Positions 1 through 64,000 of a DNA stretch of 64,000 nt are shown piece after piece; positions within the stretch are counted from its first letter, which is position 1, and each line of letters starts with the position of its first letter. The notes below the pieces were generated by a model, which did not search any database, was not told the origin of the DNA, and worked only from the letters and a program-made list of their open reading frames with translations. The stretch lies in the NCBI GenBank assembly GCA_021397835.1, contig JAJFZO010000272.1, forward strand, positions 1 through 64,000. The letters run 5' to 3'. This DNA comes from Moringa oleifera (taxonomy: Eukaryota > Streptophyta > Magnoliopsida > Brassicales > Moringaceae). The position numbers and the translations under genes were made by a program.

Positions 1-3000
1 CCTCAAACCCTAAACCCCAAAACCTTAACCCTAAACCCCTAAACCCTAAACCTTAACCCTAAACCCCTAAACCCTAAACCTTAAACCTAAAACATGAAAC
101 TTGAAACTCAAAACCTGAAATCCCAAACCCCCAAAACCCCAAACCCCAAACCCCAAACCCCAAACCCCAAACCCTAACACTTAAACCCTAAACCTTAAAC
201 CCTAAACCCAAACCGTAAACCTTAAACCCCAAACCCCACACCCCAAACCCTAAACCCCAAACCTGAAACCCTAAACCCACAACCTTCAAGCCCTAAGCCC
301 CAAGCCCAGACCCAAGACCCCCAAACCCCATAGCCCAAACCCCCAACACCCAACCCTTAACCCTTAACCCATAAACCCTAAACCCCAAACCCTAAACACC
401 AAACCCTAAACCCTAAACCATAACCCACGAACCCCGAACCCCTAAACCCTAAACTTTAACCCCTAAACCAAAAACCTTAAACCCTGACCATTAACCCCTA
501 AACCCTAACCCTTAACCCTTAAACATTAAACCCCAAACCCTAAACCCCTAAACCTTAACCCTTAAACCCCTAGCCCTAAGCCTTAAACGCCTAGACACTA
601 AACCCTAAGCCGTAGGTACTAAACCTTAGACCTTAGACCCTAGACCCTAAGTCTTAAGCCTTAACCCTTGACCCCTAAACCCCAACCCCCAAGCCCAACC
701 CCCAACCCCCAACCCTCAACCCCTAACTCCTAACCCCAAACCCAAAACCGTAAACCCCAACCCTAAACCCTAAAACCCCAAATCTCAAACACCAATCCCT
801 GAACTCAAAACCTTAAACCCGAAACCATAATCCTAAAATCCTGAACTATGAACCATGAATCCTGAACTATGAACCATGAACCGTGAACCCCTAACACCTA
901 AACGTTAACCCCAAACACTAAACGCTAAACCTTCAACCCTGAACCAAGGGACCTGATCCCCGAGCCCTAAGCCATGAGCTCGAGCCTGAGCCTCGAGCCA
1001 AGTGCCCCCAACCTCAAATCTCAAGCCCAAAACCTTTAAACCCTTAAACCTCAAAATCCTAAACACCAAAACCCTTTAACTCAAACCCCTTAACCTAAAA
1101 CCCTGCGCCCTAAATCTTAAAACCTTAAACTGTAAGCCCTAAGCCTTAATCCCTCAACCCTAAGCACTAAGCTCTAAGCCCCAAACGCCGAACTCCGAAC
1201 CCTAAACCCTGAACCTGAAACCCCTAAACCCTAAGCCTCAAACCCTGACCTAAACCTTTGACCCCATACCCCTAACCCCAAAACTCCAAACCCTAAACTC
1301 AAACCATCAACCATTAACTTTCAAACATAAAAACCCCAAAACCTAAAACCCTAAACCTTAAAACCCAAATCACAAATCCTAAACCCTAAATGCTAAATCT
1401 TAAAACCTAAACCCTCAACCCAAACCCCAAACCCCAAACCCTTAGACCCTAGACCCAGGACCAGGGATCCGAGACCTGAGAATTGGACCCCAGACCCTGA
1501 GCCCTAAACTATGAGCCCTGATCCCTGATCCCTGAACCTTGAACCCTCAACCGTGAACCCTAAACCCTGAGCCCTGAGCCCTGAACACTGAGCCTTGAAC
1601 CCTGATCGCTAAACCCCTGAACCCCGAACCTCAAACCTCAGCCTCAAGCCCCGAGCCCCGAAACCCCTTAACACCAAACAGCAAAATCCTAAACCCTAAC
1701 CCTAGATCCCAAATCCCAAACCTCAGACCTGAGACCCTATGACCCTAAGACCCTAGACCCTAGACCCTAGACCCTTAAGACCTTAGGAGCCACGACCCTA
1801 GAGCCTAGAAGCTAGACCCCAAACCCCAAAACTTGAACCCCCAAACCTCAAACCCTAAACCCCAAAACCTTAACCCTAAACCCCTAAACCCTAAACCTTA
1901 AACCTAAAACATGAAACTTGAAACTCAAAACCTGAAATCCCAAACCCCTAAAACCCTAAAACCCTGAAACCCCAAACCCCAAACTCGAAATCGTAAGCCT
2001 CAAACCTTAAACCTTAAACCTCGAATCTCAATTCTCAAACCCCAAACCTCAAACCCTCAACCTTTAACCGAAACCTCAAACCTCAAACCCTTATTCCCCT
2101 AACCCCTCAACCAACTAACCCTCATGCCCCAACACCCAAAACCTCAAACCTCTAAACCCCAAACCCTCAACCCATACCTCAAACCCTAAACTCATAAACC
2201 CCAAACCCCCAACTCCCAACACCCAAACTCTAAACCCTAGACCCTACACCTTAACTCCTAATCCTTAAACCCCAAACCCAAACTTCCAAATTCTTCAACC
2301 CCAAACCTCAAACCCTGAACCCTAACCCAAATCTTTCACCTCATACCCCTAACCCTAAAACTCCAAACCCTAAACTCAAACCCTCAACCCTTAACTTTCA
2401 AACACAAAAACCCTAAAACCTAAAACCCTAAACCCCAAATCACAAATCCTAAATTCTAAACGCTAAATCTTAAAACCTGAACCCTAAACCCCAAGCCCAA
2501 ACCCTCAGACCCTAGACCTAAGACCAGGGATCCCAGAACTGAGAATCGGACCCCGGACCCTGAACCTTGAGCCTTAAGCCCTGAACTATGAGCCTTGATC
2601 CCTGATCCATGAACCTTGAACCCGAACCCTGAGCCCTGAACACTAAGCCCTAAACCCTGACCTCTAAACCCCTGAACCTCGAACCCCAAACCTCAGCCTC
2701 AAGCCCCGAGCCTCGAAACCCCTTAACACAAAACCGCAAAACCCTAAACCCAAACCCTGGACCCTAAACCCCTGACTGCAGACATTAAACCCTAAAGCCT
2801 AAACCCTAAATCCTAACCCCTAAACCTTAAACCCTAACCCGTAAGCCCTTAACCCCTAAACCTTAAACCCTAAACCCCTAAACCTTAACCCTTAAACCCC
2901 TAACCCTAACCCTTAAACGCCAAAACGCTAAACCCTAAGCCTTAAGCCCTAACCCCTGACCCCTAAACCCCAACCCTCAACCCTCAACCCTCAACCCCTA

Positions 3001-6000
3001 ACGCCTAACCCCAAACCCAAAACCCCAAAACCCCAAATCCTAAACCTTAAACCCTAAACCCCTAAACCTTAAACCCTAAACCCCTAAACCTTAACCCTTA
3101 AACCCCTAACCCTAACCCTTAAACGCCAAAACGCTAAACCCTAAGCCCTAAGCCCTAACCCCTGACCCCTAAACCCCAACCCCCAACCCCCAACCCTCAA
3201 CCCCTAACGCCTAACCCCAAACCCTAAACCCCAAAACCCCAAATCCTAAACCCTAATCCCTGAACTCAAAACCCTAAACCCAAAACCTTAATCCTAAAAC
3301 CTTAAACCGTGAACCCTGAACCGTGAACCCCTAACACCTGAACCTTAGCCCCTAAACCTTAACCCCAAACGCTAAACGCTAAACCTTGAACCCTGAACCT
3401 AAGGCCCTAAGCCCCGAGCCCTGAGCGACGAGCCTGAGCCTCGAGCCACGTGCCCCTAACCCCAAATCTCAAGCCCAAAACCATTAAACCCCAAAACTCT
3501 TAAACCTCAAAACCTTTAACCCCAAAACCTTTTAACCCAAACCCCTTAACCAGAAACCCTAAACCCTAAATCTTACAACCTTAAACTGTAAGCCCTAAGC
3601 CTTAATCCCTAAACCCTAAGCACTAAGCCCTAAGCCCCAAACGCCGAACCCCGAACCCTAAACCCTGAACCCGAAACCCCTAAACCCTAAGTCTCAAACC
3701 CTGAACCCTAACTCAAACCTTTGACACCACACCCCTAACCCCAAAACTCCAAACCCTAAACTCAAATCCTCAACCCTTAACTTTCAAACATAAAAACCCC
3801 AAAACCTAAAACCCGAAACCTAAAACCCTAAACCCTAAATCACAAATCCTAAACCCTAAACGCTAAATCTTAAAACCTAAACCCTAAACCCTAAACCCTA
3901 AACCCAAACCCCAAACCCTTAGACCCTAGACCCAGGACCAGGGATCCAAGACCTGAGAATTGGACCCCAGACCCTAAGCCCTGAACTATGAGCCCTGATC
4001 CCTGATCCTTGAACCTTGAACCTTGAACCCTCAACCGTGAACCCTAAACCCTGAGCCCTGAGCCCTGAACACTGAGCCCTGAACCCTTATCGCTAAACCC
4101 CTGAACCCTGAACCTCAAACCTCAGCCTCAAGCCCCGAGCCCCGAAACCCCTTAACACCAAACCGAAAAATCCTAAACCCTAAACCCTAGATCCCAAACC
4201 CCAAACCTCAGACCTGAGAACCTACGACCCTAAGATCCTAGACCCTAGACCCCTAGACCTCTAAGACCTTAGGACCCACGACCCTAGAGCCTAGAAGCTA
4301 GACCCCAAACCCTTAAACTTGAAACCCCAAACCTCAAACCCTAAACCCCAAAAGTGTAACCCTAAACCCCAAAACACAAACCTCAAACTCCAAACACTAA
4401 ACCCTAAACCCTAAACGCTAAACCTTAAACCCTTAACCTAAAACTCGAAACATGGAACTCAAAACCTGAAACCCCAAACCTCTAAAACCCCAAAACCCTG
4501 AAACCCCAAACCCCAAGCTCGAAACCCTAAGCCTCAAACCTTAAACCTTAAACCTCGAACCTTAATTCTTAAACCCCAAACCTCAAACCCTCAACCTTTA
4601 ACCTAAACCTCAAACCCTTATTCCCCTAACCCTTCAACCCCCTAACCCTCATGCCCCAACCCCCAATACCTCAAACCTCTAAACCCCAAACCCTCAACCT
4701 ATACCTCAAACCCTAAACTTGTAAACCTCAAACCCCAAAACCCCCAACTCTCAACCCCCAAACGTTAAACCCTAGACCCCAGACCTTAACTCCTAATCCT
4801 TAAACCCCAAACCCAAACTCCCAAATCCTTGAACCCCAAACCTCAAACCCTGAACCCTAACCCAAACCTTTGACCCCATACCCCTAACCCCAAACTCAAA
4901 CCCTCAACCCTTAACTTTCAAAAGTAAAAACCCCAAAACCTAAAACCCTAAATCCCAAATCACAAATCCTAAATCCTAAACGCTAAATCTTAAAACCTAA
5001 ACCCTAAACCCAAAGCCCAAACCCTTAGACCATAGACCTAAGACCAGGGATCCCAGAACTGAGAATCGGACCCCGGACCCTGAACCTTGAACCTTGAGCC
5101 CTGAACTATGAGCCTTGATCCCTGATCCGTGAACCTTGAACCGTGAACCGTGAACCCTGAGCCCTGAACCATGATCGCTAAACCCCTGAACCCAGAACCC
5201 CAAACCTCAACCTCAGCCCCAAAACCCCTTAACACCAAACCGCAAAACCCTAAACCCCAAATCCCAGACCCCAGACCTCAGACCTGAGACCCTACGAACC
5301 TAAGACCCTAGGCTCTAAACCCTAGACTCTTAGACCCGTAAGACTTTAAGACCCAAGACCCTACACCCTAGAACCTAGACCCTAAACCTCAAACCCCAAA
5401 CGCTAAACCCCAAACCCCAAACCTCAAACCCTAAACCCTAAAAGCTTAACCCTAAACCCCAAAACCCAAACCTCAAACTCCGAACACTAAACCTTAAACC
5501 CTAAATTCTAAACCTTAAACCCTAAACCCAAAACACGAAACTTGGAACTTAAAACCTGAAACCCCAAACCCCAAACCCCTAAAACCCAAAAACCCTAAAA
5601 CCCCAAAACCCCAAACCTCCAACCCCAAAACCTCAAACCTCCAAACCCCAAACCCCAAAACCCCCAAACCTCAAACCCTAGACCCTAGACCTTAAACCCT
5701 AATCCTCAAACCCCAAACCCAAATCCCAAACCCCTAAACCCTAAACCTCAAACCCTGACCCAAACCTTTGACCCCATACCCCAAACCCTAAACCCCAAAC
5801 CCCCTCAACCCCTAATTCTCAAACCTAAAAACCCCACAACCTGAAACCCAAAACCCTAAACCCTAGACCCTAAATCACAAATCCTAAAACCTATCCCCTA
5901 ACCTTCAACTCCCGACCCTCAACCCCCAACCTTAAACCCTAATCCTTAACCCCCAACCCCCTAAACCCTAAACTCGAGCCTCAAGCCTCGATCCTTAAAC

Positions 6001-6239
6001 CTCGAACCCCGAATCCTAACCTTTAACACATAACCCTTAACCTTTAAACCTTAAACCCTAAATCAAAAACCTTAACTCTAAAACCCTAAACCCCTAAATG
6101 AAAAACTTAATTCTAAAACCTTAACCTTAAACCCTAAACTTTAAACCTCACACCCCAAACCCTAAACCCTAACCCCTAACGCCTAACCCTTTAAACTCTA
6201 AGCCCTAAACGCTAAACCCTAAACCCTCAACCCTAAACG
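1..6239. repeat. Degenerate telomere-like satellite with higher-order repeats
   Basis: The + strand is almost free of G and consists of variants of CCCTAAA (CCCCAAA, CCTTAAC, CCTGAAC, CCTCAAA). The C-rich strand on + is what a left chromosome end reads in plants, but exact runs are short, so this is subtelomeric or interstitial rather than an active telomere. Longer blocks recur. A landmark around ACCTTTGACCCCATACCCC appears near 1253, 2330, 3715, 4865 and 5764. A block around AACATGAAACTTGAAACTC appears near 92 and 1910, with diverged forms near 4447 and 5530. Long minus-strand reading frames here are low-complexity products of the repeat and are not genes. Confidence 0.9.
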
Positions 6240-8240
6240 ATAATCTGAAAAGAAAAAAAAATATTAGCCCCAAAACCATCATTGGATGTGCCAAAAATCT
6301 GAAAAAAAAAATATTAGAAAGGTGTGAAATTTAATACTACATATAATGTCAAATGTCTTTCTACTTAAGATGAGTTATTTGAATAAAAAAGTAGCCCTTA
6401 ATCAATATAAAAATAAAACTCCCTCCCATTTCAGTCAATACAAAAAAGAAAATGAAGTTATTATTGCCTATCTCATTTTAGTGTAGTGGCTACTTTTTAG
6501 AGCTACTCACTAATAGGTGTATTCTGCGTGTCATTGTTGGGGTTTTTGAATGAGTTTATATATGTCAAATTTAAAAAATAATAATAATAATAAAAGAAAC
6601 TATAAAACCATAGAATATTTTCAATATTAACTTAATCATCTTCGTACATGTAAAAAATGAGATAATTACTATACATTATAAAATCGTATTGATCATATAA
6701 ACTTAAAAACAATCAATTAGCATGAATAAAAATGATTTATGTATTTAAGAAAAAATTAAATTAAGTAAATTCCTTTTTGAGTCCAATGCACTTAAATTAA
6801 GCTAAACATATATTAATTCAAAGAATGAATTTAAAATTTTAAAAAGTTATAATAAATTAGATACGTCATTTATAAGTTAGTAAAAATCAATATTTTTGCC
6901 AAAAAAAATGAAGAACACTATTTTTAAAAAATTTTCAATCAAAATTAGTAAGCAATGCTATCAAAATACGACCATATATTGTTAACCAACAACTGTAATA
7001 TAAATTAATTAATCATTGTTAATATTTTCTTAAAGAGAATTGTTAATATATTAAATAATTACAATAAGATTTCATTTTTTATTTAAATGAATAACTAAAA
7101 ATTAATTTTTTATTTTAAAAAATTAATAAGTTACATTAATTAAGTATATTTTAAAAATTATATAAATATGATCAAAATTTTATTTTTAAAAGACTAGTAT
7201 CTCATTTATTAAAAGTAATTGAAAAACTTATATGCTGCTTCAATTCTCAAGGGCTAAGCTTGGCATCACGGAAAGTGGCATCCGTTCAGTCTGTTGGAGG
7301 TTCTTTTCATTTTTCTTTATCTTTTGTTTTTAAAAATAATAACAATAATTTATTATTAAAATATAAATATACAAATTAAATAATAAAGTTTTAATTTTTA
7401 CAAAACTTATCAGAATGATTTATTTTGCTAACAAAAAATATTCAGTCATTTTAGAGTTGATAAAGATTACTTAAGCTATTGGAATCTTGTTCATTTTTTA
7501 ACCATTTTTAATATGTAAATCAAGAACAAATAAATAAATTACTATAAAATTAAAATTACAAAAAATAATATATCATTACTAAATGAAAATGGAAATGATT
7601 ATTATTTTTATTAAAATATTATTAAAAATTAAAAAACAATTTACTCACAAATCAAAATTTTGATATCAATTTAAACTACACTAACTATGTTTGTGAATAT
7701 TTCATTAAAAATTTTAACCCAAATTTTAGAATATATCAAAATTTTCATAAAATTTAAATTATTTAAAAAACAAAAAAAATCATATATATAAAAGAATGTA
7801 ATAATGTGACATGTAATGTACACATCAATTGTTTTACTTTATTAAAAATAAAATTTACTTAATTTATTTGATTAATCAAATAATTAATGAATGATTATTA
7901 ATGTACAAATAATCAAATATATAAATAACAATTTTTTAACAAATATTTAATAATTTATAATCAGACACTTATAAATTTAATATTTTAATTAAGAAATTAC
8001 ATAATTTGAACTAGCCTATTTGGCACACAAACAAGCCTCCATGCGTAATCTCAATGTGTTTGCCTTCTATACTTATCTTTTGGAACTAGCCATTTTCACG
8101 AAACTGGGTATGTGTCGTGAATATGACGTTGGTCACATGTCATGAGTCCTCGACTGGTGAGGTTATCATGCCTTTCTCTTTTTGGCTTCATTTCCAAATA
8201 AAACCATTTGTAGTAAAAACTGCAAATAGTGGACTTTGGT
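6240..8240. other. AT-rich spacer of unit 1
   Basis: This is AT-rich non-coding sequence between the satellite and the MBD gene. It is nearly collinear with 40621-42650, and its last part (about 7740-7980) is also collinear with 24775-25010. The first ~285 bases form a block seen three times in the window (6240-6525, 39541-39825, 40621-40900). I see no gene. The last 200 bases probably hold the promoter of the MBD copy 1 gene. Confidence 0.75.
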
Positions 8241-8285
8241 CTTCCGCAAGAGAGGGGAGGAAAGAGAGAGAAGAGACAGAGAAAG

Positions 8286-10013
8286 ATGGAGGAAAACCAA
8301 GAGACTCCTAAAACGTTGTCGAAGGTAGCTTGAATTTGTTTGTTTTGTTAATTCTCTTTTCCAATTATATCATCTTTATTTACCGGTTATATAGTTATGC
8401 TTTTTTCTTTTGTTGGTAAAATTATCTTTTTATTTTTCTCTAGAATCCTGTTTGGTAGCTGAGAAAATGCAGGGGAAGAATTTTTTTTTTTTTTTTTAAG
8501 ACAATTGTAGTTGTGTCATCGTTTTAGGCTAGGAAAACGTTTGGTCAGGTGAATGTGAGGCAACAAACCAGTGAGTTTTAGGTGTCGTTTACCGGGAAGG
8601 CCCAAGATTTTCGAATATATTTTCTTCATGCCTTTTCAGATTTTTTTTCTGTCTTCTTGGATCCGAACGAAGTTAAGAGGTAGAGAAACTGTTTCGTATT
8701 GCATGCATGGTTAAACAGTGATTTGCAACTGATACATGTGGGGCGCTTCTCGTGCTACCAGTGATGGCTGACTTGGAGAACGTGGTCTGGCTTTGTTAAC
8801 AAAACGAGCTCATTTGTTGTTTAAAAATTAGATTAGGGATTTCAAAGATTGTTCCTTTTGTTTAAGAAGAATTTGCGGTTTTGCATCCCAAAAAGGGTAG
8901 TAAAAGGGAAGAAAAAAATGAACCTGTGGTAAGGATGGACTTAGGTGTTATGAATGTGTGGTTAGGTTGAAGGGGCTGTGGTTTAGTGGTTGAATACTTT
9001 TCATACTTTCATGAGTATATGTAGAAACACTTGGTATTTGAAGAAGAATTATATAAAGAGAAGGACAAAAAAGAAGGATGTGGGTTTGGTTTTGGAAGAA
9101 ATGCAGATTGCTATGATGTTCTACATAAAAGTGGCTATTTGTTATGTGGCTTGACAACACTAATTTTTCATGTTGCTTTTGATGTATACTCTCTGGATGC
9201 AGTTATTGCCCTGCTTTGAAATTACAGCCTTTGTTCTTTTTCTCTGATTAGATAATTGTTATGTCAGTCTGGTCTCCGTTTTTCTTTCCTAGCATGAAGC
9301 AAAAATTTGTATGGTTTGTCATTGAGCTTTTCAGGTTGGATTGTTTAGGCCTTGATGATTGTACTAATGCTTTTACATTTTGTAAATATTGAATTTATAT
9401 ATCTGACTCATCAAAGCTGGTTAAAGAAAGGAAGCTACCTCTAAAATTCAGCTAGTCTAAGGGTGCCAGAATCATATTAACCAATGTATCTACTGTCTAC
9501 TGAATTCTTATAGCAGAAATCACAGGGAGTACCCAGATTAGTGGATACATATGCTGTGCAATGTGAAGACTGCCTTAAATGGAGGGTGATTGATACACAG
9601 GAAGAGTATGAAGAAATCAGAAGTAAAGTTATAGAGTTTCCATATGTTTGCAGTAAAAATCTGGTGTCACCTGCGAGGACCCTGCTGACATTGATTATAA
9701 TGCTAGTGGGACATGGGTCATTGACAAGCCTGGTATCCCCAAAACCCCAGAAGGTTTTAAGAGAAGCTTAGTGCTCAGAAGAGATTACTCGAAAATGGAT
9801 GCTTACTACATCACTCCAACCGGGAAAAAGCTGAGGACATGCAGTGAAATTGCATCATTCCTGGAAGCAAACCCAAAATACAAAGAAATATTCATCTCGA
9901 ACTTCAATTTTACAGTCCCAAAGGTAATGGAAGACACTGTTCCCCAGAATTTTCTGAGAAAGAGTTCTGATTATAGCAGCAATAAAAGATCCAGAGTAGC
10001 AAAGGATTTTTAA
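8286..10013 (+). pseudogene. MBD4-like CW zinc finger/MBD protein, copy 1 (frameshifted)
   Basis: Exon 1 is 8286-8324 (MEENQETPKTLSK) and ends at a GT donor. Exon 2 is 9517-10013, after a TAGCAG acceptor. Exon 2 encodes a CW-type zinc finger (C-x2-C followed by KWR, with a second Cys pair) and then a methyl-CpG-binding-like domain. Together these define the plant MBD1/2/4/12 class of nuclear chromatin proteins. Compared with copies 3 and 4, exon 2 is 497 rather than 498 bases, because a run of six A after TTTGCAGT has become five (9655-9659). This shifts the frame in the middle of the CW finger. A second difference replaces the acidic-Pro pair after the EIRSK stretch (EFP instead of EDP). Downstream the original frame stays readable to a stop at 10011-10013, so the break looks recent. 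The 5' leader is GA-rich, as in the intact copies. Confidence 0.85.
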
Positions 10014-10940
10014 GCTGGAACTTAAAAAACTAGCCTGCTGAAATGTGTTCCTTGTGCATGTGTTTTGTTGGGTATGCTTGATGCAACAGGGCTTCTTAAG
10101 CTCTCTCTCTCTCTCTCTCTCTCTCAAGTCTTTGTGGACTGGGTAAAAACTGTGTCTGCGTTAAATGCCTTGTTGATAGAACAACTGGAGAAACAGCTAT
10201 ATGAGTGGAATAGAAAATTGATCTTTGGACAATTATCTGGATTTGGCTTTTTACACAAGTAGATATAAAATTTTGACTGTTTTTTTACCATTGAAGGTGA
10301 ATACATTTTCTTTCTCAATGCCAATGACAACACTTGGTAATTACTTATATGCATTGCCAAAGAAGCCAATATGCCCCTCTTGGCCTATGAAGTTAAACTT
10401 GCAAGGACCCGAAATGGAATTGTGTCCCAGAACAGTATACTAGCCATGATGTGGACATTTCAGTTAAACTTGCAAGGACCCGAATGGTAACCCTCAGATT
10501 CGTGTTCAACAATGAAATGCAACCCTGGAGCGCCTTGTTAATCTTGTATTAGCCACCGTATAACTGTGTGTTAATCTGCTTTGAGATCAGCCAGAGCCCT
10601 CAAATTCTTTCTGCTGTACCTTGGTCTGAGCTTGGTCAGGTTTGGTGTACTCAAGCAGTATCTTCGGGAGGAGTATCTTCGGGAGGAGTGATGGGAAGGT
10701 AATCTTGGAGCCAAGGAGAGTAAGTGCGACGAAATATACAATCATCTTTCTTTTGCTTAATGCTTCTCTGAGTATCTATTTGCAAATTCAGATAGTTCTC
10801 GTATTATTTCAATAATCGTACCTTCTTTTTGACATTTTATTCAACATGAAGGTCCTCTTTGGGTTACTTTTAAGGTCAGGTGTGCATTATAACTAAGAAT
10901 CAGCCAATTAAGACTAATGGTGGGATATTATTGTAAACGT
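10014..10940 (+). other. 3' region of MBD copy 1 with (CT)n microsatellite
   Basis: This is non-coding sequence shared with the regions after MBD copies 2, 3 and 4. A CT dinucleotide run at about 10101-10124 is longest in this copy, shorter after copies 3 (about 28842) and 4 (about 44519), and interrupted after copy 2 (about 17828). The sequence probably includes the 3' UTR. A near-duplicate of ATCTTCGGGAGGAGT occurs at about 10661-10688. No other gene was seen. Confidence 0.6.
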
Positions 10941-10959
10941 ATGGTGGGTGGTACCTTGA

Positions 10960-11895
10960 ATTCCTTGGGCACAGTTGAAAAATTCAGGAATCTGAGAAGA
11001 CCTTGCAAGTTCCAGCAGCTTGATCAAATCTTTGTTCCCACCAACATAGGCTTCATCAACTTGCTATGTAGTTATAAGACCAATTTTACTTGCTAACAAG
11101 ACCGTACCATAAACCTAGCTAGCACTCTGATAGGCCTCTAATAAAGTATACTTATGTGAGGAAGAAGAAGAATGAAGGGAAAATGGTGTGACGTGTTCAG
11201 GTGTGATATAAAAAATAATAATTATTACGATGAGTGATTGAGAGAGAGGGAAAGCGTTAGTTACAGCGCTGACATCTCCCAGCTGCCAAATAAAATGGAG
11301 AAGGTGCAGTGAAGAAATTTAGTGGGAAGTCAAGGAGAGACCAGGCTCTCGAATTCCTGAAATGCCTTGGTAATTTTCGTTCATCTGTAATATACTTATC
11401 GGTTTCATTGTCATTGTCTACAATTTTTGTCGTGTTCTTGTGCTTGTTGCTGTGAAGTAATCATACTTATTGTCTGATTAATTAATATATGCATAAATGT
11501 AACATGTACATCTGACTTAAAGTTCGAGTACCAATAATCTGTGACGCACTGCTTCTGAATGACCATATATACTGTAAGAATTCTGCACTCATTGTCAGGT
11601 TAGGACATATACATGATACTCTGTTTCAACAATTATCATAGATTGCACTACGAATACTTTGTAAGGCACAGATCCAAACAGAACAGAATTTCAAATGTAC
11701 CTGTTGTTTGAGGAAACACTAGCTCCAGCTCCTAGAAGTAAATTTTGCTATAGAATATAACCCTTCTGCAGTAGCTATATGAAAAGGTGTTCGATAATCA
11801 TAATTTTTGGCATTTGGGTTAATGCCATTAGCCACAACTCTCTTGGACGAATCCAAATCTCTCCTTGCAACAACAAATACAGAGAAAACTACCAG
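10960..11895 (-). pseudogene. Ankyrin-repeat remnant of a SKOR/GORK-like K+ channel, copy 1
   Basis: On the minus strand two exon-like pieces read as ankyrin repeats typical of the C-terminal domain of plant Shaker outward-rectifying K+ channels. The first (about 11895-11690) reads RRDLDSSKRVVANGINPNAK and then NYDYRTPFHIATAEGLYSIA. It then loses frame where a LLLGAGA-type repeat end is expected. The second (about 11075-10960) reads VDEAYVGGNKDLIKLLELA followed by RSSQIPEFFNCAQGIQ, and ends at a possible GT donor. No pore, voltage sensor or cyclic-nucleotide domain is present, so this is a fragment. Copies 3 and 4 retain a different ankyrin exon and lack the first piece. The assignment to SKOR/GORK rather than AKT channels rests on these repeat sequences from memory of the family. 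Confidence 0.6.
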
Positions 11896-12950
11896 CATTA
11901 CTTGGTTTTCATGAATATAAATGCTGTGACCGAGTCATCATTTTTCCTAACAATTTTCAGTGTACCAAATAAGCTCTAGCAAAAGCACACATTAACATTA
12001 ATTAGAAGACAAGTCATCATCTAGATTCTTCTATTTCGGAGCTTTGTCACAGGGGATTAATCTTTCATGCGTATTGATTGTGTTGATCTAGTTTAAATTT
12101 TATGTATTTGGTAGATTGAACAGTATGCAGAACACATTGCTTCCAATAATTACCCAAGATTGCAGTATTCATATGGACTGTGTGGTGTTCATTTCAAAAG
12201 ATAGTCTACCCTTTATGTTTATATAAAAAAATTTCAATCAATTATAGTTTCTTTGAGTACATCATATCCTTTATGATAAATAAAATTACTTGATTTCAGG
12301 AAGATTTTGGTATCCTTCATGAACATAAAAAACTAGTATCTTCAGAAACAAAGGCATCAAGCAACTCATTGCATTGACTGTGAGGTAAGGCATAATAAGC
12401 CTTGAGATGCATAAACTCCTAGGCCTCTATCTGGGCACTTCTGCACCGCCTTGCCTTGAGGAACACCTTGAATTAGCCTTTTAGAACATTGAATAAAGCA
12501 GAGATATAAGATCAAAGATCCAGAAAAGCATAAGGAGAAAAGCCATCGTTTATCTTGCATGTCAAAGATGGTTTTTGTCAAAGATGGTTTTTGTTGTATT
12601 TTCATCTTTCATACTTTTGAGCCCTTGGCTCAAATTCACTGTACCTAGTAAAATAGATGGAATAGAGAGATAGAGAGATGGTGAAACATGTGGGATAAAA
12701 GAGTCCCTACCTGTTGCTTACCTTATTCCTCCAAATTTCGGATATTCTGGTGTTGTCATCGATTATGCAAATTTTTCACTTTATCAAAATAAGAAACTTA
12801 AATTATGTGTCACTCTATATTTAGCTGTATTTATTTATGTATATTACAACAAAATAAAAGGTTAGAGATGTCTTTCTCTTGATAATTAAATACAATATGT
12901 TGCATATGCACCTGCACTGCCCATGTTGCAAAACTTTGGAAGTTCTAGAC
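11160..12950. other. Non-coding sequence, partly unit-shared
   Basis: Apart from the ankyrin piece at 11690-11895, I see no convincing gene. About 11160-11690 looks specific to this unit. About 11900-12950 aligns with 46460-47510 in unit 4, with several deletions between them. A minus-strand 79-codon frame at 12366-12605 contains KRLIQGVPQGKAVQKCP, which is partly preserved near 46990-47040. I do not recognise it. Confidence 0.5.
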
Positions 12951-13120
12951 TTTAATGCATCACAATCGAACAACCACAAAATATGATGCTAACAAACTAT
13001 TAAAGTCCCTAAAACAACAAAATGCTACAAATCAGCATCCTCAAAAAGGTTCCAATATTAACAAAAAATTACAGATTGCATGCATCATTCCTTCTAAAAT
13101 ATATCTTTCATGCAGAGGTG

Positions 13121-13654
13121 TTAATCTGCATATATAGGCGTCAAAGCACCATCGACCATGACTAATCTAAGCAGCCGAGGATACTTCGGTTTTGGAGGTA
13201 AAGGTTTTACCTCCCGTACTCGTGACTGTGACTGTGGCTGTGCCTGTGGCTGTGCCTCCAAATCCACGGAGGCATCGAATGTGATGGTAGCATCCGATCT
13301 GCTGCTGGCGTCAAAACTTCTGGTGACATCAAAACTGTTGGCCTTTCTCCTCAAATATAGTATCCAGATCATAATGATGACTTCCAATAGAAAGCCCAAC
13401 ACAAAGGCAACGAGGAATATCACGGTCTGATTTAGAAAAATAATTACAAAAAACTGAATAATATCAATATTAGAATAACACAGACACAAACACATCTTCG
13501 CCCACACTAAATAAATAAATCAAAACAGACACATACAGAAAGATCCTTTTATTTACATTCAGCATTTTGACTAAACAAGTTGACAAGCAGCTAGCACCGA
13601 GACAACCAGCACACCAATGGAAATTGAAACAAACTGAATCGAAGGGCTCACCAT
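13121..13654 (-). pseudogene. Small membrane protein with acidic/Gln-rich repeat tail, copy 1
   Basis: I propose a two-exon gene. Exon 1 is 13654-13557 (begins MVSPSIQFVS, hydrophobic). Exon 2 is 13426-13121, after an AAATCAG acceptor. Exon 2 begins TVIFLVAFVLGFLL (a membrane segment) followed by YLRRK. It continues with a Ser/Asp-rich stretch, a Gln/Ala-rich repeat, a Pro/Lys-rich KPLPPKPKYP and the C-terminus GALTPIYAD. Comparing copies suggests an intact exon 1 of 99 bases. Here it is 98, and a stop follows after CQLV, so this copy appears broken. The donor is GTAAAT. The protein family is not recognised. The splice model is inferred from phase and from comparison with the copy at 47672-48365. 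Confidence 0.5.
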
Positions 13655-15175
13655 TTTAGCAAGCTGCTTGCACCACTTTCAAATTAAACCCGCTACACGT
13701 TGACCCCCACCTGTTCACAAGGTTAGAATTTAAAAGCAACTAATAAAACATTATAATTATTTAAAAATTAATAAATATATTAAAATAATCCAATATAACA
13801 AATCATACAAAATATAAGAAATCAAAGTTGAGCTCGAACCCAATTAATGATCATTTAGTCAAAAACTACATGACTTATCCTTGAGATTACCATTCAATGT
13901 TTTTCTCTATCCTTATTATACCTATTGACTTCTTTCTTTCTTACATAGAGTAATTTGAGTTCACCATGACTGAAACTTGTAGCAAATTCGAGGGTTATGA
14001 CCACCATATAAAGGTCGTCTTCTGATGATAGCCTGGCCTTGGTTTTTCATCATCGATGGCTCTACCCCTAATTCTACTTCACCAATTTGTTTCCCAACCC
14101 ACTAACTCAAGAATCCGATTTTCACCGCTGATTATTCTTATTAGCACTACGTACGTAAAATCTCATGGAATCAAGAAACAAACTTTTGTTAGAAAAGATA
14201 GCAGAAGTCCTTCTGAGCGCATGGTATGAGACCAGGCAAAATGCAGAAGCAAAGAGCATTGACCCAGTCACTAGCAGAACCTTAGATTTATTCATCAGTT
14301 CAAAACATGGAAGTAAGCCCAAAAGTAACTCAGTAACTGAAGGTTACAATTCATTGAAAACATTAAACTTGCTGTGTCACAGTAAACATCAGAAAGGGAT
14401 GGATGTCCCGCAAAAAACTATCATGCATATTCTTTAAGGGGACTAACCGTGCGCAGTGAGCACTGGAAATGGAGACTACCTACCGTGGGCAGTGGGCAGT
14501 GGGCAGTGGGCACTGGAAATGGAGAAGAGAGGGTGGCTTGGTTGGGGAGTGCAGAGTTTTTCATTGGAAAAAGAAATGGAGCAGAGAGGGGGGTTTGGTC
14601 AGTACGAAACTGGAGTGAGCAGCAAGCTTTTTGTTTGAAAGAACACCTACCCGGCTATACCCATCCACAAATATATTACACTGTCAAATCAATCATAGGA
14701 ATCATTACAAAAAGAAATTTCAGCTGAACTGATACCATCCTTCTAGCTGCAGCTCTTCCATACTCAACATGTTTCAAAAAATCAATGGCGAAGAAATGGC
14801 CTTCCCTTTTAGGGAAAAGAAAAAAAAAAAAGAAGAGAAAGTAAGCAATTCATAAATGAATAATGATAATATATTAATTTAGAAATTTTCAAACAGATAC
14901 CTTTCATCAAATTGATTTGTAACCGAGCTAATTCTCAATGGAATTGGTGTTTTATAAAATCTTAGAGCCCAAACATTCTGTTTAGTTAAATCGTGCATAA
15001 GAGACATAATTTAAACATTTCTTAAGTTTCTGAATAGACCATAAAAGCAATTCATCCCACCTTCGAGCAATCTTCCTAAAACCATATAGCAATTAAAAAA
15101 TAAGTACAGAGGTTCCACAAAATAAATACAGAAGTTCCAACAAGTATACAGAGATCTAACAAAATAAACAAAACT
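13655..15175. other. Shared non-coding block with GTGGGCA minisatellite
   Basis: This AT-rich then mixed sequence is shared with 31630-33230 and, in part, 60160-61050. A short tandem of GTGGGCA (about four units at 14487-14511) shrinks to about two units near 60415. Plus-strand frames of 60-90 codons here are not conserved in frame between copies, so I do not call genes. Confidence 0.45.
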
Positions 15176-15717
15176 TCAGTCTGGACCCTGTGGCTTCATC
15201 CCTGAGACATTGAACTGATGAATAGTTCTCAAAACAGATTCTCTATGCCCAACTAATTGGGTCACAATGCGACTCCAATCAGTACTTTGGTCGTGCATCA
15301 CACATTCTAAGCTTGGGAGCTTCTGCAGCGATGCTTCAGGTGATTCTACTTCGTTTCAAACCGAAATATATTAGAATATCAATCAAGCGATCATTGAATT
15401 AAGAAGAAAAAAAAAAAAAACAAGCAAAGACGGGAGGAATTAACAAAGTCACCAGATGTATCAGAGCTAAGCTTGGTAAATAGAGCTTCTCCAGGCAATG
15501 CTTCAGCAGATTCTCCTTGGTTCCGAACTCAAATGTATAAGAGCATCAATCAAACAATCATTGAATTAAGAAGAAGAAAAAACAAAAGCAAAGAAAGGGA
15601 TGAAGTTATAAAGTTACCAGATGTATCAAGAGTCAGCTGGGCAGGCATCTACTACTGGAACATTATATTTTTCGGAATAAAGAATCTGCTCCAGAGGAAT
15701 CTTTATTGGTCCTAAGT
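15176..15717 (-). pseudogene. Unrecognised gene, three 3' exons, unit 1
   Basis: On the minus strand three exon-like blocks are joined by phase-1 introns. Block 1 (15717-15618) reads LGPIKIPLEQILYPEKY then VDACPADS. Block 2 (15512-15453) reads ESAEALPGEALFTKLSSDTS. Block 3 (15345-15176) reads ESPEASLQKLPSLECVMHDQ, then STDWSRIVTQLVGHRESVLR, then TIHQFNVSGMKPQGPD and a stop. Blocks 1 and 2 end in similar sequence (GATACATCTG, then GT), and blocks 2 and 3 begin alike, which suggests exon duplication. In all three copies block 1 has TCTTGA where the other repeat has TCTGA, giving an in-frame stop after ADS. Either that is the true C-terminus or all copies inherited one break. Block 1 also lacks about seven codons compared with unit 3. 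I do not recognise the family. Confidence 0.4.
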
Positions 15718-16239
15718 CTTGTAAGTAAAAGGGAATTTCCAAGACACTCTCTTAAATATTCAAAGACAAACAAAAAAACACTAAGTATTTGATAACACAC
15801 AACTAGCAGCAAAAGCACAAAGCCAAAACAAAGCCCCAATTGTTATTTCCACACAGATATTTTAATCTAGAAAAAGTAAATATCTTACGTTTATGATCGT
15901 TGTGATGCAGTGCACACAAGATTGTGAATTGCATAGAGATCAAGACAGAGGACTTTAACTAGTACGATGCCATCTCGAAGTCAAAATGTGATAAAAGAGA
16001 AACCGCTTTGTCCAGCTTGTACCAGAACAAGTTCAGCATGTACAAATGCTACCTATCTATGAACTCAACAAGCTGGTTCTGCTCAAGGAGATTTCTACTC
16101 AAATTTCTCTAATCCTTTAAAATTTCACGTTTCTAACTTTCTGCATCATTATGACCCCTACATAGACCTGCTGATTTTTTAAAAAAAAAACAGACTATAC
16201 CCACTGACTTCTTTCTTTCGCCATAGTACCACTCTATTT

Positions 16240-16660
16240 ACGCAGAGCAATTTGAGTTCATGATAACTGGGCTTACCTGCCGGGCGGATGAAGGAGAAGC
16301 AAGGAGATTGAAAGAAGAAATCAAATCGAAAAGCCAACGACATATTCGGCGAAAGACCCACAAACAGCACACAGGAAAAAGAGAAAACACAGATACGAAA
16401 GAGGCTAATGGAAGCAGGAGAAAAGGATACGCCAACGAGCGGTCAGTGAGGGCGTTTGAAACCGACCCGTAATAAGCCTCCACATGGCGCTTGCAACCCC
16501 AAGATGTGAAGAGACGAGAAGGAACGCCCCGTATATTCGTAATCTTATGAAGCAGGAGAGCATTAAATGCCACATCTCTCAATAGACGCGCGACGAGACC
16601 CTGGCCGCTGCTGGTTTTTTCAGGGAAAAAAGAAGGAAAAGCTGTGGCCAGCAAAGTTGC
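16240..16660 (-). other. Conserved 5' exon-like block (minus), unit 1
   Basis: This block is conserved in units 1, 3, 4 and 5 (also about 34310-34700, 48780-49140 and 62465-62850). On the minus strand it ends at a donor (GTAAGC near 16277) and could be the first exon, or 5' UTR, of the minus-strand gene downstream. Several overlapping frames are open. The one reading RGVPSRLFTSWGCKRHVEAY is conserved but lacks a shared start. A short ATG frame (MWRLIAGRFQTPSL-like in the other copies) looks like a basic, possibly organelle-targeting N-terminus, but it stops after about 26 codons. I treat this as an exon of uncertain coding status. Confidence 0.4.
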
Positions 16661-16680
16661 AGATTCATTGGCAAAGTGTC

Positions 16681-17740
16681 CTTTTCATTTGAAACCAAGT
16701 TAAACCAATCTTGATTTTTCATTTTTGGCATTGGGATTGACATCACCCTGTTTTCTAAAATGATAGGTGGCCTCCTTTAGTTTTCTTTCTTCTTTTTTTC
16801 TTTTTTCTCCTCCTTTCACTTTTCCTCTCTGTAGTCAACTTCGAATATTCCTGAAGAAATACTAATCAAAGATCCATTTCTATTAGAAGACTGCTAGTTA
16901 CTAAGTTTGATGTTGTGATCTAATTTTTCATGTTGCTGTTGATGTATACTCTCTGAATGCAGTTATTTTCCTGCTTTGAAATCACAGCCTTTGTTCTTTT
17001 TCTCTGATTAGATAACTGTTATGTCAGTCTACCTATGTTTTTCTTTCCTAGCATGAAGCAAAAATTTGTATGGTTAGTCACTGAGCTTTTTAGGTTGGAT
17101 TGTTTAGGCCTTGATGATTGTACTAATGTTTTTACATTTTGGAAATATTGGATTTATGTATCTGTGACTCGTACCTCTAGAATTCTTCTAGTCTAATGGT
17201 GCCAGAATTATGTTAACCAATATATTTACTGTCTACTGAATTCTCATAGCAGAAATCACAGGGAGCAGATACATATGCTGCACAATGTGAAGAACGCCTT
17301 AAATGGAGAGTGATTGATACACAGGAAGAGTATGAAGAAATCAGAAGTAAAGTTATGGAGGACCCATATGTTTGCAGTAAAAAATCTGGTGTCACCTGCG
17401 AGGACCCTGCTGACATGGATTATAATGCTAGTGGGACATGGGTCATCGACAAGCCTGGTATCCCCAAAACCCCAGAAGGCTTTAAGAGAAGCTTAGTGCA
17501 CAGAAGAGATTACTCAAAAATGGATGCTTACTGCATCACTCCAACCGGGAAGAAGCTGAGAACACTCAGTGAAATTGCATCATTCCTGGAAGCAAACCCA
17601 AAGAACAAAGAAATATCCATCTCGAATTTCAATTTTACAGTCCCCAAGGTAAGGGAAGACACAATGTTCCCCAGAATTTTCTGAGAAAGAGTTCTGATTA
17701 TAGCAGTAGTAAAAGATTCGGAGTAGCAAAGGATTTTTAA
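16681..17740 (+). pseudogene. MBD4-like protein, copy 2 (5'-truncated)
   Basis: Only the last part of intron 1 (from about 16690, matching 27720 onward) and exon 2 (17253-17740) are present. Exon 1 and the promoter are replaced by the end of unit 1. Exon 2 differs from the intact copies in three ways. A 12-base in-frame deletion removes the residues just before DTYA. The second zinc-binding Cys of the CW finger is Arg (EERLKW instead of EECLKW). Two extra bases after GAAGACAC shift the frame so that the protein ends RIF at 17684 rather than at the normal stop position 17740. The MBD core (WVIDKPGIPKTPEGFKRSLV) is otherwise well preserved. The copy is expected to be non-functional. Confidence 0.85.
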
Positions 17741-18382
17741 GCTGGAACTTAAGAAACTGGCCTGCTGAAATGTGTTCCTTTTGCATGTGTTTTGTTGGAT
17801 ATGCTTGATGCAACAGGGCTTCTTAGGCTCTCTATCTCTCCCTCTCAAATCTTTGTGGACTGGGTAAAAACTGTGTTTGTTAAAAACTGACCTCATGAAT
17901 GTCTTGTTGATAGGACAGCTGGAGAAACTGCCATATGAGTCCAATAGAAAATCGATCTTTGGACATTTATCTGAATTTGGCTTTTTATAGTAGTAGATAT
18001 AAAATTTTGAATTGTTTTTTTACCATTGAAGATCCTCACATTTTCTTTCTCAATGCCAATGACGACACTTGGTAATCAGGTATATGCATTGCCAAAGAAG
18101 CATATATTTCTCCATTTGCCTATGAAGTTAAACTTGCAACGACCTGAAACCGATTTTTATCCTTGAGCAGGATGCTAGCCATGCAGTCAACGTTTCAATT
18201 TCTTCAACATGATAACCCTCAGATTCTTGTTCAACAATGAGATGCAACCCTGGAGTGCCTTGTTAATCTTGTATTAGCCATGGTATAACTGTGTTAATCT
18301 GCTTTGAGTTCAGCCAGAACGCTCAAATTATTTCTACTGTACCTTGGTCTGAACCTAGTCAGGTTTGGTGTACTCAAGCAGC
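17741..18382 (+). other. 3' region of MBD copy 2
   Basis: This is collinear with the regions after the other MBD copies and includes an interrupted CT run near 17828. Similarity to the unit stops at about 18382, after the sequence TACTCAAGCAGCAT. That marks the edge of a non-unit insertion reaching to about 24775. Confidence 0.6.
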
Positions 18383-19102
18383 ATATGTTTGTGACCTGTT
18401 AATTTTCACCAGTGTTTAGTAAAGGACCTCAACTCCAAGCTCATATTCAGCTCCTGCAGCATATATAACCTTCGAGAAGGCTATCAGTTGGTATTTGGGG
18501 GAAATTTTTTTTTTGTTTATAGCCTCCGGGCAAGGGGTTGTTTGTAAAAATATTCACAATTATTAAAATAATCGTTTTCAGTGTTTTTTTTTTAATTTTG
18601 AATTAAAATATTTTAATGGATTTGAATATTAAAAAAATTTAAAAAAAGAAAAAACAAAAAATGACGCCTACATTTTCAGGTTCTCTCTTTTTCTTCTTTT
18701 TTTTTCACCTACCTATTTTCTTTACAGTAAGCTCGAAACTTTTTATTTTCTCTCAAAAATCTCGTGATTGTTTGCAAAAATCTTCAATGATTTTTTGATC
18801 AATCTTTGTAGAGTTGAAAGACAACATCCATTGTGATGTTTTTCTCAAAAAAATTGGGTGGTCTTTTTGACAAACAATAGTTGTTTATAGTGAAATACCT
18901 GTAGGAAAAAATCTCTCTTATTTTTCTTGGTGATTTCTATTTTTTTTTTCTGTCATCATGCTTGAATAGGTTCTAAATATATATGAGTTACCATGCTTGT
19001 ATAGTTCAATTTAATTCTGCAAACTCATCCTAAAAAGGTTAGAAAACGATCATATTATAAGAACTATATGATAAGTATTTATGCAGAAATCAATAGTTTT
19101 AC
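18383..19102. other. Non-unit AT-rich sequence
   Basis: I see no gene. The stretch has poly-T and poly-A runs and lies downstream of the aminotransferase pseudogene, which is on the minus strand. The missing last exon of that gene was not found here. Confidence 0.4.
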
Positions 19103-20538
19103 CTTCTGTTTTGATCGATGATGTTGCCTACAAGAGAAACACTAATAGTTATTCCTATGTAGAAGACTCCATTAGCATTGTTCAGTTCATTGACAAAAAC
19201 TGGACATTCCTCCACCTGTTCAAGATTTAGGATAGATCAACTAATGAATGATGTTCAAGCCAAATATTAGCAAAGAGGAAGCTCACTTGATAAACTATAG
19301 GCACAAGCAATTTCGATAATGCTTGTTCTAGTAACTCTTGAGAGAATTAGCCCCCTTTTAGCAGGAGTGAGGATAGTATTACCTGAAAACTTTTGAACCC
19401 AAAATTTAAAATCTAATAGTCTTCTCAGATAGAAAAGCTATGGTTAATGAAGAACTTGATTTCAAGAGTACTTATCACAATGAATATGTTACAAGTAGAG
19501 ACTTTTAAGTTCTTCTTATTCTTTACGTTAAGGTATAACATGTCTAAAATTCCTCAGTTTTTGGCTCTATTGATTACTTTGAGAACTTGAAAATAAATGA
19601 CAAATACTTGTTAGAATGCAAAGAAATCTTCCTAAAAGCATGATTTCTCTACAAGTTGATGTGATTAATTAATCAGTTTCTTTGCAATTCCTTGAGAAAA
19701 TCAATCACTTATCAGCGCATAGTTGATAATGGATTTCACTCCTCCAGTTCTCTAATATAAGGAATGTGTAAATTCTTCCTCCATGTATAAGTTCAAAGGC
19801 CTGGTAGGATCTTGAATGCAGTAAGGAAAATATGTAATCATTTTCACCACATTGAAGTAATTACCAAGTAGTGAAGCAAATACTAGGAATGTGTATTCAG
19901 GTGCTAAAGATGACCTTGATATTGGGCCACTGTGGATAAGCAAAGGCCTAATGTATAGAATTCCCTAGAGGAAGAACCTTATAAATAGACAAGGAACAAG
20001 GATGAGAAATTCTAGAAAAACATATGAGATATCTTGGACCAGAGCTAGAGTTACATTACCTAATGCTTATTTGCTAAAGTAGTTTGTTTCATAGCTTTGA
20101 CAAACTGATTAATGAAAGGAGAAGGCATGCACATTGTCCCTGACCTAACATTCATTCTGATGGAAAAATGATCTAGATGGAACAAAAGAAGCCACCCATC
20201 TTTTCTCATGTATGCTTTTGCACCCTCAAACAAACCCTATATCAGTTCAAAATTCAAAGGAAAAAGATAGGTTAGCTTGGCTGCCTTTAACAGATCATGC
20301 AGAATCTTTTTAACCTTGTCTGAAATGATGAAGGTTTTGAAAGAAAAAATAACTACAACTTGCTTGGCTATAATTTAAAACTCCTACAAAAAGGCTAAAC
20401 TAAATGTTTCTGTAATAAGTAAGTTGTCCTTGTTCGAAGCATTCATCTTTAATACACTTCATAACATACATGTAATCAAGCTGGCTAGAGGCCAAACTCA
20501 AGATTATCCTAATCCAAATCAATATGTTTATCATCATT
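19103..20538 (-). pseudogene. Branched-chain amino acid aminotransferase pseudogene
   Basis: Eight degraded exon pieces lie in the correct order on the minus strand and match plant BCAT, a PLP fold-type IV enzyme of Leu/Ile/Val metabolism. Piece a (20538-20411) reads HIDLD, a stop, then DYMYVMKCIKDECFEQGQL. Piece b (about 20390-20360) reads GVLNYSQA. Piece c (20237-20060) reads GLFEGAKAYMRKDGWLLLFH and includes MCMPSPFINQFVKAMK. Piece d (about 19945-19830) reads LAPEYTFLVFASLLGNYF. Piece e (about 19752-19710) reads TGGVKSIINYA, which contains the expected PLP lysine. Piece f (about 19540-19470) reads NLKVSTCNIFIV. Piece g (about 19385-19290) reads TPAKRGLILSRVTRTSIIEI. Piece h (19215-19103) reads NANGVFYIGITISVSLVG. 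Stops and frameshifts occur throughout, and the N-terminal targeting region and last exon are missing. Some splice sites survive, which shows it came from genomic DNA and not from a processed mRNA. Confidence 0.8.
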
Positions 20539-20539
20539 A

Positions 20540-21370
20540 GAGCCATTGGCAAGAAAGAAATTAAAGAAAAATTTCAATAGGATAACATACTATCAAGCTA
20601 TAAGGGACAATATTGTAATGCACTTAATTACCTATAGGAAGATCATTCTCGTACTCTTTGTACAAAGATGCAACCTAAGATGCATAAAGATGACCTGTTC
20701 CAAGCTATAAATTATAGAAAACAGATTAGTTTTTCTTTTGATTTTGACTTTTTTTCTTAGTGGTTTCTTTATGGTTTCTTATTTCTTAATTATAAAATAA
20801 AAGTTTAGTTTAACAGTATTTCTTAACTAAAATAAAAATTAAGAAAGTGACATAGAGCTTTTCTATTAAACATTAGAAAAACTATAATGAAAAAACTAAC
20901 CTCTAAATCTTGATAATAAATTTCTCAAAGACAAACCATTTTAGGTAGGCCTCCAAGTAAATCAAATTAAACTCATCTTTCCTTCGAAGCAATTCACTTG
21001 TTAACCACTAGTAAAGAGGTGTCATATGAGTATGATGAAACAAATGAAAATTCAATACAATATGAACACGGGCTCCTGGCCCTTCCCTAGTATCTACTCA
21101 AGGCGAGGGGGCTTCGGCCCAGATTAGGACACCCAGGTCTTAAACTTTACTTCAAACCAACTATTGACATAGCCCTCTTTTTAAGGGTGACTGAGAGTGA
21201 TTGCAGCAACGAGCACAACAAGAGAGGGTGGAACTCTTCATGGTGCTTATTACTAGTATCTATTTGAATCTGTTACATTTTAATTTTATCCTCATTTCCT
21301 TCTCTTTTTGTTTTTTTTTTTTTACATGTGATGCGTGCTTCAAGTTACTTAAGCTATAATGCTTTTCAGT
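20540..21370. other. Intergenic, no gene seen
   Basis: The first part is AT-rich. A GC-richer patch at about 21065-21150 (GGCGAGGGGGCTTCGGCCCA) stands out in composition and may be transposon debris. No reading frame of interest was found. Confidence 0.35.
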
Positions 21371-21379
21371 TGAGAACCA

Positions 21380-21890
21380 TTTGAAATTTGAGGATGAGAT
21401 TGCTCATACTTAACAATTGATGTTAAAGCTATCTTACTCTTTAATGGAGGCCATCAATAAGGTTGCTTTGCTTGAAGACCAAGTAAAGACCTTAAAAGCA
21501 ACGAATGATGCCCTAAAGGACAAGGTTATCACCACGATGAGGGTCCATGAGATTAGAGCCAAAGCCTCTCAAGGTGCAACATGTCAATGAGTTAAGAAGG
21601 GTGAAGCTTAACTGTTGCTCAAAGGGCATTACTGGCTATAAAGATTTCAAAGGGTGGAGATTTGATGTCAAAGAGTATTCATGTGGCATGTACAACTTAG
21701 CACGCTAGCAAATTAAGGAAGAGATCCTTAGTAAGTTCCCCAAATTGGACCTTAATTGGATGCAAGAGCCAATGGAAGATGATTTCGAGAGTGAGAGCAG
21801 TTCCCAAAAAAGTTCTTCTAACAACGACGAGGGATCAATGAATGCTGTTGGAGCTTATGTTTTAGGGAATGGTGCACGCCCCTCATGATG
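21380..21890 (+). pseudogene. Retroelement gag-like coiled-coil remnant
   Basis: Broken + strand frames read MEAINKVALLEDQVKTLKAT then NDALKDKVITTMRVHEIRAK (21444 onward), an amphipathic, coiled-coil-like segment. After frame changes a piece reads EEILSKFPKLDLNWMQEPME followed by an acidic, Ser-rich tail and a stop near 21889. This combination resembles gag-like proteins of degraded plant retroelements, but I cannot name the family. No reverse transcriptase or integrase motif was seen nearby. Confidence 0.35.
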
Positions 21891-21899
21891 TTATCGTTT

Positions 21900-23040
21900 A
21901 TAATGATAGTTATGTTTTCCTTTCTAATTTATGTTTCTATGGCTAATGTTTCTACCAGGGGTGTTGAAGCTACAAAATTAATAAAGATGTGAATCTTTTT
22001 TGTCTTTCCTTTTTCCTTATATGTTTCCTCCTTTCTCTTCTTTTTCTTTCTCTTTTTTTTTTTTTCGTTTGAGAACTTTCCTTGGCAATCTTAACCCTAC
22101 TTTAAATCCACGACCCCTTGATTATGGGATTATGATTCGGATAAATCCACTACCATCTGCCTCATTAGATCGGGGATGGAGAGTATGGGGCGCATCTTGT
22201 ATATCTCAGAGAACTAAGCGAGCATAGCGAATAACATCCCAAATAGATCTCTTGTTTATGTATTTCTTCAAGTCTATAAGTCTCTAGTTCGAGGAGGTAA
22301 GCGTTGTGTAAAGATGAAGATTCTCACTAAAGGGCTAAGGAGCTTGCGCTTCATCGGGCGATGAAATTTTCAAAGGATTAGAGTTACGTCTAAGCCTTGC
22401 TAGGAGTTATGAAAGAATTTGTTCTTCCAACCCTGAACTATTGGTGGTTTGATGAATAAAGTATGGTCCAAATGGGAGATAAAGTACTACCACCCTATCC
22501 CGCTCTAGTGTTTCCTTAGTGCATAGAAGTTTAAAAGAGAGACAACGAGAAAAAGAAGGCATGAAGGGAAATGAAAACTAGCATGAAGCTAGTAAACAGC
22601 CTACAAGATTTGGGAACTAGTTGTGTGGAGAAACCCCATACACTCGGTACACGTGATAAACGAAGGGATACGAAGGAGTATATCCTAATAAAGGCATAAC
22701 ATTTCACCACGAGAACTCAGGTCCTATAGTCCTTGATAGAATGCATAATAATCATATATATTATTATATTTTTCCATATTTTATTGGTTATAAATGATTA
22801 AATCTTGGATTTTGACTATGTTTTATATTGAGTATGGTGGATTAAGAAAATCAACTAAGCTGGACTCAAATTTATTATTTGAAGATATAAAGTTGGATTC
22901 CTAAGAGATGTGGATGAACTATAAGATGTCTTTGGATAAGGCGCTGAGACTCCCAATAACATTGAAATTTCACCGAACCAAGACTTTATCTTTTATTTAA
23001 AAAGTAGTTGTAGAATTTTATCTTTAAGAGTCCTAGTTAA
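21900..23040. other. Non-coding, probable transposon debris
   Basis: Moderate-GC sequence without a coherent frame. A 75-codon + frame at 22000-22227 begins with a poly-pyrimidine-encoded Phe/Ser run and is not credible as a gene. Confidence 0.3.
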
Positions 23041-23935
23041 AATAGGTTATTATGTTTAAGGATTATTATATAAAGGGGAGGTAGTTCCTTCAAAGGAACG
23101 TCCAGAGTTTATTTTTTACTTTCTTCTTTTCTTAAGTCTTTTTCTTTTCATGGATTGCTAAACATCTCTTCCAGTCAAAGGATAATCAAGGGTTTGATTC
23201 TTCAGAATTGTGAGATCTAACTGATTTTATTTGTTCTTTATTTCTTCATTGTTTATTTATCTTCTGTGCTTATTGAAAATATTATTTTGGTTGATTGCAA
23301 CAAAAAGAGCCTTTTGTTTAATCATCAAAATAATAAGTTACTATTTAAAACTTTAAATCCGTAATTGTTTAAGTGTTCTAATATGAGTAGTAAATAACAT
23401 AATTGATTACAAAAGAAGTTTTCAATATATGTTATGAAAATAAATAATCTAGTTTAAATAAACCTACATATGTGTTTATTGGCTAGAATTGATAGTTTTT
23501 CTAATTCTTAATGCTATTGGTAAATTAAATCCTAAGATTGTATCTAGGGTTATTTATTGATAAGAGAAATAATTAGAGATCGTATCATGGTTATCAAAGA
23601 AGTAAGGAAAAACAGGTTGTTAGGTGGTACCAACAACCATAACTAATTCAGTGAAGATTAAAAGATTTTTATCTTTGCATCAATGATCAATTCCTAAATC
23701 AAACCTGAAATTATACCTTTGACTGGATACTTTATTATATTGATTTTTCCTTTCTTGTTATTCTTATTTGATTTATTTTTAACTTCTCAAACCCCTTTTT
23801 CTTTTATTTTATTTTGCAAAAAAATAAATCTAACCAATATTTGTGGAAACGACCTTACTCATCTATACTACAAGTTTAATATTTTGAGTAGGAATTTAAT
23901 TTGTTGGTCTCGACAACCAACAGTCCTCATGTGGG
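23040..23935 (+). mobile_element. LTR-like remnant
   Basis: The stretch has a TATATAAAGGGGAGG promoter-like box near 23070, a T-rich leader, and, near its right end, TTTGTGGAAACGACCTTACT followed by a sequence ending CGACAACCAACA. A GTGG(A)-CGAC motif close to the 3' end is typical of many plant LTR-retrotransposon LTRs. I could not find a matching second LTR, a primer-binding site or a target duplication. It may be a solo or truncated LTR. Confidence 0.35.
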
Positions 23936-23939
23936 GGTA

Positions 23940-24775
23940 AAGCTCTACTGACTTCAGGATGCCAAATTTTGTCCTATAGAACCCCACACGATTCATTAAA
24001 ACTATGGACTTAACCCCATGGTAGTAAATGACCTTAGGTTGATGGATTCACTAGACCCACCAAACTCGTTACCTAATTCATTTTCAGCCTCATGAAGGGC
24101 TTTGCTGGGATCAATGGATAAGGAAAGAAAAGAGTCTTAGGCAGGGCTATACGTATCGAGTTAAAGAACATGAGGCAAGAAGCGGATGACTCATAGGAAA
24201 TGAAACGTGATGGCAACTAAGTGGGCAATGGAGACAGATGAGAAATGAGGAAGAAATAATGTATCGAAGAAGGGAGTTGTTTGCAAAGCATAGAGACGAA
24301 TGACTGAAATTTAGCCATTTACAACAATGAAGAATTAATGACTGCAATTTTTAAGTGGGATTCAAAGCGGTAGTGTCAAAGAATAGGGATGCGAAAAGAT
24401 AGGCCTTTACGCGGCATCTGTAAGGCTACCTACGCCAAACCTTTTTCAAGACTACTAAAGAAGCTGAGATGCATCATTCTCGGATAACGTCGATTAAACG
24501 GCGATCACTAAGCTATCATTTCCTTGAAATTTTGAGGTAGGTCAACAGTCTAGCTAAGAAAACTATCATCGAACTCATAGCTATTTAGCAACACTAATTA
24601 TCCTCATATACAATAAAGAAAAGAAAAGTGAAAAATTAGGGGATTATCGTCTACTATGGACTCACGATCGGAGAGGGAATGAATAAGATCAAATGCCATA
24701 GAAAAGAACGGAGTATAAAAAACCAAATGAGTTGACAATATTCTTAGAGAGAACAACAAGAGTGTATCAAAATTT
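23940..24775. other. Non-coding, no gene seen
   Basis: This is mixed-composition sequence following the LTR-like block. It ends where similarity to the unit's AT-rich spacer begins at about 24775. Confidence 0.35.
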
Positions 24776-25757
24776 CAATATAATTTAAATTGTTTGCAAA
24801 AATTGAAAGAGATCTTATGTATAAAAAAATGTAAAAATAAGATATGTAACGTACACATTCCTAATATTTTACTTTATTAAAAATAAAATTTACTTAATTT
24901 ATTTGATTAATTAAATGATTTATAAACAATTATTAACGTACAAATAATTAATATATTTTTATCAAAACTTTAATATTTTATAATTATATCCTTATAAAAC
25001 TTATATTTAAAAAATAATAATATTATTGTAACAAATAAAATTTGATGTCTTAATGGAAAAATATTGTCTCAAAAGTAAACAAACCATCAAGCCACAAAGA
25101 TTATTAAACCTAAATGCAGTAACTTTTTTGCTATGTTTCTATTTATAATTCTAAAGTTATAAATTAAAGGATGGCACAGAATTGAAGCATTAAACTTATT
25201 TTAAATGGTAGAGAGATCGTGCTAATACGGCATGACATAAGTGATTTAAAAAGAAAAAAGATATGAGATATAAAGGTCCATTAAAATTATTAAGTAACCC
25301 AGGGACCACAACTAATTACATTTACTTAAAACTATTAACTCACTATTATTATTTATTTTTATTTTATTTTTGTGAGTAAAAGTTTCACTACCCATTTAAC
25401 TTAAAAGGAAGCCAACTATTGATTTTACGGTGGACTCCTCACCGGGGCCCAGTTTTGGACTGTTATAACCATAAATTCCAATCACCTGACGCTTGCGTTT
25501 TTGAACCTCGCATCGTATGGGACCCACATTGGGATACAAATAAGCCTAATCGCATTATGCCTACCTTCCATACCCTCACAGTAACCAAAAACATCTGACT
25601 GGGTCACACATCACGAGGTCCTCGACTGGTGAGGCTATCACACCTTTCTCTTTTTGACTTCATTTCCAAACAAAACCATTGGTAGTAAAAACTGCACATA
25701 GAGGACTTTGGTCTTCCGCAGGAGAGGAGAAGAAAGAGAGAGAAGAGATAGAGGAAG
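24775..25757 (+). promoter_or_regulatory. Upstream region of MBD copy 3
   Basis: About 24775-25010 is collinear with 7740-7980 and 42130-42390. About 25540-25757 is collinear with the sequence before the other two complete MBD copies and ends in a GA-rich leader (AGAGAGAGAAGAGATAGAGG) just before the ATG at 25758. The region between appears specific to unit 3. No obvious TATA box position could be fixed. Confidence 0.4.
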
Positions 25758-37240: not shown

Positions 37241-40200
37241 ATAACCCCAAACCTGAACCCGAATCAAACCCGAAACTCATAACCTGAAACCCCGAACCTG
37301 AACCCAAACCCGAACCTAAACCCGAAACCCAAAATCTCGAACCTCGAACCCAAAACCATGAATCTCTAAACCCTAAAACCCCAAACCCCAAAACCCAAAA
37401 CTCTAAACCCCTAATCCAAAACCCTAAACCCTTAACCTCAAACCCCTAAACTCTTAAACCCTAATCCTTAACCCTTAAACCTTAACCCCTAAACCCTTAA
37501 ACCCCTAACCCCCAACTGTTAAACTTTAAACCCTAAACCCTAACCCGTAACCCTTAAACTATAACCCTTAAACCCTAAACCCCAATCCTTAACCCTTAAA
37601 CCTTAATCCCTAAACCCAAACCCTAAATCCTCACTCTTAAACCCTAAACCTTAAACCCTAAACCCTAAACCTCAAACTCTCAAACCAAACTCCTAACCGT
37701 AAACCCGAATCCAGAAACCCCAAACTCGAAACGTGAAACTTGAAACTGAAAATCTAAAACCCAAAACCAAATAACCAAAATCCAAAACCCAAAACCCAAG
37801 AACCAAAACCCTAAACCCTAAAACCTCAACCCCCAAAACCCAAACCCCAAACCCAAAACTCGAAACCCAAAACCTAAAACCCGAACCCAGAACCTAAAAC
37901 CTTAAACCTTAACCCTTAAACGCCTAACCCTTGAACCCTGAACACTGAACCCTCACCCAAACCATTGACCCCCACAACCCTAAGCTCTAATCTCAAACCA
38001 CAAACCCCAAACCCAAACCCTCAATCCTCAACTCTCAAACCTAAAAATCCCAAAAACCAAAACCCAAATCCTCAAATCACAAATCCCAAACCTCAAACCC
38101 CAAACCTCAAACCCAAACCTCTTAAACTCTAACTCCCAACCCTTAAACCCTAAACCTTTAAACCCTAACCCTTAAACCCTAAACCCGAACTTGACCCTCA
38201 AACCCTAAATCCTAACCCCTAACCCTTAACCCTTAACCCTTAACACCTAAACCCAAAGCCCTAAATCTCTAACCCCTAAACCAAAAACTTTAACTCAAAA
38301 CCCTAAACCCCTAAATCGAAAACCTTAACTCTAAAACCCTAACCCTAAATCTTAAACCCTAGACCCCAAACTTTAAACCCTAAACCCAAAACTCTAAACT
38401 CCAAACCCCTATCCCCTAACCCCAAGACCCTTACGCGCTAAGCTTTAAACCCTAAACCTTAAACCCGAAACCTCGAACTCGAACCCAAACTTAAAACCTG
38501 GAACCCAAAACCCTAGACTTCGAACCTCGAACCCCAAGCCCCGAACCTCTAAACCCTAAAACTTTAAACCCCGAAACCCAAAAACCTAAACCTAATCCCT
38601 AAGCCTCAAATCCTAAACCCTAAACTTTTATCCCTAACCCCTAACCCCTAACCTCTTAAACCCTAACCCCTAAACCTTAACCCTTAAACCCTTAACCCCA
38701 AACTGTTAAACTTTAAACCCTAACCCTTAAACCCTAACCCCTAACCCCTAAACCCTAAATCGCAATCCTTCACCCCTAAACCTTAATCACTAAACCCCAA
38801 ACCTTAAACCCTGAAACCTAAACCGTCAAATCCCAACCCCTAACCCAAAACCCAAAACCTGAAACCCTAAACTCGAAATGCAAAATTTGAAACTGAAAAT
38901 CCTAGGCCCTAAAAATTAAACCCAAAACCTAAGAACCAAAACCCTAAACCCTAAACCGTAAAACCCCATCCCCCAAGACCCCAAATTCTAACCCCCAAAA
39001 CCGAAAGTTAAAACCCGAAACCTAAAACTCAAACTCAAAATCTTAAACCTTAAACCCTAACCCCTGAACCCCTAACCCTTGAATCCTGAATCCTGAACCC
39101 TAACCCAAACCTTTGACCATACACCCCTAAGCCCTAACCCCAAACCCCAAACCCCAAAACCCAAAACTTAAAACTCTAAACCCCAAATCACAAATCCCAA
39201 ACCCCAACCTCCCAACCTCCAACTCTAAACCCTAACCCCTAAACCCTAACCTTAAACCGTAAACCCGAGCCTAAGCTTCGAGCCCTAAACCTCGAACCCT
39301 AAACCTCGAACCCTAAATCCTAACCCCTAACCCCTAACTTTTAACCCTTAACCCTAAGCCCTAAATCTGTAACCTCTAAACCAAAAACCTTAACTCTAAA
39401 ACCCAAAACCCCTAAACCAAAAACCTTAACTCTAAAACCCTAACGCTAAATCCTAAACTCTAGACTTTAAACTCTAAACCCCTAACCCCTAGCCTTTTAC
39501 ACCCTAAGCCCTAAACACTAAACCCTAAACCCTTAACCTTAAATAGTAATCTGAAAAAAGAAAACTAGCATTAGCCCCAAAAAACATCATTGAACATACC
39601 AAAAATCTAAAAGAAAAATTATTAGAAAGGTATGAAATTTAATACTATATTTAATTTCGAATGTCTTTATACTTAAGATGAGTTAGTCGAATAAAAAAGT
39701 AGTCGTTAATTAATATAAAAATAAAACTCTCACTCATTTCAGTCAATATGAAAAAGAAAAGGAAGTTATAATTGCTCGTCTCATTTTAGTGTAGTGGCTG
39801 CTTTGTAGAGCTACTAAATCTAAACCTCAAACCTCGAATCCTGAATCTCAAACCCCAAATCCCAAACCTCGAACCTTGATCTCTAAATCATGTACTTGAA
39901 ACCCTGAACCCTGAACCTTGAACCCAGAACCCAAAATCGAAGCCTCAAAACCCAAAACCTCCAACCCACACGTAAACCTAAAACCCAAAACCTCGAACCT
40001 CAAACCTAAACCCCCAACCTCTAAACCCTAAACTCCAAACCCCAAAACCCAAAAACCTAAACCCCTAATCCCTAAACCTCAAATCCTAAAACCCCAAACC
40101 TTAAACCTCGAACCCCAAGCTCCGAACCTCTCAACCTTGAACCCTGACCTAAACCTTTGACCCGGCACCCCTAACCCCAAAACCCCAAACCCCAAACTCA

Positions 40201-40620
40201 AACCCTCAACCCTTAGCTCTCAAACCTAAAAACCCCACAACCTAAAACCCCAAATCACAAATCCTAAACCCTAAACCCCAAATCATAAATCTCAAAACCT
40301 AGCCCCCAACCTTCAACTCCCGACCCTCAACCCTCAACCTTAAACCCTAAACCCTAGCCTCGAGTCTCGAGCCTCACCCTTGAACCTCGAACCTCGAATC
40401 CTAACCTTTAACACTTAACCCTTAACCTCTAAACCCTAAACCGTAAATCTCTAACCCCTAAACCAAAAACCTTAACTCTAAAACCCTAAACCTCTAAACG
40501 AAAAACTTTAATTCTAAAACCTTAATCCTAAACCCCAAACTCTAAAGCTCACACCCCTAACCCCTAACCCCTTGAACTCTAAGCCCTAAATGCTAAACTC
40601 TCAACCTTTTAACCCTAAAT
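37240..40620. repeat. Second degenerate telomere-like satellite block
   Basis: Same C-rich/A-rich degenerate CCCTAAA family and orientation as 1-6239. The ACCTTTGACC... landmark recurs near 37963, 39110 and 40150. The block is interrupted at 39541-39825 by a copy of the ~285-base spacer sequence also found at 6240 and 40621. Since unit sequence lies on both sides, this is an interstitial block. Confidence 0.85.
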
Positions 40621-42694
40621 GATCATCTGAAAAAAAAAAAAACAATATTAGCCCCAAAATCATCATTAGATGTACCAAAAATCTAAAAAAAAAATTATTA
40701 GAAATGTGTGAAATTTAATACTATATATAATGTCAAATGTCTTTATACTTAAGATGAGGTAGTCTGAATAAAAAAGTAGCTCTTAATCAATATAAAAATA
40801 AAACTCCCTCCCATTTTAGTCAATACTAAAAAAAAAGGAAGTTATAATTATTACCCATCTCATTTTAGTGTAGTGGCTACTTTTTAGAGCTACTCACTGG
40901 CAGGTGTGTTATGCATGTCATTGTTGAGGTTTTGGAATGGGTCTATATATGTCAAATTTTTAAAAAATTAATAATAATAAAAGAAACTGTGAAACCATAG
41001 AATATTTTCAATATTAACTTAATCACCTTGATACATGTAAAAAATGAAATAATTACTATACATTCTAAAATCATATTGATCATATAAACTTAAAAATAAT
41101 CAATTAGCATGAATAAAAATGATTTATATAATTAAAAAATGAAATTAAGTAAATTCCTTTCTAAGTCCAATGCACTTAAATAAGCTAAACATATATTAAT
41201 TCAAAAAATGAATTTGAAATTTTAAAAAATTATAATAAATTAGATAGTCATTTATAAGTTAGTAAAAATCAATATGTTTGCCAAAAAAATGAAGAACACT
41301 ATTTTTTAAAAAAAAATCAGTCAAAATTAGTAAGCAATGCTATCAAAATATGACATATATTGTTAACAAACAATTGTAATATAAATTGATTAAAGAGAAT
41401 TGTTAATATATTAAATAATTACAATAACATTTCATGTTTTTTATTTAAATGAATGGTTACAACTTAATTTTATTTTAAAAAATTAATAAGTTACATTAAT
41501 TAAGTATATTTTAAAAATTATAGAAACATGATTAAAATTTTATTTTTAAAAGATTAATATCTCATTTATTAAAAGTAATTGAAAAACTTATATGCTGCTT
41601 CAATTCTCAAGGGCTAAGCTTGGCATCACGGAAAGTGGCATCCGTGCAGTTTAGTGGAGGTTCTTTTCATTTTTATTTTATCTTTTGTTTTTAATAATAA
41701 TAATAATAATAATTTATTATTAAAATATAAATATATAAATTAAATAATAAAGTTTTAATTTTTATAAAACTTATCAAAATGATTTATTTTGCTAACAAAA
41801 TAAATTCATTCATTTTGCTAACAAAATAAAGTCATTCATTTTAGAGTTGATAAAGATTACTTAAGCTATTGGAATCTTGTTTATTTTTTAACCGTTTTTA
41901 ATATGTAAATCAAGAACAAATAAATAAATTATTATAAAATTAAAATTACAAAAAATAATATATCACTACTAAATGAAAATGGAAATGATTATTATTTTTT
42001 GTTAAAATATTATTAAAAATTAAAAAAATAATTTACTCACAAATCAAAAATTCGATATCAATTTAAACTACACTAACTATGTTTGTGAATATTACATTAA
42101 AAATTTTAACCCGAATTTTAGAATATATCAAATTTTAATATAATGTAAATTATTTAAAAAATGAAAAAAATCATATATATAAAAGATTGTCATAACGTGA
42201 TATGTAATGTACACATCAATTGTTTTACTTTATTAAAAATAAAATTTACTTAATTTATTTGATTAATCAAACAATTTATGAATGATTATTAATGTACAAA
42301 TAATTAAATATATAAATAACAAATTTTTTAACAAAAATTTAATATTTTATAATCATACACTTATAAAATTAATATTTTAAATAAAAATTATATTCTTTGA
42401 ACTAGCCTGTTTGGCACACAAACAAGCCTCCATGCCTAATCTCAATGTGCTTGCCGTCTACACCCTTAAAATAATCATAACCATATGAACTAGCCATTTT
42501 CACATGACTGGGTATGTGTCGTGAATTTGACGTTTGTCACATATCATGAGGTCCTCGACTGGTGAGCTTATCATGCCTTTCCCTTTTTGGCTTCATTGCC
42601 AAATAAAACCATCTGTAGTAAAAACTGCAAATAGTGGCCTTCGGTCTTCCGCAACAGAGGGGAAGAAAGAGAGAGAGAGAAGAGACAGAGAAAG
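40621..42694. other. AT-rich spacer of unit 4 and MBD copy 4 upstream region
   Basis: Collinear with 6240-8285. A small local duplication (ATTTTGCTAACAAAATAAA, about 41785-41830) is absent from unit 1. It ends in a GA-rich leader directly before the ATG at 42695. No gene seen. Confidence 0.7.
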
Positions 42695-44430
42695 ATGGAG
42701 GAAAACCAAGAGACTCCTAAAATGTTGTCGAAGGTAGCTTGGATTTGTTCGTTTTGTTTGTTCTCTTTTCTAATTATATCATCTTTATTTACCGGTTGTA
42801 TAGTTATGCTTTTTTCTTTTGTTGGTAAAATTATCTTTTTATTTTTCTCTAGAATCCTGTTTGGTAGCTGAGAAAATGACGGGGAAGAATTTTTTTTTTT
42901 TTAAAGACAATTGTAGTTGTGTCATCGTTTTAGGCTAGGAAAACGTTTGGTCAGGTGAATGTGAGGCAACAAACCAGTGAGTTTTAGGTGTCGTTTACCG
43001 GGAAGGCGCAAGATTTTCGAATATATTTTCTTCATGCCTTTTCAGAATTTTTTTTTTCTGTCTTCTTGGATCCGAACGAAGTTAAGAGGTAGAGAAACTG
43101 TTTCGTATTGCATGCATGGTTAAACAGTGATTTGCAACTGATACATGTGGGGCGCTTCTCGTGCTCCCAGTGATGACTGACTTGGAGAACGTGGTCTGGC
43201 TTTGTTAACAAAACGAGCTCATTTGTTGTTTAAAAATTAGATTAGGGATTTCAAAGATTGTTCCCTTTGTTTAAGAAGAATTTGGGGTTTTGCATCCCAC
43301 AAAGGGTATTAAAAGGGAAGAAAAAAATGAACCTGCGGTGAGGATGGACTTAGGTGTTATGAATGTGTGGTTGGGTTAAAGGGGTGTGGTTTAGTGGTTG
43401 AATACTTTTCATACTTTCATGAGTATATGTAGAAACACTTGGTATTTGAAGAAGAATTATATAAAGAGAAGGACAAAAAAGAAGGATATGGGTTTGGGTT
43501 TGGGTTGGAAGAAATGCAGATTGCTATGATGTTTCTACATAAAAGTGGCTATTTGTTATGTGGCTTGACAACACTAATTTTTCATGTTGCTTTTGATGTA
43601 TACTCTCTGGATGCAGTTATTTCCCTGCTTTGAAATCACAGCTTTTGTTCTTTTTCTCTGATTAGATAATTGTTATGTCAGTCTGGTCTCCGTTTTCCTT
43701 TCCTAGCATGAAGCAAAAATTTGTATGGTTAGTCATTGAGCTTTTCAGGTTGGATTGTTTAGGCCTTGATGATTGTACTAACGTTTTTACATTTTGTAAA
43801 TATTGGATTTATGTATCTGTGACTCATCAAAGCTGGTTAAAGAAAGGAAGCTACCTCTAGAATTCGGCTAGTCTAAGGGTGCCAGAATTATGTTAACCAA
43901 TATATTTACTGTCTACTGAATTCTCATAGCAGAAATCACGGGGAGCACCCAGATTAGTGGATACATATGCTGTACAATGTGAAGAATGCCTTAAATGGAG
44001 GGTGATTGATACACAGGAAGAGTATGAAGAAATCAGAAGTAAAGTTATGGAGGACCCATATGTTTGCAGTAAAAAATCTGGTGTCACCTGCGAGGACCCT
44101 GCTGACATGGATTATAATGCTAGTGGGACATGGGTCATCGACAAGCCTGGTATCCCCAAAACCCCAAAAGGCTTTAAGAGGAGCTTAGTGCTCAGAAGAG
44201 ATTACTCAAAAATGGATGCTTACTACATCACTCCAACTGGGAAGAAGCTGAGAACTCGCAGTGAAATTGCATCATTCCTGGAAGCAAACCCAAAATACAA
44301 AGAAATATCCATCTCAAACTTCAATTTTACAGTCCCCAAGGTAATGGAAGACACTGTTCCCCAGAATTTTCTGAGAAAGAGTTCTGATTATAGCAGCAAT
44401 AAAAGATCCAGAGTAGCAAAGGATTTTTAA
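42695..44430 (+). CDS. MBD4-like CW zinc finger/MBD protein, copy 4 (open)
   Basis: Exon 1 is 42695-42733 (MEENQETPKMLSK), the intron is 42734-43932, and exon 2 is 43933-44430 (498 bases, stop TAA). The product is 178 residues. Its layout matches copy 3: a CW zinc finger with all four Cys (VQCEECLKWR, VCSKKSGVTC), then an MBD-like domain (WVIDKPGIPKTPKGFKRSLV, KMDAYYITPTGKKL, FLEANPKYKEISISNFNFTV), then a basic tail ending RVAKDF. I placed the start at 42695 because the splice keeps frame and the same MEENQ start exists in copies 1 and 3. One residue in the MBD core differs from copies 2 and 3 (Lys for Glu in TPKGF). It is the copy closest to a working two-exon gene with a compact intron. Confidence 0.82.
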
Positions 44431-45195
44431 GCTGGAACTTAAGAAACTAGCCTGCTGAAATGTGTTCCTTTTGCATTTGTTTTGTTGGGTATGCTTGATG
44501 CAACAAGGCTTCTTAAGCTCTCTCTCTCTCTCAAATATTTGTCCGAATCTTTGTGGACTGGGTAAAAACTGTCTGTGTGAAAACTGACTGCATGAATGCC
44601 TTGTTAATAGAACAGCTAGAGAAACAGCTATATGAGTCTAATAGAAAATTGATCTTTGGACATTTATCTGAATTTGGCTTTTTACACAAGTAGATATAAA
44701 ATTTTGACTTTTTTTTTACCATTGAAGGTGCACACATTTTCTTTCTCAATACCAATGACAACACTTGGTAATTACTTATATATGCATTGCCAAAGAAGCC
44801 AATATGCCCCTGTTGGCCTATGAAGTTAAACTTGCAAGGACCTGAAATGGAATTGTATCCCAGAACAGGACACTAGCCATGCTGTGGACATTTCAGTTTG
44901 TTCAACAGAGCAACCCTCAGATTCTTGTTCAGTAAGGAAATGCAACACTGGAGCACTTTGTTAATCTTGTATTAGCCATGGTATAACTGTGTGAACCTGC
45001 TTTGAGATCAGCCAGAACCCTCAAATTCTTTCTGCTGTACCTTGGTCTGAACTTAGTCAGGTTTAGTGTACTCAAGCAGCATCTTCGGGAGGAGTGATGG
45101 GGAGGTAATCTTGGAGCCAAGGAGAATATGTGCGACGCAATATACATTCATCTTTCTTTTGCTTAATGCTTCTCTTGAGTATCTATTTGCTAAAT
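44431..45195 (+). other. 3' region of MBD copy 4
   Basis: Collinear with the regions after copies 1-3, with a CT run near 44519. Frames on either strand here differ between copies and are not called. Confidence 0.55.
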
Positions 45196-45204
45196 GTATG
45201 GTTG

Positions 45205-45775
45205 GTGGTACCTTGAATTCCTTGGCCACAGTTGAAAAATTCAGGCATCTGAGAAGACCTTCAAAGTTCAAGCAGCTTGATCAAATCTTTATTACCACCA
45301 ATATAGGCTTCATCAACTGGAGTATTCCCCCACCTGTAAGTAGAAATCAATCGACCAGAAACAATTTATATTGGAAAGTTCAGGGTCAAAAACAGGAAAA
45401 CACGCGAGTGCTCAAGGAAGGTGACTTGCTTTACCATGAAGGCGTTCGATCAGGATATTGTCTTTTTGCCACTCATGTCAGTACTAACCAACTTTCAACT
45501 ATTCTTAAATTTGGTTCAAAGTAGATGGGAGCTCAGAGAAATTTAACGGCTTCCCTACGAGAATTAGTATTTCAATAGAGATATAAACTCTGTAGCATTC
45601 AAAAGTAGAATAGATTACCAAGTTTAGTGGAAACTGAACATCTAACCCGCAAAGCAGCCCTTAAATTTGGTGAAGATTGCTCCAGCTGTTAACAAGTAAA
45701 GACAGCACTTGATCATGTCCATTCTTGATAGCTTCAAGCAAGGGAGTGTTTCCAAACTTATCTAATCAACATAGA
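45205..45775 (-). pseudogene. Ankyrin-repeat remnant of a SKOR/GORK-like K+ channel, copy 3 (unit 4)
   Basis: On the minus strand, 45762-45665 reads DKFGNTPLLEAIKNGHDQVL then SLLVNSWSN, off frame from the expected repeat end. A second piece, 45332-45205, after a CTTACAG acceptor, reads WGNTPVDEAYIGGNKDLIKL followed by LELxxSS with a one-base change of frame after LLEL. The structure is the same as at 29485-30060. The middle ankyrin exon is absent, and no channel core is present. Confidence 0.6.
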
Positions 45776-45779
45776 TTAA

Positions 45780-47670
45780 AAAAATGGTTGCTAGATTTTT
45801 TGCGAAAATCCAGTTCACTAATATGTTGATAATTTATGAAATGTTTATGGAATGCATCAATCCAAGAATGATGCTTGTAATATCAATGCTTTTAAACCAA
45901 TAAAGAAAAAATCTGAAAAATGTATTTAAAATCAGAAAATAGAGTGACTCAAATAAAGATGACATACTGATCTCTGGACTGATGCTACATTATACAACAG
46001 ATCTATGTGAGGCACCAAATATGAGTATGCAACCAAAGTAACGTAATTATATGCTTCTCCCATAGACTTCTGATATAAAACTTAATTTAACTCTAATCTA
46101 CTATCTTCATTTGTCTTATGTGATACCAATTTGAAAGATAGCAGTCCATCACCCTTCGATTATATCATGTCATAGATAAAGCTTACCAAGTTGACAAAGC
46201 CAGGCAAATCGATGCATTCATTAGAAGTTCCCCTCAGAATAATGTTACTAAATGAACAAAAATTAATCGATCCCTTTGATAGAGAGTGTAAACTGCTTAC
46301 CAAAGAATTCAGAAATTAGGATAACTTACTCGGAGAGGCATACAAATTGTAAGACAATGAATGCTCTTCAACTCATTAGGTCACTGAGAAACTTCTTTAC
46401 AGATATTTTTGCTTAAGCCTACAAGTTGTTGGGTCCTTCCAGAAGACAACTTTTGATTTACTTGGTTTTCATGAATATAAATGCTGTGACCGAATCACCA
46501 TTTTTCCTAACAATTTTCAGTATACCAAATAAGCTCTAGCAAAAGCAAACATGAATGTTAATTAGAAGACAAGCCATCGTCTAGATTCTTTGATTTCGGA
46601 GCTTTGTCACGGTATGAATCTTTCATGCGTATTGATTGTGTTGATCTAGTTTAAATTTTATGTATTTGGTAGATTGAACAGTGTGCAGAACACATTGCTT
46701 CCAATAATTACCCTTTATGTTTATACCAAAAAATTTCAATCAATTATAGAGTATTATACCCTTTATGCCTTTTATCCTTCATGAACATAAAAAACTAAAG
46801 AAACAAAGGCATCAAAACTCATTGCATTGACTGTGATAAGGCATAATAAGCCTTGAGATCATAAGCCTTTCAAGTATTAGCCTTAGATTAACTCCATCAA
46901 GAAAATGATGAAGTAAATTAATAATAATTGTCACAGTTAACATTCTGGATTCCACATGACCATAAACTCTTAGGCCTCTACCTGGGCACTTCTGCACCGC
47001 CTTGCCTTGAGGAACACCTTGAATTAGCCTTTTAAGAACATTAAATAAGGCAGAGATATCAGATCAAAGATCCAGAAAAGCATAAGGAGAAAAGCCATCG
47101 TTTACCTTGCATGTCAAAGATGGTTTTTGTCAAAGATGGTTTTTGTTGTATTTTCATCTTTCATACTTTTGAGCCCTTGGCTCAAATTCACTGTACCTAG
47201 TAAAATAGATGGAATAGAGAGATAGAGAGATGGTGAAACATGTGGGATAAAAGAGTCCCTACCTGTTGCTTACCTTATTCCTCCAAATTTCGGATATTCT
47301 GGTGTTGTCATCGATTATGCAAAATTTTCACTTTATCAAAATAAGAAACTTAAATTATGTGTCACTCTATATTTAGCTGTATTTATTTATGTATATTACA
47401 ACAAAATAAAAGGTTAGAGATGCCATTCTCTTGATAATTAAATACAATATGTTGCATATGCACCTGCACTGCCCATGTTGCAAAACTTTGGAAGTTCTAG
47501 ACTTTAATGCATCACAATCGAACAACCACAAAATATGATGCTAACAAACTATTAAAGTCCCTAAAACAACAAAATGCTACAAATCAGCATCCTCAAAAAG
47601 GTTCCAATATTAACAAAAAATTACAGATTGCATGCATCATTCCTTCCAAAATATATCTTTCATGCAGAGG
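45780..47670. other. Non-coding, unit 4
   Basis: About 45800-46430 appears specific to this unit and has no gene. About 46460-47670 is collinear with 11900-13120. No credible coding region. Confidence 0.45.
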
Positions 47671-47671
47671 G

Positions 47672-48365
47672 TTAATCTGCATATATAGGTGTCAAAGCAC
47701 CATCGATCATGACCAATCTAAGCAGTCGAGGATACTTCGGTTTTGGGGGTAAAGGTTTTACCTCCCGTGCTCGTGACTGTGACTGTGACTGTGCCTGTGC
47801 CTCCCGGGATGGTAAAGGCTTTACCTCTTGTGCCTGTGCCTCCCTGGATGGTAAGGGTTTTACCTCTTGTGCTTGTGACTGTGACTGTGACTGTGCCCGT
47901 GCCTCCGCCTCCAAATCCTGTGACTGTGCCCGTGCCTCCGCCTCCAAATCCTGTGCCTGTGCCTGTGCCTCCAAATCCACGGAGGCATCGAATGTGGTGG
48001 AAGCATCCAATCTGCTGCTGGCATCGCAAATTCTGGTGACATCAAAACTGTTGACCTTTCTCCTCAAATGTAGTGTCCAGATCGTAAAGATGATTCCCAA
48101 TAAAAAGCCCAACACAAAGGCAACGAGGAATATCACGGTCTGATTTAGAAAAACAATTACCAAAAAACTGAATAATATCAATATTAGAATAACAGAGACA
48201 CAAACACATCTTGGCCCACACTAAATAAATCAACACACATACAGAAAGAAGCTCCTTTTACTTACATTCAGCATTTTGACTATAACAAGCTGACAAGCAG
48301 CTAGCACCAAGATAACAAAGCACACCAATGGAAATTGAAACAAACTGAATCGAAGGGCTCACCAT
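47672..48365 (-). pseudogene. Small membrane protein with expanded repeat tail, copy 3 (unit 4)
   Basis: Exon 1 is 48365-48266, the donor is GTAAGT, and exon 2 is 48139-47672 (468 bases, a whole number of codons, open to its stop). Exon 2 encodes TVIFLVAFVLGFLLGI, YLRRK-like basic residues, a Ser/Asp-rich stretch, then an expanded tandem repeat with units like DLEAEARAQSQ and EVKPLPSREAQAQ, then KPLPPKPKYP and the C-terminus GALTPIYAD. Exon 1 is 100 bases where 99 would join in phase: an extra T after GGTGTGCTT shifts it. Without that base the N-terminus would be hydrophobic and continue into the membrane segment. It may be broken, or the true start may lie elsewhere. Family not recognised. 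Confidence 0.5.
47775..47985. repeat. Coding minisatellite in the membrane-protein tail
   Basis: Short GTGCCTGT/GACTGT and TCCGCCTCCAAATCCTGTG units, and a longer block around GATGGTAAAGGCTTTACCTC, are repeated in tandem. The matching region is about 55 bases in unit 1 (13205-13260) and about 85 bases in unit 3. Repeat changes keep the exon 2 frame open in all copies up to KPKYP. Confidence 0.6.
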
Positions 48366-48779
48366 TTTAGCAAACTGATTGCACCGCTTCCAAAATGAAC
48401 CAGCTACACGTTACCCACCTGTTTACCCGGTTAGAATTTAAAAGCAGCTAATAAAACATAATAATCATTTTGAAAAATTAACAAAACCATAAAAACAACC
48501 CAATATAACAAATCATACAAAATATTAAAAAAAAATAAATCAAAGTTGAGCTCCAAGCTAATGGATGACCACTTAGTCAAAAACTACATGACTTATCACT
48601 GAGATTACCATGCAACGTTTTTCTCTATCCTTTAACATTTCACGTTTCCAACTTTCCGTATCATTATGACCCTTACATGGACCTACTGATTTTTTTTTTT
48701 TCATAGATTATACCCACTGACTTCTTTCTTCTAACATAATAACACTCTCGCCATTTACACAGCAATTTGAGTTCACGAT

Positions 48780-49140
48780 AACTGAGCTGACCTGCGGGAC
48801 GGATGAAGGAAAAGCAGGGAGATAAAAGAAGAGATCAAATCGAAAAGCCAGCAACAGATTCAGCGAAAGACCCACAAACAGTACACAGGAGAAAGAGGAA
48901 ACACAGACACAAAAGAGGTTAATGGAAGCAGGAGAAAATAATACAAAAAAGAGCGGTCACTGAGGGCGTCTAAAACCGACCCGCAATAAGCCTCCACATG
49001 GCGCTTGCAACCCCAAGATGTGAAGAGACGCGAAGAAACGCCCCGTATCTTCGTAATCTTACGAAGCAGGAGCATTAAATGCCCGCAAGGAGACCCTGGC
49101 CGCCTCTTGTCTTTTCAGGGGAAAAAAGGAAGCTGTGGCC
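48780..49140 (-). other. Conserved 5' exon-like block (minus), unit 4
   Basis: Counterpart of 16240-16660. In unit 4 the three-exon block of the unrecognised gene (15176-15717 in unit 1) is deleted, so this block sits directly before the small membrane-protein gene. The MWRLIAGRF frame stops early here (TAG). Confidence 0.35.
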
Positions 49141-49220
49141 GGCAAAGTCGCACATTCATTGGTAAATTACATCTATTATTCGACCTCTGTCAAGGATATG
49201 ACCTTTATCATTCAAAAATT

Positions 49221-49229
49221 TTAAAAATA
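49221..49229. repeat. Left target-site duplication, TTAAAAATA
   Basis: This 9-base sequence precedes the transposon. Joining 49220 plus one copy of the 9-mer to 58452 recreates the uninterrupted sequence at 34776-34800. Confidence 0.8.
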
Positions 49230-49622
49230 AAATTATCAAAATTAATAGTTTGATATTAAATTTTTGTAAAAAAAATTATGTTTTATTAAATTTAATTTTT
49301 TTAATATTTAAATATTTTGAAAAGTCAAAAATATTCTTACAAAAGATAATGATACTCTTAAAAATTAAATGAACTCAAAAATTTATGAGATTTGTCTTAA
49401 CATATTTTTTTTGGAGAAAAAATCGTTCTCTCTTTCGATCACTATCTCTCTTTGAGCTCTGTCTTTCTTCGCCCTTCCTTTGAGTTTTATTTCTTCCAAT
49501 CTTTGTATCCAAGATCTATCAAATCAAGATCCCAAGAAGAAATCGAAGGCTAGTTATCTTGCGCAGAGAAGAAGCTCGTGTTTTTGACAATATATTCTTC
49601 TTCATAATCAGACTGTGCTCGA
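49230..49622 (+). promoter_or_regulatory. Left terminal region and transposase promoter/leader
   Basis: AT-rich terminus followed by a CT-rich leader (about 49425-49510) that ends at the ATG at 49623. No motif array in this part. A TATA position could not be fixed. Confidence 0.45.
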
Positions 49623-52600
49623 ATGAGTAAAGAAGATGACAGGTATACCGTTTAAACTGTAATGTAGCTTAAAACCGTGAAGATTTCAGTTGTAACTATT
49701 TATATCGTGATCTCCTCCTTTGTATTTCATAACATTGGTTGAGAATCGTGTCATAATTTTAGTTTCATACATGTTTGAAAATCGTATCTTACTTGGTTTA
49801 TCGTAACAAGTTTTTCAATTATGACTTATTTGATAACATCATTATGAGATTCGTAACATTCATAAAATCGTAACAAGTTTGTCAATCGTGACTTATTTGA
49901 TTTAATCGTGACTTATTTGATGAAATTGTAACTTAATTGATGAAATCGTAACATGCGAAATCATATATTCATATTTGTAATAGTTAATTCGTTTCAGTTG
50001 TTATTTAAAATGTTTTTTTTTCATTACAGAATCCGGATCATTATAACTTGGAATGGTGAGTGGTCCGAGTCTAGAGGAAGTTTTGAGTATATTGGCAAAG
50101 CCATCAAAACTAAGGAATATGTTATTCGGAGGGATTTGAAATATGTACAGTTGTTGGATTTGGTTAAATGTTGCGTGAAGGCTGATTTCTCTAATATTGA
50201 TATTGTACTGCATACCATAGTAAGATCTGAAAAAATCACTGTCAAAATTGAGTTAAGGAATGATGAAGATGTTGAGTTTATGTTGTACGATGACAGTATA
50301 GCTCCACGTATAATTGTTGATTTGGTGCAGAGAAATTTTATTGGAAATAGGCATGGTTTATGTGAAGGTGAAATTTCAGGAGGAGTTAATCCTTTTAACT
50401 CTTGTACGGGAAGTAATCCTACTATGCAATTAGACGTTTATGGCCTCGAACCATTCATCCATAGTGATACTCTTGTTGACACTCAGCACACCGATGAGAT
50501 AAATTTGGATGAACAGGTGGACTATGATATTGGGTGTGAATACCCAATCATGGGAACTCAACCTACTCAGCCTACCAGTGAAGATCAATGTGAACTCATT
50601 GTAGAGGTAGAACTCAACAATGAAGCGGTGAATGAGAACATACGTACTGTCCCACCTTATATCCCAGTTGCATGCCCAGAAGTACATAATAATTCAAATA
50701 ATGGTGTTGTCAGACGATATAATGTGTTGGGTGCTGAATTATATAGTCTTGCTCCGACTCCTACTATGGAATCAATGACTCCGATTCATACCCTTGCTAG
50801 AGGTTAGTTTTTCCTAAACAAGAAAGAGTTGAAGCGATTTTTGGGTATGCATGCATTAACTGGGAACTTTGAATTTAGAGTCACTAGGTCTAACAAATCA
50901 GTATTTGAGATTGCTTGTAGATAAGAAAATTGTGCATGGAAGGTTCGTGCTGTGAGAGTTGCGCAAGGGCAATTCTTACAAATTAGAAGGTATGATTTGA
51001 CGCATACTTGCACGGTTGAAGAGTTGCATCGACGACATCGACAAGCAAGTTCTGCTGTTATTGGAGAAATTGTAGCTCAGAGGTTATCTACCAATGCTAG
51101 AATCATTAAGCCGAAAGACATCATGGGAGATATGAAAGAACTATATGGCATACAGATTTTATATAGTAAAGCTTGGAAGGCTAAAGAGTATGTATTGTCT
51201 CTTACATATGGAGATCCAATTGAGTCATATCAACAACTACCTTCATACTGCCACATGTTGCAAACTATTAATCCGGGAACTAGGGCTCACATATGCATCG
51301 AGAATGGAACTAATCGATTTAAGTATTTATTTGTGGCTGTTGGACAATCATTGAGGGGGTTTCATTCAGTAATTAGACCGATCATTGCTATCAATGCTGC
51401 TCACCTAAAAGAGAGGTTCCACGGTGTAATGTTTGTAGCGGCGTGTAAAGATGGGAATGAATAGATATATCCAGTAGCATTCGGTTATGGTGACTCGGAG
51501 AACTATGAAGCATGGGAATGGTTCTTAGGGCAGCTAAAAGAAGCAATTGGTTTGGTTGAAGACTTGGTTATTATATCAAATCGTCATGCCAGTATTGCAA
51601 AGGCCAGCGCAAAGGTCTTTCCTAATTCTTGTCATTGTTTATGTTCTTGGCATATGGCTCAAAACATAAAGAATAAGTTTAAGAGAGAAGATGCATCTAA
51701 GATATTTTATAGTGTGGCTAGGGCATATCGAGAATTTGAATTTAATAAATTAATGACTGAGTTACAGGCTAATCACCCTAAAGCTTTTGAATATATCATG
51801 AAGAAAGATTCAAAAAAATGGTCACGTGTGTATTGCCCCCGGAGACGTTATCAACTCATGACCACTAACATTGTTGAAAGTTTGAATTCATGTCTTCGAT
51901 TTGCTCGTAAGTTGCCTATTATGGCTTTATTGGAATTCATTCGAGATATGATGCAACGTTGGTTCTATGATCTGATTGAAAAAAGCTAATGCTTGGAGGT
52001 CACAACTCACAGAGTGGGTTCACTCATTGATGAATGAGAGACAAAAAGTTTCATTACAAATGACGACTTCCAATGTTGATTGGAACATATTTTTAGTTAG
52101 GTACAAGGGTAAAGAGGCAGTTGTGAACCTTATCGACCGTAATTGTACTTGTAGGGAGTTTCAAGCTGATCTTTTGCCATGTGCACATGCACTGGCAGCT
52201 TCTAGGTGATACTGATGGTTTTGTTAATTTTATTATTCTTGTTATTTTTTTTCATTAACTTCATATGTTATGTACTTTTTGCAGGGAACGTAATATTGAT
52301 TTCATAACTCTTTGCTCTAACTACTACAAACAGGATCAACTAGTAGCTGCATATGCTGAGTCGGTATATCCAGTTGGTGACAAGTCTGATTAGAATGTAC
52401 CCGAGAAAATCAAAAGAGTTGTGATATTACCACCGAATAATGGTAAGTCAGTAGGGCGTCCAAAGAAGCAGAGAATACCCTCTGGTGGGGAGAGGGTGCG
52501 TAAAAAAAAATGCTCTAGATGCTTTCAATATGGGCACAATCGATTAACATACTCGAATCCACAATATTTTGATGGAGTAAGCCATTGTCAGTCGTCAAAT

Positions 52601-52717
52601 GTCCCTGATCAATTTCATCGTAAATGCCGTAACTGTGGTGGAGTTGGTCATAATTCACAAACTTGTCAAATGCCTCACAAATCAAATTCACAAGATGATT
52701 GCACCATCGACTTATGA
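49623..52717 (+). pseudogene. MURA-type (MULE) transposase, disrupted
   Basis: Exon 1 is 49623-49642 (MSKEDD, then R across the splice); the intron is 49643-50029. Exon 2 is 50030-52205, the second intron 52206-52284, and exon 3 52285-52717. The ATG at 49623 is preferred because the splice gives MSKEDDRIRIIITWNGEW in frame. Order: N-terminal WNGEW region; MuDR DNA-binding region (KKELKRFLGMHAL, ENCAWKVRAVR); MULE catalytic domain (about 51380-51900); SWIM zinc finger (CTCREFQADLLPCAH, 52147-52191); two CCHC knuckles (52510 onward). Three stops lie in one frame (50805, 50922, 51462). There is one extra A near 51979-51984 and a stop at 52391. Both Asp positions expected in the catalytic triad are Asn (INAAHLK at 51393; SNRH at 51579); the Glu (NIVESLN) remains. 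The first knuckle has Tyr for its last Cys (52550). Confidence 0.85.
49680..49960 (+). repeat. TCGTAAC motif array in transposase intron 1
   Basis: Within intron 1 the motif WTCGTAACW recurs: four exact CGTAAC copies (about 49800-49950), with variants TCGTGAC, TTGTAAC and TCGTATC between them, at irregular spacing of roughly 15-50 bases. Orientation is sense to the transposase. Confidence 0.65.
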
Positions 52718-52719
52718 TA

Positions 52720-53535
52720 AATAATAGTATTTTTTATGATATTGATGATTTTTAACTTCTACGTCATCACATATTCGGATTTTAGGTTAGGTTTTTATAT
52801 AATTTCAATTGTTACATGCAGATGAGTATACCTTATTTTTGTCCATTGAATTCGTAACTTGATTAGTAAATTGTGAGTAACGTTCGTAACTTGATTATGA
52901 AATCGTGCATACTTGTATAATGAAATCGTTAGTAAAATTCGTAACTTCATTAGGAATTCGTAACTTTATTAGTAAATTCTAACTTGATTAGTAAATTGTG
53001 AATAACGTTTGTAACTTGATTATGAAATCGTGCATACTTGTATAATGAAATCGTTAGTAAAATTCGTAACTTCATTAGGAAGTCGTAACTTTATTAGGAA
53101 TTCGTACCTTGATTAGTAAATTATGAGTAACGTTCGTAACTTGATTATGAAATCGTGCATACTTGTATAATGAAATCGTTAGTAAAATTCGCAACTTCAT
53201 TAGGAATTCGTAACTTTATTAGGAATTCGTACCTTGATTAGTAAATTATGAGTAACGTTCGTAACTTGATTATGAAATCATGCATACTTGTATAATGAAA
53301 TCGTTAGTAAAATTCGTAACTTCATTAGGAATTCGTAACTTTATTAGGAATTCGTACCTTGATTAGTAAATTATGAGTAACGTTTGTAACTTGATTATGA
53401 AATCGTGCATACTTGTATAATGAAATCGTTAGTAAAATTCGTAACTTCATTAGGAATTCGTAACTTTATTAGGAATTCGTACCTTGATTAGTAAATTGTG
53501 AGTAACGTTCGTAACTTGATTGATGAGTTAGAATC
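52720..53535 (+). repeat. 125-bp tandem repeat built from the TCGTAAC motif
   Basis: GTAACTTGAT recurs at 52886, 53011, 53136, 53261, 53386 and 53511, that is, exactly every 125 bases. Each unit contains about three CGTAAC and one CGTACC core, mostly in the form TTCGTAACTT, plus ATCGTGCATA. The array lies just 3' of the transposase stop, between the two convergent genes, in sense orientation to the transposase. The exact spacing suggests recent amplification. Confidence 0.85.
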
Positions 53536-54721
53536 TTATGGAGGCGTTACCAAAATTCATAACATTATTAGTACATCATACATCTATTGACAAAAAAAAA
53601 AAAAACCGTTTCAAAAAATTTTAAATTGTATATACAAAATAATGTCATATACAATTGTATAATTTCTAATGAATTAGAAAAGATGTTATATACAATTCTC
53701 AAATGTATATACAAAATAAATACATTGAATAAGAATAAAAAAATTGAATCAATGACTATCATTTACAGTAGAGTTGGCAAATATATATGTTGCCATGTGA
53801 TTTCTAATGACTGACATATCCTTGTCAGTGTATTTTAAATGTTTCCTAAGTAGTAAATATTCTATAATATACAGCATATGAGGACCACAATTGCCACTGC
53901 AAAAAAAAATAATAATTAAGAATAAGGAAAGACATTCACCAAGAATTTTTTTATGATAACACATACTAGAAAAAAGACTTACCTTCTTCGTTGCTGGGGG
54001 ACCTTGTTCTTTGGCTCTAAAGTGCATGAAAGTGGAAGATCCGGCATTTTGGCATTTGATTTTCGAATGAAATATCCGCCACTCGCCATATAGCTAGTTA
54101 GCATAAATCTAAATGGATTTTGCTGCCGAATCCTCACTTCAGTTGGTATCTCTTGACGGAATGAGTCATAGACACGCAACGAGAATTTTCTCAGATCAAT
54201 GACGACTAGGAGCCAGTGAGATCCCCCAACGTGGCAAGGAACCATCAATTACATTAAATATTGTTTAAATATCATTATTGAGTACTCATAATATGGAAAA
54301 AAAGTATATAAAGCATTACTAATGAAAATAACTAACCTTATTTACAGTGCCCCAAGCAGGACAATCCCTTGAAAATTTACCTCGCACACGGTCTAAGAAA
54401 TCTTCTTCCCATTTATGTGCTTCGAAGTTCGAGTGTGCCGGAGGACAATCAGCATCTGGATCCTTTTGATATTCGTTGTAAATGTAATAAAATGTTGTCT
54501 GTAAATTTGAACAATAAAACAAAGTCAACAAATAAATTGAATAGAAAATCAGATAAATAGTCTTAATGATCAATGAACTTACATATAGCCAAGGATCACA
54601 GATGCAGATATCTTGTGCATATTGCTCAAGTAGCTCCTTTTGCCTTCTCCGAAGTATGTATAAATATGCATCAATATGCTGGTGAAGACATCATAAAAGT
54701 GATATTATCAGTACTATTAAT

Positions 54722-54905
54722 CATGTTACGAAATCAAGGTACGAATTCTAAATTTAGTTATGATAATATGAATCATGTTACGAAATCAAGGTACGAATTA
54801 TAAATTTGGTTACGATACTATGAATCATGTTACGAAATAAGGGTATGAATTCTAAATTTGGTTACGATACTATGAATCATGTTACGAAACAAAAGCACGA
54901 CATTT
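54722..54905 (-). repeat. 52-bp tandem repeat of the GTTACGA motif in an intron
   Basis: GTTACG recurs at 54725, 54777, 54829 and 54881, exactly 52 bases apart, with AAGGTACGAATT and TTTGGTTACGATA between. It lies in the intron between exons E and F. Read on the minus strand the cores are TCGTAAC and TCGTACC, sense to this gene and opposite to the arrays left of 53540. Confidence 0.85.
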
Positions 54906-56214
54906 AAGCAAGCAATAATGTAGTGTAAAAAATTGAAAACTTACAGAGTCATCGATCCACTAATCATTGTCAATTAGGACTTTGAACCAGTCCACGCTGA
55001 CTGAATGGCCAATGCCTACGTTGCGGCTGAAGGAAATGAAAAGAAACTGTGAGAAAAAAATTTAAAAAAATTAAATTCAAAAAATTAGTATGCAACACAT
55101 ATGTAATACTTACTATGACTGGCCCTTCATGAAGTCGTTGAATGCAGCAATGATCTTATCTGATATTTTCAGCTTCGCACTGACCATGTGAGTGGACTTG
55201 GCTTTCTTATGCCCAGTATTAAGGTTAACATATGGACTGCACAGTTGTCTTGACCGTTTACGAGTCCTGACAACCGACATCACATTGTCAGTGGCCTCAA
55301 TTGGGACAAGAGCCAAGTCCCTCGCTGCCGTCCTTTTGGGTGACTCTGCAGATGGCAATTCTTCATCTACCACAGCAGGAGCCCCGAAGTTGTCACTGCA
55401 TGGGAATGTAGTGACAACTTCTTCCATTGGCCCTGCAGTGGCTTCTGTTTCGTGGCATTGCCCTGCAAGAGCCAAACCCTCTTGGGCTGAGTCTACCATA
55501 ACACCCTAAAAAAACAAACAATGTACTGAATTAGAAAGTCATATTTAATACATACATTTAATAATGTTCTAAAGAAAGAAAAATATCATTAGTAATACAC
55601 GAAGCAAAAAATACAGTTAAAATAGATTAGAGAACTACCTCATTGGGAACTGGATTTGACATAGGTGGAGACGGGTCTCGGTCACCAAATCCATATCCTT
55701 GTAGAGATATTTGGATGGATTTCAGGATCGCCATTTGCTCTTGATGGCGTCTTTCGTTGTCTGAGTCCATACGATTTACCCTCGCCTTGAGAAGATCCAA
55801 TTTCGACTCCATAGCAACGAGACGACGGTAAACATCTGGATCCCGTTCAACCCTTTAAGCGCCAGGTGCCTCCCGCTTAACATCCCTTTCCCTCAGGTCC
55901 AGCTCTGACTCGTCAACAATTCGTTCTTCTTGAGTAGGGATCCTCTCCCTTACCTTGAAAGTTTTGCGCAAAGAAGATGACGAATTTGTAGCCCTGTTCT
56001 GATTGGGAGACTCTACGATTTTATCATCCCGAATCGATCGTTGGGCAGGCACAACACTGTCTTCAACCCTAACATAGTATGGGGCTTGACGCTCGGCAGT
56101 AGTTGGCTTCAAATTTAGCTTAGCCCCCATATGAAAATACAAATAAAGTTACGAAATTAATAATGAATATACAAAAATGAAACATTAAGACACAACATAA
56201 AAAATTTTTGAAGA

Positions 56215-56465
56215 TAAGAAATTAGAGAAAGAGGGCACGAAATTGGAAAAGTAAGGCACGAAATAGATGAATGAAGGCACTAAGTAGAGAAAGAAGGTAC
56301 GAAATTTAGAAAGAATGCACGAAGTAAAGAAAGAAGATACGAAATTTAGAAAGAAGGCACGAAGTAGAGAAAGAAGGTACGAAATTTAGAAAGAAGGCAT
56401 GAAATAGAGAAAGAAGGCACGAAATAGGAAAGAAGGGACGAAATGGAGAAGATGGCACGAAATTA
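56215..56465 (-). repeat. ~20-bp GGYACGAAAT motif array
   Basis: About ten ACGAA copies (GGCACGAAAT, GGTACGAAAT, GGCACGAAGT) plus two variants, separated by AGAAAGAAG-type purine-rich linkers. On the minus strand the core is TTCGTACC/TTCGTGCC. It lies between exons B and C of the DUF1985 gene. Confidence 0.8.
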
Positions 56466-57419
56466 CTTACACTGTTTGTGAAGATTTTCTTGCAATCTCC
56501 ATTATGGGGCCTGCAATGGAACCTCTATTGGCAAATTCTTGGCAATGGCAAGTCGAATCTTGACAACCTCATGCGTTAGTAGCAGGAATCACTTTAAAGG
56601 CAAAAACCTGTGAAAAAAAATGAAAATGAAGTTATAATTGATTAATATAAAATTCAATGAAACTTTAAAAAAATAAAATAAAAAATTTCAAACAAAATCC
56701 TTACATGTAATGCCCATACGAAGCCGTAAGCATTATAGCTCACCCCATCAGCATCCCTGATTTGATTTGCAACTGCCTTCTTGAAATGCAATATGGAGTT
56801 GCAGTAGACCCTGGTGCCCCATGGAAAGCCATTGAAAGCCTCTAAATTGTCTACTAAATGAAACTGCCATGTAGGGACCTGCTGCCGCTCGTCGTGGCCT
56901 TTGATGAACCCATTCAGCAAATACAATAACCCCAGCTTTAGTTTATCATCTTCGTCTTCAAACTCTCCTTGTAGCAACCTCGTCTTGATGCTACTACCAC
57001 TAACCTTATCCTTCCCCCCGAAGTATTTGGCTAGGATACCAGATGGAGTAGCTTCAATATTCTTTGTATCCGGTAGCTCGCCAAACTTCAATCCAGTGAT
57101 TAGGCAGAATTCCACTTTGCTGAAACGAACTTCATTCTGCCCAAGTCTGAACCAGATTGTGGACAATAATCCCTGAGAAGTTAAAATCGGCGTGCAAATG
57201 TAGGAAATGCCCTAAGCAGGTCCCTCTGAATTTCTCCTTCTCAGAGTTATCCAAAATTGTCCTTAGAGTAGGGATGACATCATTGTCACAGTGCTTGAGT
57301 ATTTTTCCAATCTTCCACGACTCTTTGGGGGTCACATATGGCTTCTGAGAAACAGGGCTACTTGCCATCTGCATTTGATCCAAAAAAAAGGTCAAAAAAT
57401 AGATTTTCCATTCAGTAAT

Positions 57420-57720
57420 CATGGTACGATTGTTTTAAACAAGGTACGATTTAAGCAAATAAGTTACAATTTCAAACATATAAGGTACGATTTAAGCAAA
57501 CAAGTTACGATTGAAAACAAAAAAGGTACGATTGAAGCAAACAAGTTACGATTGAAAACAAAAACGATACGATTTCAGCAAACAAGTTACAATTTTCAAC
57601 AAATAAAGTATGAATTAAGCAAATAAGGTACGATTTATGCAATCACAGTACGATTGCATAAAAAAACAGTTCCATTACCAAAATAGGTTACGATTTCATT
57701 AAATAGATACGGTTATTATT
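57420..57720 (-). repeat. GTTACGATT/GGTACGATT motif array upstream of the DUF1985 start
   Basis: About ten exact TACGA copies and four variants in 300 bases, as AAGGTACGATTT and AAGTTACGATTG alternating with AAGCAAAC-type linkers. It probably lies in a 5' intron of the minus-strand gene, mirroring the array in intron 1 of the transposase gene. Confidence 0.8.
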
Positions 57721-58442
57721 ATGAGGTCACAAATGTGATGAACCGTTGCATATAGATGCACCTAAGCCAAGAAATATTGGAGCCAACAAACCAGAAAATG
57801 AAGACCTAAGCATGCGATACCTATATACATATACCCAGAGAAATTTTTGGGTTTCAATGTATCAAAAAAAAAATGAAAAATAATACACCGCGATATACCC
57901 AAACATAGCAGATTCCAAAACCAATACAAAATCAAAAGAAAATGATTCAAAAACTGTTGGAGAAGCTTTCAAGCCCATAGAGTAAACTCAAAAAAATTAA
58001 AAAATTGTTGAATCAAATATGAGGGAAGAATTTCATCCGTGGGTATTCAATAAGCAAAAAACCCACAGAAATTTGAGTAGAATAGATGCTTGAAATCATA
58101 CCTCTATTGATTTTTTAGTGATTCAGTAGCTTGCGGATATTATTGAAAGGTTGGTTTACAACGAAAGCAAAGAAATCAACAGACACCGAATGAAGAGAGC
58201 TGAAGCTGAATGAGCTAAGTGGTAAAACTTAGCACCAGAATTAGGAAAGAGGGAAATAGAGACGTTTGAGATGTTTGACTTTTCATATTCTGTAGTTGGA
58301 CAAGTAAGTAATTGTACATCTGCTGTGAAAGGTAATTTTGTCTCAAAGTGTCTAAAAAGTGTTAAAAACAAATATATTACTAATGTTAGTTATTTACGTA
58401 AATATCCTTATACGGGTGATTAAAAAAAAATTTTCCTCAACT
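57721..58442 (-). promoter_or_regulatory. Right terminal region: leader and promoter of the DUF1985 gene
   Basis: On the minus strand, sequence near 58240-58180 (CATTCAGCTTCAGCTCTCTT) resembles a pyrimidine-rich 5' leader. A possible donor (GAG, then GTATGATT) near 58102 would start a 5' intron reaching the ATG at 57374. The outer end is AT-rich. No inverted repeat to the left end was seen. Confidence 0.4.
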
Positions 58443-58451
58443 TTAAAGATA
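58443..58451. repeat. Right target-site duplication, TTAAAGATA
   Basis: Differs from the left copy at one of nine bases. It is followed by GTAAAATAGATAAT, which matches the empty site at 34795 onward. Confidence 0.8.
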
Positions 58452-60159
58452 GTAAAATAGATAATTTTTTTTAATTAAACATTCTGCATGTTTCCTAATT
58501 GTTGATTCAATGGAAGTGTGTAGAAAAATATAAAATATAAAAAAATTCAACAAACAACTAAAATGGAAATCTTATTTAATTTTTTATATTTTACCTATAA
58601 TTAAAGTGTATTATGAAAACAAAATGAAATGAATTGATCTTTTTCTATTATAGTTAGCAGAAAAAAAAAAAAGAAGCTAAATTACAGTGTAAGAAAAAGT
58701 CATGTCCTTCAAAGTTAGGATTGACCGTTAGACAAAATAATTTAATACTGAAAACTTAAGTTTCAAAGTTAATGAATGTTGTTAATGATCACAAATTTAT
58801 AATTTGAAATAATAATTGCTTTTATGATAACCTAAAATAAGTCACTATTGTACTCTACTGGAGAGATTTGTTTTATAAATAATTAAAAATTTTAATTATA
58901 CAGTAAAAATTATGAATTATTGTGATAATATCTATCTAATTTTATTTTTTAGTTATTTCAAAAAGAGTTTGCAAATTAATACATTAAGTAAAATTTCCGG
59001 AGATCTCCAAAAGAAACCACTTTGATTATGTGATAACATGCAAATGACAAGATGAATGCATGCATGTATGCTGTTGAGCCACATAATTCAAATTTCTGTT
59101 ACATTCTCTTTCCTTTTTTATATATGAAAAATGTTTATTGATTACGTGACATGTTTGATTGTTTTGATTTGTTATCTATACTATGTATTTTAAACAGTCC
59201 TTAAAATCGGATAAGGTTCCCTTGTGTAGCTAATACATTCGGGAGGTTAAGCTACTGGTTGATTTCTTGGATTTTGGTTGTATCAAAATTGGTCTTGCTG
59301 AGTCATTACAATATCGTTAAGTTACACTGCAAGCAGATGGCGTGTTAGACATGGTTTCACTTCTGCATGTTTAGTCACACATGGTCAAGTGAGGTGATGT
59401 AAGGGATAATAATGGGGGCTTTGCCAATTTGACGCATCTGTTGAAGATTCAAATCTAAGTTCTTTGCTTTAAATAGTTGGAAACAAGTCAAAACTGAGGT
59501 AAGATACTAAAATAGAATGCTCCTTGATAATTTACAACTTTGAAAGATGCCATAAATAAATCCTTCCTTCTTACTACCGTCACAAAAAGTAATGAAAACA
59601 ATTCTTAACATTCAAGTGACTGTAGTATAAATACTTCTCTCTGGGGTTATTAATTCCAAAAGAGAAAGTTGAAAGCTCTGGCAGTTACAAAATGATTGGT
59701 GCTGCCTGTTTATATTTCTTGATGAAGGTCTCTGGTGCAAGAAATGAAAATGACTTGGAAACATGTTGGCATGCCGTAAGAGGAGAATTGATAATTAATT
59801 CCAAAAGGTGAAAAGTTGAAAGCTTTGGCCAGTGAAGACAATATCTCTGTTGTCTTTACTGGAATTGTTATCAAATTAAACGTCTCTTTTTGTTAGGTGA
59901 TGCAGTAATAATTATAGCATAAGTTAAGAGTCGCAACTATAGATTAGTAAAAATAACTTTCCTTTGTTCATGTTTCAACTTCTATGAGCACAGTTAATAT
60001 ATAACTTTCACCTCAACCTTATCTAGTCAACAATCCTAATAGAAGGATAACTGATTTTAATTGAAGAGTCAAACTTCAAAAATCCAAATTTCAAAATCAA
60101 CTTTGTAATTTTCATCTTAATCTGATAATCTACAGTAGAATGATCTTGATTTGATCGTA
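58452..60159. other. AT-rich tail of unit 4 and junction to unit 5
   Basis: 58452-59100 is collinear with 34795-35640 except for a deletion of a couple of hundred bases near 58480. 59100-60159 holds no gene. Two diverged copies of a block around AAAGCTCTGGC occur at about 59665 and 59819, related to 30184. Confidence 0.5.
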
Positions 60160-61053
60160 ATCCTTATTATACCTACTGACTTGTTTCTTCTGCCATAATA
60201 ACACTCTCGCCGTTTTCACCATAACTGAAACTGGTAGCAAATTCGAGAGTTATGACTACCATATAAAAGTCGTCTTCTGATGATAGCCAAAAACTATCAT
60301 GCATATTCTTTATGGGGACTAACCGAAAGGGATGGATGTCCCCGCCAAAAACTATCATGCATATTCTTTATGGGGACTAACCGTACGCACACTGGAAGTG
60401 GAGACTACCTACCGTGGGCAGTGGGCACTGGAAATGGAGAAGAGAGGGTGGCTTGGTTGGGGAGTGCACAGCTTTTCATTGGAAAAAGAAATGGAGCAGA
60501 GAGGGGGGTCTGGTCAGTACGAAAGTGGCGTGAGCAGCAAGCTTTTTGTTGGAAAGAACACCTACCCGGCTATACCCATCCACAAATATATTACACTGTC
60601 AAATCAATCATAGGAATCATTACAAAAAGAAATTTCAGCTGAACTGATACCATCCTTTTAGCTGCAGCCCTTCCATACGCAACATGTTCCAAAAAATCAA
60701 TGGCGAAGAAATGGCCTTCCCCAATAGGGAAAATAAAAAAAAAAAGGTAAGCAATTCATAAATGAATAATGATAATAGTTTAATTTGAAAATTTTCAAAC
60801 AAACACTATTAGTCAAATTGATGTCACAGAGCTAATTCTCAATTGAATTGATGTTCTGTTTAGGTAAGTAGTGAAAAAGAGACATAATTTAAACATTTGT
60901 TAAGTTACTGAATAGACCATAGAAGCGTTTCATTCCAGCTAAGAGCAATCTTCCTAAAACCACATAGCAATTAAAAAATAAGTACAGAGGTTCCACAAAA
61001 TAAATACAGAAGTTCCAACAAGTATACAGAGATTTAACGAAATAAACAAAACT
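60160..61053. other. Shared non-coding block, unit 5
   Basis: Collinear with about 13910-15175 apart from a deletion. A local duplication of AAAAACTATCATGCATATTC and following bases (60287 and 60346, 59 apart) is specific to this unit. The 120-codon + frame at 60280-60642 spans this duplication and is not conserved as protein in the other units. Confidence 0.45.
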
Positions 61054-61620
61054 TCAGTCTGGACCCTGTGGCTTCATCCCCGAGACATTGAACTGATGAA
61101 TAGTTCTCAAAACAGATTCTCTATGCCCAACTAATTGGGTCACAATGCGACTCCAATGAGTACTTGGTCGTGCATCACACATTCTAAGCTTGGGAGCTTC
61201 TGCAGCGATGCTTCAGGTGATTCTACTTCGTTTCAAACCGAAATATATTAGAATATCAATCAAGCGATCATTGAATTAAGAAGAAAAAAAAAAACAAGCA
61301 AAGACGGGAGGAATTAACAAAGTCACCAGATGTATCAGAGCTAAGCTTGGTAAATAGAGCTTCTCCAGGCAATGCTTCAGCAGATTCTCCTTGGTTCCGA
61401 ACTCAAATGTATAAGAGCATCAATCAAACAATCATTGAATTAAGAAGAAGAAAAAACAAAAGCAAAGAAAGGGATGAAGTTATAAAGTTACCAGATGTAT
61501 CAAGAGTCAGCTGGGCAGGCATCTACTACAGGAACTTGGATTACCAATGGACCATTATATTTTTCGGGATAAAGAATCAGCTCCAGAGGGATCTTTATTG
61601 GTCCTAAGCCTTGTGAGTAA
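61054..61620 (-). pseudogene. Unrecognised gene, three 3' exons, unit 5
   Basis: Same blocks as 15176-15717. Block 1 reads LGPIKIPLELILYPEKYNGP then LVIQVPVVDACPADS and the shared TGA. Block 2 reads ESAEALPGEALFTKLSSDTS. Block 3 (about 61222-61054) has one base fewer than unit 1 between CACGACCAA and TGGAGTCGC, so the frame breaks before WSRIVTQLVGHRESVLRTIH. The end SGMKPQGPD and its stop are kept. A one-base loss here and an intact block 3 in unit 1 show that this block was once coding. Confidence 0.42.
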
Positions 61621-62464
61621 AGGAAATTTCTAGAATATTCTCTTAAATATTCAAGGACAAACAAGAAAGTACAAGTATTTGATAACACACAACTAGCAGC
61701 AAAAGCACAAAGCCAAATCAAAGCCACAATTGTTACTTCCACTCAGATACTTTAATCTAGAGAAAGTTAATATCTTACATTTATGATCCTTGTGATGCAG
61801 TGCACACAAGATTGTGAATTGCATACAGATCAAGATCGAGGACCTTAACCATTAGAATGTCATCTCGAAGTCAAAATGCGACAAAAGAGAAACTACTTTG
61901 TCCAGCTGTACCTGAGCAAGTTTCACAATGCAAAAGATCTACCTGTCTATGCACTCAACAAGCTGGTTCTGTTTAAGGAGATTTCTACTCTGGTCTGAAT
62001 TATTGCTGACTGACATTTTTTGTTGTTCTTTTTTACTTTAAGCACCAGGAGGAAGTGAAAGCAAAAGGTGGCTAATTCACAATACAATGATTAAAATCAA
62101 AATAAAAAAGACCTGCAGCATTAAAATTTAGAAGCAACTAATAAAACATAATCATTTTGAAAAATTAACAAAAGCTTAAAAACAACCCAACATAACAAAT
62201 CATACGAAATATAAAAAAAAAAATCAAAGTTGAGCTCCAAGCTAATGGATGACCATTTAGTCAAAAACTACATGACTTATCATTGAGATTACCATGCAAT
62301 GTTTTTCTCTATCCTTTAACATTTCAAGTTTCCAACTTTTTGTATCATTATGACCCTTACATAGACCTACTAATTTTTTTAATAGATCATACCCACTGAC
62401 TTCTTTCTTCTGCCATAATAACACTCTCGCCATTTACACAGAGCAATTTGAGTTCATGATAACT

Positions 62465-62850
62465 GAGCTTACCTGCGGGACGGATGAAAGAGAAGCAGGG
62501 AGATTGAAAGAAGAGATCAAATCGAAAAGCCAACGACAGATTCAGCCAAAGACCCACAAACAGTACACATGAGAAAGGGGAAACACAGGCACAAAAGAGG
62601 TTAATGGAAGCGGGAGAAGAGGATACGAAAACAAGCGGTCAGTGAGGGCGTCTGAAACCGACCCGCAATAAGCCCCCACATGGCGCTTGCAACCCCAAGG
62701 CGTGAAGAGACGCGAAGAAACGCCCCGTATCTTCATAATCTTATGAAGCAGGAGCATTAAATGCCCACATCTCCCAATAGACGCGCGAGAAGACCCTGGC
62801 CGCCTCTTGTTTTTACAGGGGGAAAAAAAAAAAAGAAGGAAAAGCTGTGG
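62465..62850 (-). other. Conserved 5' exon-like block (minus), unit 5
   Basis: Counterpart of 16240-16660, with the MWGLIAGRFQTPSLTA short frame. About 62000-62460 before it is unit-shared non-coding sequence. Function unknown. Confidence 0.35.
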
Positions 62851-62879
62851 CCAGCAAAATCGCAGATTCGTTGGTAAAC

Positions 62880-64000
62880 TGAGCCTTTTTTCTTGAGCTC
62901 TGTCAAGGATATGACTTATATCATTTTAAAATTTTAAAATAATAAAATAAATAATTTTTTATTAAAATTAATTAATATTAATTTTGTTTTAAAAAATAAA
63001 AAAAATATTTTTATAATATAATAATATAAATATATCATAAACAGATTGATAGAAAAACGTGTAAATATGTCATGACATGCAAATGAACATAAAGATTTCA
63101 ATATGATTGATAAAAGAACTTGTAACATACAACGTAATATAAAATAATATGCAAATGAACATTAGTATCTTGAAAGGTCCTAAATCATGTAACTTTAATT
63201 GTTGGTTAAGTGGAAGTGTGTAAGAAAATATAAGGTATCAAAAAAATTAAGCAAACAACTAAAGTGAAAATCTTATCCAATTTTTTATATTCCACCTGTA
63301 ACTAAAGTGCATTATAAAGATAATATAAAAAGAATTAATCTTTCTTTATTATAGTTAGCAAAAAAAGAAAACAGAGTTAAATTACAATATAAAAAAAAGT
63401 CATCGCGTTAAAGCTAGAGAAACTTACAAGTTTATAATTTAAACTTAAGTTTTATTGACTAATATAATTAAGCAGTAAGGCTCCGAGATCATTTAATTTT
63501 AAACTATGAGTTTGGACTCTCAGAGATCAAATCAATACATTTACAGAGATCTCTAAGAGATATCTAATTGAATGATGCATTATGCTGAGAGTACAATAAA
63601 TTTTTATTCTAATTTGCAAATCTGAATATGGACTGCACAAAGATATAAGTTATTACTTCTCTTACTCATTGAGGGCTATATCCATGTGAAGGAGGAAAAT
63701 GAAAAGAATAGAGATATATAACTATATGGTTAATGCAAATAGACCCCAGTATATTTAATAGGCCCTTAGTGGACCAGATTATGGAGAGAAAACCTTTAAT
63801 TATTTGATAGGTCTTCAGTATTCCCTTGGAGAGGGCCATTCTAAGAGATATAATATGCACATAATGAGCTTTTACTAACAATGCTCAAATTGTAAAGACC
63901 ACTGACACAGAAAAGTCAACATAAGAAAAGAGACTTTCAATTATTACTATAGTGAGACAAAATGTGCATCCCTCACTTCATTGCATTGGTGAAGTTTTCT
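62880..64000. other. AT-rich tail of unit 5
   Basis: Collinear with 34741-35950. Contains a second empty counterpart of the transposon target near 62933-62943, more diverged than that at 34786. No gene seen; the minus-strand frames are low-complexity. Confidence 0.6.

Follow-up and report, generated by a model that had tools for sequence, protein, structure and literature searches.

The VANDAL elements of Arabidopsis are the closest described counterparts of the transposon considered here, and VANDAL21, with its protein VANC21, is reportedly also the subject of Fu 2013. VANC21 and VANC6 have been reported to bind tandem motifs that lie in the same orientation in the non-coding DNA of VANDALs (Hosaka 2017, PMC5735166). 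VANDALs are described as making 9-bp target-site duplications (TSDs), with terminal inverted repeats (TIRs) absent or short and degenerate (PMC6446971). In Kaonashi (KIU), found in Arabidopsis, the VANC genes of non-TIR Mutator-like elements (MULEs) carry an Ulp1 domain; Ulp1-bearing MULEs are also listed for grapevine, melon, and rice in the same 2026 review, which calls the role of the domain unknown (PMC13317346).

The window, i.e., the whole 64,000-nt stretch of Moringa oleifera DNA analyzed, contains an element of this kind (Table 1). Its domains, its motif arrays, their polarity, and homology to VANC21 together indicate, at the level of sequence, that it is a VANDAL/VANC-type, Ulp1-bearing, KIU-like transposon with a new motif. 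We put at roughly 80% the reading that it is a VANDAL-type Mutator-like element with transposase and VANC genes, in which the DUF1985 domain of VANC is predicted to bind, and so to read, TCGTRHC arrays for anti-silencing.

As far as VANDAL21/VANC21 has been described, the likeness extends to a MURA-type element, a DUF1985 protein with a domain homologous to that of VANC21, and dense same-orientation arrays of a short word in introns and other non-coding DNA; with VANDALs generally, as reported, it includes the 9-bp duplications and the absent or degenerate TIRs. In contrast, the motif is TCGTRHC here and YAGTATTAY in VANDAL21, and a C48 domain is fused to the protein of the present element. 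VANDAL6/VANC6, in the published account, likewise has two motif forms one base apart (AGTTGTCC/AGTTGTAC there, TCGTACC/TCGTAAC here), although the word differs and the present motif includes a CpG. The KIU elements, as reviewed, are likewise non-TIR MULEs in which a single protein unites VANC with Ulp1/C48, and this fusion, already published there, is not new here; the differences are another plant lineage and two genes noticed here against three in KIU. No third, VANB-like gene was noticed in the window element, although a small spliced one might have escaped notice. TCGTAAC and TCGTACC were not found in print among the matches listed when these words were searched jointly with another term.

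Table 1. Features of the window element and its target site (positions in the window).
Feature	Position	Strand	Remarks
Left TSD, AATTTTAAA	49217..49225	.	8/9 bases equal to right TSD
Whole MULE/VANDAL-type element, window copy	49226..58438	.	9,213 bp; ends common to relatives; inactive by mutation
MURA transposase gene	49623..52717	+	Main exon from 50030; last exon 52285-52717; stops in window copy; exon ends by eye
MURA short first exon (putative)	49623-49642	+	From splice signals
Motif array, putative MURA intron 1	49801..49952	+	Sense orientation
Motif array downstream of MURA stop codon	52848..53526	+	125-bp unit x 5.4; sense to MURA
VANC-like gene	53750..57368	-	9 exons after L017 model; start/stop by eye; frameshifted in window copy
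C48 exon with catalytic His and Asp	53982..54248	-	Catalytic Cys in next exon
Motif array, VANC intron 5	54712..54889	-	Sense to VANC
Motif array, VANC intron 2	56148..56464	-	TCGTRCC form; sense to VANC
DUF1985 (VANC21-like) part, as in window	56657..57211	-	Pfam
Motif array directly upstream of VANC start codon	57423..57693	-	Sense to VANC
Right TSD, AACTTTAAA	58439..58447	.	8/9 bases equal to left TSD

The first-pass annotation had placed an element at 49230..58442. An element is indeed there, but comparison with relatives corrects its ends to those of Table 1, and its termini read GACGAAATTG...TTTTCCTC; in the relatives, a comparison by eye finds 7 of the 9 terminal bases matching. The 9-base target duplication first noticed around the window copy is real, with one mismatch. 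Among the 18 copies with both ends in the stretch, 14 have perfect 9-bp TSDs (that of L016 is inside a poly-A run and ambiguous), two have one mismatch (L020 and the window copy), and two lack a clear TSD (L017 and L024); these counts omit 3 of the 21 copies, L018, L026, and L027, the right ends of which are outside the fetched stretch. No inverted repeat linking the two element ends was found among the 25 longest of 144 inverted-repeat pairs, in keeping with the initial impression that TIRs are not visible. Stops interrupt the MURA frame of the window copy, and a frame change divides its DUF1985 exon; the copy is therefore inactive. Family copies are 94–100% alike; the transposon family was recently mobile, and the window element is a broken member of it.

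Pfam matches on ten window ORFs include MULE (7.6e-12) and a CCHC knuckle (4.8e-5), as well as DUF1985 (1.6e-22) and Peptidase_C48 (6.6e-7). These fall on the expected strands, which bears out both the MURA-type transposase and the convergent gene with DUF1985 and C48 that had been proposed at the outset. DBD_Tnp_Mut, MULE, and SWIM were found in the open MURA frame of the relative L017, and a VANDAL-type domain set is thus present, i.e., a MULE transposase plus DBD_Tnp_Mut, SWIM, and CCHC.

The copy L017 encodes an open, spliced 828-aa VANC-like protein, with DUF1985 in exon 1 and C48 in exons 5–9, both above the Pfam cut-off (C48 E=2.8e-24). Strict exon anchors fitted this kind of model in 1 of 21 copies, the remaining copies not being judged by the anchors. 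The open protein matches Arabidopsis VANC21 (PDB 9lnj sequence) at E=6.7e-11 over residues 39–286, and a profile of 13 sequences does so at E=4.5e-13. Its C-terminus aligns to SENP1, including the His, Asp, Gln, and Cys of the H-D-Q-C active site. Over the 21 copies, Asp and Cys are kept in all, His in 19, and Gln in 20, with one gap. Pooled dN/dS is 0.29 for DUF1985 and 0.31 and 0.40 for C48 exons; constraint is weaker on MURA and on the middle VANC exons, with values within 0.61–0.62. Judged by these alignments, the VANC product joins a SENP/Ulp1-type protease domain to an N-terminal domain whose homolog is the part of Arabidopsis VANC21 with a solved structure; the suggestion of a SUMO-protease-like domain attached to the DUF1985 protein thus holds in an open frame. 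The nearest named proteins, at 27–55% identity, are from Acer, Dipteronia, Ficus, Primulina, and others. A structural route to VANC21 was also tried. Of 35 loci, 16 satisfied a strict pattern requiring the domain to be uninterrupted, and 10 of these were used for alignment A1; AlphaFold2 on A1 gave a pLDDT of 49, Foldseek returned no meaningful or VANC21 match, and this route was dropped as evidence. The model was poor, and the VANC21 link rests on sequence.

Dense arrays of one short motif in non-coding DNA were among the features named in the first-pass annotation. TCGTAMC occurs 43 times in the window, 41 of them within the element, against a mean of 4.06 and a maximum of 9 in 100 shuffles. 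The motif is broader than TCGTAMC: its core is TCGTRHC, often with TT four bases on (N4-TT). Words are commonly spaced by about 20 bp (a peak at 19–21 nt, further peaks at 13 and 32 nt, counted up to 70 nt).

Twenty relatives from the same genome were selected by a motif-array 27-mer, i.e., 20 of 36 hand-grouped array places. MURA and C48 are present in 20/20, as are arrays, by which the copies were chosen; DUF1985 is present in 19/20, and in the remaining one the stretch stops at a contig end. Arrays are kept also at 15/15 loci chosen by DUF1985 alone; in all, 150 of 417 candidate DUF1985 places were scored. The 21 elements hold 999 TCGTAMC in 189,010 bp; the flanks of 20 of them hold 0 in 16,173 bp. 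On C1, an 11.6-Mb contig, the TCGTAMC arrays listed are all within nine elements, each with DUF1985 (9/9), and no dense array was seen outside such elements among those listed. As far as the search reached, neither of two findings named at the outset as fatal to the proposal, relatives without arrays or a motif common outside such elements, was obtained. Even a reversed control pattern occurs 107 times, versus 1,601 for the motif pattern.

Other DNA transposons have repeats near their ends that are bound by transposase. The arrays could likewise be transposase binding sites, or a by-product of tandem-repeat turnover, with the DUF1985 protein not reading them at all. Arrays do change in length: between L026 and L027, with 6 substitutions over 8,991 aligned bases (1,022 gap columns, which come in part from unequal stretch ends, were left unused), the distance from MURA to C48 nonetheless differs by 482 bp, and the MURA-side words number 64 versus 50. 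But the word recurs in otherwise unlike units, in introns of both genes and far from the ends. When five unlike arrays of one element were compared (in 5 of the 21 copies), no 5-mers but TCGTA and TATTT had two or more sense copies in each; among 7-mers, TCGTAAC ranked first, with two or more copies in 4/5. Moreover, the homolog VANC21 is reported to bind such arrays (PMC5735166). We consider this explanation unlikely.

Inside the window element all plus-strand TCGTAMC come before all minus-strand ones; the word thus reads in sense with whichever gene contains or adjoins it. Such strict polarity is not something that a DNA-binding model demands. It is found in 21/21 copies and at the 15/15 DUF1985-chosen loci (185 sense versus 0 antisense TCGTAMC; 295 versus 1 for TCGTRHC, summed by hand). 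Because the word is almost always sense and largely intronic, it might work in RNA, e.g., as a splicing or export signal of element transcripts, and this polarity is consistent with such a role, as is the L017 VANC gene, where the two longest introns (364 and 313 bp) contain 26 of 38 words, the other 12 being upstream. Two arrays speak against an RNA role, the one that follows the MURA stop and the one that precedes the VANC start, and so does VANDAL21, which, as described, also has same-orientation arrays, where the protein binds DNA. A signal in RNA seems very improbable.

Genome-wide, a second class has DUF1985 about 60% identical and a shifted motif form (TCGTRYC/TCGTGAC), and is the sole class differing in motif as a whole. 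This form adjoins DUF1985 at 53 of 55 places, and the other two adjoin sequence homologous to the second class; the comparison sets 55 hand-grouped places against 35 hand-picked DUF1985 places out of 150. TCGTAAC versus TCGTACC was rejected as a class label, the close and middle groups not being separated, since the TCGTACC-rich C1 elements listed carry TCGTAAC arrays at one end. The link of motif classes to VANC classes may reflect common descent alone. It is conceivable, if rather doubtful, that both VANC classes recognize forms of a single directional word, TCGTRHC-N4-TT, nearly always in sense, and use it as an oriented platform through which an active SUMO-type protease reaches the silencing machinery. 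If so, slow drift at two word positions would amount to a protein–DNA code that can be read, and anti-silencing would take effect through deSUMOylation.

Under the preferred reading, that of VANC-mediated anti-silencing, the DUF1985 domain would bind TCGTRHC(-N4-TT) arrays in the element’s introns and non-coding flanks, and the bound protein would take away silencing there, presumably by demethylation. Lifting of silencing at the arrays would lead, we propose, to transcription of both genes. More tentatively, the C48 domain might cut SUMO-like modifiers off silencing factors at the arrays. Slower decay of motif CpGs would be expected if VANC protected them. In the aligned family, motif CpGs appear as TG/CA at 6.6%, versus 8.2% for other non-coding and 7.2–9.0% for coding CpGs, where the 67 motif CpGs comprise 62 non-coding, 0 exonic, and 5 unplaced because the window is gapped there, with approximate exon limits. 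No clear protection from methylation is seen by this measure; motif CpGs are lost at much the same pace as others, and CpG protection was therefore dropped as support and counted against the preferred reading.

The diverged VANC-like anti-silencing pair proposed at the outset for a lineage outside Arabidopsis is supported by the VANC21 homology and by the family’s own motif, which, as also proposed, differs from the Arabidopsis one and has a CpG; the anti-silencing would follow by analogy. A plant outside Arabidopsis thus offers a large natural set for co-change of VANC proteins and their target words, i.e., the scored DUF1985 places, young copies that are nearly identical, and a pair of motif classes. 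What the Ulp1 domain does can be tested directly in the present family, since its protease active site is retained and it shows constraint. Finally, a short CpG-bearing word and its putative dedicated reader could offer a way to direct demethylation to chosen sequences.

In the window lies one copy of a Mutator-like element, 9,213 bp long. The first-pass annotation had placed it at 49230-58442; the element stands, and the ends of its relatives put its exact limits at 49226-58438. Its ends were set by comparison with 20 relatives from the same 279.5-Mb genome, chosen from 36 hand-grouped places of one 27-base array word. With few changes, the relatives share one left terminus (GACGAAATTG) and one right terminus (TTTTCCTC). 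As had been described, no terminal inverted repeats are visible: in the window copy, none of the 25 longest inverted-repeat pairs links one end to the other. The 9-bp target duplication noticed there recurs: among the 18 copies with both ends it is perfect in 14 (one inside a poly-A run), has one mismatch in two, including the window copy, and is not clear in two.

Pairwise identity between copies is 94-100%. Three copies at separate places differ by only 14-19 substitutions per about 9,260 aligned bases, so the family has been mobile in recent times. The window copy itself is dead: MURA, the plus-strand transposase gene, is interrupted by stops, and the DUF1985 exon is split by a frame change. 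L026 and L027, on contigs C63 and C289, share an identical left flank and are probably allelic or duplicate contigs. They differ by 6 substitutions in 8,991 aligned bases, yet have 64 and 50 MURA-side words and a MURA-to-C48 distance differing by 482 bp; array length therefore evolves much faster than sequence. L024 and L028 have identical left flanks and unlike right flanks; recombination or rearrangement has likely produced one of them. The DNA around the window copy looks subtelomeric or has interstitial telomere repeats, and short GC-richer tandem repeats lie outside the element (table).

The two convergent genes seen in the window were borne out by Pfam domains and by their recurrence: MURA and C48 sequence is found in 20/20 relatives by tblastn, and DUF1985 in 19/20, the exception (L018) running into its contig end. 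MURA has MULE and CCHC domains in the window copy and additionally DBD_Tnp_Mut and SWIM in the open frame of L017. The minus-strand VANC gene was modeled on L017, the only copy fitted by strict exon anchors. It has nine exons, GT-AG introns and an open 828-aa frame joining DUF1985 (residues 73-202, 1.4e-25) to Peptidase_C48 (residues 600-819, 2.8e-24), the fusion that had been proposed. Against PDB sequences, residues 39-286 match VANC21 (9lnj/9lnk, E=6.7e-11), an Arabidopsis anti-silencing protein, and a profile from 13 DUF1985 sequences matches it at 4.5e-13; a predicted structure was poor (pLDDT 49) and gave no VANC21 match. The C-terminus matches SENP1 (2.3e-4, PDB sequences), with His, Asp, Gln and Cys aligned. 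These residues, which we take to be catalytic, are kept in 19, 21, 20 (one gap) and 21 of the 21 copies, respectively.

Pooled pairwise dN/dS over the 21 copies, in which pairs are not independent, is lowest in the DUF1985 exon (0.29), followed by two of the C48 exons (0.31 and 0.40); two middle VANC exons (0.62 and 0.61) and MURA (0.62) stand higher. Synonymous divergence is about twofold higher in VANC exons (0.06-0.085) than in MURA (0.033), as if the element halves differed in history or had exchanged. A 137-aa frame antisense to the MURA N-terminus is open in 21/21 copies, and may be a chance effect of composition or codon use.

Features in and near the window copy, and class II arrays lacking DUF1985
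Feature	Location	Strand	Description
Antisense frame	window 50024-50437	-	137 aa, over MURA N-terminus
Telomere-type repeat	window 5-6238		long degenerate AAACCCT block
Telomere-type repeat	window 37297-40619		long degenerate AAACCCT block
Tandem repeats	window 47748-47972		33-, 39- and 102-bp units
L053	C11:2430544-2431244		class II arrays, beside element's upstream end
L054	C24:204036-204736		class II arrays, beside element's upstream end

The dense TCGTAAC/TCGTACC arrays reported in non-coding DNA belong to the element, which holds 41 of the 43 TCGTAMC in the window. The relatives, themselves picked by an array word, keep them: 999 TCGTAMC lie in the 189,010 bp of 21 elements vs 0 in 16,173 bp of flanks (20 elements). 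All plus words precede all minus words in 21/21 copies, so that each word lies on the sense strand of the surrounding or adjoining gene. On the VANC side of L017, the wider word TCGTRHC occurs 12 times upstream, 15 times in intron 2, 11 times in intron 5 and never in exons.

Repeat units differ among the five arrays. Only TCGTA and TATTT are 5-mers with at least two sense copies in all five, and the top 7-mer across them is TCGTAAC. In these five arrays, read from five copies, TT follows at positions 12-13 in 69-96% of TCGTRHC instances, vs a mean of 20-29% over positions 8-20; this tail is less pronounced or missing in part of the arrays from other classes, several of which have only 2-12 instances. 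By hand sums, 416 of 843 spacings of up to 70 nt measure 19-21 nt, close to two turns of the DNA helix; 13 and 32 nt form further peaks.

A genome search for DUF1985 gave 417 candidates (150 scored, all above the cut-off), from which 15 loci were picked by DUF1985 alone, aiming at differing frame lengths. Eleven carry 10-20 sense TCGTAMC, all but one TCGTACC, and 0 antisense. In the other four (class II), whose DUF1985 shares about 60% identity with that of the window, TCGTAMC is found 1-3 times and TCGTRYCAAGATT forms the arrays instead. Over all 15, a hand sum gives 295 sense TCGTRHC and 1 antisense (TCGTATC in L043). A MURA half downstream of a class II DUF1985 shows the same convergent layout, with sense-oriented TCGTGAC/TCGTGCC arrays.

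Runs of three closely spaced TCGTAMC number 1,601 genome-wide, vs 107 for the reversed pattern. The expected restriction of arrays to DUF1985 elements held on contig C1, where the matches listed, which extend to position 11,557,170, were hand-grouped into nine elements: 9/9 have DUF1985, seven by genome search and two by fetched stretches. The class II array pattern has 95 matches, hand-grouped into 55 places, 53 with same-strand DUF1985 (34 + 3 + 16/18 fetched); the 16 fetched matches are all nearest class II, the other 37 being only partly classed. The remaining two, L053 and L054, adjoin sequence 78-80% identical to the class II upstream end, and are likely deletion derivatives retaining the target word. 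Common descent alone would also give this linkage of motif and VANC gene; the word's return in unlike arrays is the stronger argument for motif function.

TG/CA stands at 6.6% of motif CpGs, compared with 8.2%, 7.2% and 9.0% of other CpGs in non-coding DNA, MURA and VANC exons, a comparison showing no clear protection. Any demethylation is thus either too infrequent over time or not inherited.

The element kind is already known. The abstract of Sasaki 2022 (EMBO J) reportedly covers DUF1985, DUF287 and Ulp1 domains, motif density and helical periodicity. Ulp1-bearing VANC genes (KIU) aiming at specific motifs, and an old Ulp1 capture conserved in eudicots, are described in a 2026 review (PMC13317346), and meeting reports mention VANC structures, then unpublished (PMC8756742, PMC12859917). 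TCGTAAC/TCGTACC was not found in excerpts of the VANDAL-type literature among the matches listed, Sasaki 2022 lying outside that scope. In line with the first-pass annotation, the CpG-containing TCGTRHC is unlike the published VANC motifs in those excerpts, YAGTATTAY and AGTTGTMC. As far as those passages go, new are a motif with a CpG and a frequent bipartite tail; its strict sense polarity, none being stated there relative to genes; and a core kept between two distant VANC classes, whereas the words of VANC21 and VANC6 differ sharply.

Gene content, homology, array layout and signs of constraint are observed here. By analogy with VANC21 and VANC6, as described in excerpts of PMC5735166 and PMC10398659, the VANC protein would bind its own arrays, both the intronic ones and those in the non-coding flanks, and strip methylation there, freeing both genes. 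More speculatively, the C48 domain would act on SUMO-linked silencing factors.
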